Below, piece after piece: positions 1 through 64,000 of a stretch of 64,000 nt of DNA (the first letter of the stretch is position 1; the number at the start of each line of letters is the position of its first letter). Under the pieces are notes generated by a model. The model was not told the DNA's origin. It saw only the letters and a list, made by a program, of their open reading frames with translations, and did not search any database. This DNA comes from a bacterium (GTDB lineage Bacteria > Hydrothermota > Tepidihabitantia > SM23-42 > JAOAFX01): positions 62,001-126,000 of the forward strand of contig DASVHD010000029.1 in NCBI GenBank assembly GCA_036382775.1, given 5' to 3'. Position numbers and translations under genes: made by a program.

Positions 1-162
1 GACCGTGACGCCGGCTCGGCGTTTTTTCTTGAGCTGACGGCCGATCCGCTCGGCGCAGAGCGCGCCGGCCGCGTCATCGCCTTTCTGCATATTGCCGACC
101 CCCAGGATCAAAAGCCGCGTCTTGTTTTTCAGAAATTTTCTAAGTTCGGACGACCAGGACAT
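1..162 (-). CDS. Hydrogenase maturation protease, N-terminal part (runs off the window)
   Basis: The 54 visible residues start MSWSSELRKF and contain LLILGVGN followed by KGDDAAG. This is the glycine-rich first strand and metal-binding Asp region of the HycI/HyaD/HoxW peptidase family. These peptidases remove the C-terminal tail of the [NiFe] large subunit after nickel insertion. The rest of the gene lies outside the window. It follows the hydrogenase operon on the same strand after about 155 bp, which fits its role, and the large subunit encoded upstream still carries a C-terminal tail to be removed. The ATG at 162 is the only convincing start; no clear Shine-Dalgarno (SD) sequence precedes it. 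Function is inferred from the motif and the neighbours. Confidence 0.85.
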   Translation of the reverse strand, partial: MSWSSELRKFLKNKTRLLILGVGNMQKGDDAAGALCAERIGRQLKKKRRAGVTV

Positions 163-318
163 GATGCTTTGACTTTTTTACGCAAGGCTAAAGTCCCGCT
201 GCGCAGGATCAGGACCTCGCCCTACGATAAAATCACCATTATGTATGTAGGGCAACCCTTCAGGTTTGCAAAAATGATTATCTACCATAGCGTTTATGAA
301 AACAACATCTAAAATACT

Positions 319-723
319 CTACGAAGGAGTTGTTTCGGTCTTGGGCTTAGGTACCGGCGCGGCTTTAGTATATACATATTCCATCTTCAGCTTGCGGCGG
401 TCAAACACCGCCAGTTCGAATTCCTGATTCATGGTCATCGCGTTAAAGGGGCACGACTCCACGCATTGTTCGCAATGAACGCAGCGGTCATTATGGATCG
501 TCATCTTGAATTTCTTTTCCGCCTCGGCCACCGGCACGATCTCGATCGCTTCGGCCGGGCAGTCAAGCTGGCAGATCTTGCAGGCGGTGCAGCGCGCCGG
601 TATCAATATCGGCGTGCCTCGGAATCGCTTGGGCACGGCAAGTTTTTCGAATGGATATTTTACGGTCGCCGGTTTCTTGAAGATATGCCTGATCAATTCC
701 GGCAGGAAAGGCAGTATCTTCAC
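319..723 (-). CDS. Hydrogenase 2x[4Fe-4S] ferredoxin-like subunit (NuoI/EchF/MbhN type)
   Basis: A protein of 134 residues with two CxxCxxCxxxCP motifs (CTACKICQLDCP and CVHCEQCVESCP), each binding one [4Fe-4S] cluster. It resembles the NuoI-type subunit that passes electrons from ferredoxin to the small subunit. I place the start at GTG 723 rather than an upstream ATG. It forms a GTGA overlap with the stop of the NuoH-like gene and has AGGA 8 nt upstream, whereas the longer reading frame would overlap that gene by 73 nt. The proline/lysine-rich C-terminus is probably disordered. It is the last structural gene of the hydrogenase operon. Confidence 0.9.
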   Translation of the reverse strand: MKILPFLPELIRHIFKKPATVKYPFEKLAVPKRFRGTPILIPARCTACKICQLDCPAEAIEIVPVAEAEKKFKMTIHNDRCVHCEQCVESCPFNAMTMNQEFELAVFDRRKLKMEYVYTKAAPVPKPKTETTPS

Positions 724-1691
724 AGCAGGAATCCTTTGATGATAATGGTTATCAACAGCTGCAGGACTGCTAGGGGCGCCAGGTAATGCCATGAGAAATG
801 GACCATCTGGTCGATCCTTATCCTTCCGGTCGCCGCCCGCAATGCCGCGAGCAGGAAGATCACGATAAGCGTCTTTATAATGAAATAAATGAACCCCCAG
901 ATCAAGCCGCCGGGAAAACCACCCATGAAAACCGCGGCGATCAGACCGGCGCCGACCACCATTTCAATATCGGACAGGAGCCTGAAGAATGCCAGTTTTT
1001 TGCCCGAATACTCGGTGAATGTCCCGCCGACGATCTCGGTCTCGGCATGGGGAATGTCGAACGGCACCCTTTCAAGCTTGGCCTGAAGGCAGATAAGCGC
1101 GATCACGAACCCCAGGATATTCGGCAGGAGCAGCAAGGGTCTTCCCTGGTAGAACTGGGCGATCTCGACGAGCCGCCACGATCCGGCCAGGATCGCGGGG
1201 CTCAAGACCGCCAGCATCAACGGGACCTCGTATCCGAACAGCATGGTGAGCACTCTGAACCCGCCGATCGTCGAGAAAAAGTTGCTGGAATGCCAGCCGG
1301 CAAGGAAGAAGATCAACGTCGGCAGGCTCAGCAGGTACACGACCACGATCAGGTCGCCGGGGAATGAATTAAAGGTCACCTTGCTGGCCTGGTAATGCCA
1401 TAACGGAATGTACATGGCGGCCGTACAGACGATCGCGAGGGCGAAAACGGGCAGCGCCGAGAACATCCCCTTGTCGGCTTTTTCCGGTACGATATCTTCT
1501 TTGGCCATAAGTTTAATAAAATCAGCGATGGGCTGCAATAAACCGGAACGTCCGGTATGCAAGGGACCGATCCGGTTCTGCATCCGGGCATATATCTTGC
1601 GGTCGAACCACTCGGCGAATGTGGAATAAAAGAACAAAAATAGCAATCCCGGATAAACCAGCAGGTACAGAAGCGTTTTTACAACTGCCAT
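720..1691 (-). CDS. Hydrogenase membrane anchor subunit (NuoH/EchB/MbhM type)
   Basis: A protein of 323 residues with about eight hydrophobic segments. Family marks of respiratory subunit 1 are visible: MQNRIGP near the N-terminus, the loop VPFDIPHAETEIVGG, and FTEYSG after it. The acidic loop faces the quinone-binding cavity in complex I; in group 4 hydrogenases the equivalent region links the peripheral arm to the ion-translocating membrane arm. It overlaps the large subunit gene by 13 nt and the ferredoxin-like gene by 4 nt, so translation is probably coupled. Confidence 0.93.
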   Translation of the reverse strand: MAVVKTLLYLLVYPGLLFLFFYSTFAEWFDRKIYARMQNRIGPLHTGRSGLLQPIADFIKLMAKEDIVPEKADKGMFSALPVFALAIVCTAAMYIPLWHYQASKVTFNSFPGDLIVVVYLLSLPTLIFFLAGWHSSNFFSTIGGFRVLTMLFGYEVPLMLAVLSPAILAGSWRLVEIAQFYQGRPLLLLPNILGFVIALICLQAKLERVPFDIPHAETEIVGGTFTEYSGKKLAFFRLLSDIEMVVGAGLIAAVFMGGFPGGLIWGFIYFIIKTLIVIFLLAALRAATGRIRIDQMVHFSWHYLAPLAVLQLLITIIIKGFLL

Positions 1692-2890
1692 ACCGCGTCC
1701 TTTCGGCTGATCCCAACCTTCCTGTAATGCTCGACCGACCGTTTCCTCAGTTCGTCCATGGTCACGACGTGCGTCTCGCCCGAGCGCGCGTCGGTCATTT
1801 CCACCAGCCGCTCGGCGCAGCAGATGCAGGGATCGATGGCGGCAAAGATCAAGGGAATATCGGCAATATAACCGTTCTTCAGCATCACGAGCGTCGCCGG
1901 ATAGTTCGCGAGCGTGGGCGCGCGCACCTTAAGCCGTTCGGGCTTATCCGTCCCGTTGCTCTTGATATAATGAATGTTCTCTCCGCGCGGTGCCTCGTAC
2001 CGGCTCACGACCTCAGCTTCCTTGACCCTGCGGGGCGCCTTGACCCGGATCTCTCCGGCCGGCAGGTTCTTGAGCATGAATTCTATCATCTTGTAACACT
2101 CGAAGAGTTCTTTGACCCGAACGATCGTCCTGCCCAGCACGTCGCAGGTAGCGGCGGTACAAACTTCAAATGGCAATTCCGCGTAGGCGGCATAGGGGTC
2201 ATCCTTGCGCACGTCCCTGGAGATATCGGATGCGCGCATCGTGGGACCGACCGCGCAGAGGTCGATCGCCTGCTGCTTGGACAGCACGCCGACGTTTGCC
2301 AGACGGGCGACGAATGTCGGCTCGTTGGTACCGATATTGGCGTAGTACCCGGTCCTTTTGATGAGCAGGTCAAGGGAATCGAGGATCTTTTTTCTTTGCA
2401 CTTCGTCAATATCCCTGCGCACGCCGCCTAAAGCGTTCATCGCGTAGTGCACGCGGTTGCCGGAAATGATCTCCAGAATATCCATGACCACTTCGCGGTC
2501 GCGCCAGGTGTACATGAAAAAACTGTCGAACCCCGCCTCGTGACCGGCCACGCCCAACCACAACAGGTGGCTGTGGACCCTTTCCAGTTCCGCGATCAGG
2601 GTCCGGATATAAAGCCCGCGCTTGGGCGGTTCAATGCCCATGAGCTTCTCGACACCCTGGGCATAACAGGTCGTGTGCGAATGCGAGCAGATACCGCAGA
2701 TCCGTTCCGTGAGATAAAGGTTATGGATAAATGTCTTTTGTTCGGCAAGCTTTTCAATGCCGCGGTGGTTATACCCCAGGCGCACGTCGGCGTCCTTGAT
2801 GATCTCGCCTTCGAACGTCATGCGCAGGCTGATCGGCTCCTTAAGCGCCGGATGCTGCGGGCCGATCGGGACCTTAAATTCCGCCATCAT
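1679..2890 (-). CDS. [NiFe] hydrogenase large subunit, group 4 (NuoD-like)
   Basis: A protein of 403 residues carrying both nickel-ligand pairs: RICGIC (Cys65 and Cys68) and DPCICC (Cys355 and Cys358, with an additional Cys357). Complex I NuoD lacks these cysteines, so this is a catalytic hydrogenase and not a quinone reductase. About 42 residues follow DPCICCAER, like the tail of HycE that is cut after Arg by HycI; a protease gene of that type begins at the window edge. The start ATG forms an ATGA overlap with the preceding NuoC-like gene. The expected reaction is 2H+ plus electrons from ferredoxin to H2, coupled to ion pumping; direction and ion are inferred. Confidence 0.95.
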   Translation of the reverse strand: MMAEFKVPIGPQHPALKEPISLRMTFEGEIIKDADVRLGYNHRGIEKLAEQKTFIHNLYLTERICGICSHSHTTCYAQGVEKLMGIEPPKRGLYIRTLIAELERVHSHLLWLGVAGHEAGFDSFFMYTWRDREVVMDILEIISGNRVHYAMNALGGVRRDIDEVQRKKILDSLDLLIKRTGYYANIGTNEPTFVARLANVGVLSKQQAIDLCAVGPTMRASDISRDVRKDDPYAAYAELPFEVCTAATCDVLGRTIVRVKELFECYKMIEFMLKNLPAGEIRVKAPRRVKEAEVVSRYEAPRGENIHYIKSNGTDKPERLKVRAPTLANYPATLVMLKNGYIADIPLIFAAIDPCICCAERLVEMTDARSGETHVVTMDELRKRSVEHYRKVGISRKDAVWQL

Positions 2891-3357
2891 CCACCCCCCG
2901 GTATCTTCTCGGGAGGCCGCTCGAATTTCCAGTCCTTGCGCAGCGGGTATACACCGGCCGGCCAGTTGTCGGGCAGCACCAGGGGACGCGGGTCAGGGAT
3001 CTGCTCGACCACTATGCCGAACATGTCCTGCAACTCGCGTTCGTACAGGATCGCACCGGGTATGACGCCGGTGATCGTCGGGATATGGGGATAGTTGCGC
3101 GGTATGGTCGTCCGCACGGTCAAACATGTAAAAGGATTCGCCAGGTGATAAAGGATCTCGAACACTTCACCCTTGTCAATGCCCGTGATCGTCGATAAGT
3201 GCGCGAATTCAAGCTGGTCTTTCAGGTATTTCAGTCCATCGATCAGGTTCGTCGCATCCACGCTGACAAAGATCCGGCGCGGCGCCGGGTTGGCGATCTC
3301 ACCGATCTTCCCGCCAAGGTCTTTTTGAACCCTGGATACGATCTCATTGTCCGTCAT
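2887..3357 (-). CDS. Hydrogenase 30-kDa subunit (NuoC/EchD/MbhK type)
   Basis: A protein of 156 residues with the 30-kDa subunit signature: ERELQDMFGI, then PDPRPLVLPDNWP and YPLRKDW near the C-terminus. In complex I and group 4 hydrogenases it is a structural subunit bridging the large subunit and the peripheral arm, without cofactors. It is a separate gene here, not fused to the large subunit as in E. coli HycE. It overlaps the next gene by 4 nt (ATGA). Confidence 0.93.
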   Translation of the reverse strand: MTDNEIVSRVQKDLGGKIGEIANPAPRRIFVSVDATNLIDGLKYLKDQLEFAHLSTITGIDKGEVFEILYHLANPFTCLTVRTTIPRNYPHIPTITGVIPGAILYERELQDMFGIVVEQIPDPRPLVLPDNWPAGVYPLRKDWKFERPPEKIPGGG

Positions 3358-3369
3358 ACATTATCCTTG

Positions 3370-3789
3370 TCATAATGAACCTAACAATTTGGCCACGCCG
3401 TCAATGACCGCGTCGGGCCGCACCGGGCATCCCGGGATATAGGCGTTGACCGGTATAATCTGGTCAATGCCGCCCAGCATGCTGTACGCGCCCCGGTACA
3501 CGCACCCGGAACATGCGCATGCGCCCACGGCCACGACGAACTTCGGATCCGGCGTCTGCTCGTAGATCCTGATCACCCGGTCCCTGGTCTGAAGCGTCGC
3601 CGGCCCCGTGGCGATAATAACGTCGGCATGACGCGGCGTGGCTTTGAGAAGCACGCCGAACCGTTCCAGGTCGAACCGCGGCATCAAAGCCGCGAGGATC
3701 TCGATATCGCACGCGTTGCAGGCGCCCGTGTTCAAATGCAGGATCCAGGGCGATTTAATCCGTGACCAGCGCACTAATCTTTGCAGCAT
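3370..3789 (-). CDS. [NiFe] hydrogenase small subunit, group 4 (NuoB type)
   Basis: A short small subunit of 139 residues. Ligands for the proximal [4Fe-4S] cluster are visible: CNAC (Cys24, Cys27), GACACSG and PGCPVRP. It has no Tat signal and no medial or distal cluster domain, as expected for group 4 enzymes and NuoB. It lies between the NuoA-like and NuoC-like genes in exact complex I order and passes electrons between the NuoI-like subunit and the NiFe site. Confidence 0.94.
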   Translation of the reverse strand: MLQRLVRWSRIKSPWILHLNTGACNACDIEILAALMPRFDLERFGVLLKATPRHADVIIATGPATLQTRDRVIRIYEQTPDPKFVVAVGACACSGCVYRGAYSMLGGIDQIIPVNAYIPGCPVRPDAVIDGVAKLLGSL

Positions 3790-3790
3790 C

Positions 3791-4129
3791 TTAACTCCTT
3801 GTGATCAACGCCAGAACCGAAAGGAAGATCATCCCCAGGTAGAACAGGCCGAAGATGACGATCGGGCCGGTCGGCAGCGTGGCCACGACCAGGGCGGCCA
3901 CGTGCATCATGGTGAAGAACAGGGCGATGAAGAAGAACAGCCGGTAACCGAACTGCACCTTCACACCCGGGACATCCTCGCCGCACGCGTACGAGGTCAG
4001 CTTACCGCCGACATTTTTCAGTTTCGGCGCCATGAGGCTGCCGATATAGTAAAGCAGGTAAAAGAACAGCAGGAAAACGACAAACGCGACCGGCGGGGAA
4101 ATGAGAAATTCAATGGCGCTCTGGATCAT
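3791..4129 (-). CDS. NuoA-like membrane subunit
   Basis: A protein of 112 residues with three predicted membrane helices and the loop YACGEDVPG between helices 1 and 2, like the conserved YECG loop of NuoA. The FDxE element of true NuoA is not present; the equivalent stretch reads FFTMMHVAA. It sits directly before the NuoB-like gene, which is where nuoA sits in nuo operons. Classical Ech, Hyc and Mbh hydrogenases are not known to me to contain a NuoA counterpart, so its presence here is notable. The identification rests on loop, size and position. Confidence 0.78.
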   Translation of the reverse strand: MIQSAIEFLISPPVAFVVFLLFFYLLYYIGSLMAPKLKNVGGKLTSYACGEDVPGVKVQFGYRLFFFIALFFTMMHVAALVVATLPTGPIVIFGLFYLGMIFLSVLALITRS

Positions 4130-4132
4130 GCA

Positions 4133-4441
4133 TTATCCTTTCAGTTTTGTCAGTTTCCTGATATCAAGACTGCCCGTATGCTTGTAGATATTGATGATGA
4201 TCGCCAGCGCGGTCGCCACGACGCTCACCTCCACGACAATGAAGGTGATGGCGAGGCTCTGCGCGAACAGGACGCTCTGTCTTGCCCAGCCGGTCGCCAT
4301 CAGCGCCAGCGTGATGCCCTTGGCGATCACCTCGATGCCGATGAAAAGCTTGATCAGATTCTTCATGGTGAGCAGGCAATAGATGCCGATGAACAGCAGC
4401 ACGGCCACGAAGCTCATATCCAGGTACCAGGCGCTATTCAT
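4133..4441 (-). CDS. NuoK/MrpC-like membrane subunit
   Basis: A protein of 102 residues and three hydrophobic segments, starting MNSAWYLDMS. The segment FIGIEVIAKGITLAL places a glutamate in the second helix, as in NuoK and MrpC, where it belongs to the central polar axis for ion transfer. The ATG at 4441 is preferred over an upstream start because it gives only an 8-nt overlap with the NuoJ-like gene and the normal family length. The C-terminus is basic and cytoplasmic. Confidence 0.85.
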   Translation of the reverse strand: MNSAWYLDMSFVAVLLFIGIYCLLTMKNLIKLFIGIEVIAKGITLALMATGWARQSVLFAQSLAITFIVVEVSVVATALAIIINIYKHTGSLDIRKLTKLKG

Positions 4442-4916
4442 CTTTCCTCCCCGACTTCCGGAAGAGCGCGAGGACGGAAAAAACGCCGGCAAATATGACG
4501 CCGATCTGCGCGACCAGGTCGAACGTCCGCTGGTACCAGAAAACGTCCCCGAACGTCCGCTGCTCGGCGGCACCCGGGATACTGATCAATCTGCCAATTA
4601 GCGATCTCATGACCAAAAAGTCGACGATCAGGAAAGCGGCAAAAAACAGCGGGAAAATGATCACCGGCAGCTTGCTTTCCTTCACGTCGCCGGAGTCCTT
4701 GGTGAGCGCGATCGTGGAAACGAACAGCACCGTGATCAGACCGGCGACCACTGAGATCTCGAAGACGCCGATGTACGGTGCGTTGAAAGTGAAAAATACG
4801 ACGGCCAGGAAAATACTGGCCACGGCCAGGCTGATCGCGGCTTTGAGTAGGTCCCTCAGCAAGACCGCAACGACGGAAAAGACCACCAGGCCGGCAAGCA
4901 GTGCGATATGCATCAT
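4434..4916 (-). CDS. NuoJ/MrpB-like membrane subunit
   Basis: A protein of 160 residues with about five hydrophobic segments. Early helices (KAAISLAVASIFLAVVFF) and the motif VFEISVVAGLITVLF resemble NuoJ and the Mbh/Mrp proteins that bind the antiporter modules. A loop of about 35 residues (SIPGAAEQRTFGDVFWYQ) precedes the last helix, which suggests that the C-terminal part is an added helix as in Mbh-type subunits. It overlaps the NuoK-like gene by 8 nt. Either of the two first methionines could be the start. Confidence 0.8.
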   Translation of the reverse strand: MMHIALLAGLVVFSVVAVLLRDLLKAAISLAVASIFLAVVFFTFNAPYIGVFEISVVAGLITVLFVSTIALTKDSGDVKESKLPVIIFPLFFAAFLIVDFLVMRSLIGRLISIPGAAEQRTFGDVFWYQRTFDLVAQIGVIFAGVFSVLALFRKSGRKDE

Positions 4917-4922
4917 CGTCTC

Positions 4923-6404
4923 CTAAAACCCCATCCCGTGCAGGGCATTGATGATCCCCGCGCTCAAAACCGCGGCCGCGGGCTGGATCCAGGTTTTCAT
5001 CACCAGCGGGAAGAAGACCCCGATCGCGATGCACAGCAACCCCAGGATCACGGTCGAGAACGTCATCCAGAACGGGGCTTCCTTGACATTCTGCCAGGTT
5101 TCGTTGAGCTTGCCGAAGAACGCGCGGCGCTGGATCAGCAGGTAATACCATAATGTCAGGATGCCTGCCAGGACCGCGATCACCGCGAATCCGTACTGCC
5201 GTGCCTCGACCAGCGCGATGACGATAATAAGCTTGGACCAGAACCCTCCCAGGGGCGGCACGCCGGCAATGCTCAGCGAGCCGATGACGGTCGTGGCTGC
5301 GGTAAAGGGCATGCGTTTCCCCAGGCCGCCCATGGCGTCCAGCGCCCTGGTGCCGGTGGCTTGCTGGACCGACCCCGAATTCAAGAACAACAATGACTTG
5401 GCGACCGCGTGGTTGAGCACGTGGAACAACGCGCCCAGGATCCCGAGCGGCGTCCCCAGGCCAAGCCCCAGGACGATGTAGCCGATCTGACTGATCGAAG
5501 AGTAAGCGAGCATGCGCTTGAGATCGTTCTGCCCCAGGGCGAGCAGGGCGCCGGCAAGGATCGAAATCGTTCCGAGGTACAGCATTACCTGGGACAATGC
5601 CGCATTGAAACCGAACACGTTAAAGAATATCCTGGTCATTGCATATATCCCGGAGACCTTGATGAGCAGGCCGGACAGCATCGCCGAGATCGGCGCGGGC
5701 GCCGAAGGATGCGCGTCGGGCAGCCACGCGTGGAACGGCACGATCGCCGCTTTCAGGCCGAACCCAGCGAGGAAAAGCGCCGTGCAGAACCCAACCGCGT
5801 ATTTAGCCTTCAGGTCCGCAAACCCCGCCGCGACGCCGCTGATGTCGACCCGGCCGGTGAAACCGAAGATGACCGCGATCGAGACCAGGATAAAAGCCGA
5901 GGTGACCGAAGAAAGCATTAGGTACTTGAACGATGCCTCGAGTTCGTCATGACCTAAGCCGAAAGCGACCAGCCCGTAAGAGGCGACCGCCGCGACCTCC
6001 AGGAAAAGGTAGATGGTGAAAAGGTCGTTGGTCAGCACCAGCCCGTTCATGCCGGCGATCATAATAAGGAGGAGCGCGTAATAATTCGCCTTGGCGCCGT
6101 AATGCTCCATGTAATCAATGGAGAACAGCGTCACGCACAAGCTCACCAGAGCAATGGTCACGATCATGAAAAGGCTGAACGCGTCAAGCGCCAGGACGAT
6201 ATTGACCGGCTGGTCCATAAAGAATATGCGGTGCACCGCGGAACCCGCGGCCACCAGCTGCCGGCCCGATGTCAGCGCGTAGCCGAGGAGAAAGACCATG
6301 GTCAGGTTCGCGAGCAGGTCCGGCAGGAACCGGCGCGATATCTTGCCGATCAGCGGCAGCAAGCTGGCAACCACCAATGGCACCACGATAAATAAAACGA
6401 TCAT
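4923..6404 (-). CDS. Antiporter-like proton/sodium channel subunit (NuoN/MrpD type)
   Basis: A protein of 493 residues with about 14 hydrophobic segments. The proton-conducting transporter motif is intact around GLKAAIVPFHAWLPDAH and continues SAPAPISAMLSGLLIKVSGIY, with the two lysines of the half-channels. It is the third of three antiporter-like genes in the operon. Its length and motif match NuoN/NuoM/MrpD. It belongs in the distal membrane arm of the hydrogenase. Confidence 0.9.
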   Translation of the reverse strand: MIVLFIVVPLVVASLLPLIGKISRRFLPDLLANLTMVFLLGYALTSGRQLVAAGSAVHRIFFMDQPVNIVLALDAFSLFMIVTIALVSLCVTLFSIDYMEHYGAKANYYALLLIMIAGMNGLVLTNDLFTIYLFLEVAAVASYGLVAFGLGHDELEASFKYLMLSSVTSAFILVSIAVIFGFTGRVDISGVAAGFADLKAKYAVGFCTALFLAGFGLKAAIVPFHAWLPDAHPSAPAPISAMLSGLLIKVSGIYAMTRIFFNVFGFNAALSQVMLYLGTISILAGALLALGQNDLKRMLAYSSISQIGYIVLGLGLGTPLGILGALFHVLNHAVAKSLLFLNSGSVQQATGTRALDAMGGLGKRMPFTAATTVIGSLSIAGVPPLGGFWSKLIIVIALVEARQYGFAVIAVLAGILTLWYYLLIQRRAFFGKLNETWQNVKEAPFWMTFSTVILGLLCIAIGVFFPLVMKTWIQPAAAVLSAGIINALHGMGF

Positions 6405-6420
6405 TCTGGTCTCCCCATTT

Positions 6421-8286
6421 TCATCTCAGCAGGGCGCTGATCGCCCACACGATCGCGACCAGGCCGGCAATGCACCACGCCAGGTAGTTCGCGTAGTGGC
6501 CGTTGTGCGCGTACTGCAGGAGCCGGGTGAAGACCTGGCCCGTAAAAGTGACGATCTTTTCAAGGAAATAATCGAACGTCCGGTCAAGGCTGTAATACAG
6601 CCCTTTTGCCAGCAGGCGCAGGAATTTGACGCCCTGTTCATAGATATCGAAGACGCGGGCTTCAGACCAGTCATACAGTGTTTTCAACACGGGCAGCTTG
6701 TGGATCGGTTCCGAGGCCAGGTACGCCTTTTTTCCGCCCCGGTTCCAGCCGTAGAAATGCAGCCCGAGCGCGATCAGGAGGCATCCCATCGAGATAAGGG
6801 CGATCGGGGACGCCAGGCTGAGTGCATGCGATGAAAATTCAATATGCTCTCCCGCGCTCACGTGGCCTTCAAGGATCGGTTGGATGAAAAGTTTGAGCGG
6901 CAGGGCGTTGTATACGCCAAAGAGAATGGACAGTACAGCCAGGATCAGGATCGGAATCAGGTACGGGCTTTCGCTCTCTTTCACTTCCTTTATTTCGCTC
7001 GACCGAGGCCCCAGGAAAATCGAGTGCCCGGCTTTAAGGAACGACGCGAAAGTGAAGATCGCGCCGACCCATGCCGCGATGGTGAAAATCTTGAAACCGG
7101 TCTCAAAGGAACCGTGGAAGATCATCTCTTTCGAGACGAACCCGTTGAGCGGCCAGATCCCGGAGATCGCCGCGGCGAGCACGAGGTAGCCGATGGCCGT
7201 GATGGGCATGTCCTGGCGCAGACCGCCGAGCTTTTTCATTTCCGTGGTCCCGGTCCGATGCTCGACCGAACCGGCGCACATGAACAGACCGCTCTTGTAT
7301 ATGGCATTGTTAAGCATGTGGAAGATGCCGCCGGCGATACCGATCGGTATGCCGGTACCCACGCCGAGCACCATGTAACCGAACTGGCTGATCGCGTGGA
7401 ACGACAGCAATTTCTTGAAATCTTTCTGGATCAACGCCATGAGCACGGCCAAGACAATGGTCACGGCGCCGATCGTCATCATCACGACGCACAGGGCACT
7501 GTTCGCCTTAAGCACGAAGAAATCGAGCGAGACGCGTGTCAGCAGGTAAATGCCCAATAGTTTTTCCAGCGCGCCGGGCAGGAACGCCATGACCGTCACG
7601 GGCGCGTCCAGCGCGGCGTCGGGGATCCAGGTATGGAACGGCATGGACCCGCCCTTGCCCAGGGCGCCGATCATCATCAGGATAAAACTCGCGGCGGCTA
7701 GGCCGACGGGCTCGATATGAAGCTGTGACATCCTGACGGTCCGGGTAAGGTACCAGAGGATTGAAACACCCAAGATCAGGCAAAAATCGGTCAACCCCAC
7801 GATGATGAAACTCTTCACGGCGGTCTTGTACGCCTCCTTGCCGCCGAGCGTGATCAGACCGTACAAGGTCACGAGCAGGCCTTCCCAGAAAAATATGAGG
7901 ACAATGAAATTATCGGCTAGGACCGCGCCGTTGGCCAGGGCCGCGGTGAGGAAAAGATAAGTGTAATATTCGCGGATCCGCGCGTGGCCCGCCATTTTCA
8001 ACGACGAATAGACCGTGACCAGCAACAGAAAGCTGTTGATCGCGAGCAGGATAAAGCTGCTGAAATGATAAAGCCGCAGGTCAAAACCGATCCCGTCGTC
8101 CACCCAGGGAACCGTGAACTCCAGGTCTTTTACCTTGAACAGCACGCAGGCGACATAAAAGACCACGAGTGCGCCCACGATCGTCAGGACTTCCCGCACC
8201 AGTTTCACGTTCCTGGGGATTAAAAAGACCAGCAGCGCCACGGCCGCGGGGATCAGAATCGGTAGCAGTAATGAACTCTCGCTCAT
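6421..8286 (-). CDS. Antiporter-like channel subunit with long C-terminal arm (NuoL/HyfB type)
   Basis: A protein of 621 residues, the largest of the three antiporter-like subunits. The core motif KGGSMPFHTWIPDAALDAP is present. After about residue 500 there is a basic linker, an amphipathic helix (YDWSEARVFDIYEQGVKFL) and a final transmembrane helix, like the lateral C-terminal helix of NuoL and HyfB. I choose ATG 8286, which overlaps the upstream stop as ATGA and has GAGGTG in front, rather than the GTG nine bases earlier. Confidence 0.9.
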   Translation of the reverse strand: MSESSLLLPILIPAAVALLVFLIPRNVKLVREVLTIVGALVVFYVACVLFKVKDLEFTVPWVDDGIGFDLRLYHFSSFILLAINSFLLLVTVYSSLKMAGHARIREYYTYLFLTAALANGAVLADNFIVLIFFWEGLLVTLYGLITLGGKEAYKTAVKSFIIVGLTDFCLILGVSILWYLTRTVRMSQLHIEPVGLAAASFILMMIGALGKGGSMPFHTWIPDAALDAPVTVMAFLPGALEKLLGIYLLTRVSLDFFVLKANSALCVVMMTIGAVTIVLAVLMALIQKDFKKLLSFHAISQFGYMVLGVGTGIPIGIAGGIFHMLNNAIYKSGLFMCAGSVEHRTGTTEMKKLGGLRQDMPITAIGYLVLAAAISGIWPLNGFVSKEMIFHGSFETGFKIFTIAAWVGAIFTFASFLKAGHSIFLGPRSSEIKEVKESESPYLIPILILAVLSILFGVYNALPLKLFIQPILEGHVSAGEHIEFSSHALSLASPIALISMGCLLIALGLHFYGWNRGGKKAYLASEPIHKLPVLKTLYDWSEARVFDIYEQGVKFLRLLAKGLYYSLDRTFDYFLEKIVTFTGQVFTRLLQYAHNGHYANYLAWCIAGLVAIVWAISALLR

Positions 8287-9722
8287 TGCACCCACCTCAG
8301 TATCTGAATGGTCGCCATCGACACGATCTTCATTGGATACGCGATGAAGATGCCGGCCAGCAGTGACAGCACGGCGAGGGTCACGACGACGAACAGCATG
8401 GAATTGGTTCCTTCCTTATTATTACCAATGCCCGGCTTCGGCTCACCCAGGAATATACCATGGAAGAGCCGGAAAAGGTAGAACATGGTCATGACCGCGG
8501 TGAACAATGCCAGCGCCGCGATCGGGATCTTATGGGCGTCGACCGTCCCCATGATGACCATGAGTTTGGAGAAAAATCCGCCGAACGGCGGGATCCCGAT
8601 AACGGATAATGCGCAGAAAATAAAAGCGGTCGCGGTCAAAGGCATGGCTTTGATCAGACCGCCGAGTTCCCGGATATCGCGCTTGTGGGCCGTATGCTCA
8701 ACGACGCCCGCGCACAGGAACAGACCGGCCTTGGCCAGGCCGTGCATGAGCAAGAACGCCAGTGCGCCGCTGACTCCGAGCTGGTTATTGCACGACAGCC
8801 CCAGGAAAATATAGCCCAGCTGGCTCACGGTCGAATAGGCGAGGATCCTTTTCATATCGTGCTCCACGATCGCCGCGCCCGCCGCCACCAAACTCGAGAT
8901 CGCGACGATCCACGGGATCGCCTGCAGCCATCCGGCCGGCAGCTGGAATGTGTAGCAGAAGAGCCGGGCATAGGCGTACACGCCGATCTTTACCAGCACG
9001 GCGGCGTGCAGCAGCGACGTGACGGTCGAGGGCGCGATACCGGCATCGGGCAGCCAGGTATGCAAGGGCACGCTGGCCGATTTCGAGAACATCCCGATGA
9101 GGATGCAAAGCACGGCAATCCCCGGGATCGCGACCCCGCGCATGAGCGTAAGGTCAAAGGTCTTGGTCTGGCTGTAGATCAGAATAAAACCCAGCAGCAT
9201 GACGACTGCGCCGAAGAAGGTCACAAGGAATGACTTGTCGGCCTTGATGATGTGTTCTTTCAAACGGTAAAAACCGATCAGACGCCAGCTGCAGATGGCG
9301 GTTATTTCCCAGAACAGGTACATGAAGACTAAATTGGCCGAGAATACGAGCCCCATCATCGCGCCGACGAACAATAGGACCATCAGATAGTATTCGTTCT
9401 GGGCATCGTCATGGCTCACGTAGCCGATGGAATAGATCACGATCAGGGCGCCGATCGAAGACGAAACGATCGACATTAAAATGGCCAGGGAATCAATGAT
9501 GATCGTGAAATCCAGGCCCAGGACCAATGACCGGTGGATGACCAGCTCGCCGCCGCTGAGCGCGAACGGGATCAGCAGCAGCGGGAAGAGCGCCGTCGCC
9601 AGCGCGATCAGGACCGACCACAGGGACCGGAATGATTTTGATATCAATGAAGCGAAGGGGATGGTAAGCGAGCCGATGATGGGGACGAATATTGTTAACA
9701 GGGTTAGTGTTTCAATGTTCAT
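8283..9722 (-). CDS. Antiporter-like channel subunit (NuoL/NuoM/MrpA type), first gene of the hydrogenase operon
   Basis: A protein of 479 residues with about 14 hydrophobic segments and the motif SKSASVPLHTWLPDAG followed by APSTVTSLLHAAVLVKIGVY. An N-terminal FVPIIGSLTIPF and the IYSIGYVSHD segment are typical of NuoL and MrpA. It is the promoter-proximal gene: a consensus promoter ends 12 nt before its ATG, so the operon mRNA has a very short leader. With the next two genes it gives three ion channels, the same number as in complex I. Confidence 0.9.
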   Translation of the reverse strand: MNIETLTLLTIFVPIIGSLTIPFASLISKSFRSLWSVLIALATALFPLLLIPFALSGGELVIHRSLVLGLDFTIIIDSLAILMSIVSSSIGALIVIYSIGYVSHDDAQNEYYLMVLLFVGAMMGLVFSANLVFMYLFWEITAICSWRLIGFYRLKEHIIKADKSFLVTFFGAVVMLLGFILIYSQTKTFDLTLMRGVAIPGIAVLCILIGMFSKSASVPLHTWLPDAGIAPSTVTSLLHAAVLVKIGVYAYARLFCYTFQLPAGWLQAIPWIVAISSLVAAGAAIVEHDMKRILAYSTVSQLGYIFLGLSCNNQLGVSGALAFLLMHGLAKAGLFLCAGVVEHTAHKRDIRELGGLIKAMPLTATAFIFCALSVIGIPPFGGFFSKLMVIMGTVDAHKIPIAALALFTAVMTMFYLFRLFHGIFLGEPKPGIGNNKEGTNSMLFVVVTLAVLSLLAGIFIAYPMKIVSMATIQILRWVQ

Positions 9723-9734
9723 AAATCAGTATTT

Positions 9735-9762
9735 ATTATAATCAGCCATTAAAGAATGTCAA
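9735..9762 (-). promoter_or_regulatory. Promoter of the hydrogenase operon
   Basis: On the minus strand, TTGACA (9762-9757), a 16-nt spacer and TATAAT (9740-9735). The ATG at 9722 is 12 nt further on, predicting a leader of about six nucleotides. It is divergent from the plus-strand promoter that begins 27 bp away. Confidence 0.85.
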
Positions 9763-9789
9763 TACAAAAAACAGCTGAGCGACTGCTCA

Positions 9790-9817
9790 TTGACACGGCT
9801 GTAAAAAGTAATATAAT
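9790..9817 (+). promoter_or_regulatory. Promoter for the small membrane protein gene
   Basis: TTGACA (9790-9795), a 16-nt spacer and TATAAT (9812-9817) on the plus strand, back to back with the hydrogenase promoter. The short region between the two could hold a shared regulator site, but I see no clear palindrome. Confidence 0.8.
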
Positions 9818-9874
9818 GTTTCCCTTTGTAAACCAGGGATATGATGATAAACCGATCTATGGAACGCAAGTAAG

Positions 9875-10120
9875 ATGCCGATAATCGAGATCCTTAAACG
9901 GATCATGGTTCAGCGCCGGCTCGTCTATCACTTTTTTTCCGGGCTCATGTTCCTGGCGTTGAGCGTCACGTTGTTCTTCTGGTCGGGCCGGCTCGTGACT
10001 TTTTTCAATGTCCGGCTGTTCAGCATCCTTTTGTTCGCTTACGCCGTGTACCGATTCATCGTGTTTACCTGGCTCCTCCGCAAGGAACTGCGCGATCCCG
10101 GCAATGGTAACGGGCCTTAA
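9875..10120 (+). CDS. Small two-helix membrane protein, unknown function
   Basis: A protein of 81 residues with a basic N-terminus (LKRIMVQRRLVYHFF) and two hydrophobic helices (GLMFLALSVTLFFW and LFSILLFAYAVYRFIVF), ending in a charged tail. I do not recognise the family. It has its own consensus promoter about 57 nt upstream and lies divergent from the hydrogenase operon. Coding appearance is supported by the promoter and the balanced hydrophobic pattern, but the start has no good SD sequence. Confidence 0.6.
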   Translation: MPIIEILKRIMVQRRLVYHFFSGLMFLALSVTLFFWSGRLVTFFNVRLFSILLFAYAVYRFIVFTWLLRKELRDPGNGNGP

Positions 10121-10145
10121 CGCCGGGCATAGGACAGGACGACCC

Positions 10146-10173
10146 TTGACTTTTAATATAAAAAATATATAAT
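10146..10173 (+). promoter_or_regulatory. Promoter of the PstS-like gene
   Basis: TTGACT (10146-10151), a 16-nt spacer and TATAAT (10168-10173). The ATG at 10192 is 18 nt downstream of the -10 box. Confidence 0.8.
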
Positions 10174-10191
10174 TACGATGGAATTATTTTC

Positions 10192-11136
10192 ATGAGATCA
10201 TCTTTCAGTACTATCTCACGAACCGGGTCGCGCCGCGGTCTTCTGGCGGCATTTATCGCGGTATTATGCGCCTTAAGTGTCACCTGCAGCGAAACCAAGG
10301 AATCCGCGGTCGCCGGATACATCACCGTCAAGGGCGAGGAAGAGCTCTTGCCCATGATGATGGACGAGGCGTACGCGTTCATGGACCTCTACGCAAAAGC
10401 GAAGATCCTGGTCCTGGACGGCGGGTCCAACTATGCGCTGATGTCCATTTTCATTGACTCGGCGCAGATCGCTTATACCACGCGCGCCATCACGGCCGAC
10501 GAAATGGACCGCGCCAAGAAGGGCATGTTCGTTGTTAATGAATACAAGATCGCCAAGGACGGCATTGCGATCGTGGTTAACCCGGTGAACCCGATAAGCA
10601 ACTTGACAATCGACCAGGTAAAAAAGATCTTTACCGGCAAGATCACCAACTGGTCAGCGGTCAAGGGACCGAACTGGCCGGTTCGTGTATGCATCTGGAA
10701 CGAAACCGCCGGAACATTCAATTATTTCCAGGACAGCATACTGGGCGGCGAAAGTTATGCACGGCAAAGCCGGCGTTTCGAATACACGGAGGCGCTCGTA
10801 CGCGCGATGTATGAGGAAAAAGGCGCGGTCAGCATGATCTCAATGGCGCGATTGTACCGGACCTGGAGCCCGCTGATCGAAGAAACAAGGCTCAAGGCAC
10901 TGGCGATCCGCCGCGATGCCAAGTCCGACCCAGTCCTTCCCGACGAGTATACTGTGCACGACGGGACATACCCGTTCAGCCGTTTCGTGTATCTGTATAC
11001 GGCCAATGAACCCAAAGGGCTTGCTTCCGGCTTTATCACATATATTATAGCCAATCCGGGCCAGAGAACTATCGCCGCCAATGGATTGGTGCCGATAACC
11101 ATTCCTGTCAAATACGACACGGGTGACAGCCTATGA
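10192..11136 (+). CDS. PstS-like phosphate-binding protein, secreted or lipidated
   Basis: A protein of 314 residues. A basic, hydrophobic signal (RRGLLAAFIAVLCALSVTC) ends in a cysteine that could be lipidated, although Thr before Cys is a weak lipobox. The body matches the PstS fold: TVKGEEELLPMM, then YTTRAITADEM, IVVNPVNPISNLTIDQVKKIFTGKITNWSAV, and a C-terminal IITYIIANPGQ-type segment (here FITYIIANPGQRTIAANG). This IFTG.ITNW element is characteristic of phosphate-binding proteins. No pstCAB genes follow, so it may act with a distant transporter or as a sensor. Confidence 0.8.
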   Translation: MRSSFSTISRTGSRRGLLAAFIAVLCALSVTCSETKESAVAGYITVKGEEELLPMMMDEAYAFMDLYAKAKILVLDGGSNYALMSIFIDSAQIAYTTRAITADEMDRAKKGMFVVNEYKIAKDGIAIVVNPVNPISNLTIDQVKKIFTGKITNWSAVKGPNWPVRVCIWNETAGTFNYFQDSILGGESYARQSRRFEYTEALVRAMYEEKGAVSMISMARLYRTWSPLIEETRLKALAIRRDAKSDPVLPDEYTVHDGTYPFSRFVYLYTANEPKGLASGFITYIIANPGQRTIAANGLVPITIPVKYDTGDSL

Positions 11137-11236
11137 CCTTGAAAATCAACGAAATTTCACGGCAATTTAAAGAAAAACATGGAATATTTAATACGTTTTC
11201 TTTGTATTATATTATAGCTATTGATTGGAGGCTTAA

Positions 11237-12643
11237 ATGAAAAGAACCGCTTTAGCCGTTGTCCTGCTTTTGGGCTTCGGCTGTTCCGTGTCCGTGGATA
11301 AGCTAGTAAAACACGGCATCGCGCTCAGAGATTCCGGCAAATACGAAGAAGCCATCAGCCAGTTCCAGGAAGCCCTGAAAGCAAAGCCAAAGCACGCGGA
11401 AGCGAATTTCGAAATGGGACTTACGCTGTACAAAAAATACGACTGCGGGAACGCGGTCCCTTACCTCCAGAATGCCTCCAAATACGGTTACAACGAACTC
11501 AAGGTCCACATCACCCTTGGTAATTCGTACCAGATGTGCGGCATGGGACAGGAGGCGATCATCGAGTACCAGCTAGCCCTGGAACTGCTGCCTAAAAACC
11601 CTGAGCTCCATACCCTGCTGGGCGACGCATACCTGCAGAGAAGCGGCAGCGCCGGGTTGGCGCAGAATGAGTACACCACGGCACTGGAACAGGACACCGC
11701 GTTCGTCCCGGCGATCGTGGGGATGGGCAACTATTACAAGTATCTCCGGCAGACCGACCAGGCGATCGCCCAGTACGAAAAAGCGAAAGTCATAAATCCC
11801 AGATACGCCCAAACATACATGCAGCTGGGCCTGGTGTGGATCGAAAAAAAGGAATATGACAAAGCGATCACCGAACTGGGTAAATACATAACCCTGGCGC
11901 CGCGCGATCCCAAGGGGTACTCCAAGATCGCCGAGATCTATGAACGCACCAAGGATTACGATAACGCCATCAAATACATGCAGTACGCTATCGCCTATGG
12001 AGATACCAGCACTAACGCGCTGCGGGTCATGAGTTTTCTGTACAACCGCTCCAAGCGGTTCCTGGAAAACAAGGAGGTCCTGAAGAAAATTCTGGACCGG
12101 GCACCCGATGACATGAACATCTGGATGGAGCTGGCAAAAATGTACGCGCTCACAAAAGATTCTGCCCAGCTTGCCATCGACGCCTATAACCGGGTCCTGG
12201 GCCTGGATCCGTCCAAGCTCTCGACCCTGTCGTTCACGCTTGGTCTTGCTTATTACCAGATCGCAAAATATGACTCGGCAGTCATAATGTTCACTAAAAA
12301 AATTGAGCTCGATTCCCTTGCCGCCGGAGCCTATATCAACCGGGCTCTTGCCTATATTCAGCTCAATAAATACGATAAGGCGCGGGCCGACCTGGAAAAA
12401 GGCATTAAGATCCAACCCAATCATACCCAGGCACATCTGTGGCTGGGCGGGATCTATGCCTATCAAAATCTCAAGGCCAAAGCCCGGGCCGAATTTAATA
12501 AAGTTCTGAAATTGGATCCCGGAAACAAGGATGCCAAAAAAGCATTGAGAGATCTCGCAGCAGTCGCGCGGCCACCGGTCGAAGATTACAATGATTACAT
12601 TGACGATGAAATATACACGTCAGGCGATTCTCTGCAGCCATGA
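11237..12643 (+). CDS. TPR-repeat lipoprotein
   Basis: A protein of 468 residues. The N-terminus MKRTALAVVLLLGFGC has a clear lipobox (LGFGC, Cys16). The rest is a chain of about twelve tetratricopeptide repeats; examples are GKYEEAISQFQEALKAKPKHAEAN and KYDKARADLEKGIKIQPNH. TPR proteins are protein-interaction scaffolds. GGAGG 6 nt before the ATG gives a strong ribosome site. The exbB gene follows after 67 bp, so this protein may be a periplasmic partner of the Ton-like motor encoded downstream. That partnership is inference. Confidence 0.88.
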   Translation: MKRTALAVVLLLGFGCSVSVDKLVKHGIALRDSGKYEEAISQFQEALKAKPKHAEANFEMGLTLYKKYDCGNAVPYLQNASKYGYNELKVHITLGNSYQMCGMGQEAIIEYQLALELLPKNPELHTLLGDAYLQRSGSAGLAQNEYTTALEQDTAFVPAIVGMGNYYKYLRQTDQAIAQYEKAKVINPRYAQTYMQLGLVWIEKKEYDKAITELGKYITLAPRDPKGYSKIAEIYERTKDYDNAIKYMQYAIAYGDTSTNALRVMSFLYNRSKRFLENKEVLKKILDRAPDDMNIWMELAKMYALTKDSAQLAIDAYNRVLGLDPSKLSTLSFTLGLAYYQIAKYDSAVIMFTKKIELDSLAAGAYINRALAYIQLNKYDKARADLEKGIKIQPNHTQAHLWLGGIYAYQNLKAKARAEFNKVLKLDPGNKDAKKALRDLAAVARPPVEDYNDYIDDEIYTSGDSLQP

Positions 12644-12710
12644 TCGCAATGATGACCTTGGTGGTTGAAATGTGCGCTCGAACTGAAACCAATCCAAAAA
12701 GGAGGTAAGA

Positions 12711-13547
12711 ATGTCTGGAGCTTTTGAAGGACTGCGCAATGCGCCAGTAGCCGCAAAATTAATCCTGTCACTCGGTATCCCCGCTGCACTGGCTATCGGT
12801 ATCGGTATTGCTCTTGCGTTTGTTAAAAAAGTCGGATTGCTCACCTTGCTTCTCTACATCTGCAACCTGATCATTACATTTATCATCTTCCAGGTTCTGC
12901 CTGATTTTGTGCGCGCCGGCGGACCCCTGGTCGGTGCCTTGATCTTCGTCTTCATCCTCCTCATCACCTACATCGTGGAACGGTTCTTCACGCTCAGCCG
13001 GTCCAAAGGCAAAGGTTCAATGCAGGAATTCACCCGCAGTTACATGCATCACATCGGCGACAAGAGCTTTGACGCCGCGATCGTTGACTGCGATGCCCAG
13101 GGCGGTTCGGCGGCCACGATCCTCAAAGGCGCCATTCAGCAGGTGGTCCGCGGTTCGGGCGACAAAGCAGTCATCCTGAAGACACCGCTCGAAATACGGC
13201 GGATCTTTGAAGAAGCCGTGTCCCGTGAAACACCGCTTCTGGAAAGGAACCTTATTGCCATTACCACGATCGCGTCCATCGCGACCATGATCGGTCTTCT
13301 TGGTACGACGATCGGCATGATCCGCGCGTTCCAGGCCATGGCTCACGCCGGCGCCCCGGACGCGATCATGCTCGCCACCGGTATTTCGGAAGCGCTCTTT
13401 AACACTGCGGGCGGACTGGGCAACGCGATCATCGGTATCATCGCCAACAACTATTTTGTCAACCGTGTCGACCGGTTCACCTACGAGATCAATGAATTGG
13501 TCTACGATACCGTTGATGTTTTTGAAAGGATGTCCGAGAAAAAGTAA
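12711..13547 (+). CDS. exbB: ExbB/TolQ/MotA-family proton channel protein
   Basis: A protein of 278 residues. Two N-terminal hydrophobic segments, then a long cytoplasmic stretch, then the MotA/TolQ/ExbB core: LERNLIAITTIASIATMIGLLGTTIGMIRAF and a final helix with ISEALFNTAGGLGNAIIGIIANN. It forms the stator pentamer that uses proton flow to energise TonB or Tol. AAGGAGG lies 6 nt before the ATG. It is followed after 15 bp by exbD. The N-terminal pair of helices is longer than in E. coli ExbB (about 244 residues). Confidence 0.92.
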   Translation: MSGAFEGLRNAPVAAKLILSLGIPAALAIGIGIALAFVKKVGLLTLLLYICNLIITFIIFQVLPDFVRAGGPLVGALIFVFILLITYIVERFFTLSRSKGKGSMQEFTRSYMHHIGDKSFDAAIVDCDAQGGSAATILKGAIQQVVRGSGDKAVILKTPLEIRRIFEEAVSRETPLLERNLIAITTIASIATMIGLLGTTIGMIRAFQAMAHAGAPDAIMLATGISEALFNTAGGLGNAIIGIIANNYFVNRVDRFTYEINELVYDTVDVFERMSEKK

Positions 13548-13562
13548 TGGTGGAGGCCAATC

Positions 13563-14252
13563 ATGGCAATACGTAAGAAAAGACTGCGCGTCAACATCGG
13601 CATCGACATGACACCAATGGTGGATATCGGCTTTTTGCTGGTCATATTCTTCATGAGCACATATCACGCCCGCCCGCCGGAAACAGTTACCGTTGACCTC
13701 CCACTATCACGTTCGCCTTTCAAAGTGCCTGAATCCGATGTTATGATCATAACCATACTACCGCCCTTCAGGGCGATCTCGCTGTCGGACAGCGTCAATC
13801 CCACGGATTTCGTTTCTTCGGTCTCGCGCTACCAGCTGCCTGAAGACCAGGGCGGCAGAGGGTTGAAGCGAACCCAGGCGATCGAAGAAGCCGCCCATGA
13901 GATGAAAACGCTGGAAAAGATCCAGGCGGCGCTGGCTGAGGCGGCAACCCTCACCGAGGATCAACGCAAGGCGCGTGCCGATAGCCTGATGGTATGGTGG
14001 AACCTGGGTCGCGAATCGTCGCAACCCATAAACTTGGACGTTCTCCCGATCGCGATCGTGGACGAACGTATTCGCAATCCGCGGTTAAGGCTCATCATCA
14101 AAGCCGACCAGAAGGTCGAATCCGGCGTGATCTTAAGGCTCATGGACATGCTCCAGGACCCGCGCGTCAACATGCTGCGTTTCAGCCTGATGACCATGCT
14201 CGAAGCGAGCGGTGCCGAGATGTTCGTCGCCAAGGAGAAAAAAGGAGGCTAA
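13563..14252 (+). CDS. exbD: ExbD/TolR-family protein, first copy
   Basis: A protein of 229 residues. The N-terminus is basic, then DMTPMVDIGFLLVIFFM, the conserved ExbD helix with the proton-carrying Asp. The periplasmic domain is much longer than the usual 140-residue ExbD because of an inserted charged helical segment (about residues 90-140, rich in Glu, Lys and Ala). The C-terminus (LRLIIKADQKVESGVILRLMDML) matches the normal ExbD peptidoglycan-side fold. A second exbD follows directly. Confidence 0.9.
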   Translation: MAIRKKRLRVNIGIDMTPMVDIGFLLVIFFMSTYHARPPETVTVDLPLSRSPFKVPESDVMIITILPPFRAISLSDSVNPTDFVSSVSRYQLPEDQGGRGLKRTQAIEEAAHEMKTLEKIQAALAEAATLTEDQRKARADSLMVWWNLGRESSQPINLDVLPIAIVDERIRNPRLRLIIKADQKVESGVILRLMDMLQDPRVNMLRFSLMTMLEASGAEMFVAKEKKGG

Positions 14253-14253
14253 C

Positions 14254-14823
14254 ATGTCGCAAGTTGAAGGCGCTTCCCGAGGCGGGAAAAAACGAAGAGG
14301 GCGCATTATCAACGACCTGACGCCCATGGTCGACATCGCCTTCCTCCTGGTGATCTTCTTCATGACGACGACGGTGTTCAGGGAACCGCAGGCGATCGAG
14401 GTATCGCTGCCACCCAAAGGCACGGTGCCCACGGCGCAATCGAACGTTATCATCCTTTACATCGATTCCCTGGGTGAAACCAGCCGGCAGCTATCGGACT
14501 CGACACCGGTGCCTATCGCCATGGATTCGATCAAGCCGTACCTGCTCGCGGAAGAACGCAAGAACGTGGAAAAACAGTACATGGGTAAGGAATTCCTGCA
14601 GCAGTACGATCAACTGAAACCCGGCCGGTTACGCGACAGTCTGGAACGGTTCATCAAGAAAAGAGTATCCAAGCTTGTTGTGCTCATCGATGTCCATCAA
14701 AAATCCTTTTACCAGCAGATGGTCAGGGTGATGGACCAGGTGCAGCAGGCAAAGATGGCTCGTTTCAGTATTGTTCCCCATATTGAAGAGATCCCAACCA
14801 CGAAACCGAAGGGAGGTAAGTAA
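14254..14823 (+). CDS. exbD: ExbD/TolR-family protein, second copy
   Basis: A protein of 189 residues starting MSQVEGASRGGKKRRGR, with NDLTPMVDIAFLLVIFFMTTTVF as the conserved helix. The ATG at 14254 is chosen because AAAGGAGG precedes it by 5 nt and it begins just after the stop of the first exbD. Like its neighbour it has a charged insertion before the last part of the domain. ExbD acts as a dimer in the motor, so two unequal copies could form a heterodimer; this is inference. Confidence 0.9.
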   Translation: MSQVEGASRGGKKRRGRIINDLTPMVDIAFLLVIFFMTTTVFREPQAIEVSLPPKGTVPTAQSNVIILYIDSLGETSRQLSDSTPVPIAMDSIKPYLLAEERKNVEKQYMGKEFLQQYDQLKPGRLRDSLERFIKKRVSKLVVLIDVHQKSFYQQMVRVMDQVQQAKMARFSIVPHIEEIPTTKPKGGK

Positions 14824-14825
14824 TC

Positions 14826-15587
14826 ATGAACCCCATAACTGCTCAAATCGCATTACCTTCTTTGGGTAAAAGAAGCCCGATCCTGACGTTCTACCAGCGG
14901 AACCTGAAGTTGGCTTATTACCTGACCAACTTCGGACTCCTGGCTTTGATCCTCTTGATCTTTGGTTACATCAGGTATCAGGCATGGCGTCTCGAGGAGT
15001 TTAAGAGGAAAGGCATGACTGACTCCGGCAAGAAGATCATCTCCCTGACCTATGCGCAGCTCGGTCCGCCGCCGTCCATTCAGGGCGCCGACGCGGCCGG
15101 CGCGCCGCAGGCAGCTGCCGGCGCACGGCCAGCAGCTCCGGTCGTCGGCGTGCCCAAACCGGTGCCTGATGCAGAGGCGGTGATGGAAACATCGCCGGAT
15201 CAATCCATGATATCCGGCACCAGCGCACTCGATGCGGGAACCGGCGGGGAAAGCGGCATGGCAACCGAGATCAAGGTCGATGAAGGCATCCCGGACATCA
15301 ACGCCTACGTGCCGGTCGATATCCCGCCCAAGGCTATTGTCCAAAGGCGGCCGATCTATCCGGAGATCGCCAAGAAGGTAGGAATGGAAGGCACGGTCTT
15401 CGTCAAAATGCTCCTTGATCTTGACGGGACGATAATGCGCGTCGTGATCCTGAAAAGCTCCGGTTTCCCTCAGCTCGATACCGCGGCCGTGGTTTGCGTG
15501 TCCGACTGGAAATTCTCGCCGGCGATACAGAACAAAAAGCCGGTCCGGGTATGGCTGGGCGCGCCGGTTAAGTTCAAACTCGAGTAG
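14826..15587 (+). CDS. tonB: TonB-family energy transducer, first copy
   Basis: A protein of 253 residues. A cytoplasmic start of about 30 residues (IALPSLGKRSPILTFYQRN), one helix (LLALILLIFGYI), an Ala/Pro-rich spacer in the periplasm (about residues 80-120), and a C-terminal TonB domain (YPEIAKKVGMEGTVFVKMLL ... VILKSSGFPQLDTAAV). It spans the periplasm and pulls on outer-membrane receptors. GGGAGG precedes the start by 8 nt, and it is the last gene of the exbB operon. A paralogue lies at 18446-19195. Confidence 0.92.
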   Translation: MNPITAQIALPSLGKRSPILTFYQRNLKLAYYLTNFGLLALILLIFGYIRYQAWRLEEFKRKGMTDSGKKIISLTYAQLGPPPSIQGADAAGAPQAAAGARPAAPVVGVPKPVPDAEAVMETSPDQSMISGTSALDAGTGGESGMATEIKVDEGIPDINAYVPVDIPPKAIVQRRPIYPEIAKKVGMEGTVFVKMLLDLDGTIMRVVILKSSGFPQLDTAAVVCVSDWKFSPAIQNKKPVRVWLGAPVKFKLE

Positions 15588-15629
15588 CCAGGATACCGAA
15601 GCTACCGCACGCGAACGGCTAACGATAAA

Positions 15630-15670
15630 AAAGACGCCGGCAGCAAGGAAGTAAAGCTGTCGGCGTCTTT
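15630..15670 (+). terminator. Terminator of the TPR/exbB/exbD/tonB operon
   Basis: A 15-bp stem with one G-U pair (15630-15644 with 15656-15670; left arm AAAGACGCCGGCAGC) and an 11-nt loop, followed by ACTTTTG. A further copy of the right arm at about 15715-15725 could pair instead and touches the -35 box of rpsT. Confidence 0.8.
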
Positions 15671-15723
15671 ACTTTTGACCAATATAACACTCTTAATCGG
15701 TAACGCGACTGTTAGTCGGCGTC

Positions 15724-15751
15724 TTGACTTTTAATCATTTTCATATATAAT
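15724..15751 (+). promoter_or_regulatory. Promoter of rpsT, with start codon at the predicted transcription start
   Basis: TTGACT (15724-15729), a 16-nt spacer and TATAAT (15746-15751). Only five bases separate the -10 box from the ATG at 15757, so transcription should begin at the A of the start codon and the mRNA should be leaderless. Confidence 0.85.
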
Positions 15752-15756
15752 ATCCC

Positions 15757-16026
15757 ATGGCAATCAAAAAACGTTCAAAGAGTGTCCTTAAGAATATCAG
15801 GCAGGCGCGCCGCCGGCACGCGGCCAATACTGCGAAGAAGCAGAAGTTGAGACTTTCGGTCAAGAAGTTAAAAAAAGCAAAATCCAAGACCGAAGCAATG
15901 AAATTGTACCGGCCGCTTCAATCGCAGATCGACAAGTTGGTGCAGGACAGCATCATCAATAAAAAGACCGCCGGCCGGATGAAATCTAAACTTTTAAGGG
16001 CGATCCAGGCGCCGACTAAGAAATAA
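15757..16026 (+). CDS. rpsT: 30S ribosomal protein S20
   Basis: A protein of 89 residues, very basic: MAIKKRSKSVLKNIRQARRR, then AKSKTEAMKLYRPLQSQIDK and INKKTAGRMKSKL. This is the standard S20 pattern and length, a three-helix protein binding 16S rRNA in the body of the small subunit. The gene stands alone, as rpsT often does. There is no SD sequence and no room for one, since the promoter -10 box is 5 nt away. Confidence 0.97.
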   Translation: MAIKKRSKSVLKNIRQARRRHAANTAKKQKLRLSVKKLKKAKSKTEAMKLYRPLQSQIDKLVQDSIINKKTAGRMKSKLLRAIQAPTKK

Positions 16027-16047
16027 GTATCAATATTAAATATGAAA

Positions 16048-16138
16048 CCTCTCCCCTTGTGGGAGAGGACATAGGTGAGGGGGAATTTTATCATATGAAT
16101 AACACCCTCCCCCTTACTCCCTCCCATCAAGGGAGGGG
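16048..16138 (+). repeat. Pair of C/G-rich hairpins after rpsT
   Basis: First hairpin CCTCTCCC/GGGAGAGG (16048-16068), second CCCTCCC/GGGAGGG (16119-16137), separated by a GAGGGGG tract and an AT-rich piece. The first may end rpsT transcription, though no T-run follows. A similar CCCTCCCATCAAGG sequence recurs near 48565, and a related CCC/GGG palindrome near 57838, so these look like dispersed palindromic elements. Confidence 0.5.
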
Positions 16139-16169
16139 AAGCATTTAAGGCTGCCGCCTGAAACGCCCT

Positions 16170-17303
16170 GTGCATCCGCTGATCGACCAGGATAAGCAAG
16201 GACTGGCAAAAAAATACAAGCGGGCGAACCTCAAGATCAGTATCCCCTCGCAGATCGTTTCCGCATGTTTCCTGTTCGTACTCCTGTATTTCAACATATC
16301 CAGGGATCTCGTCGCTCGGCTCGCAGTTTTGGTATCCAGCCGTTTTGTCCTGGCATTGGTGTATTTTGCATTCTTCTATATCGCCTACACGATCTTGTCG
16401 TTTCCCTTCAGTTATCTTTCCGAGCATGCGACAGAACATAAATACGGGTTTTCTACCCAGAACTTCGCGCAGTGGTTGACCGACTACATTAAATCCCTGT
16501 TGGTCGGGCTGCTGCTGGGAACTTTGGTATTCGAGACGGTCTACGTCGTCACCTATCATACGCCGCTGCTCTGGTGGCTCTGGCTCTCCTTGATCATGAT
16601 CCTTTTCAGCGTCATCCTCGCGAACCTGTTCCCGGTCGTACTCCTCCCGCTCTTTTACAAAACAACCGCGATCGAGAACGAATCGCTAAAAGAACGGATC
16701 ACCGCTCTCTGTGATCAGGCATCGGTGAAATTAAAGGGTATCTACAGTATAAACCTGAGCAGCAAATCCACTAAGGCGAATGCGGCCGTGGTCGGCCTGG
16801 GCAACACCAAAAGGATCTTGATCGGCGATACGCTCATGCAGAAGTACACCGAGAATGAGGTCGTCGCCACCGTTGCCCATGAAATCACTCACTATAGAGA
16901 ATCTCACATCTGGTGGCTGATCCTGTGGCAGGCGCTGATCTCGATCGGCATGTTCTTTGTATTTTCACGCATCTATCCATACGTATACCGTTGGGCTGGA
17001 TTCGGTGACGTTTCCGAGATCGCCGCCTTTCCGCTGTTCGCGGTGATATTCGTGGTGCTTTCAGCCGCGGTCAAACCACTGGGTTCGGGGATCTCGCGAT
17101 ATTACGAAAGACGCAGCGATCTGGGCGCGCTCGTTTTGACCAGGAACGCGGACGCGTTCATCAGCCTCATGGCGAAATTCTGCAACGAGCAGCTGATCAT
17201 TGCCTACCCGAACCGCCTGGTGGAATGGTACAAGTATTCACACCCGTCGCCGGGCCGGCGGATCGGATTCGCCGAGAATTGGAAGACCACGAACACGCTA
17301 TAA
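16170..17303 (+). CDS. M48-family (Ste24-type) membrane zinc protease
   Basis: A protein of 377 residues with several membrane segments. The zinc motif HEITH occurs in VATVAHEITHYRESH, and a downstream Glu lies in YYERRSDLGALVL. The region LNLSSKSTKANAAVVGLG (visible as SINLSSKSTKANAAV) and the C-terminal SHPSPGRRI are typical of CaaX prenyl protease 1/Ste24 relatives. Bacterial members degrade or process membrane proteins; the substrate is unknown. The start is a GTG at 16170 with no SD sequence; no in-frame ATG is available near the N-terminus. Confidence 0.9.
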   Translation: MHPLIDQDKQGLAKKYKRANLKISIPSQIVSACFLFVLLYFNISRDLVARLAVLVSSRFVLALVYFAFFYIAYTILSFPFSYLSEHATEHKYGFSTQNFAQWLTDYIKSLLVGLLLGTLVFETVYVVTYHTPLLWWLWLSLIMILFSVILANLFPVVLLPLFYKTTAIENESLKERITALCDQASVKLKGIYSINLSSKSTKANAAVVGLGNTKRILIGDTLMQKYTENEVVATVAHEITHYRESHIWWLILWQALISIGMFFVFSRIYPYVYRWAGFGDVSEIAAFPLFAVIFVVLSAAVKPLGSGISRYYERRSDLGALVLTRNADAFISLMAKFCNEQLIIAYPNRLVEWYKYSHPSPGRRIGFAENWKTTNTL

Positions 17304-17336
17304 ATTGCGCGATGCATTTTTTTCCAAATCTGAATG

Positions 17337-17363
17337 GGGGCAGGCGTTAACTGTTAACCATAT
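17337..17363 (+). repeat. Left inverted repeat of the RAYT element
   Basis: 27 nt beginning GGGGCAGGCGTTAAC; pairs with 18316-18342 with one mismatch at position 16. It contains the palindrome GTTAACTGTTAAC. Confidence 0.85.
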
Positions 17364-17365
17364 AC

Positions 17366-17393
17366 TTGACTATGACTATTTTTTGTATATACT
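17366..17393 (+). promoter_or_regulatory. Promoter of the RAYT gene
   Basis: TTGACT (17366-17371), a 16-nt spacer and TATACT (17388-17393), starting 3 nt inside the left repeat. The GTG start is 5 nt after the -10 box, predicting a leaderless mRNA. Confidence 0.8.
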
Positions 17394-17398
17394 GATCC

Positions 17399-18301
17399 GT
17401 GGCAAAAAGACCGCGTCTGAAAGGAAGGGGAGTCTATCATCATATCTATGCCTGGAGCAATGACCGGCATCTGATTTTCACTAATGATGATCATTATCAA
17501 AAGTATCTGAACTTATTAGCTCGATATAGTGTGCATTATGATCTGGACATTATAGCTTATGCCTTGATGGACTGGCACGTGCATCTCTTTGTGCATGATA
17601 ATCATGAAGAAATTTCACGTTTCATGAACAGTCTGCATGGCGAGTACGCGCAATATTTCAACAAGACCATCAAACGGGTTGGGCATGTTTTTGGCGAGCG
17701 ATACAACAATAAAATCGTACAGGCTAATCCATATGGTTTATGGTTATCAAGATATATTCACCGCCAAGCGGTAGCGGCCCGGCTTGTGAAAGATCCTAAA
17801 AATTACCCTTGGACAAGCTATCGGGCTTACATCGGTTTACAGCCTTTGAATTTTCTGCAGCCAGGCGTAATCTGGGAGCAGTTCGGAAGTACTAAGGATA
17901 GGAAAAGCAAGGTTTTGATCTTTCGACGATATGCAGATTTTATCATAGACGGTGATGACGGACCGGTTGATTGGGGTAAAAAAACAACGCCGATAATTGG
18001 TGATCATACTTTTATTAAACGAATTGCCACTCGTATTGATAAAGAGACGGAAATGGGTACCTCTGCAAAACCGTCGTTTAAGGGCGACCTACAGGATTTG
18101 CTTAAGGCAATCAGCGCGCAGTATGATATCGACATGAAACGCCTGGTCAATCCGACCAATAAAGATGATCGGCAATTACGCAGACAGGTTTATGATATCC
18201 TGATCAATGAATATCATTTATCATTACGGACCATCGGGCGGCTGTTCCATATCTCAGCACCAGCCGTCTACAAAGCAGTCGGTAAACAATCATTCACGTA
18301 A
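17399..18301 (+). CDS. REP-associated tyrosine transposase (RAYT, Y1/HUH family)
   Basis: A protein of 300 residues. The HUH motif is HVH (His60, His62) in MDWHVHLFV, and the likely catalytic tyrosine is Tyr119 in LSRYIHRQ; the motif YPWTSYRAY follows, as in RAYT proteins. These enzymes cut and join single-stranded palindromic (REP) DNA. The C-terminal part (about residues 215-300) ends with a helix-turn-helix (LSLRTIGRLFHISAPAVYKA) similar to the DnaA-type C-terminus found in some RAYTs. The start codon is GTG. Codon use looks more AT-rich than that of the neighbours, consistent with transfer. Confidence 0.9.
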   Translation: MAKRPRLKGRGVYHHIYAWSNDRHLIFTNDDHYQKYLNLLARYSVHYDLDIIAYALMDWHVHLFVHDNHEEISRFMNSLHGEYAQYFNKTIKRVGHVFGERYNNKIVQANPYGLWLSRYIHRQAVAARLVKDPKNYPWTSYRAYIGLQPLNFLQPGVIWEQFGSTKDRKSKVLIFRRYADFIIDGDDGPVDWGKKTTPIIGDHTFIKRIATRIDKETEMGTSAKPSFKGDLQDLLKAISAQYDIDMKRLVNPTNKDDRQLRRQVYDILINEYHLSLRTIGRLFHISAPAVYKAVGKQSFT

Positions 18302-18315
18302 TATAAGAGAACTCA

Positions 18316-18342
18316 ATATGGTTAACGGTTAACGCCTGCCCC
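18316..18342 (+). repeat. Right inverted repeat of the RAYT element
   Basis: 27 nt; reverse complement of the left arm with one mismatch; internal palindrome GTTAACGGTTAAC. It begins 14 nt after the transposase stop codon. Confidence 0.85.
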
Positions 18343-18445
18343 TAATTTTGGTGTTTTTTTTCGCTCAATTCGGGAATAAAAAGACACTCCTCAATGTATA
18401 TAAAGTAGCAGGGCCTCAAAGGGCTAGCTGAAAGGAAGGGCAATC

Positions 18446-19195
18446 ATGAATAACATAACTCACCAAATAGCCCTACCCTCCTTGGGCGGGCGCAGCCCGA
18501 TACTGCGCTTCTATCAGGTTAATCTTCGGCTCGCTTATTACCTCACGAACTTCGCGTTGCTGGTTCTGATACTGGGGATCTTCGGCTACGTCAAATACCA
18601 GGAATGGCGCCTTGATGAGCTGAAAAGAATAACCGGTAAGGACAATGGCCCGATCGTCATTGAAATACCGTACTATAAATTAGATCCACCACGGTCAATT
18701 CTACCTGATGATAATATCAACGCCCTGGTTCCCAAATCCCCAGCGCCCGTAGTCCGGGGTAATCCCGTGCCGGTACCAGATGCTGACGCGCTTGTGGAAA
18801 CATCGCCTGATCAAACTGACATTGTCGGCTCCAGTATAAACGACTTAACCGCAAAAGTTGACAACGGTCAGGTAGTGATCAAAGTCAAGGATGATATCCC
18901 GGATATCGGCGAGTATGTTCCATATGACATTCCGCCAAAACCGGTCGTCCAGAAACCGGCAGAATATCCGGAGATCGCCAGGAAAGTCGGCATGGAAGGA
19001 ACGACGTTCGTCAAAATGCTCCTCGATCTTGACGGTTCGGTCATGCGCGTGGCGGTACTGAAGAGCTCGGGTTTTCCGCAGCTCGACACCGCCGCGGTTA
19101 AATGCGTCCTGGACTGGAAATTTTCACCTGCCATTCAGAACAACAGGCCGGTGAGGGTATGGCTGGGCACTAATATAAAATTTAAATTGAAATAG
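18446..19195 (+). CDS. tonB: TonB-family energy transducer, second copy
   Basis: A protein of 249 residues, paralogous over its whole length to the TonB at 14826: same N-terminus (QIALPSLGGRSPILRFYQ), same helix position (LLVLILGIFGYV) and same C-terminal domain (YPEIARKVGMEGTTFVKMLL, VLKSSGFPQLDTAAV). The Ala/Pro spacer differs and is shorter. It has its own SD sequence (AAGGAAGGG) but no exbB or exbD of its own. The two copies also share their 3' flanks, which points to segmental duplication. Confidence 0.92.
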   Translation: MNNITHQIALPSLGGRSPILRFYQVNLRLAYYLTNFALLVLILGIFGYVKYQEWRLDELKRITGKDNGPIVIEIPYYKLDPPRSILPDDNINALVPKSPAPVVRGNPVPVPDADALVETSPDQTDIVGSSINDLTAKVDNGQVVIKVKDDIPDIGEYVPYDIPPKPVVQKPAEYPEIARKVGMEGTTFVKMLLDLDGSVMRVAVLKSSGFPQLDTAAVKCVLDWKFSPAIQNNRPVRVWLGTNIKFKLK

Positions 19196-19262
19196 CCGGC
19201 GCCTGCACTTTTAACCAGCATAAAACTTATATTCGGTAGCGCGACTGTTAGCCGGCGCCTTC
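19193..19262 (+). repeat. 3' flank shared with the first tonB
   Basis: This stretch aligns with 15656-15725 (for example CGCGACTGTTAG and ACTTTT in the same order and spacing), just downstream of each tonB copy. TAGCCGGCGCCT occurs twice here (19193-19204 and 19249-19260) and could form a weak terminator between the convergent genes. Confidence 0.65.
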
Positions 19263-19270
19263 TGAAGATC

Positions 19271-20494
19271 CTATTGGTTCCAGCCCGACGGCATGGTCAG
19301 CTGGTAGCCGTCGCTATATTCTGCCTGCGACACATCCCCCCAGTTAGAGCCGAAGATCACCTTGGTGCCGGCGCGGTTAATGCTGGCAAAACATTCGGCA
19401 AAATAGTTCTTTTCCACGTCGTCCGCGTTCTGGGCGGTAAAACAATTCGTATAGGCAAGTTTGATGACGCGCGGGTTAGCCTTGAGCTCGACCATGAACA
19501 GCAGGTTATCCATCCATGAATGCTCTTCGCCAGCGGGCGGGTTCTTGGCGCCATAGGTCGAAACCAGGACCCAGCCGGGTGTGGCATCGCAGTTGCCGGA
19601 AAAATGCAGACCGATATCGGTATTGATATCGAACGGGATCTGCACCAGCGGTATTTCGGTCCCGGTCGCGAGGTCGGCCATCGCGATCCAGTCGGTCGCG
19701 GTATTCTGGTAGACCATGACGTCGTTGCCACCGGCATCAAGCGCCAGGTCCATGTGGCCGTTCGCCCGCTCGGGCAGAACCACGGAGGCGTTTAAATCCA
19801 GAGAAAAAACTTCCGCGGTCTGGCTTTCATACCCGACGATCGCGTGGTTCCCGGACATGTCCATGCTCACCCAGTCCAGACCCTCGGAGAAACTCGTTTT
19901 CTGTCCGACAATGCTGTCGGTCTGTTTATCGTAAACGATCACCGATATCAGGTTCCATGACGAATCTTCGACCATGAAGCACCAGTGACGGCTGTCCAGC
20001 GAGGCGTCGCCTTCGCCGCGGTTCCTTATATAGCTGGCATTGGCAATGTCCCCGCTGAAATCATGGATCGTCGCGGACGAACCAGTGCCGATGTCATAAC
20101 TCATCAACCGGGCCTGGTTCACGTAGTAAAAAATATCGGGGTCAGCCGCGTCCCAGCGCGGCTCTGGCTCCTGGTTAGCGACGCTGCTGACATCGCTCAA
20201 CAGCTGGTAATTGGAGGCATCGTAGACATACCAGGTCCCGCTATTCCCCCGCATCATTATGCGCGAATCATCGTAATTATACGCGTCGTTTCGGGCATAC
20301 TCGTTCTGGATCCCGGGGCCGGAATACCCGTCTGTCTCTTTGTCCGTGATCCGTACGATCGTGGTACTGTAAAGGGAATCCGTGAACGGCACTCCTTTTT
20401 CAGGAATAACTGTTTCGTTCTTCGAGCACCCCGGCAGACTGGAAATAACGACCAGCAATACACTGGCGTTCACAAACAGCTTAAGATAATTCAT
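19271..20494 (-). CDS. Beta-propeller-like lipoprotein, unknown function
   Basis: A protein of 407 residues with a clean lipoprotein signal (VLLVVISSLPGC). The body reads as repeated blade-like units with phrases such as WYVYDASNYQLLSDV, RLMSYDIGTGSSATIHDF and FSLDLNASVVLP, typical of WD40/TolB-like propellers. No catalytic residues are recognised. A purine-rich GGAAGGGAG precedes the ATG. It is transcribed towards the second tonB. It may be a surface or periplasmic binding protein, but no function can be assigned. Confidence 0.75.
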   Translation of the reverse strand: MNYLKLFVNASVLLVVISSLPGCSKNETVIPEKGVPFTDSLYSTTIVRITDKETDGYSGPGIQNEYARNDAYNYDDSRIMMRGNSGTWYVYDASNYQLLSDVSSVANQEPEPRWDAADPDIFYYVNQARLMSYDIGTGSSATIHDFSGDIANASYIRNRGEGDASLDSRHWCFMVEDSSWNLISVIVYDKQTDSIVGQKTSFSEGLDWVSMDMSGNHAIVGYESQTAEVFSLDLNASVVLPERANGHMDLALDAGGNDVMVYQNTATDWIAMADLATGTEIPLVQIPFDINTDIGLHFSGNCDATPGWVLVSTYGAKNPPAGEEHSWMDNLLFMVELKANPRVIKLAYTNCFTAQNADDVEKNYFAECFASINRAGTKVIFGSNWGDVSQAEYSDGYQLTMPSGWNQ

Positions 20495-20548
20495 TGTTTC
20501 TCCCTTCCACTTTATGATATTAGTTATTAAGTGATTATGTTATTATAT

Positions 20549-21478
20549 CTAAAGATTTTTTATAAAAGTCTCCAGCTCGGTGAAGAGCGCAACCGATTCG
20601 ACCCGGATGCCGGGATCGATCTTGGCGATCAGGTCTTTCAATATTTTACTCGGCCCGATCTCAAGGATGGTAGTATACCCTAATCCCTTGAGGCTTTCGA
20701 CCGCCTTTACCCAGTTGACCTGGGACAGCATCTGCTTTTTAAACGATTCGCGGATCTCCGCGCCGCTGGTCTGGACCTTATGCTCCACCACCGAGTACAG
20801 TCTGGCCGTGGTCTTGCCGAATTTCAGCGTATCAAGGAACCCCGTGAATTCATGCGAGGCAGAATTCAGGTACGGGCTGTGCCAGGCGCCTCCGACATCG
20901 AGCGGTATGCCGCGGCCGTGATTCTGAGCGGCGAACTGCGCGATCAACTTTATGCTTTCCATTGAACCCGAGATCACGACCTGGTTGGGCGCATTTATAT
21001 TGGCAACGACCACCGGCTGTTTCGTTTCCTCGCTCACGCGTGCGCACTCTTTTTCGAGCATGGCGGTATCAATATTGATGACCGCCATCATGCCGCCATC
21101 CTTACCGCCTTTTTCCATGAGCAAGCCGCGTTTTTGGATCATCCCGATACCTTCATCGAACGGCAATGCCCCGCAGTAAACGATCGCGGTTGCTTCGCCC
21201 AGGCTGTGGCCAAGGCTTATTTCACCTTCCACGCCCAGGTCTTTCAAGACCTGCGCGTACGCCAGCGAGACCGCGCTGATCGCGGGCTGGGCAATGCTGG
21301 TCTGGCCGCTGGTTTTGGCCGCTTCTTCGCCCCAGAGATGTTTTACCAGGTCGAACCCGAGCACGGCGCCGGCATTGTCGATCAGTTTCTTGGCCGACGC
21401 GTATCGGTGATACAAGTCCTTACCCACGCCCGGTTTGAAAGCGCCTTGTCCGTCAAACATGAATACGATCTTTTTCAT
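20549..21478 (-). CDS. fabD: Malonyl-CoA:ACP transacylase
   Basis: A protein of 309 residues. FDGQGAFKPGVGKDLY at the N-terminus, nucleophile Ser92 in GHSLGE, and the catalytic His200 in GGAWHSPYL are all in place. It moves the malonyl group from CoA to acyl carrier protein for fatty acid synthesis. It is the last gene of the tRNA-Ser/gltX/JAMM/acpS operon and overlaps acpS by 4 nt. The length is the family norm. Confidence 0.96.
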   Translation of the reverse strand: MKKIVFMFDGQGAFKPGVGKDLYHRYASAKKLIDNAGAVLGFDLVKHLWGEEAAKTSGQTSIAQPAISAVSLAYAQVLKDLGVEGEISLGHSLGEATAIVYCGALPFDEGIGMIQKRGLLMEKGGKDGGMMAVINIDTAMLEKECARVSEETKQPVVVANINAPNQVVISGSMESIKLIAQFAAQNHGRGIPLDVGGAWHSPYLNSASHEFTGFLDTLKFGKTTARLYSVVEHKVQTSGAEIRESFKKQMLSQVNWVKAVESLKGLGYTTILEIGPSKILKDLIAKIDPGIRVESVALFTELETFIKNL

Positions 21479-21861
21479 TTATCACCCCTTACCAGTATGA
21501 CCATCCCGATCGCGAGCTCCTTGGTATGGCTGATGCTGACAAAGATCTCCTTCACGCCAAGCGCGTCCGCGACCTCTTTGGCTTTGCCGCTCAAAACAAC
21601 ATACGGCGCGCCGGTCTTTTCGTTCAGGACCGTTATCTCCTTGAACTGGATACCGCGCCGCCATCCGGTCTTTATCGCCTTCAGAACGGCCTCTTTAACC
21701 GCGAACCGACCGGCTAGTTCTTCATAAAGCAGCACGCCGCGTTCCGATAGCCTCAGCTCGCGATCGTCGAATATCTTTTTAATGAAATCCTCGGTATGCT
21801 CTACCGCCTCTTTTATGCGCGGTACTTCGATCATGTCAATGCCGATGCCGATTATGTCCAT
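21475..21861 (-). CDS. acpS: Holo-[acyl-carrier-protein] synthase
   Basis: A protein of 128 residues with the AcpS pattern: IIGIGIDMIEVPRI (Mg-binding Asp), then FAVKEAVLKAIKTG, and ISHTKELAIGMVI near the end. It attaches phosphopantetheine to acyl carrier protein. It overlaps fabD by ATGA and starts 16 nt after the JAMM gene, so the two fatty acid genes are co-transcribed with gltX. Confidence 0.96.
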   Translation of the reverse strand: MDIIGIGIDMIEVPRIKEAVEHTEDFIKKIFDDRELRLSERGVLLYEELAGRFAVKEAVLKAIKTGWRRGIQFKEITVLNEKTGAPYVVLSGKAKEVADALGVKEIFVSISHTKELAIGMVILVRGDK

Positions 21862-21877
21862 CTTGTTCCCCGCCGTA

Positions 21878-22495
21878 TCACTTTTTCAAAATGCCAAGCC
21901 CGGTGATCGCCGGACATCGGATCTTGACGCGCTGATATTTCTTCCCGATCGCCAATGCCGCTATATAGGATCCGCCGATCTCGATCCGGTAGTCGCCGAC
22001 CGTACCAACAAGGATCCCCCGGTCGCTTTCATGCCATTTAACCGAACGCTTGTTGGCATTCACGGCTACGATAATATTCAGTTCGCCGATGACCGAAGTG
22101 ACCAGGTCGTCGCGCGAAGGCACCACCTTGGCTGCCGACGCGCCGAAAACAGTGTGCGAATGAAAATCGCCTATATATTCAAGGCCTTCGGATATCTTTC
22201 GCAGTATGGCGTTAACCTTTTCCGCTTTCTTTAGATCCACCGTGGCGTGGGCAAAGCCGCTTTCCGCCGTCTGATAGGGGATCGCGTACTCAACGACGAA
22301 CTTGTTCTCGCCCTTGATGCCGATCAAGTATCCGATCGTTTCTTTCTTGAAGACCTCGACGGCCGAGGTAACGATCGTCAGGAAAGCGGGCAGGTTAAGG
22401 TACGCCTCGATATGCGGAGCTGCCTCTTTCATGCCTGCTGCACCGGTGCCGTTATCGATCTTGTTATTGTCCGCTGATCTTTTCTTCATGATCAC
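21878..22495 (-). CDS. JAMM/MPN-type metalloprotease-like protein
   Basis: A protein of 205 residues. Residues of a JAMM zinc site are visible: a glutamate in KKETIGYLIG, then GDFHSHTVFG (HxH), then PSRDDL (SxxD). The gap between HxH and Ser is 12 residues, longer than the usual seven, so this is a variant. Family members remove ubiquitin-like proteins or cleave C-terminal tails. About 30 N-terminal residues look disordered. The start is GTG 22495 (GTGA overlap with gltX) or ATG 22489. The neighbours gltX and acpS give no obvious substrate. Confidence 0.72.
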   Translation of the reverse strand: MIMKKRSADNNKIDNGTGAAGMKEAAPHIEAYLNLPAFLTIVTSAVEVFKKETIGYLIGIKGENKFVVEYAIPYQTAESGFAHATVDLKKAEKVNAILRKISEGLEYIGDFHSHTVFGASAAKVVPSRDDLVTSVIGELNIIVAVNANKRSVKWHESDRGILVGTVGDYRIEIGGSYIAALAIGKKYQRVKIRCPAITGLGILKK

Positions 22496-23949
22496 CCGGC
22501 TGCTTTATCAAGGCGCCGCAGGCAACGCTCCCGGCCGATCAGTTCCATGGTTTCAAAAAGACCCGGCCCGCTGTCGGTGCCGGTAATGAACATGCGCAAT
22601 GGGTGGATGACATCTTTGGCCTTGATATTCCCTTCCCCGGCGAATTTTCTCAAAGCATTCTCGATCTCACCAGCCGTAAAATCGGCGAGCTCTGCGAGTA
22701 TGGCCTTGAAAGAGCGAATGACCTCAAGAGATTTTTCCGTTCTAAATTTTTTCACGGCATTTTCATCGCCGGCAAAATCATCCTTGAAGAAATAACTTGC
22801 ATTGCGGATATCGCTCAGTACTTTCAGCCGCGGTCTCATCAAAGCGCACACCTTTTGGACCCATTTGTCCTTTTCCCGGTATTCGCTTTCATCCACCAGC
22901 CCGGCGCCGATCAGGAACGGTTTGACCAATGCCGCATACCTCTCATCGTTGATCTGGTTTATAATATAATGGTTGTTCATCCAATCCAGCCGCGCCTCGT
23001 CGTAGACCGCGTTCGCGGGATTGATGCGCTCCAGTGAGAACAATTCGACCATTCTTGCCTTCGCCATTATCTCTTCATCCTTGCCCGGCGACCAGCCAAG
23101 CAGGGCGAGGAAATTAACCAGCGCTTCGGGCAAGTAGCCGTCGTTCTTGTAATCCATGACCGACCGCGCGCCCAGTCTCTTGGAAAGTTTCTTCTTATCG
23201 GTGCCGAGGATCACCGGCAGGTGCGCGAAGAACGGGGGCGGCAGATTCAGCGTTTCATAGAGAAGCATTTGCTTGGGCGTATTGGCGATATGCTCAACAC
23301 CGCGGATCACGTGGGTTATTTTCATCAGGGAATCATCGATCACGCAGGCGAAGTTGTATGTCGGCATGCCGTCGGACTTGAGAATGACAAAATCTTCCAG
23401 ATCCGTGCCCATTTTTTCAACAACGCCGTGGATCATATCATTGAAAACTACTTTTTTGTCTATCATCACCTCGAAGCGTAATGCCGGCGATAAACCATCC
23501 GTCTTGCGCCTGGTTGTTTCTTCCACACTGTACCGGTCGCGACAGCGGTGGTGCCAATTGACCTTTCTCTTAAAATGGTCATCGCGTTCTTTCTCGATCT
23601 CCTCCTGGGTGCAGTAGCACCAGTAGACCTTGTCCTGCTCTACGAGCCTGTCAGCGTATTCTCGGTATATTGTTTTTCTCTCGGATTGAAAATACGGACC
23701 GTAATCGCCGCTCTTTTCCGGGCCTTCGTCCCAGTCCAGACCCAGCCAGCTAAGAGATTCAAGGATAACGTCGATCATTTCCCGGGATGAACGGCTGGCG
23801 TCGGTGTCCTCCACGCGCAGAATGAATTTGCCTCTGTTATGCCGGGCAAAAAGCCAGTTGTACAGCGCCGTCCGCGCGCTGCCGACATGGAAAAACCCGG
23901 TCGGACTGGGCGCCATGCGCACGCGGATTTGCATATCACTATGATCCAT
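22492..23949 (-). CDS. gltX: Glutamyl-tRNA synthetase
   Basis: A protein of 485 residues, class I synthetase. APSPTGFFHVGSART carries the HIGH-type signature, and KKKLSKRLG the KMSKS loop. The C-terminal anticodon-binding domain (KWVQKVCALMRPRLKVLSD) is complete. A longer reading frame runs back through the tRNA-Ser gene and is not real. The start is ATG 23949, just 3 nt after the tRNA, or ATG 23934; neither has an SD sequence. The mRNA is therefore probably released from the tRNA-Ser precursor by 3' processing. Confidence 0.95.
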   Translation of the reverse strand: MDHSDMQIRVRMAPSPTGFFHVGSARTALYNWLFARHNRGKFILRVEDTDASRSSREMIDVILESLSWLGLDWDEGPEKSGDYGPYFQSERKTIYREYADRLVEQDKVYWCYCTQEEIEKERDDHFKRKVNWHHRCRDRYSVEETTRRKTDGLSPALRFEVMIDKKVVFNDMIHGVVEKMGTDLEDFVILKSDGMPTYNFACVIDDSLMKITHVIRGVEHIANTPKQMLLYETLNLPPPFFAHLPVILGTDKKKLSKRLGARSVMDYKNDGYLPEALVNFLALLGWSPGKDEEIMAKARMVELFSLERINPANAVYDEARLDWMNNHYIINQINDERYAALVKPFLIGAGLVDESEYREKDKWVQKVCALMRPRLKVLSDIRNASYFFKDDFAGDENAVKKFRTEKSLEVIRSFKAILAELADFTAGEIENALRKFAGEGNIKAKDVIHPLRMFITGTDSGPGLFETMELIGRERCLRRLDKAAG

Positions 23950-23952
23950 GAA

Positions 23953-24041
23953 CGGAGAGGGGGAGATTCGAACTCCCGTCCCATCTTTCGACAGGAAACC
24001 GCTTAGCAAGCGGGTGCCTTCGACCGCTCGGCCACCTCTCC
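23953..24041 (-). tRNA. tRNA-Ser (anticodon GCT)
   Basis: 89 nt with a 7-bp acceptor stem (GGAGAGG/CCTCTCC), discriminator G, D-loop GCCGAGCGGTCGAAGGC, anticodon stem-loop around TTGCTAA, a long variable arm as expected for Ser, and T-loop GTTCGAATC. CCA is not encoded. gltX begins 3 nt downstream on the same strand. Confidence 0.95.
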
Positions 24042-24062
24042 TTGCGATGTTGTTAAACATCG

Positions 24063-24091
24063 CGGCACATAGCCAATATCTTTATGTGCCG
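24063..24091 (-). promoter_or_regulatory. Leader hairpin ahead of tRNA-Ser(GCT)
   Basis: A perfect 9-bp stem (CGGCACATA/TATGTGCCG) with an 11-nt loop lies in the transcript between the promoter and the tRNA. No T-run follows, so it is not a normal terminator; it may guide RNase P processing or be a control element. Confidence 0.55.
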
Positions 24092-24098
24092 GGGGGAT

Positions 24099-24126
24099 AT
24101 TTTAGCATAAAAAGGCGCGATGTCAA
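24099..24126 (-). promoter_or_regulatory. Promoter of the tRNA-Ser/gltX/fabD operon
   Basis: On the minus strand, TTGACA (24126-24121), a 16-nt spacer and TAAAAT (24104-24099). It is placed about 58 nt before the tRNA. Confidence 0.8.
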
Positions 24127-24162
24127 TCACCATTGAGTGATCTAATCGCTATTTTCCATCAG

Positions 24163-24190
24163 TTGACTGGTAATTAAAAATCAGTATAAT
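24163..24190 (+). promoter_or_regulatory. Promoter of tRNA-Ser(TGA) and the thioesterase gene
   Basis: TTGACT (24163-24168), a 16-nt spacer and TATAAT (24185-24190), 28 nt before the tRNA; divergent from the gltX operon promoter. Confidence 0.85.
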
Positions 24191-24218
24191 TCTAAATAGC
24201 AATATTAATATGGTTTAA

Positions 24219-24302
24219 GGAGAGCTAGTCCTAATTGGTAAGGCAGCAGACTTGAAATCTGCCGGGAGCAATCCCATGGGGGTTCGAGTCCCTCGCTCTC
24301 CG
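24219..24302 (+). tRNA. tRNA-Ser (anticodon TGA)
   Basis: 84 nt: acceptor GGAGAGC/GCTCTCC, anticodon stem GCAGA/TCTGC around CTTGAAA (anticodon TGA), extended variable arm, T-loop GGTTCGAGTCC, discriminator G. CCA is not encoded. The thioesterase ATG begins 12 nt later. Confidence 0.95.
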
Positions 24303-24314
24303 TTCGGATCATTT

Positions 24315-24743
24315 ATGGCAAGAATCAAGCTTGATCTACCCGAAATTTTCATTTTTTCCACGGTTGTCCATGTGCGCGTCTCCGATATCAACTACGGCGG
24401 GCATCTTGGCAACGACTCCATCCTTTCCCTGATCCACGAAGCGCGTGTCCGCTTCCTTAGTAAGTACGGGTTCAGCGAATTCAATGTCGAAGGCAGGGGT
24501 ATTATCATGACCGACGCGGTCATCGTGTACAAATCGCAAGGGTTTTACGGCGATGAATTGATGATCGAAGTCACGGTTAAGGACCCCACGCGTTTAGGAT
24601 GTGATTTCTATTACCGCCTGACCAACACCAAGACCGGCACGGAGGTCGCGAGGGCGAAAACCGCCGTCGTGTTCTTCGATTACCAGATCAATAAGACCGT
24701 TGAAATGCCGGTAAAATTCAAAGAGCTGTTCGCCACTGCATAA
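24315..24743 (+). CDS. Acyl-CoA thioesterase, 4HBT hotdog family
   Basis: A protein of 142 residues starting MARIKLDLPE. The hotdog signature DINYGGHLGNDSILSLIHEAR is clear, including Asp, His and Glu positions of the YbgC/4HBT active site region. It hydrolyses acyl-CoA or acyl-ACP; the chain length is unknown. A longer frame that begins within the tRNA is not real. There is no SD sequence: only 12 nt separate the tRNA 3' end from the ATG, and both must come from one transcript. Confidence 0.9.
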   Translation: MARIKLDLPEIFIFSTVVHVRVSDINYGGHLGNDSILSLIHEARVRFLSKYGFSEFNVEGRGIIMTDAVIVYKSQGFYGDELMIEVTVKDPTRLGCDFYYRLTNTKTGTEVARAKTAVVFFDYQINKTVEMPVKFKELFATA

Positions 24744-24766
24744 AAGCCCGCGCGTCAACAAAGTCC

Positions 24767-24795
24767 TTGACTTTATACCTGCGATGAAATACAAT
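24767..24795 (+). promoter_or_regulatory. Promoter of the 24804 gene
   Basis: TTGACT (24767-24772), a 17-nt spacer and TACAAT (24790-24795). The ATG is 8 nt downstream of the -10 box, so the leader is at most two or three bases. Confidence 0.75.
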
Positions 24796-24803
24796 TACCG
24801 GTT

Positions 24804-25415
24804 ATGAGCCATTTTATTGTTCTAGTCGCCCTGGTCACGATGCACACCGTCAGTTCAAACAATGGACAATTCACGGGTATTGTCGATTACACGGGCGCAC
24901 ACGAACTAAAGACGAAATCATTCACGCTTCATCACAACGGCGTGGTTCTCTACGCGCTTGAAAACCCTGCTGCCATCACCTATTTTATAAGTAATTCCGG
25001 AACCGTGTTCGCGTGCAATGAGCAGCGCCTGTATTTTTATGACCGGTCGGGCGCTTCCCGCGTGCTGGCGGAGTTGGATTATCCCAATGGTTTTGCGTTC
25101 AGCCATGACAATTCTCTGTTTTTTGCTTCGGATAAAAATAGTCTGTACGTCTTTTCAGCACGGGGAGACCAGATTGCGACCCTGCTTCCCTGCCGCCTGT
25201 TCGCCGTCAATGATCACAATTCGCTGGTCGCTTCCGTTTCCTCGGACACGCTGTATGTTCAGGACATACGCACCGGAGATCTGCTGAACCGAATGCTTCT
25301 CAAAACGCCGTTCGTACGCGCGCTCTCCTTTATCGATGACCATACTGTATCGGTTGAAGAACCTTTGATCATCGAGCGGTTCGACTGCTTAACCGGTAGC
25401 GGCGAAAAGGATTAA
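24804..25415 (+). CDS. Secreted propeller-like protein, unknown function
   Basis: A protein of 203 residues with a short hydrophobic N-terminus (FIVLVALVTMHTVSS) that may be a signal peptide. Short repeated beta-strand units are visible: RLYFYDRSGASRVLAEL, SLYVFSARGDQIATLL and TLYVQDIRTGDLLNRML, like blades of a small propeller. It is followed after 15 nt by the M23 protein, and the two are likely an operon. No enzyme motif is recognised. Confidence 0.7.
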   Translation: MSHFIVLVALVTMHTVSSNNGQFTGIVDYTGAHELKTKSFTLHHNGVVLYALENPAAITYFISNSGTVFACNEQRLYFYDRSGASRVLAELDYPNGFAFSHDNSLFFASDKNSLYVFSARGDQIATLLPCRLFAVNDHNSLVASVSSDTLYVQDIRTGDLLNRMLLKTPFVRALSFIDDHTVSVEEPLIIERFDCLTGSGEKD

Positions 25416-25430
25416 CAGGGACCTGCGGCA

Positions 25431-26675
25431 ATGAACGCCTTTTTGCTTATCCTTCCCCTGCTCAGCGTTGGCTGGCCTCTTGACCCGCAGAATACCACGC
25501 ACCCGCTCGGCAACAACTGGGGTGAATACCAGGACTACGGCGGTTTCCCTTACACCCATCCGGGTATCGATGTCATGGGCATGTCGATCGGCCGGCCGGT
25601 TTACGCGGTTCACAAGGGCACAGTCAAAGCATGGCTGACGACCCAGGCTGAATGGCACTGGCGTCTGGCCATCGCTGACACGAATATTTCAACCGATTCC
25701 GTTGAAGCCTGGTTATACGCGCATATTGATGCTAACCAATACCATAAAAATGTCGGTGATAATGTTGCTGAAGGCGAACTTATCGGATACCTTGTTGAAT
25801 GGCCGGTTCCTGGCTTTGACCACTGCCATTTCGCGCGGATCAAGGATATCGGAACGGTCTGGGACTATGCCGACTGGGCGTTCGTTCAAAATCCCCTGGT
25901 GATCATCACTCCCTATGCCGATACGGCGAAACCCGTTTTCGAAAACGCTTATGGTGCGTACAAGTTCGCGTTATGCACGAATAACACGAGCACTTACATC
26001 AGCCCGACAAATATCACGGGGAGCATTGATGTTATCGCGAGGATCCATGATAAGACCGGTCTGGCCCTGCCCCAATATCCGGTCTGGGAAAGACTGATCC
26101 CGTTCCGGATCACGTACGAGATCCACGGGCCGCAGAATGTCGCGAACCGGCTCTCGTTCGTTTTCAAGGGATATTTTAATTATGACAGTTACGTAACGAC
26201 CATATACAAAGATGATGCGACCTGCAACACCCAGGGTGATTATGAATACCGCGAATATTATTTTATCGTGACGAATACCGACGGCGACAGCCTGGTTGAA
26301 TCCGGTGACGCGAGTTATTCATGGAACACCACCGGCATTCCTGCCGGTCACTACTGGATCGTTATAACCGCTTATGACGCGGCGGGTAATTTCAAGATCG
26401 ACAGCATGGAAGTAATAAAAATGGGCCCGCACGTTGAAGAGGGCAAATGCGCGGAGAATTATTTGTCGCCAGTTCTGATCCCGAATCCGATCCGCGCCCG
26501 GGAATTGGCGCCATTATCATCGGTTTTGAAAAACAATAACGACGCAGTTTTGTATAACAATAACGGCCAGGCATTATCGATTAATACGATATCCGCACTG
26601 CCTGAGGGCGTATATTTTCTGGTCGGTAAAAAAGACAACCGGTCTTTCACCCAAAAGATCGTAATCATAGAATAA
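25431..26675 (+). CDS. Secreted M23-family peptidase with C-terminal sorting tail
   Basis: A protein of 414 residues. N-terminal signal (AFLLILPLLSVGWP). The LytM/M23 zinc ligands are present: HPGID (HxxxD) and HCHF (HxH), with LYAHID between them. A beta-rich domain of about 200 residues follows (PVFENAYGAYKFALCT to AGNFKIDSMEV). The last residues, LPEGVYFLVGKKDNRSFTQK followed by IVIIE, match the type-IX-like sorting tails seen in three other proteins here. It probably cleaves peptidoglycan cross-links or another peptide at the surface. Confidence 0.85.
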   Translation: MNAFLLILPLLSVGWPLDPQNTTHPLGNNWGEYQDYGGFPYTHPGIDVMGMSIGRPVYAVHKGTVKAWLTTQAEWHWRLAIADTNISTDSVEAWLYAHIDANQYHKNVGDNVAEGELIGYLVEWPVPGFDHCHFARIKDIGTVWDYADWAFVQNPLVIITPYADTAKPVFENAYGAYKFALCTNNTSTYISPTNITGSIDVIARIHDKTGLALPQYPVWERLIPFRITYEIHGPQNVANRLSFVFKGYFNYDSYVTTIYKDDATCNTQGDYEYREYYFIVTNTDGDSLVESGDASYSWNTTGIPAGHYWIVITAYDAAGNFKIDSMEVIKMGPHVEEGKCAENYLSPVLIPNPIRARELAPLSSVLKNNNDAVLYNNNGQALSINTISALPEGVYFLVGKKDNRSFTQKIVIIE

Positions 26676-26736
26676 ATCGGCTTCGTTCCGACTTACACAC
26701 TCATTCCATTTTCTATTTTCCATCTCCACGCACGGC

Positions 26737-26764
26737 TTGACTTGATTTCACTGCTGAATATAAT
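26737..26764 (+). promoter_or_regulatory. Promoter upstream of tRNA-Gln
   Basis: TTGACT (26737-26742), a 16-nt spacer and TATAAT (26759-26764). It is 126 nt before the tRNA; the intervening sequence is a low-complexity run rich in TTTGAATTT-like words, possibly a later insertion. Confidence 0.65.
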
Positions 26765-26890
26765 ATCATAGTTTCAGTTGCCTGCATTCAATAAAATTGA
26801 TTGTAGTTTTGAATTTGGTATTTTATAATTTGAAATTGTTTGGGATTTAGGATTTAGTATTTTGAATTTACCTTGTACAGCAAGGTCTAT

Positions 26891-26961
26891 TGGGGGATCG
26901 TCTAAGGGCAGGACGATTGGCTCTGGACCAATTGATCGGGGTTCGAATCCCTGTCCCCCAG
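26891..26961 (+). tRNA. tRNA-Gln (anticodon CTG)
   Basis: 71 nt: acceptor TGGGGGA/TCCCCCA, anticodon stem TTGG/CCAA around CTCTGGA (anticodon CTG), T-loop GGTTCGAATCC, discriminator G. CCA is not encoded. Confidence 0.93.
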
Positions 26962-26965
26962 TCCT

Positions 26966-27039
26966 GAACCAGAGAAAATCCTGCAGATTTTCACGGTTCA
27001 TGATCGTGAAGTGTGCCTCGCTTGGCGAGGCTCTACTTC
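26966..27039 (+). promoter_or_regulatory. Two hairpins between tRNA-Gln and the GIY-YIG gene
   Basis: Hairpin one (26966-26999) has an outer stem GAACC/GGTTC and an inner stem GAAAATC/GATTTTC. Hairpin two (27008-27039) has GAAGT/ACTTC and GCCTCGC/GCGAGGC. They fill the space between the tRNA and the first possible start, so they are candidates for processing or translation control. Confidence 0.6.
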
Positions 27040-27047
27040 ATGGATAA

Positions 27048-27392
27048 ATGAATGTGGCTTATAACAACTTTATGGGCACTCACGAATTGACAATTTCTAT
27101 GCTCAAGCACTGTGTTTACGTACTTTACAGTTTAATTGACAGCCATTTTTACATTGGCTTTTCCTCCAACCTCGAGCAGCGCCTTGCTGAGCACGCAAGC
27201 GGAAAATCTGCCAGCACCGCCTCCCGTCGTCCTTTCCGTTTGATCTTTTGCGAATATTACTTTTCCAAGAGTGATGCCTTAAGACGGGAGAGGTATTTTA
27301 AAACTACTGCCGGGAAGAGGACACTTAAATTGATGCTTCAAAGAAGTATAAAAGAAATTTCGAACAACAGCAAAGAGGTTTTGAGAGATTAA
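27048..27392 (+). CDS. GIY-YIG nuclease-family protein
   Basis: Up to 114 residues; the conserved domain begins MLKHCVYVLYS (ATG 27099), so the true protein may be 97 residues; ATGs at 27048 and 27072 are also in frame. Motifs are CVYVLYS (VYV element), HFYIGFSSNLEQRLAEH (YIG plus the catalytic Arg helix) and DALRRERYFKT (with the metal-binding Glu). The small stand-alone forms act on DNA; their biological role is poorly known. It lies in a low-GC patch right behind tRNA-Gln, a common site for mobile genes. Confidence 0.85.
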   Translation: MNVAYNNFMGTHELTISMLKHCVYVLYSLIDSHFYIGFSSNLEQRLAEHASGKSASTASRRPFRLIFCEYYFSKSDALRRERYFKTTAGKRTLKLMLQRSIKEISNNSKEVLRD

Positions 27393-27432
27393 TCAGAGAA
27401 AGGTAAAAATGAAATATTTTTGTACTTAAATC

Positions 27433-27460
27433 TTGACAATCCGCATCCATTGCTTACAAT
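27433..27460 (+). promoter_or_regulatory. Promoter of the beta-helix protein gene
   Basis: TTGACA (27433-27438), a 16-nt spacer and TACAAT (27455-27460); SD sequence GAGGGGGTGG and the ATG at 27483 follow. Confidence 0.8.
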
Positions 27461-27482
27461 ACAATTAAAAGAGGGGGTGGAA

Positions 27483-29258
27483 ATGAAATCTAGGATCTCA
27501 ATAGTTTTTTTCTTTGTATTCCAAATATTGTTCATCAGTCTGATCAGCGCCAACACGTACTACGTCGCCACCTGGGGCAGCGACGATTCCTCGGGCACTC
27601 TTACCAAACCCTGGAAAACCATCAATAAAGCCGCCGCGACCATGATCGCCGGTGATTCGGTCTTTATCCGGAGCGGAATATACAAGGAAAATATCTATGC
27701 CGGTGTTTCCGGCACAGCTTCTGATCCCATCACCTACGCGAATTACGACAACGAGGAAGTTATTGTCGAAGGCGGCGAAGCGGTGACCGGCTGGATCCAG
27801 GATGCCGGCAACCGCTACCGCGCGAGCGTCAGTTTCACTCCTTCACCCCGGTTCAGTTCGTCGCGTGACCCGTCGGGCAATCTCGGCGGGCTTGTTCTGC
27901 AGGACGGCGCAAAGATGGATTACGCGATGTCCACGAGCCCCGCCGCGGTTGATTCGCCCGGCGATTACTACATGAACGATTCGTCTAGCATGGGACCTCC
28001 GTACACAATGTACGTATACATCCGCGACCTGGGCCAGGGTTATGACCCGAACAATTACGAAATGTTGCTCGGCCGGTTCCGCAAGGGATTTGATCTGGAC
28101 GGAGGCGAGGATTACCAGGTCGTTGATGGTCTGACCTTTCGCGATTACAACGACAACGCGATCCATTCGATCGGCTCGAACTACTGCCAGTTCAAGAATC
28201 TGATACTTTACAGTAATTTCATCACTGGCGTTTATCTGACCGACTACTCGCGTTATTGCACGATCGAACGCTGCTTATTCTGGGATAACGGCCACGGCGG
28301 GATCGAACTTGCCCGCTCCAACGGCGTTACCGTGAAAAGAAATAAATTCACCGCCATCGACCTCGGTGACGGCCGGGGCGGGAACGGCGCGCACATGTGG
28401 CTTGGCCCGATCGGCCTGTTCTGCGATTCCTGCCTGGTCGAGAACAATATCGGGTTCAGGACCGGCTCGGGTTACACCAACAACGCTTTTATTTACGTGA
28501 ACGGCAGCTACAACACGGTGCGGCACAACAGCGGGATCCGTTTTGGCACGGGCGGCATCGCGCTGTACGACGGCGGCGATAACATTGTGATCAATAACGC
28601 CATTGACTGCGATATCGGAGTCGCCTGCATAAATGTATTTCCAAACGCGGTCACGGACAGCGGTCAGTTTATCCAGTTCAATGATCTTTACGCCCAAAAT
28701 CCGGTCGGCAGGTATCGCTGGAACGGGATCGCGTATAACAGCCTGGCTGAATGGCAGGTCGCGTCGGGTCAGTCCAACAACATCGACAGCATCCCCGGTT
28801 TTGCCGATCCTGATAGCGAAGACCTGAGCCTGGTGTCAGGCAGCGACTGCATAGACGCGGGTACGGCCGTCAATGCTTCAGCGGAAGATTACGACGGCAG
28901 ACCACGGCCGCTTGGCCCCGGTTATGATATCGGCGCTTATGAATACCCCATTTTTGGCGCTTCTGAGCTATATCATCCTGGATTAGCGAACTTTGCGGCT
29001 CAAATATTCACAGAGCCAAACCCATCGTCAAAGGGTATAAAAATAAAACGTTCGTACCCGAACTCAGCCGGCCGTTTGCGCGTTTTTGATATCAGCGGAC
29101 GGCAGGTGCGTGAATTTACGTTCTGCGAACATCAGCAGGAAATATACTGGGATGGCAAAGATAAGACCGGATCAAATGTCCCGGCGGGCAGTTATTTTGT
29201 TGTTTATACGGACGACGAGCATCTCGTTTCCGGACGAAGCATGATCCTGGTAAAATAA
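27483..29258 (+). CDS. Secreted right-handed beta-helix protein with sorting tail
   Basis: A protein of 591 residues starting MKSRISIVFFF, with a signal peptide ending near SANTYYVATWGSDD. The start of the mature part (GTLTKPWKTINKAAATMIAGD) is the DUF1565/parallel beta-helix entry. Repeats such as NGVTVKRNKFTAI and NTVRHNSGIRFGTGGIALYD continue the pectate-lyase-like helix. The C-terminus is FlgD-like (RLRVFDISGRQVREF and VPAGSYFVVY) and ends in a type-IX-like tail (SMILVK). It probably binds or cleaves polysaccharide outside the cell; no catalytic site is assigned. Confidence 0.85.
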   Translation: MKSRISIVFFFVFQILFISLISANTYYVATWGSDDSSGTLTKPWKTINKAAATMIAGDSVFIRSGIYKENIYAGVSGTASDPITYANYDNEEVIVEGGEAVTGWIQDAGNRYRASVSFTPSPRFSSSRDPSGNLGGLVLQDGAKMDYAMSTSPAAVDSPGDYYMNDSSSMGPPYTMYVYIRDLGQGYDPNNYEMLLGRFRKGFDLDGGEDYQVVDGLTFRDYNDNAIHSIGSNYCQFKNLILYSNFITGVYLTDYSRYCTIERCLFWDNGHGGIELARSNGVTVKRNKFTAIDLGDGRGGNGAHMWLGPIGLFCDSCLVENNIGFRTGSGYTNNAFIYVNGSYNTVRHNSGIRFGTGGIALYDGGDNIVINNAIDCDIGVACINVFPNAVTDSGQFIQFNDLYAQNPVGRYRWNGIAYNSLAEWQVASGQSNNIDSIPGFADPDSEDLSLVSGSDCIDAGTAVNASAEDYDGRPRPLGPGYDIGAYEYPIFGASELYHPGLANFAAQIFTEPNPSSKGIKIKRSYPNSAGRLRVFDISGRQVREFTFCEHQQEIYWDGKDKTGSNVPAGSYFVVYTDDEHLVSGRSMILVK

Positions 29259-29275
29259 CAACCATAGGAGGAAAA

Positions 29276-29740
29276 ATGATGACGACAAAAAATTTTGCAA
29301 AAATACTGATCGCAGTGCTGTCGATGGCCGCGTTGCTGCCGGCCCAAACTCAGACCGCACCGGTCAGCACGCTCACCGAGCTGACCGCCGTTTCCAAGGG
29401 TGACATGGCGGCGATCCAGCTAAATCTATACGCGCCGGTCTGCTGGCGTGTCAACTGCGAGCAGTACGATGTGCAGATCTTCGCGATGTTCGACCGCAAC
29501 AAGGCAAAATTAGTAATAGATATCTACGGACTGAAAGACAAGGTCGAGGATGCTCAGGTCGCAATCAGCTATTTCCTGAGCCTGCTGATAACAGATTATT
29601 TCCCGTTCTTCAAAAGCGCGACCGGGATCGAGATCCAAAAACTCACGGACCTGCGCATCCAGTACCGGAACCGCGCTGAAGAGGGCCGCAAGGTCATTAT
29701 TATCTGGGAAGAGGGCAAGTTCAAATATCCGTTGAACTAG
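29276..29740 (+). CDS. Small secreted protein, unknown function
   Basis: A protein of 154 residues with a signal peptide (KILIAVLSMAALLPAQTQ). It contains two cysteines close together (PVCWRVNCEQYD) that could form a disulphide, and an amphipathic C-terminal half. I do not recognise the family. An SD sequence AGGAGG precedes the start. It follows the beta-helix gene after 17 nt and is probably co-transcribed. Confidence 0.7.
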   Translation: MMTTKNFAKILIAVLSMAALLPAQTQTAPVSTLTELTAVSKGDMAAIQLNLYAPVCWRVNCEQYDVQIFAMFDRNKAKLVIDIYGLKDKVEDAQVAISYFLSLLITDYFPFFKSATGIEIQKLTDLRIQYRNRAEEGRKVIIIWEEGKFKYPLN

Positions 29741-29746
29741 TGATTC

Positions 29747-29831
29747 CCGTTAGAGAACTGCGTCCTCTAACGGAGATTTCTCTGATTTCTAAAATTTACC
29801 GCCGATTTATATTGGCGGTTTTCTCTAACGG
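29747..29831. terminator. Nested hairpins between convergent genes
   Basis: ACCGCC/GGCGGT stem (29798-29819) followed by TTTT serves as a terminator for the plus-strand unit. The arm CCGTTAGAG (29747-29755) can pair with CTCTAACGG at 29765-29773, or, one base longer, with 29822-29831, so two alternative folds are possible. Confidence 0.7.
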
Positions 29832-29865
29832 GACGAACGCCGTTGTCCGACAGGACGGTTGATCT

Positions 29866-31140
29866 TTATTTTATCTTTACAGCTTTTAAGATCGTTCCTT
29901 CATCGATAGTCATGAAATAGACGCCGGGTCCGGCCTGTCCCGGCTTCACGCGCCGCCCGCAGGCGTCGTAGAAAGTACTTTTTTCATACCGCTTGAGCAT
30001 TTCAGCTGAAAACAATACCGTCGGCAGCCGCGTGACCGCCGGTTTCGTCATGGCCGGTCTCTCCGCGACCGTGATCGGGTCATCGACCGAGCCGTACAGG
30101 TCAAAACCATCGTGGTATTCTGCCCAGACCGCAAGAAATCTTGAAGCAGAAGCCGCGATCGCGGGATTCTGCCGTTCGCAGGACAGGGCCGTATCCGAAA
30201 CCAGACAAGGATCGCCGATCGGTTTACCGTCGATACCGACATAACGACAATAGACCTGGTCAAAATCATCCTGCCAGGCGACAAGAAAATTACTGCCATT
30301 GAAAGTAACCGCGGGATTTTTTTGCGTGTCATCTTTGCGCACGATACTCGTTTTATCACCGATCAGCTGGCCCGATAAAGACACGGTCTGGCTGAAAACA
30401 TCGAGATCACCGCCCGGCAGATTGAAATCCGACCATGCGACAAGGTAAACGCCACCCCCGCAGCCGACCGCAGGGTCAGCGGATGATGCCAGGATCGCGC
30501 CGACGCAGAATGCAGTATCCATGGGAATTGCCTGGGCGTCAACGAACCGCGCCCACACCCCGGAATATTCCCTGGACCAGACGGCCATTGAATTAATCCC
30601 GTCCGATGCTACGTCCGGATAATTGTTGCCGTCATTGACGGTGTAACCGGTATCCATGACTACACCCTGGGGCGACACGCGCGAAGCGACAATGCCCTTG
30701 GTCAGGCGCGTATCTACAAAAACGATGATATGATCAGAACCGTTGAAGACCACGGACGGGATATTCTGGCCGCCGTCGACATTGCTGATAAATACGGTAT
30801 CGAGGATCTCAAGTTGGGGGTTGACCCGCAGTCCCCAGACGTCGGCATTGCTTCAGCAGCTGTCCTGCAGCACGACCAGAAAATTGATGCCGTCGAACGC
30901 GGCATCGACAAACTCGGTTCGGTCGCGCAAGATCTCGATCCCCTGCGGGTCAAGGACCTGGCCGTCTGTGGTCACACGCGCGGCAAAGACCGAGCGGTCG
31001 GGCGAGTAATATCTGAGATCGTTCCAAAAAATGTAATACTGACCACACGCATAGACGACCGCAGGGAGATTTTGGTCATTGGTGTCGACCGCGACCGGGA
31101 AATCAAGCCCCGATACAAAAAGCAGCAAAAATAAATGCAT
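29866..31140 (-). pseudogene. Secreted repeat protein with sorting tail, interrupted by an in-frame TGA
   Basis: One reading frame of 425 codons is broken only by a TGA at codon 96 (30855-30853). The first part has a signal peptide (MHLFLLLFVSGLDF) and ends FLVVLQDSC; the same frame continues SNADVWGLRVNPQLEILDTV without a shift. The protein is a chain of repeats such as DGINFLVVLQD and NGSNFLVAWQDD, and ends in a type-IX-like tail (GPGVYFMTIDEG ... KAVKIK). Aligning the repeats suggests that the TGA replaces an ordinary residue, for example Arg CGA. Either a nonsense mutation or a sequence error is likely; Sec insertion is less likely. Confidence 0.75.
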
Positions 31141-31155
31141 GGATATTGCGATATC

Positions 31156-33084
31156 CTACCGGGTTTTAACGATCTTTTTTATTTCTTTCCCGTACGAAGT
31201 TTCTATTTCAGCAAAATAAACACCGGCTGGCATCAATCTATCGGGTATCCATTGAGGGTCATCAGTAACCGCAACCACCTCGCCGCTCACATTGAGGATC
31301 CTGACCGAAATGATCTCCCCGGTCTTGCTGACGAACCTGATGGATGCGGAAAATGGATTGGGCGCGGCTGTGCTGGTTGGCGCCAGCACGCTAACGCCAT
31401 CGGCTTCTTCGATCCCGATCATAGCTGAGGTTTCATTGCTCAGTCTTGATTCGGTGAACGCTTTGATGTTAGCGGTGGCGCAGTAATAATAGAGGATCCC
31501 CGGTCCCGCGGAATAGTCCGCATAGAACGTATCAGCGACCAGCAGCGCATTGATCTTTGTATAGGGACCACCCGTTATCAGACCGCGGTAAATGTTGTAT
31601 CCGGAAATATCCGGTTCATCGTTCTTAGCCCACACGAGATCGATATGATCGGAAGCGCCAACCGCGGAGAGATTGACCGGCGCTTTGGGATGGAACCAGC
31701 CGGTATTCCAGGAATCGTGAAAGAAAGTCCCCCAGTCGTTCATGTATCCTTTATATGGCACGCTGTCCAGGGTCCAGAGGTTGACCGCACCGTCATTGGT
31801 GACCAGCGCGATCTCGATGTCGCCGTCATTGTCCACATCAGCCACGGCCGGGCTGTTGACCGTAGCCGAACCCGTCAAAGTTACCGGCCAATCGGTCGCG
31901 ACCGACCCGCTGCCTTCATACGCCCACAAGTTGCCCGCGGTCAGGTTATCACCGATGATCACTTCGCGCACTCCGTCATCGTCCACGTCAAAGACGATCG
32001 GTGAGCACTCCATCATCTCGCAGTCGACCGGCCAGCCTGGAACCTGGCCGCCAGTGTGATGGCGCGCCAGCAGGTTGGGACCGCCCCAAACGTGCCCGCC
32101 GCCGAAAATTTCCAGATCTCCATCCGCGTCGATATCACCGGTCACCGGCGTGGTATATGTCTGGGGGCCGGGAAAGGTCTGGGGCCAGCCCGAGTAATTA
32201 CCCGCGTCATGGTGGTAGATACCGATATAATCGACGTTGCTGAGATAATAAGAATGAAGGATCTCCAGGTCGCCGTCGTTATCCAGGTCTGCCAGCACCG
32301 GTTGAGCGTAGCTCATCCCGCCTGCGACATTGAGCTTGGGCCATCCGGGCTCGGTATTGCCGTTCTGGTCCCATACGTAAACTGACCGGTATGCCAGAGC
32401 CACGATCTCAAACAACGCATCATTATCAATGTCTGCTACGCTCGCGGTCGCGACGCCGAGATAATCAAGATCCTTGGGCCAACCGGTATAAACGGTACCG
32501 TTGTGATGCCAGATATACACGTGCCCGGGCTGTCCCGACTGCATCTGGACCATGATGATCTCCAGGTCGCCGTCGCGGTCAAGGTCAAAAAGCGCGGGTG
32601 AAACAAAACCGATCACGCCGTTCGCGTTCTGGGGCCAGCCGGAAAAAACAGTACCGTCGTGGTTATATACATAAACGTAACCGTTGCGGCAAGCAATGAC
32701 GATCTCCAGGTCTCCGTTATTGTCAAGATCGCCAACCGCCACCTTTGCCTGCACCATCGCCGGCAGGGTTATGGGCCATCCCGTCAGCGCGCTGCCATGA
32801 TAATCCCAGGCATACACCATATTGCTTGTGGAACCAACGATGATATCGAGCGCACCGTTATTATCGATATCGACCAGGGCGACGCCGCTCGGCGCGTAAC
32901 TCGGGTTGACGCCTATGGCCTTGGGCCAGCCTGGCATCTGCTGGGGCGGCGCGTTGATGATAATTTCCGGTTGGATGCGGTTCCCATTGCGGTCAACGTA
33001 TGTGGCGCCATTGAGGTCGGCTGTTATATTTTCAGCCGCGTTCTGTGCAGTCAGTAAAATTGCGAACAATATTGTTGCTGTCAT
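31156..33084 (-). CDS. Secreted FG-GAP/VCBS-repeat protein with Fn3-like domain and sorting tail
   Basis: A protein of 642 residues. A signal peptide (TATILFAILLTAQNA) is followed by about eight FG-GAP-like repeats, each with a calcium loop such as DIDNNGALDIIVG, DLDNNGDLEIVIA or DVDNDGDIEIALV, giving an integrin-like propeller. An Fn3-like domain (PVNLSAVGASDHIDLVWAKN) comes next, then a tail with MPAGVYFAEIETSYGKEIK and IVKTR at the end. Such proteins are surface adhesins or binding proteins. It ends 15 bp from the broken gene; both are on the minus strand and may share a transcript. Confidence 0.88.
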   Translation of the reverse strand: MTATILFAILLTAQNAAENITADLNGATYVDRNGNRIQPEIIINAPPQQMPGWPKAIGVNPSYAPSGVALVDIDNNGALDIIVGSTSNMVYAWDYHGSALTGWPITLPAMVQAKVAVGDLDNNGDLEIVIACRNGYVYVYNHDGTVFSGWPQNANGVIGFVSPALFDLDRDGDLEIIMVQMQSGQPGHVYIWHHNGTVYTGWPKDLDYLGVATASVADIDNDALFEIVALAYRSVYVWDQNGNTEPGWPKLNVAGGMSYAQPVLADLDNDGDLEILHSYYLSNVDYIGIYHHDAGNYSGWPQTFPGPQTYTTPVTGDIDADGDLEIFGGGHVWGGPNLLARHHTGGQVPGWPVDCEMMECSPIVFDVDDDGVREVIIGDNLTAGNLWAYEGSGSVATDWPVTLTGSATVNSPAVADVDNDGDIEIALVTNDGAVNLWTLDSVPYKGYMNDWGTFFHDSWNTGWFHPKAPVNLSAVGASDHIDLVWAKNDEPDISGYNIYRGLITGGPYTKINALLVADTFYADYSAGPGILYYYCATANIKAFTESRLSNETSAMIGIEEADGVSVLAPTSTAAPNPFSASIRFVSKTGEIISVRILNVSGEVVAVTDDPQWIPDRLMPAGVYFAEIETSYGKEIKKIVKTR

Positions 33085-33167
33085 AACACCCCCCTTTTTT
33101 ATGTGCAGCCATTCCGTGTCATCACTTCATCTCTTCTTCTTGTCATTTTAATCATATGATGAAGTTA

Positions 33168-33249
33168 TGCCGGAGGGGGGATTTGAACCCCCATGCCCGA
33201 AGGCCTACGCCCCTCAAACGTATGTGTCTGCCAATTCCACCACCCCGGC
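33168..33249 (-). tRNA. tRNA-Leu (anticodon GAG)
   Basis: 82 nt on the minus strand: acceptor GCCGGGG/CTCCGGC (one G-U), D-arm GGTGGAATTGGCAGACAC, anticodon stem TACGT/GCGTA around TTGAGGG (anticodon GAG), long variable arm, T-loop GGTTCAAATCC, discriminator A. CCA is not encoded. Confidence 0.94.
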
Positions 33250-33309
33250 TTTGGTCTCTATTTATTATTTTATTATTACAGCTATTAACTTATATCACTT
33301 TATCACGCA

Positions 33310-33337
33310 ATAATACCACAAAAATTAGAAATGTCAA
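33310..33337 (-). promoter_or_regulatory. Promoter of tRNA-Leu
   Basis: On the minus strand, TTGACA (33337-33332), a 16-nt spacer and TATTAT (33315-33310), about 60 nt before the tRNA. Confidence 0.8.
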
Positions 33338-33371
33338 TATCACAGACGAATAAGGAGTTCTTTAACTCACA

Positions 33372-33399
33372 TTGACATGGAACAAAAAATATATAAAAT
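33372..33399 (+). promoter_or_regulatory. Promoter of the truncated 33406 gene
   Basis: TTGACA (33372-33377), a 16-nt spacer and TAAAAT (33394-33399). The ATG is 6 nt downstream, predicting a leaderless mRNA. Confidence 0.75.
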
Positions 33400-33405
33400 C
33401 GTTCC

Positions 33406-33597
33406 ATGGATAGAACAATTAAAACAATTCTGTTGGAATGGCAGAAGAGGAAGTTGCCGGCGATAATCAGCCGAGATAAAAGAGATAAAAGGCAGCTGCC
33501 ATTGTTTGTAAACTTTCAGACCTTATTTCTTCCGATATTTCAATACTTATTTTTCAATGAATGTGAAATTAAAATTGTTGTAAACTTTTGTTTTTAA
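33406..33597 (+). pseudogene. Truncated N-terminus of an AAA-type ATPase (DUF4143-like)
   Basis: A frame of 63 residues. The first 24 (DRTIKTILLEWQKRKLP then AIISRDK) resemble the N-terminal helix of the archaeal/bacterial ATPases with a C-terminal DUF4143 domain, which continue into a Walker A motif. Here the sequence instead becomes hydrophobic and AT-rich (LFLPIFQYLFF) and stops. I read it as a remnant left after deletion or insertion. The intact promoter suggests recent decay. It is less likely to be a functional small protein. Confidence 0.5.
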
Positions 33598-33689
33598 GAA
33601 TTATAGCCATCGAAAAACCGATCGTTTTAAAAAAGACAACAAAGGTATTATGAAGTCGGTCCTCGAAATTCGATATTTCCTCTGAATCA

Positions 33690-33721
33690 ATTGACTTCGC
33701 TTAAAAACCTCATATAATATG
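33690..33721 (+). repeat. 32-bp promoter repeat, first copy
   Basis: This 32-bp stretch is identical to 35240-35271. It contains a complete promoter: TTGACT (33691-33696), a 16-nt spacer and TATAAT (33713-33718). Confidence 0.9.
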
Positions 33722-33739
33722 ACATTGAGGAAAAGTAAT

Positions 33740-33802
33740 ATGAAGACATTAGGTAAATACTGCCATTACCAATTCTCGCTGAATACTAACATATTATTAT
33801 GA
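33740..33802 (+). CDS. Possible 20-residue leader peptide
   Basis: ATG at 33740 is preceded by GAGG (8 nt) and opens a frame of 20 codons (MKTLGKYCHYQFSLNTNILL). Its TGA overlaps the ATG of the next gene at 33799 (ATGA). This position gives translational coupling, so the peptide may control the downstream gene. It has no known homologue that I recognise. Confidence 0.45.
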   Translation: MKTLGKYCHYQFSLNTNILL

Positions 33803-34446
33803 AGTTACGTAATAAGATTTGTATCGGCATTACAGTCTCAGCGACTGCGGTAGTTGTTGCCATCGCGATGTACGCGTGGCATACATCCATAGTGAAGAAA
33901 CTTGAATACGATCAACGTTTGTCCGATAAAAATCTTAAATCAAAAGAGATGCTTATCGGCAACCTGAAAGCCCGCGTTACAGCACTCGAGAATGAAATTT
34001 CAGGGACGCCAGAGGCGTTACCAGGTGATCTATTGAAAATTTATTCATACAATGCTCAGGTTAATGTGGGAACAGTCCAGTTTTGCATTTGGGTGCCGAA
34101 TGAGTATTCAGTGAACCAAAAGCTCAAACTGATTGTCGCATTTCTCATGAAATATAAATTCAACAAAGGAATGATCGAGTTAATGCGCATCGAACAGCGG
34201 GGAGACAAGAAAATTGCGATCGTTAATTTGCACGAAACGAAGGAATGCCCTTTTGCCTGGAAGGGACTATATTTTCAGGGTTCCTGTGGAGGCGGTGAGA
34301 CCACGTATATTCTAAAGAACACCTTCCTACAGCCTAATTACACCGGTGCTTGGATCCATGGTGTCGAATTTTGGTACGAAGGCGAAGCAATCAAGGAAGG
34401 TGATTGGGATCATATCTCTCTCCACGGAACGATGTATAGAAAGTGA
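33799..34446 (+). CDS. Membrane-anchored coiled-coil protein, unknown function
   Basis: A protein of 215 residues. Basic start, one membrane helix (CIGITVSATAVVVAIAMYAW), a coiled-coil stretch (about residues 32-70: KLEYDQRLSDKNLKSKEM and IGNLKARVTALENEIS), then a globular domain with LKLIVAFLMKYKFNKGMIEL and KIAIVNLHETKECPF. The domain resembles the GerMN fold loosely; this is uncertain. AT-rich codon use sets it apart from housekeeping genes in the window. Confidence 0.65.
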   Translation: MKLRNKICIGITVSATAVVVAIAMYAWHTSIVKKLEYDQRLSDKNLKSKEMLIGNLKARVTALENEISGTPEALPGDLLKIYSYNAQVNVGTVQFCIWVPNEYSVNQKLKLIVAFLMKYKFNKGMIELMRIEQRGDKKIAIVNLHETKECPFAWKGLYFQGSCGGGETTYILKNTFLQPNYTGAWIHGVEFWYEGEAIKEGDWDHISLHGTMYRK

Positions 34447-34540
34447 AAAAGGCAAGAGAGTTGATTTGGGATCAGTTCTTGAAACTGGGGAATATGGTGG
34501 ATAGGTCGGTTTTTGTTGCATGATAAGTAGTTAATATTAC

Positions 34541-35254
34541 ATGAAAAGAAAAAAAATACAGAAAATGATCCGGTACTATGACGAGCGAGCAGAAGAGTAC
34601 GATGAAGTTTATTTTGGTAATATCCCGCGCATGTATAAGGAGTCATACAACCGGGTCGCCGCCAAGATCGTCAGATTAAACAGAAAAGACGTCAAAAACC
34701 TAATCAAGATTGCCGGGAAATTCGGACAGGGGCATTTGATAGACATCGGATGTGGGACCGGTTTTTGGCTGCAGTATTATGCCGGAAATTGTAAACATAT
34801 AACACTAATAGACCGGTCAAAAAAGATGCTTCGCGTTTGCCGCCAACGGATCAATAAATTGGCCTTAAGAAAAAGATGCAAATTGACCGGCGGCGATTTT
34901 TTCAAATTCAAAATCGCCAAAGATTCTTACGATAGCGCGTTTATTGGATTTCTTGTGAGCCATCTGATCCCGGAAGATGAGGATATGTTTTTCGATAAAT
35001 TGAAGGGGATCTTAAAACCCAATGGCAAGGTTTTAATATTTGATTCGACCTGGAGTCCAATACGAAAAGGCATCAGGGCAAAAGAAGGTTATCACGAAAG
35101 GATCTTAAATGACGGACGTAAATTCAATATTTACAAACGGTATTTCACAAGATCCGATATAACCAGGATGTGCAAAAGACACGGATTGAAGCTGAATTCA
35201 CTGCATATGGGTAAAGTATTTTTTGCCGCTATTGTTTACATTGACTTCGCTTAA
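34541..35254 (+). CDS. SAM-dependent class I methyltransferase
   Basis: A protein of 237 residues. SAM-binding motif I is HLIDIGCGTGFWL; the acidic end of strand 2 is HITLIDRSKKML; motif II-like KLTGGDFFKFKIAKDSYDSAF; and LKPNGKVLIFDSTW follows. A methyltransf_25-type fold is complete. The substrate is unknown. Its last codons lie inside the 32-bp repeat that carries the promoter of the next gene. Confidence 0.85.
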   Translation: MKRKKIQKMIRYYDERAEEYDEVYFGNIPRMYKESYNRVAAKIVRLNRKDVKNLIKIAGKFGQGHLIDIGCGTGFWLQYYAGNCKHITLIDRSKKMLRVCRQRINKLALRKRCKLTGGDFFKFKIAKDSYDSAFIGFLVSHLIPEDEDMFFDKLKGILKPNGKVLIFDSTWSPIRKGIRAKEGYHERILNDGRKFNIYKRYFTRSDITRMCKRHGLKLNSLHMGKVFFAAIVYIDFA

Positions 35255-35271
35255 AAACCTCATATAATATG
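35240..35271 (+). repeat. 32-bp promoter repeat, second copy
   Basis: Identical to 33690-33721. It carries TTGACT (35241-35246) and TATAAT (35263-35268), and its first 15 bases encode the last codons and stop of the methyltransferase. Confidence 0.9.
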
Positions 35272-35288
35272 GCAGCGAGAAAACTGAA

Positions 35289-35813
35289 ATGAATTATTCT
35301 ACCGAATTGTTTTTCGATAAAAATTCGGAAGACAAAATCAAAGAATACATCGATATGATCCACAAAGAAGATATTAAAAATACTTTTTATGATCTTGGCG
35401 CACTGCCGCACATATCCCTGGCAGTATATAACGATGGCATAGATCACCTGGAATTAATCAAAAAACTGGAAATCTTTCAGTTAAATAAATTGAATATCAG
35501 TTTTAAAAACATCGGCTATTTTTGTTCTAAAGAGAACGCCATATTTTTAAGCCCCAAAATAGATCCCGAATTACTGGATCTGCATAAAAAATATCACAAA
35601 GAATTCAAGAAATTCATCAAAAGCGAGTGGAACTATTACCTGCCGGAAAATTGGGTGCCGCATTGCACGGTGGCGCTGGATCTGACCGATGATGATTTTA
35701 TTAAAGCGGTCAAAGTATTAAAGAATAATTTTGAACCATTGGATGTAACGATCGAGAGAATCGAGTTTATTAAATTTAGACCGATTGAGCGGTTGTTTTT
35801 AAAACAAATTTGA
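35289..35813 (+). CDS. 2H phosphoesterase / 2'-5' RNA ligase-like protein
   Basis: A protein of 174 residues with two HxS/T motifs of the 2H superfamily: LPHISLAVYN near residue 42 and VPHCTVALDL near residue 121. These His residues cut 2',3'-cyclic or 2'-5' linkages in RNA or nucleotides. The promoter of the second 32-bp repeat reads into it, with a leader of about 14 nt. The substrate is unknown. Confidence 0.82.
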   Translation: MNYSTELFFDKNSEDKIKEYIDMIHKEDIKNTFYDLGALPHISLAVYNDGIDHLELIKKLEIFQLNKLNISFKNIGYFCSKENAIFLSPKIDPELLDLHKKYHKEFKKFIKSEWNYYLPENWVPHCTVALDLTDDDFIKAVKVLKNNFEPLDVTIERIEFIKFRPIERLFLKQI

Positions 35814-35878
35814 TAATTTTAAACTAGTCACAAATTGTGTCGACAGCTTCATAATATATTAGCTCCCATGCTTGCCAC

Positions 35879-35906
35879 TTGCATTTAGGGCGATTTTTTC
35901 TATAAT
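35879..35906 (+). promoter_or_regulatory. Promoter of the 35920 gene
   Basis: TTGCAT (35879-35884), a 16-nt spacer and TATAAT (35901-35906). The ATG is 13 nt downstream. Confidence 0.65.
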
Positions 35907-35919
35907 CAATCCATAACCT

Positions 35920-36639
35920 ATGATCCTGCTCATCGAACCGAACGCACAGCTGCGTAAACGGCTTGCCGATATGGTCAGCCGGGAACGCATAATCGGCGTG
36001 TCCACCTACAATGAAACTCTGGAAATGCTGTGCAAGTTCAAAAATGACATAAATCTTATTATTGCTTATATCCGCATCCTCCAGGAAATCATGGAACATC
36101 AAGCCATCTACCGTTTGTGCGACCGTCTCTATATCAAGATGCCGCCTATACTCGCGCTATGCCGTAAGGGAGATAAAGCAATCCATAAAGAGCTGACAGA
36201 AAAAGACAAAGAACTGAAATGTTTGGACTATGACCCCGATGACACCATGTTTCCGGAAAGGTATGTTAAAGCCTTAAGGGAACTCTACCCGGATATCATT
36301 GCCGACGTAAAAACTGCCACTGACGTCTGGCTGCGCGGTGATGTTGAAATTCGGGTTGTCCCGAAGGAATGGCTGACAGAACATGGTTTCATTAAAACAG
36401 ATGGACATAAAGCTGACAAACAAACTATCTTTAATGTCGACGAAACCGACAAAATTTTGTGCTTGATTCGGCGTCTTTTATCAGTGACTGAAGAAAAAAA
36501 GGCTGAAGCTCCGGCTGAGCCTTCTGAAGGCATTGATCCCAAAAATGAACATGCAGTCTTGGCTAAAAAATACCAACTGCTGGTACAGCTGATCAGGGAA
36601 TTGGGGCGTACTTCAGGATTATTTAAAAACAAACCCTGA
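35920..36639 (+). CDS. Degenerate receiver-domain-like protein
   Basis: A protein of 239 residues. The N-terminal 120 residues (ILLIEPNAQLRKRLADMV to PPILALCRKGDKAIHKELTEK) follow the CheY pattern, but the phosphorylated Asp position reads LIIAYIRI, so it is probably not phosphorylated in the usual way. The C-terminal half is charged and partly helical (KKAEAPAEPSEGIDPKNEH), with no DNA-binding domain recognised. It precedes the DUF512 radical SAM gene by 9 nt and may begin that operon. Confidence 0.6.
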   Translation: MILLIEPNAQLRKRLADMVSRERIIGVSTYNETLEMLCKFKNDINLIIAYIRILQEIMEHQAIYRLCDRLYIKMPPILALCRKGDKAIHKELTEKDKELKCLDYDPDDTMFPERYVKALRELYPDIIADVKTATDVWLRGDVEIRVVPKEWLTEHGFIKTDGHKADKQTIFNVDETDKILCLIRRLLSVTEEKKAEAPAEPSEGIDPKNEHAVLAKKYQLLVQLIRELGRTSGLFKNKP

Positions 36640-36648
36640 GATCGACCC

Positions 36649-37950
36649 ATGACCATGGCCGCAATAGTCAGCAGTTCGCGCGACGAGAGGATCCCGGCCG
36701 GCTCGGGGCTGATCTCGATTAACAAACATCTGGTCGAGGATTTTCTTGATTTCAAATTTCACAATGACGTGGAGGCGGCACGTACGATCTCGATCGCGCT
36801 GGATGGCCGCAAAAAGAATATCGTGTTCAAGCCCGGCGAAAAGATCAAGATCGAAATAAAAGAACCACAATACCGCCGGTGTGAGAACGACTGCGCGTAC
36901 TGTTTTGTCAACGGCCTGCCTAAAGATCTGCGCAAGGAACTTTATTTCAAGGATGACGACTACCGCCTTTCATTCTTGCACGGCAATTTCCTGAGCCTGA
37001 CCAATGTCACGGACGATGACGTAAACCGGATCTCCAGACTGCGTCTGACCCCTCTTTACATTTCGGTCCAGGCAACTGATCCCGCACTTAGACAGAAGAT
37101 CTTCGCCAATAAAAAAGCCGGTCTGATCCTGGAACAGTTGCGCGCGCTCGCCCTCAATAACATTGAACTCCATACCCAGATCGTGATCGTGCCGGGCCTT
37201 AATGACCGGCAGATGGAAAAAACGATCGATGACCTGGCGCGTCTCTATCCCGCAGTGCGATCGATCGGCGTTGTACCGGTCGGGATTACCAAATTCAATA
37301 AACACTTAAAACCGGTCAGCAAAAAACAAGCCCAACAGATCGTGAAAAAATGCATGGCCATGCAGAACCGGTTCCGGGCTTATCATGGCAAAGGCATTGT
37401 TTATCTAGCTGATGAATTCTTTATCAAGGCCGGCTGGCGCATGCCGGATTCCGGATACTACGACGGATTTCCCCAGTATGAGAACGGTATCGGAATGATC
37501 AGACATTTTCAGGACGAAGTCAGCCAGCTCAAACCGAAGGCAGTAAAGAAATTACGGGGCAAATATCTTTTTCTCACCGGACATTTGGCGGCGCGGTCTC
37601 TGAAATGGTTTGGAGACCAACTTGAAAACGCCAGCCCGAAGATCAAGGTCACCGTTACACCTGTGAAGAACACGCTTTTTGGCCGATCAATAACGGTATC
37701 GGGTCTGATCGGCTCGCGAGACTATAGAAATGCTGTTTCAAAATACGGCCATGGTTATGATAAGATATTCCTGCCGCCAAACTGCGTGAACCAAAACGGC
37801 CTTTTCCTCGACGAATCCGTTCCCCATTCTTTCTCATATCCTCATAACCTCATAGCTTCCCATCCTCGATCCTTATCGCATCCCCTTTTCACCGGTAAGG
37901 TGAAAGTATCACCCTATCGCGTAGCCGAGTTGATAAAATGCCTGCAATAG
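36649..37950 (+). CDS. Radical SAM protein, DUF512 family
   Basis: A protein of 433 residues. The N-terminus resembles the PDZ-like domain of this family (AGSGLISINKHLVEDFLDF). Its radical SAM cysteines are in RRCENDCAYCF (CxxxCxxC), followed by NGLPKDLRKELYFKDDDYR. The C-terminal DUF512 part includes DEFFIKAGWRMPDSGYYDGF and a stretch resembling a bound-ligand domain. The reaction is unknown. It overlaps der by 13 nt; the DUF512-der gene pair is familiar in Firmicutes. Confidence 0.9.
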   Translation: MTMAAIVSSSRDERIPAGSGLISINKHLVEDFLDFKFHNDVEAARTISIALDGRKKNIVFKPGEKIKIEIKEPQYRRCENDCAYCFVNGLPKDLRKELYFKDDDYRLSFLHGNFLSLTNVTDDDVNRISRLRLTPLYISVQATDPALRQKIFANKKAGLILEQLRALALNNIELHTQIVIVPGLNDRQMEKTIDDLARLYPAVRSIGVVPVGITKFNKHLKPVSKKQAQQIVKKCMAMQNRFRAYHGKGIVYLADEFFIKAGWRMPDSGYYDGFPQYENGIGMIRHFQDEVSQLKPKAVKKLRGKYLFLTGHLAARSLKWFGDQLENASPKIKVTVTPVKNTLFGRSITVSGLIGSRDYRNAVSKYGHGYDKIFLPPNCVNQNGLFLDESVPHSFSYPHNLIASHPRSLSHPLFTGKVKVSPYRVAELIKCLQ

Positions 37951-39224
37951 CCATCGTCGGCCGCAAGAACGTCGGCAAGTCAACAATCTTTAACCGCCTT
38001 ATGGGTATGCGGTTGAGCATCGTGTACAAAGAACCCGGGGTCACGCGGGACCGGCTTTACGGTGAGATGATATGGTGCGGCCGGAACCTCGACATCATTG
38101 ATACCGGCGGCTTTTTCCCTGACGAAGAGCTTCCTCTGGCGCGGAAGATCTCGCGCCAGATCGAACTAGCCCTGCGCGAAGCCGACCTGATCTACTTCGT
38201 GGTCGACGCCAAATCAGGATTGACGCCGAGCGACGAGGACATCAGCAAAGAGCTGCGTAGGACCGGCAAGCCGGTGTTCCTCCTCATCAATAAGATCGAT
38301 AACCGGAAAGACGATAGTAAAGCGTTCGAATTCGGCAAGCTCGGGTACCGCGATATATTCCCGGTTTCCGGAGAAGGCGGTTTTGGGTTCGGCGAAGTCC
38401 TCGATGCCACGCTTAAAATACTGAAGGTAAAACTCGCGCCCGCAGGTTCGGCTGAACAGGTGATCAAGCTCTTGATCGTGGGCCGACCCAATGCGGGCAA
38501 ATCAACCCTGTTCAACGCGATATTACGCGAAGAACGCGCGATCGTCGATGAAAAACCCGGTACGACCAGGGACCTGATAAACGCGCGCTTCAAGCACTCA
38601 GACCGCGTTTTTGAAATAATCGACACCGCCGGGATCCGCCGCAGATCGCGGGTCAAGGAATCGATCGAGTTTTACTCTATGATGCGGGTGTTTCACTATA
38701 TCGAACAGGTCGACATCGTCATCCTCATCTTCGATATCAGCCAGGGCGTCGTGAAAGAAGACTGCCGGATCGTCAACCTGGCTTTATCAAAAGCAAAGGG
38801 TGTTGTCATCGTGCCCAACAAGATCGATCTCGTCCCTTCCAAGGACCGCCGGAAGATCCTCCCGTCGGTCCAGAAGTCCCTCGATTTCATTGACTTCGCG
38901 CCGGTTATTCCCATGTCGGCCAAAGACGGCAAAGATGTCGATACATTACTCAACCATATCATGCATGTTTACGCGGAGTTGAACAAAACTGCCGACCGTC
39001 AGGTGCTCGAAAGTATCGTACCCCAGATCAAGCCCCCGCCCGGCGGTGCGATCAATTCCATTGTCCAGGTCGGGAAAAAACCACCCGTATTCAACGTCAG
39101 CACGACGGTACCGGTGCGGGAGAGCTACCTTGAATACTTGCGCAATTTCATAAGAAAATATTTTGGTTTTACGGGGGTTCCGATCCTGATGCGAACAAAG
39201 ATCCGGAGGGGGAGCGCCGAGTGA
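37938..39224 (+). CDS. der: Ribosome-assembly GTPase Der (EngA)
   Basis: A protein of 428 residues with two G domains. G1 motifs are GRKNVGKST (near the N-terminus) and GRPNAGKST (second domain); G3 motifs are DTGGFF and DTAGIR; G4 motifs are NKID in both domains. The C-terminal KH-like domain (PPGGAINSIVQVGKKPPVF ... RESYLEYLRNFIRKYFGF) is complete. Der binds the 50S subunit late in assembly. The reading frame is full length and intact. Confidence 0.97.
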   Translation: MPAIAIVGRKNVGKSTIFNRLMGMRLSIVYKEPGVTRDRLYGEMIWCGRNLDIIDTGGFFPDEELPLARKISRQIELALREADLIYFVVDAKSGLTPSDEDISKELRRTGKPVFLLINKIDNRKDDSKAFEFGKLGYRDIFPVSGEGGFGFGEVLDATLKILKVKLAPAGSAEQVIKLLIVGRPNAGKSTLFNAILREERAIVDEKPGTTRDLINARFKHSDRVFEIIDTAGIRRRSRVKESIEFYSMMRVFHYIEQVDIVILIFDISQGVVKEDCRIVNLALSKAKGVVIVPNKIDLVPSKDRRKILPSVQKSLDFIDFAPVIPMSAKDGKDVDTLLNHIMHVYAELNKTADRQVLESIVPQIKPPPGGAINSIVQVGKKPPVFNVSTTVPVRESYLEYLRNFIRKYFGFTGVPILMRTKIRRGSAE

Positions 39225-39262
39225 ACTAGCGCTGCGACCGGAAGGAGGCCCATATTAATATC

Positions 39263-39853
39263 GTGATCATCTATCTTGTTTCCTTTGCCTTTGGTTTTGC
39301 CATCGGCATGATCCCTTTTTCTTATATCCTGGGCAGGATCAAAGGCGTCGACCTGAAAACGTCCGGAAGCGGCAATATCGGCGCGACCAACCTCGGCCGC
39401 AAACTGGGCATGCCTTTTTTCATCATGGGGTTCATCCTGGATGCGCTTAAGGGTCTCGCTCCAGTCTTGCTGGCCCGATCCCTCTCGTTCACCCCTGCTC
39501 TGGCTGGAGCCGGCGCCATTGCCGGGCATATTTTCAACCCGTTTTTCAGGTTCAAGGGCGGCAAGGGTGTTTCCACCACGGTTGGCGTGGCACTCGGCCT
39601 GACGCCTAAATCTTTCCTGCTGGCGATCGCGGTCTGGTTGATCATCTATCTGGCAACGTTCATCGTATCGCTGGCATCCCTGTGTCTTGCATTTATGCTG
39701 CCGGTAATTATAATAATATTAAAGGAAGCTGATACCATGGCGCGGATTCTAATGATCGTGATCTGTATTTTGATCATCGTCGCCCATAATAAGAATATCA
39801 AGCGCCTCATCAATGGCACCGAACCAAAGACCATTTTCTGGGGAAAAAAATGA
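39263..39853 (+). CDS. plsY: Acyl-phosphate glycerol-3-phosphate acyltransferase
   Basis: A protein of 196 residues with about five membrane helices. Motifs of PlsY are GSGNIGATNLGR, FKGGKGVSTTVG and AHNKNIKRLINGTE. It adds the first acyl chain in phospholipid synthesis. GTG 39263 is the conventional start, but the strong GGAGG at 39244-39248 lies 14 nt before it; an in-frame ATT at 39254 is 5 nt away and could be the true start. The gene overlaps gpsA by 4 nt. Confidence 0.95.
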   Translation: MIIYLVSFAFGFAIGMIPFSYILGRIKGVDLKTSGSGNIGATNLGRKLGMPFFIMGFILDALKGLAPVLLARSLSFTPALAGAGAIAGHIFNPFFRFKGGKGVSTTVGVALGLTPKSFLLAIAVWLIIYLATFIVSLASLCLAFMLPVIIIILKEADTMARILMIVICILIIVAHNKNIKRLINGTEPKTIFWGKK

Positions 39854-40848
39854 AGATCGGAATCCTTGGCTGCGGCAATTGGGGGTCGGTATTTGGCATA
39901 ATACAGGCCCGCAACGGGCATACAGTCAGGATCTGGGAGTTCGATAAACCGCGCGCCCAGCGCGTCAAAAAAACACGAGATAATCAGCCGTTCCTGCCGC
40001 AGTGCAAGCTACCTGATGAGATCGGGATCTACTGGGAGATCGAACCGGTACTGAAAAGCGCCGACCTGGTGGTCTTCGCTCTACCCTCCCAGGTCGTGCG
40101 AAAAGTGATAAGCGATATTCGCGCTTTGAGAACAAACCTTGGGTCCAGCCTGGTGCTCAGCCTGATCAAGGGGATCGACATCCAAACCCTGCAGCGGCCT
40201 TCGGAGATCATCTCGAAACTGCCGGTCCGCCGCGATCGCATGTTCGTCCTTTCAGGACCTTCGATCGCGAACGAGATCATTCGCGGCGAGCCGACCGCGG
40301 TCGTCCTGGTCGGCCGCAACGCGCGCCGTGCTCGGTCCCTGCAGGGACAACTGGCGACCAGATCGTTCCGGATCTATGAAGGCCGGGACCTGGTCGGCGT
40401 GGAGCTGGGCGGCGCTTTGAAGAACGTCCTGGCGCTCGCCTGCGGCATCAGCGACGGACTGGGCCTGGGCGCCAATACTAAAGGCGCCCTGATCAGCCGG
40501 GGGATCAAGGAGATCCAGAGACTGGGCGTGCGCATGGGAGCCCGGGCATTGACGTTCTTGGGATTGTCCGGGATCGGCGACCTGATAACGACCTCATTCA
40601 GCCGGGAATCCCGGAACCATGCCTACGGCACTCTTATCGGCCAGGGCCTATCGCGCGCGAAGATCGAACGGGACATGGTGATGGTCGCCGAAGGCGTGCC
40701 CACGGCCCGGGCAGTTCATAAACTTGCGGCCAGGCACGGGATCGAAATGCCGATCTGCGGCGTGGTCTATGATATTTTATACCGGAACAAGCCGCCGCCG
40801 CAAGGGATCAAGGAGCTGATGACACGACCCTTACGAAAGGAGGGTTAA
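39850..40848 (+). CDS. gpsA: NAD(P)-dependent glycerol-3-phosphate dehydrogenase
   Basis: A protein of 332 residues. Nucleotide-binding motif GILGCGNWGSVFG, the ALPSQVVR region, and the active-site Lys in ELGGALKNVLALACGISDGL are intact. It reduces dihydroxyacetone phosphate to supply glycerol-3-phosphate to PlsY, whose gene overlaps it by ATGA. The two genes form a phospholipid unit downstream of der. Confidence 0.96.
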   Translation: MKIGILGCGNWGSVFGIIQARNGHTVRIWEFDKPRAQRVKKTRDNQPFLPQCKLPDEIGIYWEIEPVLKSADLVVFALPSQVVRKVISDIRALRTNLGSSLVLSLIKGIDIQTLQRPSEIISKLPVRRDRMFVLSGPSIANEIIRGEPTAVVLVGRNARRARSLQGQLATRSFRIYEGRDLVGVELGGALKNVLALACGISDGLGLGANTKGALISRGIKEIQRLGVRMGARALTFLGLSGIGDLITTSFSRESRNHAYGTLIGQGLSRAKIERDMVMVAEGVPTARAVHKLAARHGIEMPICGVVYDILYRNKPPPQGIKELMTRPLRKEG

Positions 40849-41181
40849 ATGATCGAGAAGGAATTTTTTTCCATCAATGAAGTATCGGAGATGTTCAGTC
40901 TGAAACCATATATCCTGCGTTACTGGGAAAAGGAATTCGCGATGTTAAGACCCCGGAGAAACCGGGTCGGCCGGAGGTTCTATACTAAAAAAGACATTGA
41001 CATCGTCAAGACAATAAAGACCATCCTTTACGACCAGGGTTTCACGATCGCCGGCGCCAAAAAGAAGCTGGCCATGATCACCGAAGGTCCCGAGCAGCTC
41101 TCCCTGCCCCTGCACAACGCGGCCAAGATCCTCAAGGAGATCAAGGACGAGCTGTACGCGATCCGGGATCTTCTAGCCTAG
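40849..41181 (+). CDS. MerR-family transcription regulator
   Basis: A protein of 110 residues. A winged helix at the N-terminus (FFSINEVSEMFSLKPYILRY and WEKEF) and the basic wing RRNRVGRRFYTKKDID match MerR; the coiled C-terminus is short and has no ligand-binding cysteines. It begins directly after the gpsA stop, with AAAGGAGG in the end of gpsA. This short form is common at the end of lipid or DNA-maintenance operons; its target is unknown. Confidence 0.88.
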   Translation: MIEKEFFSINEVSEMFSLKPYILRYWEKEFAMLRPRRNRVGRRFYTKKDIDIVKTIKTILYDQGFTIAGAKKKLAMITEGPEQLSLPLHNAAKILKEIKDELYAIRDLLA

Positions 41182-41260
41182 GAGCAGCGCCATAAGGTAA
41201 ACTGCCGGCCCCGATAACGATCTAAATCATATTATTATCAGCTGTTCTCTGAACTTTATC

Positions 41261-41288
41261 TTGACTTTAGATATTACTTAAATATAAT
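41261..41288 (+). promoter_or_regulatory. Promoter of the DUF2723 gene
   Basis: TTGACT (41261-41266), a 16-nt spacer and TATAAT (41283-41288); GGAGG at 41296-41300 and ATG at 41305 follow. Confidence 0.85.
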
Positions 41289-41304
41289 CGTGATTGGAGG
41301 TTTA

Positions 41305-43995
41305 ATGGACCCTAAGAAATTACAGAAAATATTGCTTGCCATCCTTTTAGTGCTCGCCGGAGTTATCTATCTGTACACGGTCGCGCCCACGCTTTCCTTC
41401 TGGGATTGCGGTGAATTTATCGCGTCGGCCTATACCATGGCAGTACCCCATCCGCCTGGAACACCCTTTTACGTGGTCCTGGGCCGGGTCTGGATACTTT
41501 TCGTCGGATTGTTCGCCGCCATCTTGCCTATTTCCAAGGAAGTAGCGTGGCACATGAACCTTCTCTGCATTGGTTTTTCGCTGGGCGCGTTGTATATGCT
41601 TTTCAAGCTCATGCTGAAGATCTTCAGCCTCTGGCATAAGAACGGCAATCCGATCATCTCGACGATCATCGCTTTCGCCACCGCGCTTGCCGTGGCATTT
41701 TTCAACACGTTTTGGGGGAACGCCATCGAGACCGAAATTTACGGCGCATCGTCATTCCTCGTGCTCTTGATACTCTATCTGGTCGTACTCTGGTATGAAT
41801 CCGTGAAGAACGGCGCCGCTAAAAACCACTTTTTACTGATGGTTTTCTACCTCATCTTCATGTCAACCGGCATCGGCCTGATGCCGTTCCTGCTCTTTGT
41901 GCCGATCTACGTGTTCATCATTGTCGTCGAGCGGCGATACCTGAAAGATCCGCTCCTCCTCCTGCTCGGCATTTTCCAGCTGCTTTATTTTCCGCTGTTA
42001 TTCCTAGTCCAGCCGACCCTCTACACGCCCATCTTGATCGTCCTCGGCATCATCCTCTTCGCCGGAATAGTCTTTCCCCTGTATAATCATATTAAGTACC
42101 ATAACTGGAGTTTCTTCTGGATCGGAGTGGCGTTGGTCATCATCGGCAGTTCCTCGGAATTGTATATGCCTATCCGTTCGGCAGTGCTAACCAAACTCTA
42201 TAAAGATCCCAAGGCGACGACAGAATACCTTTCTGGGAAGAACGTAGCCCCGCGCATCAATGAATGCGAACCCGGAGAGAACTTTGCCGCATTCAACAAC
42301 GTTTTGCACCGCGCCCAGTATGGACCGCAGAGGATCATACCGCGCCAGACCCAGGACGAGACCGGTTTCAACCTGATCCAGGGTTATGCCGAGCAGATCT
42401 TCCTGTTCATTCGTTATATGTCGTGGCAGGTCGCGCCCGAGGATGTCAACCGGCTCCTGCGGGCCGTTCTGCTGACTTTATTCTACGCCCTGTGCATCTG
42501 GGGAGCGGTCGAGCTCTTCAAGCGGGAAAAGAAACTGTTCATCCTGATGATGCTGGCCCTGTTCATGCTCTCCTTTGGGATCGTCGGTTACCTGAACCTG
42601 AAATTCTCGCCGTCCGATGCCAACGCCAAGCACCAGCCGCGCGAGGTCAGAGAGCGCGATTATTTCTTCCATTCAAGCCACGTCATGTTCGGGATCATGA
42701 TGGGGATGGGGCTTTTCGGCATGGTCGAGTGGCTGGACAAAGAATCAAAGAAAAACCGGCTGGCACAAGCCGGCGCCCTGGGCGGTACCGTGGTCTTTGC
42801 CATCATGCCGCTCTTCACCAACCTGCACGTCAACAACCGCTACAAGAACTTCATACCGCGGGATTACGGATACAACATGCTCATATCCTGCGATGACGAA
42901 GCCGTCATTTTCACCAACGGCGACAACGACACGTTCCCCCTGTGGTTCGTGCAGGAAGTGCTGGGGTTCAAGCGCCGCGTGATCGTCGCGAACCTCTCGC
43001 TCATCAATACCGACTGGTATATCCGCCAGCTCAAGGAGTGGGGCGCCCCGGTAAAATTCAGCGAATACGTGATCAAACGACTGCAGCCGTTCATGACCCA
43101 GGACCGCCGGATCATTTACGTCAAGGACATCATGATCCGACATATCATCGCGGTGAATGCCGGCATTGAACTTAAGGACGAGGATTACTTTAGCTCCCAG
43201 CCGGAGTTCGCGGCCAAGTACCTGAAAGGCTACCGCGGTAAAAGGCCGATCTATTTCGCCTCGACCGTGTCGGCTGACAACTACCAGGGGTTCGCTCCGT
43301 ACCTGAAGCTGGAAGGCCTGGTCTACCGGCTGGTCGGCGACAGCATTCCGTTCCCTTATCATATCGATATCAAGCGCACCGAGGATTTTTTCTACACCAC
43401 GTACCGCTACACTGGCGTATTCGAACCCCAAAAGCAGCAGGCATTGAAAACGATATTGAATGATTTTGACCGGCGCAAGAAAGAACAGGAGTTCCTGGAC
43501 CGCCCTATCGTCAAAGACGAGAACACCCAGCGGCTCTACAGCAACTACGCGGCCGGGCTTTTTTACCTCGGTCTTGTTCTGAAAGAACGCGCCGATATCC
43601 AGGGGACGCTTAATGCCTGGCGCTTCGGCCTGATGTTCGAACCCGAAGGCAGCCACACTTTCTATTTCAATCTGGGGCTGCTGTATGCCCAGCTTGGCGC
43701 TACGGACTCGGCCGATTTCTACTTCTCCCGGATCAATGTGAAGGACCCCCAGATCCTGACGCAGATCGGCGGTGTCTACCGGATGGTCGGACAATTTGAC
43801 AAGGCTCTGGAGTACTTCAACAAGGTCATCCAGCTTAACCCCAGGCTGCCGCAAGGTTACATGGGGCTTTTGAGCGTTTACCTGGACTCGACCATGAATG
43901 ATACAAATTCAGCGAAAAACGTGCTTAAAGACTGGATCCGGATGAACCCGGGTGACACCACCGCGATCAGCATGCTGAAGGAGCTCGGAGGCTAA
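41305..43995 (+). CDS. DUF2723 membrane protein with C-terminal TPRs (glycosyltransferase-like)
   Basis: A protein of 896 residues. APTLSFWDCGEFIASAYTMA followed by VPHPPGTPFY is the DUF2723 signature, with the catalytic-type acidic residue in the first loop as in protein O-mannosyltransferases. About twelve membrane helices run to about residue 500; then a soluble domain (NMLISCDDEAVIFTNGDNDTF) and, from about residue 740, three TPR-like repeats. It may transfer sugars to secreted proteins. The ATG with GGAGG is preferred over one 15 nt upstream. Confidence 0.86.
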   Translation: MDPKKLQKILLAILLVLAGVIYLYTVAPTLSFWDCGEFIASAYTMAVPHPPGTPFYVVLGRVWILFVGLFAAILPISKEVAWHMNLLCIGFSLGALYMLFKLMLKIFSLWHKNGNPIISTIIAFATALAVAFFNTFWGNAIETEIYGASSFLVLLILYLVVLWYESVKNGAAKNHFLLMVFYLIFMSTGIGLMPFLLFVPIYVFIIVVERRYLKDPLLLLLGIFQLLYFPLLFLVQPTLYTPILIVLGIILFAGIVFPLYNHIKYHNWSFFWIGVALVIIGSSSELYMPIRSAVLTKLYKDPKATTEYLSGKNVAPRINECEPGENFAAFNNVLHRAQYGPQRIIPRQTQDETGFNLIQGYAEQIFLFIRYMSWQVAPEDVNRLLRAVLLTLFYALCIWGAVELFKREKKLFILMMLALFMLSFGIVGYLNLKFSPSDANAKHQPREVRERDYFFHSSHVMFGIMMGMGLFGMVEWLDKESKKNRLAQAGALGGTVVFAIMPLFTNLHVNNRYKNFIPRDYGYNMLISCDDEAVIFTNGDNDTFPLWFVQEVLGFKRRVIVANLSLINTDWYIRQLKEWGAPVKFSEYVIKRLQPFMTQDRRIIYVKDIMIRHIIAVNAGIELKDEDYFSSQPEFAAKYLKGYRGKRPIYFASTVSADNYQGFAPYLKLEGLVYRLVGDSIPFPYHIDIKRTEDFFYTTYRYTGVFEPQKQQALKTILNDFDRRKKEQEFLDRPIVKDENTQRLYSNYAAGLFYLGLVLKERADIQGTLNAWRFGLMFEPEGSHTFYFNLGLLYAQLGATDSADFYFSRINVKDPQILTQIGGVYRMVGQFDKALEYFNKVIQLNPRLPQGYMGLLSVYLDSTMNDTNSAKNVLKDWIRMNPGDTTAISMLKELGG

Positions 43996-44001
43996 AAACC
44001 G

Positions 44002-44955
44002 ATGAAAACAGTAGTGCTCTATTCGGGAGGGCTTGACTCCACCCTGGCCCTGGATATCGTCAAAGGATGGGGCGCCGAAGTTTACCCGCTCCACATTAAC
44101 TACAAGTTCCTATCGACAAAATCATTGCCCAAGATCCCTGGTCTCAAGGTCATCGATCTGACCAAGAACCTGTTAAAGATCATCCGGAACCCGAAATTCG
44201 GTTTTGGCAAGAACCTTAATCCCTGCATCGATTGCCGCATCATGATGCTGAAGAAAGCCAAAGCCTACATGAAGGAGGTCAAGGCTGATTTCATCGTGAC
44301 CGGCGAGGTCCTTGACCAGCGGCCCATGTCCCAGCGCCTGGACGTGATGATCACGATCGAACGCGAAGCCGGGGTTGAGGGCATGGTCGTCCGGCCGCTA
44401 AGCGACGGCCTGCTGCCGCCGACGATCCCGCTGAAAAAAGGTCTGATCAAGCTCGAGGGCATGTACAAGATAAGAGGCCGCTCGCGCAAATTCGAGTTGT
44501 ACCTGGCAAAAAAGAAGAACATCACGGATTTTTTCCCGCCCGCGGGCGGATGCCTGCTTTGCGACCCTGGTTTTTCCAAAAGGCTCGCTGACCTGATGCG
44601 GCACCAGGAAGATATCTCGGCCGATGATATCGAGCTGCTCAAAGTAGGCCGCCACTTCAGGCTCGCGCCGGATACGAAACTGGTCGTCGGCCGGCAGGAG
44701 GCGGAAAATGAGATCCTTGAGGAATTGCAGACATCAAAAATGTACCTATTGTATGTACCGGACACGGGTAGTCCCAACACCCTGCTGCTTGGCGACAAGA
44801 AATACCTCAAAACGGCCGCCGCCGTGACCGCCCGGTACAGCGATAAGAACAAAGAGCCGCATGTCGAGGTCGCGTACAAACACCGCGGCAAAATCAAAAA
44901 ACTGCTGGTGAGCCCGATCCGCGAGGAAGAACTCTCCCAGTGGAGAGTCGCCTGA
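44002..44955 (+). CDS. PP-loop ATPase, ThiI-like, with NFACT-R-type C-terminus
   Basis: A protein of 317 residues. PP-loop motif YSGGLDSTLAL at the N-terminus, paired cysteines in NPCIDCRIMM, and a later pair in GGCLLCDPGF. The C-terminal 120 residues (LLKVGRHFRLAPDTKLVVGR) look like the NFACT RNA-binding domain found in this family. It is likely to thiolate tRNA, but family names vary and the exact target base is unknown. It starts 6 nt after the DUF2723 gene. Confidence 0.8.
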   Translation: MKTVVLYSGGLDSTLALDIVKGWGAEVYPLHINYKFLSTKSLPKIPGLKVIDLTKNLLKIIRNPKFGFGKNLNPCIDCRIMMLKKAKAYMKEVKADFIVTGEVLDQRPMSQRLDVMITIEREAGVEGMVVRPLSDGLLPPTIPLKKGLIKLEGMYKIRGRSRKFELYLAKKKNITDFFPPAGGCLLCDPGFSKRLADLMRHQEDISADDIELLKVGRHFRLAPDTKLVVGRQEAENEILEELQTSKMYLLYVPDTGSPNTLLLGDKKYLKTAAAVTARYSDKNKEPHVEVAYKHRGKIKKLLVSPIREEELSQWRVA

Positions 44956-44956
44956 C

Positions 44957-45445
44957 ATGGAAAGGATGTGGGCTCCATGGCGCGTCAAATATATCCGTAA
45001 GACCGGCGGCGACTGCTTCCTCTGCGAAGCTCTGGAAAAGAAAGATCCCGCCCAGTGTCTCATTATCGAAAAAGGCGCCCTGGCCTTTTCCATCATGAAC
45101 CGTTTTCCATATAATAACGGTCACATTCTCGTCGCGCCCTTGCGTCACGTCGCGTCGCTCGAGCTCCTCAATGACGGTGAAGTCCTGGAAATCAACCGGC
45201 TCCTGTCGCGCCTGATCAAATCGATCAACCACACGATGAAACCGCACGGCTACAATATCGGCATTAACCAGGGCCAGACCGCGGGTGCCGGGCTGGTGAC
45301 CCATGTCCACTTCCACTGCGTACCAAGATGGCAGGGTGATACCAATTTCATGCCGGTCCTTGGCGATACAAAAGTCATCTCCGAGGGTCTCGCGTCGACC
45401 TACAAAACGATCAAGGAAGGCTTAGTCAAGTTGAATCAACTGTAA
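44957..45445 (+). CDS. HIT-family nucleotide hydrolase/transferase
   Basis: A protein of 162 residues. The HIT motif is HVHFHCVPRW, and a CxxC near the start (DCFLCEALEKK) suggests the zinc-binding subtype. HIT proteins hydrolyse or phosphorolyse diadenosine polyphosphates and adenylates. The start codon lies 1 nt after the stop of the PP-loop gene, so the two are translated together. Confidence 0.92.
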   Translation: MERMWAPWRVKYIRKTGGDCFLCEALEKKDPAQCLIIEKGALAFSIMNRFPYNNGHILVAPLRHVASLELLNDGEVLEINRLLSRLIKSINHTMKPHGYNIGINQGQTAGAGLVTHVHFHCVPRWQGDTNFMPVLGDTKVISEGLASTYKTIKEGLVKLNQL

Positions 45446-45457
45446 TACCATCCATGC

Positions 45458-45497
45458 CCAATTACCAATTACTAATTACCAATTACTAACTACCAAC
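45458..45497 (+). repeat. Short tandem repeats before purF
   Basis: AATTACCAATTACT-like units repeat about two and a half times up to the purF ATG. They occupy the place where an SD sequence would be, and none is visible. Confidence 0.7.
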
Positions 45498-46946
45498 ATG
45501 TGCGGTATTATTGGCGTACTCAACAGAAACAATGAACCAGCCATCAGCAAGATCTATCCTGGCTTGATCGCGCTTCAGCATCGGGGCCAGGACGCGGCCG
45601 GCGCCGTGACCTTTAGCAAGGGATTCCAGATGAAAAAAGGCAACGGCCTGGTGACAACGGTGTTCAGCCCGAAGAATATCGAGCGGCTCCAGGGCAATAT
45701 CGGGATCGGCCATGTCCGCTACCCGACCGTTGGAGGCGGCGGCGTTGAGGACGCGCAGCCGTTCATAATCACGACGCCGTATGGCATTGCGCTCGCCCAC
45801 AACGGCAACCTGGTCAATTACTACGATCTGAAGAAAGACCTTATCGAACGTGAATACCGGTACCTGAACTCGAATTGCGACGCCGAGGTCATCCTGAACA
45901 TATTATCGGTCGAGCTGACCAGAATGAACCTGCACCGGCTGACGCCGCAGGACATATTCCAAGCGCTGGCAGGCCTGTATCGTCGGATCAAAGGCAGTTT
46001 TGCGGTCGTCGCCATTATCGCCCAGAAGGGGCTCCTGGCGTTCCGCGACAAAAACGGGATTAAACCTCTGATCATGGGAAGGAACAAAGGCGGTTTCTGT
46101 TTTGCCTCGGAAAGCACAGCCCTGGACCTGCTGGGTTTCGACAAACAAACGGATGTGGCGCCCGGCGAAGCGTACTTTATCGATCACACAGGCGGCGTTC
46201 ACCACCAGCAGATAGTCCGCGGTAAAAAAGCGTTGTGCATATTTGAGTATGTTTATTTTGCCCGGCCGGATTCGGTCATCGACGGAATCGGTGTCTATGA
46301 AGCGCGCCTGCGTTTGGGCGAGCATCTGGGGAGGGAATGCCTGAAGCACAGGATCAAACCGGACGTGGTCATTCCGATCCCGGACACGGCGCGGGGCGCG
46401 GCGCAAATGGTCGCCGAAGTGCTCAACGTGAAGCATCGCGAAGGGCTTATAAAGAACCGGTACGTGTACCGCACTTTCATTATGCCTGCCCAGTCCAGCC
46501 GGATCGAGGCTATCCGGCTCAAGCTGAACCCCATCCGATCGGAGATCAAGGGTAAAAAGGTCATGCTGGTCGATGATTCGATCGTGCGCGGCAACACCTC
46601 GAGGAAGATAACCGAGATCGTCAGGAGCGTCGGCGCAAAGGTCGTGTATTACGCGCTTTACTCGCCGCCGCTCAGATTCCCCTGCGTATACGGCATCGAT
46701 ATGCAGACCCGGGGTGAATTCATTGCCCGGAACCGCTCGGTCGACGAGATCCGCAGGCTCATTGGCGCTGATGCCCTTATCTACCAAACCGTGGAAGGGC
46801 TCACTCGCGGTGTTGATGCCGGTGCCCGTGGTTTCTGCACGGCCTGCTTCACCGGCACCTATCCCACATCCATCCCGCTGCAGATGCTCAAAAATATCGA
46901 GGCCGAACGGAAAATGAGCAGCCGGGTAAAAACCTGCTCGCAGTAG
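45498..46946 (+). CDS. purF: Amidophosphoribosyltransferase
   Basis: A protein of 482 residues. MCGIIGVLNR gives the N-terminal nucleophile Cys2 without a propeptide. The glutaminase domain and the PRPP motif VMLVDDSIVRGNTSRK are intact. C-terminal cysteines in GFCTACFTGTYP agree with the [4Fe-4S] type found in Bacillus. It starts purine synthesis by adding ammonia from glutamine to PRPP. There is no SD sequence, only the tandem repeats. Confidence 0.96.
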   Translation: MCGIIGVLNRNNEPAISKIYPGLIALQHRGQDAAGAVTFSKGFQMKKGNGLVTTVFSPKNIERLQGNIGIGHVRYPTVGGGGVEDAQPFIITTPYGIALAHNGNLVNYYDLKKDLIEREYRYLNSNCDAEVILNILSVELTRMNLHRLTPQDIFQALAGLYRRIKGSFAVVAIIAQKGLLAFRDKNGIKPLIMGRNKGGFCFASESTALDLLGFDKQTDVAPGEAYFIDHTGGVHHQQIVRGKKALCIFEYVYFARPDSVIDGIGVYEARLRLGEHLGRECLKHRIKPDVVIPIPDTARGAAQMVAEVLNVKHREGLIKNRYVYRTFIMPAQSSRIEAIRLKLNPIRSEIKGKKVMLVDDSIVRGNTSRKITEIVRSVGAKVVYYALYSPPLRFPCVYGIDMQTRGEFIARNRSVDEIRRLIGADALIYQTVEGLTRGVDAGARGFCTACFTGTYPTSIPLQMLKNIEAERKMSSRVKTCSQ

Positions 46947-46950
46947 CACC

Positions 46951-47754
46951 CTACCCGCTTCTCTTCAGTTTACCCTTTTTCTTGGCGTAGTACTCGGCCT
47001 GCCTGAATATTATCATGCCCAGCGGTATCAACGCAATGCCGATCGCCAGCAGCAGCAGTATTGCCGGCAGCAGCTCCTTGAAGCTCGCGCCCTGTAGCAA
47101 CGCCGCCCGCATCGCCTTCAGCGTATAGGTCGCTGGTGATATAACGCTCAGCGGCCGTATCCACACCGGCAGCACTTCGACTTCGTAATAAACGCCGGAT
47201 ATCAACAGCAGTATCGCTTCAAAAATATGGGTGGCGTAGGCTCCTTTTTCAGTCGACAGCAGGGGCAGTACCGCCGCGACCAGCCCCAGCCCGACGAAAG
47301 ACAAGCCGGACACCACGAGCACGACCAGCAGTCCCGCGATATTCGCACCCTTGATCGAAATGCCGAAAAACACGGCGATCGCGATCAGCAGCAGCGTGGA
47401 CCGGATAACCCCGTAAACAATGGCGAACAGACAGTTTCCGATCAGGTGCGTAAACCGGCTGATCGGCGCCATGAAGGTATATTCGATCGTACCTTCCCAC
47501 CGTTCCCAGGCAATGGACTCGGAGATTTCGTGGAAAAGGATCGACAAAAACCCCCAGACCATCGCGCCGACAACGAGGTACATGATCATTTCCTTGCCCA
47601 TGCGCACACCGATCAAGCCGATGGCCAAAGCATTAACCACGCTGTAAACGATAAAAACGATCTCCCAACCTATGTACCTTTTTATCAGAGCAAAGTTCCG
47701 CTCCAGAAAAGCGATCGAACCGTATGCCTGCCTTCTTATATATTCACTTGCCAT
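46951..47754 (-). CDS. ABC-2 type exporter permease
   Basis: A protein of 267 residues starting MASEYIRRQA, with six membrane segments and the ABC-2 pattern (EGTIEYTFMAPISRFTHLIG and GVYYEVEVLPVWIRPLSVIS). AGGAG 7 nt upstream supports ATG 47754, and the longer frame is rejected. It pairs with the ATPase gene 10 nt upstream. The cargo is unknown; drugs, lipids or polysaccharide are possible for this class. Confidence 0.88.
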   Translation of the reverse strand: MASEYIRRQAYGSIAFLERNFALIKRYIGWEIVFIVYSVVNALAIGLIGVRMGKEMIMYLVVGAMVWGFLSILFHEISESIAWERWEGTIEYTFMAPISRFTHLIGNCLFAIVYGVIRSTLLLIAIAVFFGISIKGANIAGLLVVLVVSGLSFVGLGLVAAVLPLLSTEKGAYATHIFEAILLLISGVYYEVEVLPVWIRPLSVISPATYTLKAMRAALLQGASFKELLPAILLLLAIGIALIPLGMIIFRQAEYYAKKKGKLKRSG

Positions 47755-47764
47755 GTTCGTCTCC

Positions 47765-48532
47765 TTATTCTTCCTCACTTTCCTCTTCTTTCCATTCCAT
47801 GCCGGTCGCTTGAAGGAAAACATCCTCAAGATTAGGCTTTTGGAACTGTTCCATTAATTGCGCCGGTTCTCCGACCGCGACGAACCGGCCATTGATAATG
47901 ATCGCGACCCGATGGCATAGATTCTGGGCCTCGCGCATATCATGGGTCGTCAGCACGATCGTTAACCCGTTTTTCTTCATGGCTTTTTTAATGTAGCCCT
48001 GAACGTCGAGCTTTGAACGCGGATCCAAACCCGTGGTCGGTTCATCCAGCAGCAGGAGCATCGGCGACGTGAAAAAAGCGCGGGCGATCGCCACCTTTTG
48101 CTGCATGCCCCGCGAAAGATCTTCCAAGGGCTCGTGGAACCTTTTACCGTCAAAACCGAGCTCTTTCAGGATCTCCATCGCTCGGTCCCTGGCTTCTCCG
48201 CTCCCCAGCCCATAGAGCCGCCCGGCATAACGCAGGTTCTCCCAGGCTGATATTCCTTTGAAAAAAGCGGCATCCACGCTTACCCGGTTGATCAGCGGCC
48301 GCACTTTTCTGTATTCGCGGACGACGTCGTGACCAAAGACGCGCGCGCTGCCATGGTCCGGGATCAGCAGTGTGGACAGAATCCTTACCAGCGTGCTTTT
48401 TCCCGAACCATTGGGTCCGACGATCCCGAAGATCTCGCCCTGCGGGATCTCGAACGACACGGCATTCAAAGCGATGATCTTCTTTTTCCTTTTAAACATC
48501 TTGCTTACATCAACACATTTGACTGCTACCAT
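47765..48532 (-). CDS. ABC exporter ATP-binding protein
   Basis: A protein of 255 residues starting MVAVKCVDVSKMF. Walker A GPNGSGKST, signature LSRGMQQKVAIARA, Walker B LLLLDEPTTGLD, and H-loop TTHDM are complete. GAGGTG 3 nt before the ATG supports the start at 48532. It drives the ABC-2 permease encoded next. Confidence 0.95.
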   Translation of the reverse strand: MVAVKCVDVSKMFKRKKKIIALNAVSFEIPQGEIFGIVGPNGSGKSTLVRILSTLLIPDHGSARVFGHDVVREYRKVRPLINRVSVDAAFFKGISAWENLRYAGRLYGLGSGEARDRAMEILKELGFDGKRFHEPLEDLSRGMQQKVAIARAFFTSPMLLLLDEPTTGLDPRSKLDVQGYIKKAMKKNGLTIVLTTHDMREAQNLCHRVAIIINGRFVAVGEPAQLMEQFQKPNLEDVFLQATGMEWKEEESEEE

Positions 48533-48613
48533 AATCACCTCTTTTTTCACCCTCCCTTCCATTCCCTCCCATCAAGGTAGGGACATATAGGAAGGTGCTT
48601 CCATCTTTCTCCT

Positions 48614-48675
48614 TTCATCACTGCGTTGACTTCCGCGTACTATTTGCACATAAAAGAATTTAATAAAAATGGTGC
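48614..48675 (+). repeat. Diverged 60-bp repeat, copy 1
   Basis: Aligns with 49005-49065 (shared words ATCACTGCG, GCGT, AGAATT, AATAAAAA in the same order). A third, weaker copy is at 48671-48727. Confidence 0.6.
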
Positions 48676-48754
48676 GCTGACTTTTGCGTCCCGTTTATCA
48701 TTAAAGAATTATGCCGAAAAACGGGGTCATCTATTCTTTTATCACCGCCATCGA

Positions 48755-48784
48755 TTTTAATCGCATCATACGATGCGATTAAAA
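48755..48784. repeat. Perfect 13-bp hairpin
   Basis: TTTTAATCGCATC pairs with GATGCGATTAAAA around a 4-nt loop. It lies just behind the minus-strand terminator. Confidence 0.8.
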
Positions 48785-48815
48785 CAAAAACGCCGTGGGT
48801 TAAAGCCCACGGCGT
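48784..48815 (-). terminator. Terminator of the mini transcription unit
   Basis: On the minus strand a 10-bp stem ACGCCGTGGG/CCCACGGCGT is followed by TTTTTGTTTT, a standard factor-independent terminator. It would stop both the mini unit and read-through from glgC. Confidence 0.88.
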
Positions 48816-48838
48816 CTAATAGAACAAAAGTTAGAACT

Positions 48839-48901
48839 TCAGGTGGACTTAACCCCCTGAACAATGGGGAAACGGCCCGAATCGCCATTAGTCACACTCA
48901 T
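48839..48901 (-). CDS. Possible 20-residue peptide in the mini transcription unit
   Basis: ATG at 48901 opens MSVTNGDSGRFPIVQGVKST then TGA. A purine-rich GGAAAGGAG lies 12 nt upstream, somewhat far for a ribosome site. I recognise no family. The RNA may instead be functional by itself, since the same stretch can fold (CAGGGGG with CCACCTG). Confidence 0.35.
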   Translation of the reverse strand: MSVTNGDSGRFPIVQGVKST

Positions 48902-48908
48902 AGTTAAC

Positions 48909-48947
48909 TCAGGCTCCTTTCCTGTCATTTTCGTTAATCGTTTCCAT
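48909..48947 (-). CDS. Possible 12-residue leaderless peptide
   Basis: ATG 48947 is 8 nt after a consensus -10 box and opens METINENDRKGA then TGA. Its last codons cover the purine-rich site of the next tiny frame, an arrangement seen in leader peptides. Coding is uncertain at this length. Confidence 0.3.
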   Translation of the reverse strand: METINENDRKGA

Positions 48948-48955
48948 GATGGGCA

Positions 48956-48983
48956 AGTATATTCAAAACCTGCAGATTGTCAA
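48956..48983 (-). promoter_or_regulatory. Promoter of the mini transcription unit
   Basis: On the minus strand, TTGACA (48983-48978), a 16-nt spacer and TATACT (48961-48956). With the terminator it defines a transcript of about 165 nt. Confidence 0.8.
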
Positions 48984-49004
48984 GGGTGTATATTATTTTG
49001 TTTT

Positions 49005-49065
49005 TTATCACTGCGATGAATTTTGCGTGCCGTTTGTACATTATAGAATTATAATAAAAACGGCG
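49005..49065 (+). repeat. Diverged 60-bp repeat, copy 3
   Basis: Direct repeat of 48614-48675. The mini transcription unit lies between the copies. Confidence 0.6.
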
Positions 49066-49120
49066 AATCATTCCGTTTATCACCGTCATCTTGAGAGCGA
49101 TGAATATTTGTTCAGAGCTC

Positions 49121-50380
49121 TCAGATCGTCGTACCAGAACGGATCGCTTTGAATTTCTTGCTGGTAATGACGTTGTCCGGACCGATGATGCAGCTTTTGC
49201 CGATGGTGATCTGGCTGCCGATCCTCGTACCCTTGCCGATAACCGATATCCCGCCCGAAAGCTGTTCCGGGGTTTTGCGGTTAGGCACAAGCTCTCCTTC
49301 CCCGATCCGGATCGAATCGCCGAACGTGACATTTTTATCTACGATCGCCTGCTTGATGACACAATTCTTGCCGATGACAACATCGTGAAAGATCACCGAA
49401 TCCTCGACCACGCTGCCCCTGCCGATGACAACGCCGGGTGAAAGGATCGAGTTGGTCACCGTGCCCTTGATAATACAGTCCCGGGATACCAGGGAATTTT
49501 TTACCACTGCGCCGGGATTGAAATACGCTGCGGGACGGTCGCCGATCTCGCCCTTCACCCACAGATTGGTCTTGATACCCCAATTCCTCAGGTCCAGGCC
49601 GGACCCGGGCCTGATGATATCCATGTTCGCGTTCCAGTATGCATCGATCGTCCCCACGTCGCGCCAGTATCCTTTGAATTCGTAGCCGAACACCCGGCTT
49701 TTTTTCTGCAACAGGGGAATGATATGCCGGGCAAAATCAACACCGTTCTTCCGGGCGGATTCATGGAGGGTCCGGTCGAGCAATTTTTTATTGAACAAAT
49801 AGATCCCCATTGAGACCAGGTTTGATCTTGGCTGAGCCGGTTTTTCCTCCCAGTTTACGACCTGCATGTTCCGGTCGCAGATCGCGGTGCCGAATTGGTG
49901 GGCCTGTTCGATTGGCACCCGGATCAAACCGACCGTCACGTCCGATCTCTTCTCCTCATGGAAATCGTAGAGATCCCGGTAGTCCATATGATAGATATGG
50001 TCGCCGGACACGATCAGGACCAGTTCGGGAGAAAAATCATCGATGAACGCCAGGTTCTGATACACCGCGTCGGATGTTCCTTTGTACCAGTCGGAAATAT
50101 CCTCACCGGTCTTGGGCGGCAGGATCTCCACCAGGCGGGTGCGGCCGAACAGATCCCAGGGATGACCGTTATCAATATGTTCCATGAGCGATAATGGCTT
50201 GTACTGGGTCAGTACGCCGACGACCTCGATCCCGGAACGGGAGACATTGCTCATGGTAAAATCAATGATGCGGTATATACCACCGAACGGTATTGCCGGT
50301 TTTGCCCGCTTGCGCGCGAGGATCCCCAGGCGCGTGCCTACACCGCCAGCGAGCAACATGGCAACGGATTGTTTCTTCAC
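49121..50380 (-). CDS. glgC: Glucose-1-phosphate adenylyltransferase
   Basis: A protein of 419 residues. LLAGGVGTRLGILARKRAKPAIPFGG is the nucleotide-binding and activator region, YRIIDFTMSN and the sugar-phosphate site (NWEEKP) follow, and the C-terminal half is a left-handed beta-helix. It makes ADP-glucose for glycogen. It overlaps the second glgC-like gene by 4 nt. Confidence 0.93.
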   Translation of the reverse strand: MKKQSVAMLLAGGVGTRLGILARKRAKPAIPFGGIYRIIDFTMSNVSRSGIEVVGVLTQYKPLSLMEHIDNGHPWDLFGRTRLVEILPPKTGEDISDWYKGTSDAVYQNLAFIDDFSPELVLIVSGDHIYHMDYRDLYDFHEEKRSDVTVGLIRVPIEQAHQFGTAICDRNMQVVNWEEKPAQPRSNLVSMGIYLFNKKLLDRTLHESARKNGVDFARHIIPLLQKKSRVFGYEFKGYWRDVGTIDAYWNANMDIIRPGSGLDLRNWGIKTNLWVKGEIGDRPAAYFNPGAVVKNSLVSRDCIIKGTVTNSILSPGVVIGRGSVVEDSVIFHDVVIGKNCVIKQAIVDKNVTFGDSIRIGEGELVPNRKTPEQLSGGISVIGKGTRIGSQITIGKSCIIGPDNVITSKKFKAIRSGTTI

Positions 50381-51615
50381 CGCAGGACGCTCCCGGCCGG
50401 TATTTCGGCGGCATCAACCTTGGCCGAGGAATAAACGACGGTATTCGCTCCGATCTTCGTGCCCGGCAATATACGGCAGCCCCGGCCCAGGACCGTGATG
50501 CCGGAATTCAGGAGACGGCCGAATTCCTGCGACGCGATACTCTTGCCGTAATTGCCGATATCCACGTTCTTCTCGACCGTGCAGTACTTATCGCAGATAA
50601 CCTTGGTCAGTTTTGAATTCGGTCCGATCTTGGAATCATGGAAAACGATCGAATCGGTTACAACCGCGCCCGGTCCGACCAAAACGCCGGGCGACAGGAT
50701 CGAGTTGATGACATCGCCCTGGACCACGCATCCCTCGCTGATGACTGAATTTGAGACCCGGCCGTCAATATGGGCGGGCATGTGGTCGCCGCCGCCGCAG
50801 CCCTCGGCTGTGTTAGTCCTGATCTGCCATTTTTTCAGATCGATGGCACGCCGCAATAAAATCTGGTTTGTTTCATAATATGAATCGATGGTCCGGGCAT
50901 ATGCCCAGAAATCGGTGAACTCAAACCCGAAAACACGGCTGCCGGAAAGCACCTTGGGGATAATATCGCGGCCGAATTCGTGCGATGACGCCCTGGTATT
51001 GTCCTTAAGGACGTCGGCAAGGAATCCTTTCCTGAACATATAAACGGTCATTGACGCCCAGGCAGAGCGCGGCTCTTTAGGTTTTTCCTGATAACCCTTG
51101 ACGGATCCGTTCTTGTCGATGATCCCGTAGCCGAACCAACTGCTTTTTTCTTTAACCCTGGTGAAACATATGGTCAGGTCCGCCTTGCGGTCAATGTGGA
51201 AATCCATCAACTGCTGGTAATCCATGCGGTATATGTGGTCACCGGCGGCAATGAGGACATGCTCGGGGCCGAATTCATCGATATAGGAAAGGTTCTGGTA
51301 AACCGCGTCGGCCGTGCCCTTGTACCAATCGGATTCCTTGAAACCCTGGTACGGCGGCAGTATCCGGACGCCCCGCTGCCGGCCGATGAAATCCCAATGT
51401 GCGCCGGTGCCGATATGCCGCATCAGGCTGTAAGGCCGGAACTGCGACAGGACGCCCACGTTCCAGAGACCTGAGTGCATCATGTTACTCAGCACAAAAT
51501 CAATTATGCGGTAAGTCGCGAAGACCGGCAGGGCAGCCTTTGGTCTTTTTTCGGTCAGAGCCAGGAGTTCATCCACCCTGCCTCCGGCCAGTACCATGGC
51601 AACAACGTTATTCAT
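50377..51615 (-). CDS. GlgC-like nucleotidyltransferase, second copy
   Basis: A protein of 412 residues starting MNNVVAMVLAGGR. The first loop reads GGRVDELLALTEKRPKAALP, unlike the GTRL form of the neighbour, but the YRIIDFVLSN, SGDH-like AAGDHIYRMDY and GYQEKP motifs are kept. The beta-helix domain is complete. It could be a second ADP-glucose pyrophosphorylase or a regulatory partner (GlgD-like). The ATG at 51615 overlaps the CapA gene stop, and the longer frame is rejected. Confidence 0.88.
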   Translation of the reverse strand: MNNVVAMVLAGGRVDELLALTEKRPKAALPVFATYRIIDFVLSNMMHSGLWNVGVLSQFRPYSLMRHIGTGAHWDFIGRQRGVRILPPYQGFKESDWYKGTADAVYQNLSYIDEFGPEHVLIAAGDHIYRMDYQQLMDFHIDRKADLTICFTRVKEKSSWFGYGIIDKNGSVKGYQEKPKEPRSAWASMTVYMFRKGFLADVLKDNTRASSHEFGRDIIPKVLSGSRVFGFEFTDFWAYARTIDSYYETNQILLRRAIDLKKWQIRTNTAEGCGGGDHMPAHIDGRVSNSVISEGCVVQGDVINSILSPGVLVGPGAVVTDSIVFHDSKIGPNSKLTKVICDKYCTVEKNVDIGNYGKSIASQEFGRLLNSGITVLGRGCRILPGTKIGANTVVYSSAKVDAAEIPAGSVLR

Positions 51616-52774
51616 AGTGCTCCGGTGCCGACTTGAGCCTGATCGTGCCGTCATCCAGGATATCCGGTGCGGTTTCCGGAAAATCCTCCCGGGACAACTG
51701 CTGCATGAGCAGGGCTGCCAGGTTGTCGTCATCGATGACGGGATAGGTGCAGGTTCTCTGCAATGCGGAAATGATCTCGCCGTGCCGGAACGCGCCCGTG
51801 GAATCCAGCACTGCCTTCAGGATCGGCGCGTAACCGCGTTCGTCGCCAAGATTGAATCCCCAGGTGCAAAAATTCCCCAGGCTGTAAGCGATCAGCCGGT
51901 CGTTGTGGATCTCGAGCGCCCGCGGCACGTGCGGTCCATGGCCCCATACAAGATCAGCGCCGCTGTCAACCACGGCCCGGGCGAACCGGACGACGTTGCC
52001 GCGCGGCCATCCCATATAATATTCAAAAGTATCAACGGTGTGGAGATACCTTACACCCTCCCCGCCGCCGTGGAAAGAGACAATGACGATGTCGTAATCC
52101 CTGGCTTTCTCGGCAACCAGACGCTGCGCCGATTCGATCTCAAAGATCGAGCCGATCCCGGACGACACGGAAAAAGGCAGGACCACGATCTTGTGTCCAT
52201 TGATCTCAAAATCACCGATGCTGTTGTCCGGCCCGCCGTACTGGATCCCGTTGTCGGCAAGGATTTCATGGGTCGATGTCATTCCGGCGTAGCCAAAATC
52301 ATTGGCGTGGTTATTGGCACAGTTCAGAAAATCAAAACCGGCGTCGACGAGATTCTTGACATAGGCGGGCGGCGTCCGGAAAGCATAGCATTTGCCTTTT
52401 TCGATCGTCTTGGTGCAGGTGCCCCCGCTGGCCAGCGGCCCTTCCAGGTTACCCAGCGTCAGGTCGGCGGTCCTCAGCACGAAATCGACGCCCATGAGCA
52501 GGTCCTGCCCTTCATTGGGCGGCAGGCGGTTATCCGGGTAATCAGAACCCATCATGATATCGCCCACCGCCATTATTGTCAGGGAATCAGCAGATGCGTG
52601 ATCAATATTGAAAAGGAACGCGCTGGCGATCACGATCAAAATAGCGCGCCATGCAGGACCGGTTCCGTAAAAAAAATTAACCGTCGGGGGAATTGACGGT
52701 TTTAGTAATAACTGCCTGGATCTGATCGGGATGCGTACCTGTCTATTAATCAACAATATAATCGGTAAGGTCAA
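51608..52774 (-). CDS. CapA-family (PGA-cap) metallophosphatase-like protein
   Basis: The open frame has 388 codons. The conserved part starts at about residue 65: LTIMAVGDIMMGS, NLEGPLAS, NCANNHANDFG, and WGHGPHVPRALE with metal-binding Asp, His and Asn residues, typical of CapA/PgsA. A signal-like helix (AILIVIASAFLFNIDHASA) precedes it. The first 45 codons overlap the M23 gene and a terminator-like hairpin (52669-52701), so the real start may be TTG 52639 or GTG 52633. It may act on exopolymer or peptidoglycan. Confidence 0.8.
   Translation of the reverse strand: MTLPIILLINRQVRIPIRSRQLLLKPSIPPTVNFFYGTGPAWRAILIVIASAFLFNIDHASADSLTIMAVGDIMMGSDYPDNRLPPNEGQDLLMGVDFVLRTADLTLGNLEGPLASGGTCTKTIEKGKCYAFRTPPAYVKNLVDAGFDFLNCANNHANDFGYAGMTSTHEILADNGIQYGGPDNSIGDFEINGHKIVVLPFSVSSGIGSIFEIESAQRLVAEKARDYDIVIVSFHGGGEGVRYLHTVDTFEYYMGWPRGNVVRFARAVVDSGADLVWGHGPHVPRALEIHNDRLIAYSLGNFCTWGFNLGDERGYAPILKAVLDSTGAFRHGEIISALQRTCTYPVIDDDNLAALLMQQLSREDFPETAPDILDDGTIRLKSAPEHYE
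52669..52701 (-). terminator. Terminator-like hairpin between M23 and CapA genes
   Basis: On the minus strand AACCGTC/GACGGTT (7 bp, 9-nt loop) is followed by AATTTTTTTTA. It would stop transcripts from the M23 gene and lies inside the longest CapA frame; it could act as an attenuator. Confidence 0.7.
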
Positions 52775-53666
52775 TATAATATTCCGGGTTCACCTTGACG
52801 CCTGACACATGAACTTCGTAATGCAGATGAGAGCAGGTCACGCGTCCGGTAGCGCCGACCGTGGCTATGACCTGACCCCGTTTTACAACTTCGCCCAATT
52901 TCACCAGGATGCTGTTGCAATGCGCGTAGCGGCTCAGGAATCCGTAACCGTGGTCTATGTCCACGACCAGACCGTAACCCAGGTTCCAGCCGTTATACAC
53001 CACGATTCCGTCAGCCGACGCGTAGATCGGCGTGCCAGTCGCCGCGCCGAGATCAACGCCTTCATGCATGCGGATCCCCTTGGTAATGGGGTCAACGCGG
53101 TATCCAAAATCCGAACCCACGGCCTTGCCTGGAATCGGATCGATCGATGGAATGTGGCTCCATAACTCGAATTTTTTGTCGATCTGGCCGTTGATCTCAT
53201 CGAGGCTTTTCTTTCGCAACTGGCAGCGGGATTTGAGGATCGCCAGCGATTCGTAGACATCACCGAGCAGGCGGTTGGTGTTCTTGGAAATGTTTGTTAC
53301 CGAAAAAACACTGCTGATGCCGCCAATACCCATGGACCAGACATCAGGGTGAATATGTGCCATTTGCCAGTACGTTCTTTCACGATTATCCTGCGCCACA
53401 TAATCTTCAAAACCGTTCTTGGTGTTCTCCAATATGCCGTAACACGCTTCCAGTCTGGCGATCAAACCACGGTTCTCTTGTTCAGCCCGCATAAGGCTCA
53501 CCCGGGCGATGGTATCGCCGGTGTGCCGCAGGAAAAGAACGGCAGTGGCGATCGTCATCAAAGCGATGGTCGCGGCCAGAGCGAACATGAACCACACCGG
53601 CAGCTTGAGACCGAAGGTTCGGTTCCTCCTATGAGAAATAAATATGACATCGATAAAGTGGTTCAT
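52746..53666 (-). CDS. M23-family peptidoglycan peptidase, membrane-anchored
   Basis: A protein of 306 residues. Basic N-terminus, one membrane helix (LPVWFMFALAATIALMTIAT), a coiled-coil region (about residues 55-170), then a complete LytM domain: GSDFGYRVDPITKGIRMHEG with HEGVD, and HLHYEVH. It is similar to the MepM/NlpD type and probably cuts cross-links during cell growth. The promoter -10 box is 9 nt before the ATG, so the mRNA has almost no leader. Confidence 0.93.
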   Translation of the reverse strand: MNHFIDVIFISHRRNRTFGLKLPVWFMFALAATIALMTIATAVLFLRHTGDTIARVSLMRAEQENRGLIARLEACYGILENTKNGFEDYVAQDNRERTYWQMAHIHPDVWSMGIGGISSVFSVTNISKNTNRLLGDVYESLAILKSRCQLRKKSLDEINGQIDKKFELWSHIPSIDPIPGKAVGSDFGYRVDPITKGIRMHEGVDLGAATGTPIYASADGIVVYNGWNLGYGLVVDIDHGYGFLSRYAHCNSILVKLGEVVKRGQVIATVGATGRVTCSHLHYEVHVSGVKVNPEYYIDLTDYIVD

Positions 53667-53675
53667 CGCTATTAT

Positions 53676-53703
53676 ATTATACTAATAAATATTCAAGTGT
53701 CAA
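53676..53703 (-). promoter_or_regulatory. Promoter of the M23 gene
   Basis: On the minus strand, TTGACA (53703-53698), a 16-nt spacer and TATAAT (53681-53676). The ATG at 53666 is 9 nt downstream. Confidence 0.85.
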
Positions 53704-53732
53704 GAGGTCAATGATATAATTATCATGCTCGG

Positions 53733-53760
53733 TTGACATCTCCTTTTTTATCATTATGAT
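53733..53760 (+). promoter_or_regulatory. Promoter of the GH13 gene
   Basis: TTGACA (53733-53738), a 16-nt spacer and TATGAT (53755-53760). The ATG at 53770 is 9 nt downstream, so a leader of at most three bases is expected. Confidence 0.8.
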
Positions 53761-53769
53761 TAGGTCTAC

Positions 53770-56700
53770 ATGGCATCCGCGCGCAAAAAAGATACCCGCC
53801 TGACCAGGCGTGGAGACGACGCCTACGGCAACGAATGCGTTTTCGAATTCCATATTTCAAAAAAATGCCGTGATTTCTATGCTTTTTCCGATAAATTGTT
53901 CTCTCTGACCGGCAATGTCATTCTTGCCAATATCCCAGCTGTCAAAACGTTCGTCCTTAAGGTCAATGAAAAGAAGAAAAGCGGCCTCCTTGCGCCCAGC
54001 CAGGTCAATGCCATGGGGTTGATCGATGAAATCCTCCATTTTGTTCTTGAACAGTACCGGAAACAGAAAAACGCCAATGCTTTAAGCGATGCCCTTGCCT
54101 TCATCAACGATCGCTGCGGCAAAAAGGCGGTCACCAGCGCGGTGAAAAAGTTCGTCGAACTGTTCCCGCCGGCTGCCGTATACGCAAAAGAACAAACTGC
54201 CGCCAGCTACCTGCGCCAAAAACACAATGTCCACGCTACGATCGCCGAACTGCTCGCGCTGCGCCTGGCCAACACAAACCCGGCCTTCGCGTCCTTCCGC
54301 GAATTCTTTAATGATGACGATCTCAATGGCACCGCGTATTTTAAAATATTCGACGGACTGCATGAATTCTTCAAAACTCAACCGCCGTACGGTCCCTATA
54401 ACCAGCACATTATCGACATGCTGCGCGCGCCAGCAGAAGCGTCGCCGCATTCGCTCGAAGGCCAGCTCCTGTACATCAAAGAGCATTGGGGAATGATCCT
54501 GTCGCCGGAAATGAGGGAGCGCCTGACCCGCAGAATACTCCTGTCCCTTGATTTCATCCGGGAGGAAACAAAGGTCCGGGAAGGCGCTGCTGGCGCTGCC
54601 AAGCCCCTTGAATTCCAAACGCATGACGGCGATCATGGCGATCGTTTCAGAGATGAAGAGCGTTTCAGCGCCGATACGGATTGGATGCCGGTCGTGGTCA
54701 TGATCGCAAAACAGACCAATGTCTGGCTGTCGCAGCTTTCGAAAAAATACTCACGGCCGGTCACAAAACTCGACGAGATCCCTGATGATGAACTCAATAT
54801 CCTGGCCGAATGGGGCATAAACGCACTGTGGTTGATCGGGATCTGGGAAAGGAGCAAACCGTCCCAGAAGATCAAGAACAAATGCGGCAATCCCGAGGCT
54901 CTCGCGTCCGCGTACTCGGTCTATGATTACGAGATCGCGTGGGACCTCGGCGGAGAGAACGCATTTAACAACCTTAAAGAACGGGCGCGCAGCCGCGGTA
55001 TCCGGATCGCGGTTGATATGGTGCCGAATCATACCGGCATTTTTTCACGATGGATCCTCGACCATCCGGACTGGTTCATCCAGTCCAATAATCCGCCGTT
55101 CCCGCGGTACGCCTTTACCGGGCCGGACCTTTCTGACGATCCCGGGATCAGTACCTACATCGAGGATGGCTACTGGAACCGGACCGACGCTGCGGTTGTT
55201 TTCAAACTGCAGGACAACAACACCGGCAAGGTGCGTTATATATACCACGGCAATGACGGCACGAGCACACCGTGGAACGATACGGCACAGCTCAATTTTC
55301 TCCTGCCGGCAGTGCGGGAAGCGGTCATTCAAAAAATCGTTCAGGTCGCAAAAAGGTCGCCCCTGATCAGGCTGGATGCGGCGATGACCCTTACCAAACA
55401 GCACTACCAGAGACTCTGGTTCCCGGAACCGGGCACGGGCGGCGACATTCCCTCGCGTACCGTGCACAGCATGACCAAAGGCCAGTTCAACCGGTTCTTT
55501 CCCAAAGAATTCTGGCGCGAGGTCGTTGACCGTATACAAAACGAAGCTCCTGACACGCTGCTTCTGGCCGAGGCGTTCTGGCTCCTGGAAGGCTATTTTG
55601 TCCGGAACCTCGGCATGCATCGCGTTTATAACAGCGCCTTCATGAACATGCTGAAACGCGAGGACAACGCCAATTTCCGGGTCACGATCAAGAATGTCCT
55701 CGATTTCAATCCCGAGATCCTCAGGCGGTTCGTGAATTTCATGTCCAATCCGGATGAAATGCCGGCGATCGAGCAGTTCGGCACCGGCGACAAGTATTTC
55801 GGCATCGCCATGATGATGGCGACGCTGCCGGGCCTGGTGATGTTCGGGCACGGCCAGATCGATGGGCTGGGGGAAAAATACGGCATGGAATACCGGAAGG
55901 CCTACTGGGACGAAGCGCCTGACCAGTCACTGATCGAACGGCACCGGCGCGAGATCTTTCCCCTGCTGAAAAAACGCCGCCTGTTCAGCGGCGTGGATAA
56001 TTTTTTTCTTTATGATTTTTATGACAGTTCAGGCGCCGTGATCGAAGACGTTTTCGCTTATTCCAACAGTACCGGCCGCGAGCAGGCGCTTGTAGTCTAT
56101 AACAACAAGTACCAGAACGTCAAGGGCTGGATAAAAAATTCGGTCAATCACAAAAGCGGTGGAGCGTCGGTCCGGAAGATCCTGACGCAGGCGCTGGGGC
56201 TGAGACCGGACGATGATCATTATTATTCATTCCGGGACCGCGCTAGCAATCTTGAATATGTCCGCTCCGGCAAAGACCTTGCTCAAACCGGCCTGTATGT
56301 TGAGCTCGGCGCCTACCAGTACCATCTGTTCATGGATTTCAAAGAGATCCACGATCCTACCGGTGATCATGCAAAATTGTGCGCGGTTTTAAACGGCCGC
56401 GGCGTGGATTCGATCGTCCAGGCGCTCCGCCACATGAAACTGGAACCGGTGACCGCGCCTTTCCGCCAGCTTGTCAACAAAGAGACGCTGGTCGCCATGG
56501 AAGCGGCCGACGATAAACTGCCCCTGATTGAAAAAATGTATAAGGTCACCACCGCCATAAAAAAATTCACGGACAGCCCGGGCAGCGAGTCGACCGTCAT
56601 CGGTGATTTCACCTTACTGTGGCGGGTCATAAAAGACCGTCTGGAACCGACCATAGAGTCCCGACAGCCCTTGAGTTCATATGTCGTGCCCTCGCGCGTC

Positions 56701-57225
56701 ACCAGGCATGCCATCCTCTATTTGTGGCTGATCACGCGGGGTCTTGGCAAGTTGAAGACCGGCACCGGGTTTGAACAACAGAGCATTCTGTTCTTCGATA
56801 ACCTGCTCCTCGGCGACGTCATTTTCTATGTCCTCAAGGATTTTGGCCAGGACCAGCCGGCCGCGGAACGTCATATCCGGCTGATCAAGACCCTGATCAG
56901 CACCGAACGGATCACCGACGAATTGACCGCCGCAAACCTAAGCGCGCTCATGAATGATCGCCTTGTTCAGCAGTACATCAGTGTCCACGAACACGGCGGC
57001 ATCACCTGGTTCCATAAAGAAAGCTTCGAAGAACTGATGCAATGGCTCTTCCTGGTCGCTGCGGTAAAAGCGCTGGCGCAGAGTGCTGATGACCCGGCAT
57101 CGGCCAGCGTCCGGATCGAACGTGACCATGCACTGCTGTCCACTCTTTTAGCATCTTCCATTAGATCGGAATACCGCTGGAACGACCTTTTGCGGTCAAT
57201 GCCGGCGGTCAAAACGAATTCTTGA
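53770..57225 (+). CDS. Very large GH13 (alpha-amylase family) protein
   Basis: A protein of 1151 residues. About 300 N-terminal residues are helical and unassigned. The GH13 barrel follows: region I VDMVPNHTG, region II LIRLDAAMT (nucleophile Asp), region III LLLAEAFW (acid/base Glu). Region IV reads FMSNPDE, where most amylases have NHD. It is followed by QFGTGDKYFGIAMMMATLPG and FGHGQIDGLGEKYGM. Another 350 residues of helical C-terminus have no known fold. No signal peptide is seen, so it is probably cytoplasmic and acts on glycogen or an oligosaccharide, next to the glgC genes. Confidence 0.85.
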   Translation: MASARKKDTRLTRRGDDAYGNECVFEFHISKKCRDFYAFSDKLFSLTGNVILANIPAVKTFVLKVNEKKKSGLLAPSQVNAMGLIDEILHFVLEQYRKQKNANALSDALAFINDRCGKKAVTSAVKKFVELFPPAAVYAKEQTAASYLRQKHNVHATIAELLALRLANTNPAFASFREFFNDDDLNGTAYFKIFDGLHEFFKTQPPYGPYNQHIIDMLRAPAEASPHSLEGQLLYIKEHWGMILSPEMRERLTRRILLSLDFIREETKVREGAAGAAKPLEFQTHDGDHGDRFRDEERFSADTDWMPVVVMIAKQTNVWLSQLSKKYSRPVTKLDEIPDDELNILAEWGINALWLIGIWERSKPSQKIKNKCGNPEALASAYSVYDYEIAWDLGGENAFNNLKERARSRGIRIAVDMVPNHTGIFSRWILDHPDWFIQSNNPPFPRYAFTGPDLSDDPGISTYIEDGYWNRTDAAVVFKLQDNNTGKVRYIYHGNDGTSTPWNDTAQLNFLLPAVREAVIQKIVQVAKRSPLIRLDAAMTLTKQHYQRLWFPEPGTGGDIPSRTVHSMTKGQFNRFFPKEFWREVVDRIQNEAPDTLLLAEAFWLLEGYFVRNLGMHRVYNSAFMNMLKREDNANFRVTIKNVLDFNPEILRRFVNFMSNPDEMPAIEQFGTGDKYFGIAMMMATLPGLVMFGHGQIDGLGEKYGMEYRKAYWDEAPDQSLIERHRREIFPLLKKRRLFSGVDNFFLYDFYDSSGAVIEDVFAYSNSTGREQALVVYNNKYQNVKGWIKNSVNHKSGGASVRKILTQALGLRPDDDHYYSFRDRASNLEYVRSGKDLAQTGLYVELGAYQYHLFMDFKEIHDPTGDHAKLCAVLNGRGVDSIVQALRHMKLEPVTAPFRQLVNKETLVAMEAADDKLPLIEKMYKVTTAIKKFTDSPGSESTVIGDFTLLWRVIKDRLEPTIESRQPLSSYVVPSRVTRHAILYLWLITRGLGKLKTGTGFEQQSILFFDNLLLGDVIFYVLKDFGQDQPAAERHIRLIKTLISTERITDELTAANLSALMNDRLVQQYISVHEHGGITWFHKESFEELMQWLFLVAAVKALAQSADDPASASVRIERDHALLSTLLASSIRSEYRWNDLLRSMPAVKTNS

Positions 57226-57249
57226 CAGATTTTAAATTATCGCTATACT
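57222..57249 (+). promoter_or_regulatory. Promoter of the 57282 gene
   Basis: TTGACA (57222-57227), a 16-nt spacer and TATACT (57244-57249), overlapping the end of the GH13 gene. AAGGAGG and the ATG follow. Confidence 0.8.
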
Positions 57250-57281
57250 ACGTTATTAAAGAAACTGAAAAAGGAGGATAC

Positions 57282-57830
57282 ATGAAAAAAGCTCTGATCG
57301 GTTTGGTGGCCGCCATTGCGCTGGTCGGTGCGGTCGATCTAGACGGCAGGATCGGAATGGGTCTGGGGTTCAGCCCGGATACGTATCTTGAGTCTGGGCT
57401 CACGACCCTGGGGTTCCCGGTTATTGACCTGGCCGTGACAAAATTCGGGTTCAGCCCCAAGATGGCGGTGGAACCAATATTCCAGTTCACCATGGTCAAC
57501 GCAAATGACAATACATCTATCCGTTTCAGGCTCGACGCACTGCTCGATATCCTTATGAAAGGCCACAGTAAAACCAACGTGTATGCGAAAGCCGGCCTTG
57601 GCTTCATGTTTTACTCAACCGGTGCCCCTGGAGCCGATGCTGAATTCGGCCTGAGCGTACCTTTCGGGTTCGGCCTTGAACATTTTTGCAGCGAGCATTT
57701 TTCCATCAATCTCGCGGCCATAAGCGGACTCACTTTCATCTCCAACCCGCCAGCAGGCGGTGATTCCTACCTCAACTTCAAGCTCGGTAACGAAAAACCG
57801 TTCGCGTTCTACCTGCTCTGGTATTATTAA
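57282..57830 (+). CDS. Small outer-membrane beta-barrel-like protein
   Basis: A protein of 182 residues starting MKKALIGLVAAIALVGAVD, a signal peptide. The rest alternates hydrophobic and polar residues in short strands (RIGMGLGFSPDTYLESGL, KTNVYAKAGLGFMFYST) and ends in an aromatic residue (FYLLWYY), typical of eight-stranded barrels. No function is known. AAGGAGG precedes the ATG by 5 nt; the longer frame is rejected. Confidence 0.78.
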   Translation: MKKALIGLVAAIALVGAVDLDGRIGMGLGFSPDTYLESGLTTLGFPVIDLAVTKFGFSPKMAVEPIFQFTMVNANDNTSIRFRLDALLDILMKGHSKTNVYAKAGLGFMFYSTGAPGADAEFGLSVPFGFGLEHFCSEHFSINLAAISGLTFISNPPAGGDSYLNFKLGNEKPFAFYLLWYY

Positions 57831-57837
57831 AGACTTT

Positions 57838-57886
57838 TAGCCCGCCCCTGTTACTCCCTGCTAATGGGAGGACGGGGGCGGGGGCT
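57838..57886 (+). terminator. C/G-rich hairpin after the barrel gene
   Basis: AGCCCGCCCCTG pairs imperfectly with CGGGGGCGGGGGCT across a region with an inner CCC/GGG stem. It has no T-run; it may be a palindromic repeat element as well as a terminator. Confidence 0.5.
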
Positions 57887-57897
57887 TAAATACCGCC

Positions 57898-58308
57898 ATG
57901 GCCAACTACCGGTATATAAACCACACCGCCGACCTCGGCATTGAGGTCAAGGCCAGGACGTTCAAAGAACTCTTGAAAAATATCAGCAACGCGATCTTCG
58001 AAACCCAGATCTCCGGCACTGTTGACGCGGTCAAGACCATGCGTTTTTCGATCCAGAGCAAATCCCTTGGTGACCTGGTGATCGATTGGTGCCGCGAACT
58101 GATATACAACTTCGCGGTTAAAGGGTTCATCCCCAAGATCTATCGTATTTCAGTAAAAAAATTCTCGCTCTCAGCCGATCTCATGGGGGATACATTCAGC
58201 ATTGAAAAGCATAAAGTAAAACTGGAGATTAAGAACGTCACGTATCATAAATTCAAACTGAAGAAACTGCAATCCGGCTACAAAACAATGCTCATTTTTG
58301 ACGTGTAA
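57898..58308 (+). CDS. Archease
   Basis: A protein of 136 residues. YRYINHTADLGIEVKARTFK with the conserved Asp, and the C-terminal VTYHKFKLKKLQSGYKTMLI are archease marks. Archease speeds up the RNA ligase RtcB, but no rtcB lies in this window. There is no promoter or SD sequence of note before the start. Confidence 0.93.
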   Translation: MANYRYINHTADLGIEVKARTFKELLKNISNAIFETQISGTVDAVKTMRFSIQSKSLGDLVIDWCRELIYNFAVKGFIPKIYRISVKKFSLSADLMGDTFSIEKHKVKLEIKNVTYHKFKLKKLQSGYKTMLIFDV

Positions 58309-58342
58309 AGCGCCCAAACTCATATCTGCCAGCCGCGCCGTC

Positions 58343-58370
58343 TTGACTTTTCGCGGTTTTCATGTACAAT
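58343..58370 (+). promoter_or_regulatory. Promoter of the EF-G-like gene
   Basis: TTGACT (58343-58348), a 16-nt spacer and TACAAT (58365-58370). A leader of about 100 nt follows, with the hairpin CAGTAAT/ATTACTG (58412-58431) and the SD sequence GAAGGAGG. Confidence 0.82.
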
Positions 58371-58476
58371 AACCGGTGGCTAAGACGGTAACAGCTAAAT
58401 ACCAGATATGACAGTAATGACCCAATTACTGATCTATTGACAAAACCGAGGATTAGCGAAGAGAAGGAGGTAGATA

Positions 58477-60519
58477 ATGGCAACAAAAGGGATCCGAAAT
58501 ATTGGTTTCTTTGGGCACGCAGGCTGCGGCAAGACGACCATTGCTGACGCGATCCTGTACCTTACCGGCGCGAATACCAGGTTCGGAAAAGTTAGCGAAG
58601 GCACATCGGTGTTTGACACAGAACCGGAAGAATTGAAACGCGGCTGCAGTCTGAACCTTGGCCTGGCGACACTGGCGTACCGCGATTTTACTTTCAACAT
58701 CGTCGACACGCCCGGATATTCCGATTTCATGGGTGAAGCGCTCAGCGGCATTGAGGCCATCGACAGCGCGGTCATCGTAGTTGACGGCGTTGACGGCATC
58801 GCCGTCGGTACGGAGCGCTATCTCCACGAAGTCGAAAGGAAAAACCTCCCTTGCCTTTTCTTCGTTAATAAACTGAAAAAAGAGAATTCTGATTTTTTTG
58901 CGGTTTTTGAAGGGTTGAAAGACATCACTAAGAGACGCATCATCCCCATGACCATCCCGGTCGGCAGCGCCGAAAAAACGCAGGGCATCGCCGACGTGTT
59001 CCTTAATAAAATCTACACCTTCCAGGACGGCAAGCCGGTTGAAGGTGCGGCACCGGCCGATATTGCGAGCAAGCTCGAGAAGTACCGGGACCTGGCGGTC
59101 GAGATCGCCGCGGATTTTGACGAGGCGATCATGAACAAATACGTCGAGGGATCAAAGGTCACACTCGAGGAATGTATCCCCGCGATCAAGAAGGGCATCG
59201 CGCAGAACCAGATCTCGCTGTGCCTGGCCGCGGACGCCCTGGAATTAATCGGCATCACCAATCTCATCGATGCCCTTATCGAACATTACCCTTCGGCCGA
59301 AGCGATGCCTGACTTCACGATCGGTTCGCAGTCGCTGAAAAGGAGCGACGACGCGCCGTTCGTCGGCTACATATTCAAGACCGCGGTCGAACCCCATCTC
59401 GGCGAGCTTTGTTACCTTCGTGTGCACAGCGGCAAGGTTCAGGTCGGCGAAACCGTGACCAACGCCACGAAAGAATCGACGGAAAAGATCAACCAGATCC
59501 TCGTTCTCAAGGGCAAAGAAAGAAAGGAAACGAACGTACTGCCGAGCGGCATGATCGGAGCGCTGGTCAAGCTCAAAGACACGCACACCGGCGATACCCT
59601 GGCGGTCAAAGTTAACGGTAAGTTGCCGGCCATCAAGTTTCCCCTGCCATCGATATCAATGGCGATCATCCCCAAGGCAAAAGGCGATGAGGAAAAAATA
59701 TCAACCTGTTTGAACAAACTCCGCAACGAAGATCCCACCTTTAATTTCGCGTATGACCCGGAAATAAAACAGCTTATTATTTCCGGAATCGGCGAATTGC
59801 ATCTCGATACGATCCTGGCGCGGCTGCAGAGAAAATACAGTGTCAGCGTTGACCTGGCAAAACCGCGGATCAAATACCGCGAGACATTCACGAGAAAAAC
59901 CGAGGCCCAGGGCAAGTACAAAAAACAAACCGGCGGCCACGGGCAGTACGGCGACTGCTGGCTGCGCATTGAACCGCTGGGACGCGGTCAGGGGTTCGAG
60001 TTTGAAGACGCCATCACCCAGGGCCGGATCCCGGGACGCTATGTCCCATCGGTGGAAAAAGGCGTCCGGGAATTCCTGGAGCAGGGATTCCTGGCCGGGT
60101 ACCCGGTCGCTGACATCAAGGTCAGTGTTTATGACGGCTCGTACCACGAGGTAGATTCGTCCGACATCGCGTTCAAGATCGCGGCGTCGATGGCGATGAA
60201 AGCGAACGCGGAAAAGGGCGACGTCGTGCTCCTGGAGCCGATCAGCGAAGTTGAAGTGTATGTTCCCGAAAAATTCATGGGCGACGTGATCGGCGACCTG
60301 AACAGCCGCCGGGGCAAGATCATGGGGATGGAAGCGGTGGGCAAGAACCAGATGATAAAAGCCATCGTGCCGGAAGCGGAAATGTATAAGTATTCGACCA
60401 GCCTGCGCTCGATGACCCAGGGCCGCGGTTACTTCATCATGAAATTCCACCATTACGAAGAAGTGCCAAAGGAAATCACCAAGAAAATCGTCGAGGAATC
60501 CAAAAGAGAAGCCAAGTAA
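58477..60519 (+). CDS. EF-G-like translational GTPase (EF-G2 type)
   Basis: A protein of 680 residues with the EF-G domain order. G1 GHAGCGKTT, G3 DTPGYSDF and the G5-like GSAEK are present, but G4 reads NKLK rather than NKxD, and the switch I motif is RGCSLN rather than RGITI. Domain IV (ETFTRKTEAQGKYKKQTGGH) and the C-terminal domain are complete. It belongs with the second EF-G group, whose role is not settled. It is the longest-leader gene in the window. Confidence 0.9.
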   Translation: MATKGIRNIGFFGHAGCGKTTIADAILYLTGANTRFGKVSEGTSVFDTEPEELKRGCSLNLGLATLAYRDFTFNIVDTPGYSDFMGEALSGIEAIDSAVIVVDGVDGIAVGTERYLHEVERKNLPCLFFVNKLKKENSDFFAVFEGLKDITKRRIIPMTIPVGSAEKTQGIADVFLNKIYTFQDGKPVEGAAPADIASKLEKYRDLAVEIAADFDEAIMNKYVEGSKVTLEECIPAIKKGIAQNQISLCLAADALELIGITNLIDALIEHYPSAEAMPDFTIGSQSLKRSDDAPFVGYIFKTAVEPHLGELCYLRVHSGKVQVGETVTNATKESTEKINQILVLKGKERKETNVLPSGMIGALVKLKDTHTGDTLAVKVNGKLPAIKFPLPSISMAIIPKAKGDEEKISTCLNKLRNEDPTFNFAYDPEIKQLIISGIGELHLDTILARLQRKYSVSVDLAKPRIKYRETFTRKTEAQGKYKKQTGGHGQYGDCWLRIEPLGRGQGFEFEDAITQGRIPGRYVPSVEKGVREFLEQGFLAGYPVADIKVSVYDGSYHEVDSSDIAFKIAASMAMKANAEKGDVVLLEPISEVEVYVPEKFMGDVIGDLNSRRGKIMGMEAVGKNQMIKAIVPEAEMYKYSTSLRSMTQGRGYFIMKFHHYEEVPKEITKKIVEESKREAK

Positions 60520-60537
60520 CGCCGCAACTTAAGAACC

Positions 60538-61314
60538 ATGAGACCAACGCTGATCCAGATCGGACCCATCGGTTTACCATCCTACGGAGTGATGCTGCTG
60601 ATCTCGTTCGTTGTCGGGCTTTTCCTGGTCAAGCGGTCAGCCAAGCGTTACGGCATTTCGCCGGCTTTTGTCGAGAACCTCGCTTTCTGGATCATGGTCG
60701 GCGTCATCGTTGGCGGCCGGCTGCTTTATGTCTTTTTTCACTGGAGCGATTTCGAATCGGACATCCTGGTCATATTTAAGATCTGGACCGGCGGCATGAT
60801 GTTCTTCGGGAGTTTTATCGGCGCCTTGGTTGCCGGTCTGCTGTACGTCCGCAAACAAAAGGTTTCCCCTCTCCTGCTGTCCGACCTGATCAGCCCCAGC
60901 TTTGGCCTGGGCGAGTTCTTTACCCGAATCGGCTGTTTCCTTAACGGCTGCTGTTTCGGGATACCGTCCGCTCTGTTCTGGTCGGTAAAATTCCCCTTTG
61001 GTTCCTTGCCGGCCCGCGCCTATTCCTGTGACACCGCGCTCCACCCCACGCAACTCTATTCCTCGCTTTTCGGCCTTCTCCTTTTTTTCTTCCTCCAGAA
61101 ACGGCTCGGTGAGAAACACTACCGTGGGGAATTATTCGCCATCTACCTGGTGGTATCAGGACTTTTCAGGTTCGGCATTGATTTCATCCGTCATTACGAG
61201 AATGCCGCGAACCTGCTGGTCAACCAATTCATTTCCGGCGCGACCGTTATCGCTGGCATCATAATGCTGGTCTTAGTGTACAAAAAAAAGACGGCTGACA
61301 AGCGCATCGTCTAG
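60538..61314 (+). CDS. lgt: Prolipoprotein diacylglyceryl transferase
   Basis: A protein of 258 residues with seven membrane segments. Motifs are GGRLLYV, the phosphatidylglycerol-binding GEFFTRIGCFLNGCCFG, LHPTQLY and RFGIDFIRHYE. It attaches diacylglycerol to the Cys of lipoproteins, such as the three lipoprotein candidates in this window. It follows the EF-G-like gene after 18 nt. Confidence 0.96.
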   Translation: MRPTLIQIGPIGLPSYGVMLLISFVVGLFLVKRSAKRYGISPAFVENLAFWIMVGVIVGGRLLYVFFHWSDFESDILVIFKIWTGGMMFFGSFIGALVAGLLYVRKQKVSPLLLSDLISPSFGLGEFFTRIGCFLNGCCFGIPSALFWSVKFPFGSLPARAYSCDTALHPTQLYSSLFGLLLFFFLQKRLGEKHYRGELFAIYLVVSGLFRFGIDFIRHYENAANLLVNQFISGATVIAGIIMLVLVYKKKTADKRIV

Positions 61315-61337
61315 CCAGTAAAGAGGAACTCCTCGGC

Positions 61338-62051
61338 TTGAAACTGGATAATGGTCTGGCAACACTATCCAGTTACTTCATTGACTTCATGTTGCCCCGC
61401 ACCTGCATTGTCTGTAAGCAGGAGATCGACCGGGGCGCTGTCTGCAACAGTTGCCTGGATACGATAACGCACATCCGCAATCCGGCCTGTCCCGTCTGCG
61501 GCAGGCCGATCCAAAAACAAAAAAAATGCGCCTACTGCCGCTACGAAAAAGATCTTGATTACGGCCGTGCTTGGGCCCTTTATGTACCGCCCCTGGACAC
61601 GGTCATGCATTTTTTCAAATACCGGAGCTTCCGCGACCTGGCCTTATTTCTGGGCCTGTCCATGGCGAACATCGTACGCTATGATCCGCGGTTAAAGGAA
61701 GCCGATTGCGTCGTGCCCGTACCCCTGTTCTGGTGGAAAAAATTACGGCGCGGTTACAACCAGTCGCGCTTGCTGGCGTCGGTGATCAGCCGCGAATGCG
61801 GGATCCCGCTGCACGACACACTGGCGCGGACCCGCAACACCCGGACGCAGACCAAGCTTAACGGGGAAAAACGGTTGCGCAATGTTCGCGGCGCTTTCCG
61901 CTTAAACGGCAACGGGTTCCAGGACAGCACGATCCTGCTGGTCGATGATGTCATGACTACCGGCGCCACGATAAGGGAATGCGCGCGCGCGCTCAAACGA
62001 TCAGGAGCGGCCCGCGTCTATTCCATCGTAGCTGGCATAACGCCGGGGTAA
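61338..62051 (+). CDS. ComF-family phosphoribosyltransferase
   Basis: A protein of 237 residues. Four-cysteine zinc finger parts CIVCKQEI, CNSCLD, CPVCGRP and CAYC, then the PRPP motif ILLVDDVMTTGAT. ComF-like proteins help DNA uptake in some bacteria; here the role is not shown. The start is TTG 61338, preceded by GAGGAACTCCTC, a small palindrome. Confidence 0.92.
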   Translation: MKLDNGLATLSSYFIDFMLPRTCIVCKQEIDRGAVCNSCLDTITHIRNPACPVCGRPIQKQKKCAYCRYEKDLDYGRAWALYVPPLDTVMHFFKYRSFRDLALFLGLSMANIVRYDPRLKEADCVVPVPLFWWKKLRRGYNQSRLLASVISRECGIPLHDTLARTRNTRTQTKLNGEKRLRNVRGAFRLNGNGFQDSTILLVDDVMTTGATIRECARALKRSGAARVYSIVAGITPG

Positions 62052-62095
62052 AGATCGTTGCGCAAACAGCAGAATGATGAATTAAAGGAGGTTTA

Positions 62096-63184
62096 ATGAT
62101 CATGATCATAATGATCGCCGTCATGTCCGCGCTGGCGCCACCGTCAGGCGTCAAGGCGTACGACACGCCCGGTGACGGCGGCAGTTCTATCACTATCGAA
62201 TGGCAATTGTCTCCGGATGATGAAGACGTGGACGGTTACGAGATCCACCGGAGCACGGACAACGTAACATTTGAAAAAGTCGGTTTTGTGGGCAAGGGAA
62301 TTGCGCAGACCGAAGATAAAACCAAGGACATTGAGCGTTATTTCTACCGGATCGCCGCGGTCAGGGACACCGCGCGCGCTTATTCCCCATCCCATGGACC
62401 TTTTTCAAGCTCTGCCCAGTGGTTCAGCACGACCATGTGGAACGTGCTGATCGGATTTATCGTATCCTCTTTCTTCATTATCTTCTACATCTACCGCGCC
62501 CGCAAGGGCAGATCCCTTTTCATCAGGAAGATCGCGGGCTTGAGCGCGGTCGATGACGCGGTCGGCCGCGCCACGGAAATGGGCAAACCCATCCTCTACA
62601 GCCTGGGCCTGGGGCAGATCGACGCGATCGCGACGATTGCCTCGCTCAATATCGTGGGCGAAGTCGCCAAAAAATGCGCGGAGTTCGAGACCAAGTTCCT
62701 GTGCCCGACCTTTGATCCGGTCGTCTACACGGTCTCGCGGGAGATCGTCAAGCAGTCTTATAGCACCGTGGGTAAACCCGACCGGTATGACCCGAACAGC
62801 GTCTTTTACCTTGCGGCCAGCTCCATGGCTTACGCTTCGGGCATATGCGGCATCATGACTCGCGAACGTCCGGCTACTAATTTCTGGATCGGCAGTTTCG
62901 GCGCCGAGTCCCTGATCCTGGCCGAAACGGGCGCCGCCATGGGCGCGATCCAGATCGCCGGCACCGACAATGTCACCCAGCTGCCGTTCTTTATAACCGC
63001 CTGCGACTATACCCTTATCGGCGAAGAACTATACGCAGCATCGGCTTATATCTCAAAAGAACCCCTCCTGCTCGGCGCGATCAAGGGCGAAGATTTCATC
63101 AAGGTGATAATCGTCGGCCTGCTGCTGGTCGGTTCGGTTATCGGGCTGGTAACCAAGTTTCAGATCCTGTCGCTGTTCAAATAA
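62096..63184 (+). CDS. Fn3 plus DUF6754-like membrane protein
   Basis: A protein of 362 residues. Short signal-like N-terminus, an Fn3-like domain (KAYDTPGDGGSSITIEWQLS, VDGYEIHRSTDNVTFEKV), a membrane helix (NVLIGFIVSSFFIIFYIY), a cytoplasmic or extracytoplasmic domain (LSAVDDAVGRATEMGKPILY to FFITACDYTLIGEELYAASA), and a last helix. The long domain matches what is annotated as DUF6754 in related candidate phyla (from memory). AAAGGAGG precedes the ATG. Function is unknown. Confidence 0.72.
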   Translation: MIMIIMIAVMSALAPPSGVKAYDTPGDGGSSITIEWQLSPDDEDVDGYEIHRSTDNVTFEKVGFVGKGIAQTEDKTKDIERYFYRIAAVRDTARAYSPSHGPFSSSAQWFSTTMWNVLIGFIVSSFFIIFYIYRARKGRSLFIRKIAGLSAVDDAVGRATEMGKPILYSLGLGQIDAIATIASLNIVGEVAKKCAEFETKFLCPTFDPVVYTVSREIVKQSYSTVGKPDRYDPNSVFYLAASSMAYASGICGIMTRERPATNFWIGSFGAESLILAETGAAMGAIQIAGTDNVTQLPFFITACDYTLIGEELYAASAYISKEPLLLGAIKGEDFIKVIIVGLLLVGSVIGLVTKFQILSLFK

Positions 63185-63195
63185 GGAGAACTGCC

Positions 63196-63858
63196 ATGAA
63201 GAAAAAGATCCCCCTCGCCCTTGTTTTTATTGCCGGCGTCTCCGGGCTGGTTGCCGCGTTCGTTCCCCACCCCATCGTGAAGGCCGGTGATGAAATCATG
63301 CGCAACGATGTTCTGCGGATTATCCAGTCCTTCGCCTTCATCCTCGCCTTGAGCAGCCTTGTGTCCGTGCACACGTCCAAGATCAGAACCAGGCGCCACA
63401 AATGGCCTTATTCGATCGTACTGCTGGCATCATTCCTGATCACCTCGGTCATCGGCCTGGGCGGCGGCGTCAGCGGTAAGGGCATCTTGCCGACGCAGAT
63501 CGGCAATTTCAATTTCAACATCCAGACCATATACCAGAACGTCATCATCGCCCTTAGCACCTCGATGTTCGCCCTGCTCGCCTTCTACATGGCTTCAGCT
63601 TCATACCGCGCTTTCCGCATCCGCTCTTTTGAAGCCACGCTCCTGCTTTCGGCCGCATTCATCGTCATGCTGGGCGTGCTGCCCATCGGCGACGCGATAT
63701 CCCATCACCTGCCGGCGTTCGCTCAATGGATACTGGACGTGCCCAATGCCGCGGGCCAGCGCGGCATTGCGTTCGGCATCGCGCTCGGCGGCCTGGCAAC
63801 CGCGCTCAAGATCGTGCTGGGCATAGAACGTTCCTGGCTGGGCGGAGGCGGCGCATGA
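63196..63858 (+). CDS. Multi-pass membrane protein, unknown function
   Basis: A protein of 220 residues with about six hydrophobic segments, beginning with KKKIPLALVFIAGVSGLVAAF. The loop GGGVSGKGILPTQIGNFNFN and the segment SHHLPAFAQWILDVPNAAGQ are distinctive. It begins 11 nt after the Fn3 gene, with AAGGAG, and overlaps the next gene by ATGA. It is probably a partner of the Fn3/DUF6754 protein. Confidence 0.72.
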   Translation: MKKKIPLALVFIAGVSGLVAAFVPHPIVKAGDEIMRNDVLRIIQSFAFILALSSLVSVHTSKIRTRRHKWPYSIVLLASFLITSVIGLGGGVSGKGILPTQIGNFNFNIQTIYQNVIIALSTSMFALLAFYMASASYRAFRIRSFEATLLLSAAFIVMLGVLPIGDAISHHLPAFAQWILDVPNAAGQRGIAFGIALGGLATALKIVLGIERSWLGGGGA

Positions 63859-64000
63859 AGTTATTTGAAACGCTTACTCGGATCGACCGCCGGATCATTT
63901 TTCTCGCTCTCGGCGGGCTGATCATATTCTCGCTGTTGTTCCCGCGTTTTCTAAAGGTCAGGGTATTCCCCCCGGTCACCAAACTCTATGAAGCGATCGA
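63855..64000 (+). CDS. Start of a third gene of the DUF6754-type cluster (cut by window end)
   Basis: Visible: MKLFETLTRIDRRIIFLALG, then GLIIFSLLFPRFLKVRVFPP and a few more residues. One membrane helix near the N-terminus. It overlaps the preceding gene by 4 nt (ATGA), so it is translated with it. Too little is seen for a function. Confidence 0.75.
   Translation, partial: MKLFETLTRIDRRIIFLALGGLIIFSLLFPRFLKVRVFPPVTKLYEAI

Follow-up and report, generated by a model that had tools for sequence, protein, structure and literature searches.

A probable TIRYT element whose inverted ends combine an outer block with two tandem boxes

The window considered here, a 64,000-nt stretch of bacterial contig DASVHD010000029.1, contains a RAYT-like transposase gene enclosed by inverted ends, and the question raised by this locus is whether gene and ends move together like an insertion sequence and, if they do, which part of the protein reads which part of the ends. 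As the best explanation with the mechanism taken as a whole, we regard the unit as probably a TIRYT element, i.e., one built on a terminal-inverted-repeat-associated Y1 transposase. The features needed for the discussion are the following, with amino acid positions given for the window transposase.

17336 to 17345, plus strand: outer block of the left end, GGGGGCAGGC, matching the GGGGnCAGGC-type block of related ends
17337 to 17363, plus strand: left terminal inverted repeat (TIR), 27 nt
17346 to 17352, plus strand: box 1 of the left end, GTTAACT, a tandem match at lag 7
17353 to 17359, plus strand: box 2 of the left end, GTTAACC, up to which six end copies agree
17366 to 17393, plus strand: promoter-like site TTGACT-16-TATACT, not above chance as a scan
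17399 to 18301, plus strand: TIRYT-type transposase ORF, 300 aa, GTG start
aa 13 to 123, plus strand: Y1/HuH domain (Pfam Y1_Tnp)
17576 to 17584, plus strand: HuH motif H60-V-H62, alignment columns H60 and H62 nearly invariant
17753 to 17755, plus strand: candidate catalytic tyrosine Y119, column nearly invariant, role presumed
about aa 229 to 296, plus strand: DnaA-domain-IV-like HTH, from profile and structure matches
18095 to 18277, plus strand: coding part of the DnaA-like HTH, aa 233 to 293 (Pfam Bac_DnaA_C)
18316 to 18342, minus strand: right terminal inverted repeat, 27 nt, with the outer block and two boxes on this strand

The transposase gene and its ends

The Y1_Tnp domain of the protein scores 44.4 bits against a Pfam cut-off of 23, and Y119 is presumably the catalytic tyrosine, as in the Y1 family. 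The AlphaFold2 model has a mean pLDDT of 91.9, and the top PDB fold match of the protein is 4er8, which we take to be the E. coli RAYT in complex with a REP hairpin; the NCBIfam model REP_Tyr_transpos matches with E=2e-9, under its cut-off. Bac_DnaA_C likewise matches under its curated Pfam cut-off (E=5.5e-5, 23.6 bits, cut-off 31.5), and the last 85 positions of a profile built from 61 relatives match DnaA chains (PDB 3pvp, E=1.7e-7, and 1j1v, 1.5e-6). The C-terminal part of this same-family profile also matches frames of ~450 aa in another phylum, which are probably DnaA itself. Judged by these matches, the C-terminal domain of the transposase appears to be related to domain IV of DnaA. In the wider genome contig collection, a protein search confirmed no close homologue of the window protein, and the 23-nt end had zero exact matches.

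The first-pass annotation described 27-bp, almost perfect inverted ends around an AT-rich RAYT gene, and both points are borne out. The arms pair at 26 of 27 positions, with one mismatch, and are the sole inverted pair of at least 14 nt between 17200 and 18500; their pairing score is 24, whereas 300 places drawn at random from the window average 9.3; the highest of these draws also scored 24 and probably hit the element itself. The GC content of the element is 42.5%, compared with 52.5% for the whole window. The window end runs from GGGGGCAGGC into GTTAACT-GTTAACC, and the internal GTTAAC palindromes noted earlier, although each word is indeed palindromic, are better read as two tandem direct copies of 7 nt. 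A hairpin reading of GTTAAC was rejected, as either end folds no better than its shuffles (z −0.33 to 1.23), and no GTAG..CTAC hairpin pattern was found in the 3 kb around the left end (locus L010). The promoter thought to overlap the left end does have a counterpart, a promoter-like site ending 5 nt before the start codon, but this site begins 2 nt inside the end, without overlap; since 6 such sites were found where 3.4 (sd 2.0) were expected, TTGACT-16-TATACT is not significant by itself.

Copies of the ends and mobility of the unit

Searching for the end elsewhere, as had been proposed, located four further sites in the window genome (G000, 51 contigs) and none in the other genomes searched. 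The 23-nt core has six exact copies in this genome, two at the element and four solo (on C2, on C35, and two on C37), with 0 matches for a reversed control pattern, and it is absent from 149 of 149 other genomes searched with up to 2 mismatches allowed. In alignment, the six copies are identical through box 2 and diverge soon afterwards. With ORFs of at least 60 aa considered, the four solo ends are intergenic, one overlapping a 68-aa ORF by 6 nt, and no inverted partner with 7 or fewer mismatches lies within ~1.5 kb on each side of them. On C2, the solo end of the window type adjoins a stretch (CCAGACTGTCTTGTTTTGTATGG, ~1540-1600 of L013) that resembles the hairpin repeat of L007, a sister-type element described in the next section.

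The genome holds one full copy of the unit against four solo ends. RAYTs had been described as usually single-copy, a rule from which this genome departs, with Y1_Tnp matches at nine places. A second TIRYT has its own end in 11 copies, two at the element included, and of its six dispersed loci that were examined, five consist of inverted pairs in the manner of MITEs; a third, whose gene has two in-frame stop codons, has its own end in 12 copies, again counting two at the element, and all eight dispersed loci examined are single ends. RAYT fragments also lie at three contig ends (the end of C29 and the starts of C51 and C21; L122-L124), as if a near-identical, multi-copy RAYT had broken the assembly.

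Mobility was assessed in TIR-bearing relatives, on the 85 pairs that align over 90% or more of the element and have flanks to compare. In 50 of these pairs both limits of homology lie no more than 12 nt from the ends of the element, from which it follows that whole units move among the related elements; homology continues through both flanks in 9 pairs, crosses one edge only in 3, and stops inside the element in 23, in several of them ~95 nt short of the right end, within or close to the sequence that encodes the HTH. Eleven of the 50 both-edge pairs are at least 80% identical; the pair L085-L145 reaches 95.9% over 1005 nt with offsets 0/0 at both edges, and L082-L143, at 87% identity, comes from genomes of different families. 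The sub-clade of the window element contributes none of the 50, and four of its members (L026, L031, L033, and L034) have flanks in common, which indicates vertical inheritance. The notion that the unit moves like an insertion sequence is therefore supported for the kind but not for these four cousins, and we infer movement of the window element itself.

At the locus, two tonB-like paralogues, 62% identical (14826-15587 and 18446-19195), flank an M48 gene, and the element sits before the second of them. The M48 gene was matched in 20 order-level relatives and in none of three genomes of the window's own family; in the 13 relatives' loci examined, no RAYT lies within ~1.5 kb of it and tonB is beside it in 0 of 13, so that the M48-tonB order is not kept. 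Ends confined to this place, around a gene with the same position in all relatives, would have pointed to vertical inheritance; with the end at four other sites and no RAYT near M48 in the 13 loci, the pattern is a different one. A joined-flank search in six genomes gave no clean empty site for eight related elements, and neither a target rule nor a target duplication was seen among the sites. The site of L159, compared across loci G023:C4, G015:C38, G013:C114, and G017:C140, has a full TIRYT in one species, and in three congeners another insert, of roughly 230 nt and with GGGGTCA at its ends, or decayed remnants.

Plan of the related ends and the protein domains that follow them

The first set comprised 117 RAYT loci, of which 116 gave a match and 105 were uninterrupted by contig ends. 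Inverted ends scoring at least 14 are found at 85 of the 105 uncut loci (83 of 101 without four duplicate loci), a score reached by 4.25% of 400 mismatched pairings. A G-block can be recognised close to the edge in 61 of 79 non-redundant ends. A tandem match of 6/7 or better is present in 49 of these 61, and in 4 of 61 of the inner stretches next to them (Wilcoxon p=6e-10); the lag is mostly 7 (30 ends) or 8 (15 ends), and 36 of the 61 do better than shuffles of the same end (p<0.05). For a later set, 57 loci were taken, 49 of them uncut and 40 with ends; the removal of two near-copies, seven ends without the block, and one short frame left 30 ends, and there tandem boxes occur in 20 of 30 ends against 5 of 30 control stretches (p=2e-5). 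From these sequences, the related elements appear to have a common plan, namely an outer G-rich block followed by two copies of an element-specific word of 7-8 nt.

All relatives with boxes belong to one phylum and come mostly from draft genomes. Ten plasmid regions in other phyla include several with G-block TIRs and none with clear tandem boxes, and profile searches around G147 and G149 (1 and 17 genomes of other phyla) returned few RAYTs and mostly DnaA-looking genes. On plasmid NZ_CP116719.1 (L213), two short transposase genes have almost the same 32-nt inverted ends. A sister type (L007, L130, and L131, RAYTs of 267-270 aa) has the DnaA-like tail too, but hairpin flanks instead of linear ends; the flank of L130 folds far beyond its shuffles (z −6.8). 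Comparing linear-end and hairpin-end sister types could reveal how the end type switches.

The two parts of the ends were related to the protein domains by partial Mantel tests on 58 ends of the first set. The outer block correlates with the Y1 domain (partial r=0.376, p=0.002) and less with the HTH (0.083, p=0.054), the inner boxes correlate with the HTH (0.214, p=0.002) and not with Y1 (0.012, p=0.40), and the middle region of the protein correlates with both end parts (0.309 and 0.101). The outer-Y1 link was replicated in the later set (0.463, p=0.001, n=30): outer-block similarity follows the Y1 domain in related elements. The inner-HTH link keeps p≤0.03 in the first set under varied cut and shift, is lost (0.005) among 20 representatives under 60% Y1 identity, and was not reproduced in the later set (−0.030, p=0.65, and 0.055, p=0.23, when restricted to full-length proteins). 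Pooling (n=87) gives the inner boxes 0.162 with the HTH (p=0.002), 0.130 with the middle region (p=0.002), and 0.050 with Y1 (p=0.17), and under an earlier, cruder split the HTH was no stronger than the middle region.

Within one clade, the GGGGTCAAAT clade of 30 elements (L287 was left out, as its reading frame seems wrong at the C-terminus), the box word varies in step with the recognition helix. When the residue after the helix valine is H, Y, or C, the last base of box 2 is T in 14 of 16 elements, and when it is N or S, this base is A in 14 of 14 (Fisher 2e-7, a value blind to phylogeny). The next helix residue goes with box 2 position 3, M with C in 6 of 7 and K with G in 6 of 6, while Q occurs with A, G, or T alike. 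On a tree built from residues 1-228, with the HTH domain left out, a Pagel test of helix residue against box word gave LR 17.8 (p=0.0014), for a pattern noticed before testing and hence post hoc. The combinations GAYL/CTACAT and MS(C/Y)Q/TAAACAT-TTGACAT each appear at two separate places of the tree among other types, and L257 is an exception to the code. Some Y1 columns, too, associate strongly with box position 7 in this clade, and the ranking of protein columns by box association is suggestive only. A 'Met with ACTT' rule for the window clade is broken by L029 and L031. L029 is the only other PAVxK helix among the aligned members, and it has this core and TTAAC boxes (at lag 7, judged by eye) in common with the window element at an HTH identity of 30%, a pattern of two cases.

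Readings of the unit and its place among known systems

In the mechanism that we consider likely, the HTH would bind the two boxes as duplex DNA, which may be double-stranded DNA or a stem formed by both ends when the strand is single, and would thereby place Y1 at the outer block, for the cutting and joining of single strands in the manner of IS200/IS605 and RAYT enzymes. On this view, the solo ends would be REP-like products or remnants of transposase activity. More tentatively, we propose a two-part address, in which Y1 would read the outer G-rich block and the HTH the two tandem 7-8-nt boxes by means of a few recognition-helix residues, helix and both boxes changing together while the catalytic part stays constant. 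If true, Y1 transposases would have a protein-DNA specificity code that can be read, and a few residues would suffice both to infer the specificity of these enzymes and to test it. It would also answer a question raised by Quentin et al. 2018 (PMC6006769), according to whom the HTH domain may have no role in target recognition or may have evolved for a new target; the inner boxes are a concrete candidate for what it binds.

The single full unit beside four solo ends could also be explained by a domesticated, immobile RAYT, whose protein spreads only the short solo ends while the gene stays put. REPs are presumably spread by RAYTs in a similar way, and the flanking DNA common to the four cousins, like the 9 of 85 pairs of TIR-bearing elements with both flanks in common, fits such a gene. 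We nevertheless judge this explanation unlikely, because in 50 of the 85 pairs homology goes no further than the two ends, also across families, and because the element is AT-rich relative to its surroundings. The start of the promoter-like site 2 nt inside the left end would suit yet another role for the boxes, that of an operator at which the HTH represses its own gene, the HTH-box link then reflecting autoregulation instead of transposition specificity; that these boxes recur at the right end and in the four distant solo copies makes this quite improbable, although operator and transposition roles could coexist. We give similarly little credence to an ordinary IS200/IS605 or REPtron unit with ends read as single-strand hairpins, for which the Y1 fold, the best PDB match to a hairpin-bound RAYT, and the below-cut-off REP_Tyr_transpos match would speak: the window ends fold at chance level, in contrast to the hairpin-type cousin flank, and the GTAG..CTAC pattern is absent around the left end.

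The TIRYT reading, which we prefer, places the unit among elements already described. Di Nocera et al. 2013 (PMC3733652) gave the name TIRYTs (TIRtron) to RAYT-like genes enclosed by long inverted repeats, with GGGGWSAS in the majority, not all, of the ends and families of dispersed ends in some species only. According to Quentin et al. 2018, most TIRYTs belong to TnpA-Y1 subclass 2.1, with a C-terminal Bac_DnaA_C/HTH domain (Bac_DnaA_C, HTH_23, or HTH_28). The window unit has the Y1/HuH transposase with a DnaA-like C-terminal HTH, long terminal inverted repeats unrelated to GTAG REPs, a G-rich end motif, and dispersed end copies in the genome; since it fits the published TIRYT/TIRtron, the combination of gene and ends is already known in kind, and what seemed surprising about an inverted-end RAYT had mostly been described under that name. 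It differs in that its blocks, GGGGGCAG on the left (one base off) and AGGGGCAG on the right, are one or two bases away from the published GGGGWSAS, which many relatives fit. In the passages of the TIRYT literature that were consulted, neither tandem boxes nor an HTH-bound sequence is described.

With the RAYT/REPtron, represented by E. coli TnpA-REP, the unit has in common the HuH/Y1 fold and flanking repeats with dispersed solo copies, but its ends are linear and inverted, its protein has an extra C-terminal HTH, and the GTAG-tagged REP hairpins that flank such genes are absent from the element. IS200/IS605 elements move through a single-strand circular intermediate and insert 3' of a set tetranucleotide, without target duplication. 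Their TnpA resembles the window transposase in the Y1 catalytic fold and in forming a small one-gene unit, whereas the window unit encodes extra domains and, instead of subterminal hairpins at non-inverted ends, has terminal repeats that are inverted and non-folding. Finally, the C-terminal domain and its short boxes in tandem recall DnaA domain IV, and the difference from DnaA boxes is that those of TIRYTs, of 7-8 nt, vary from element to element.
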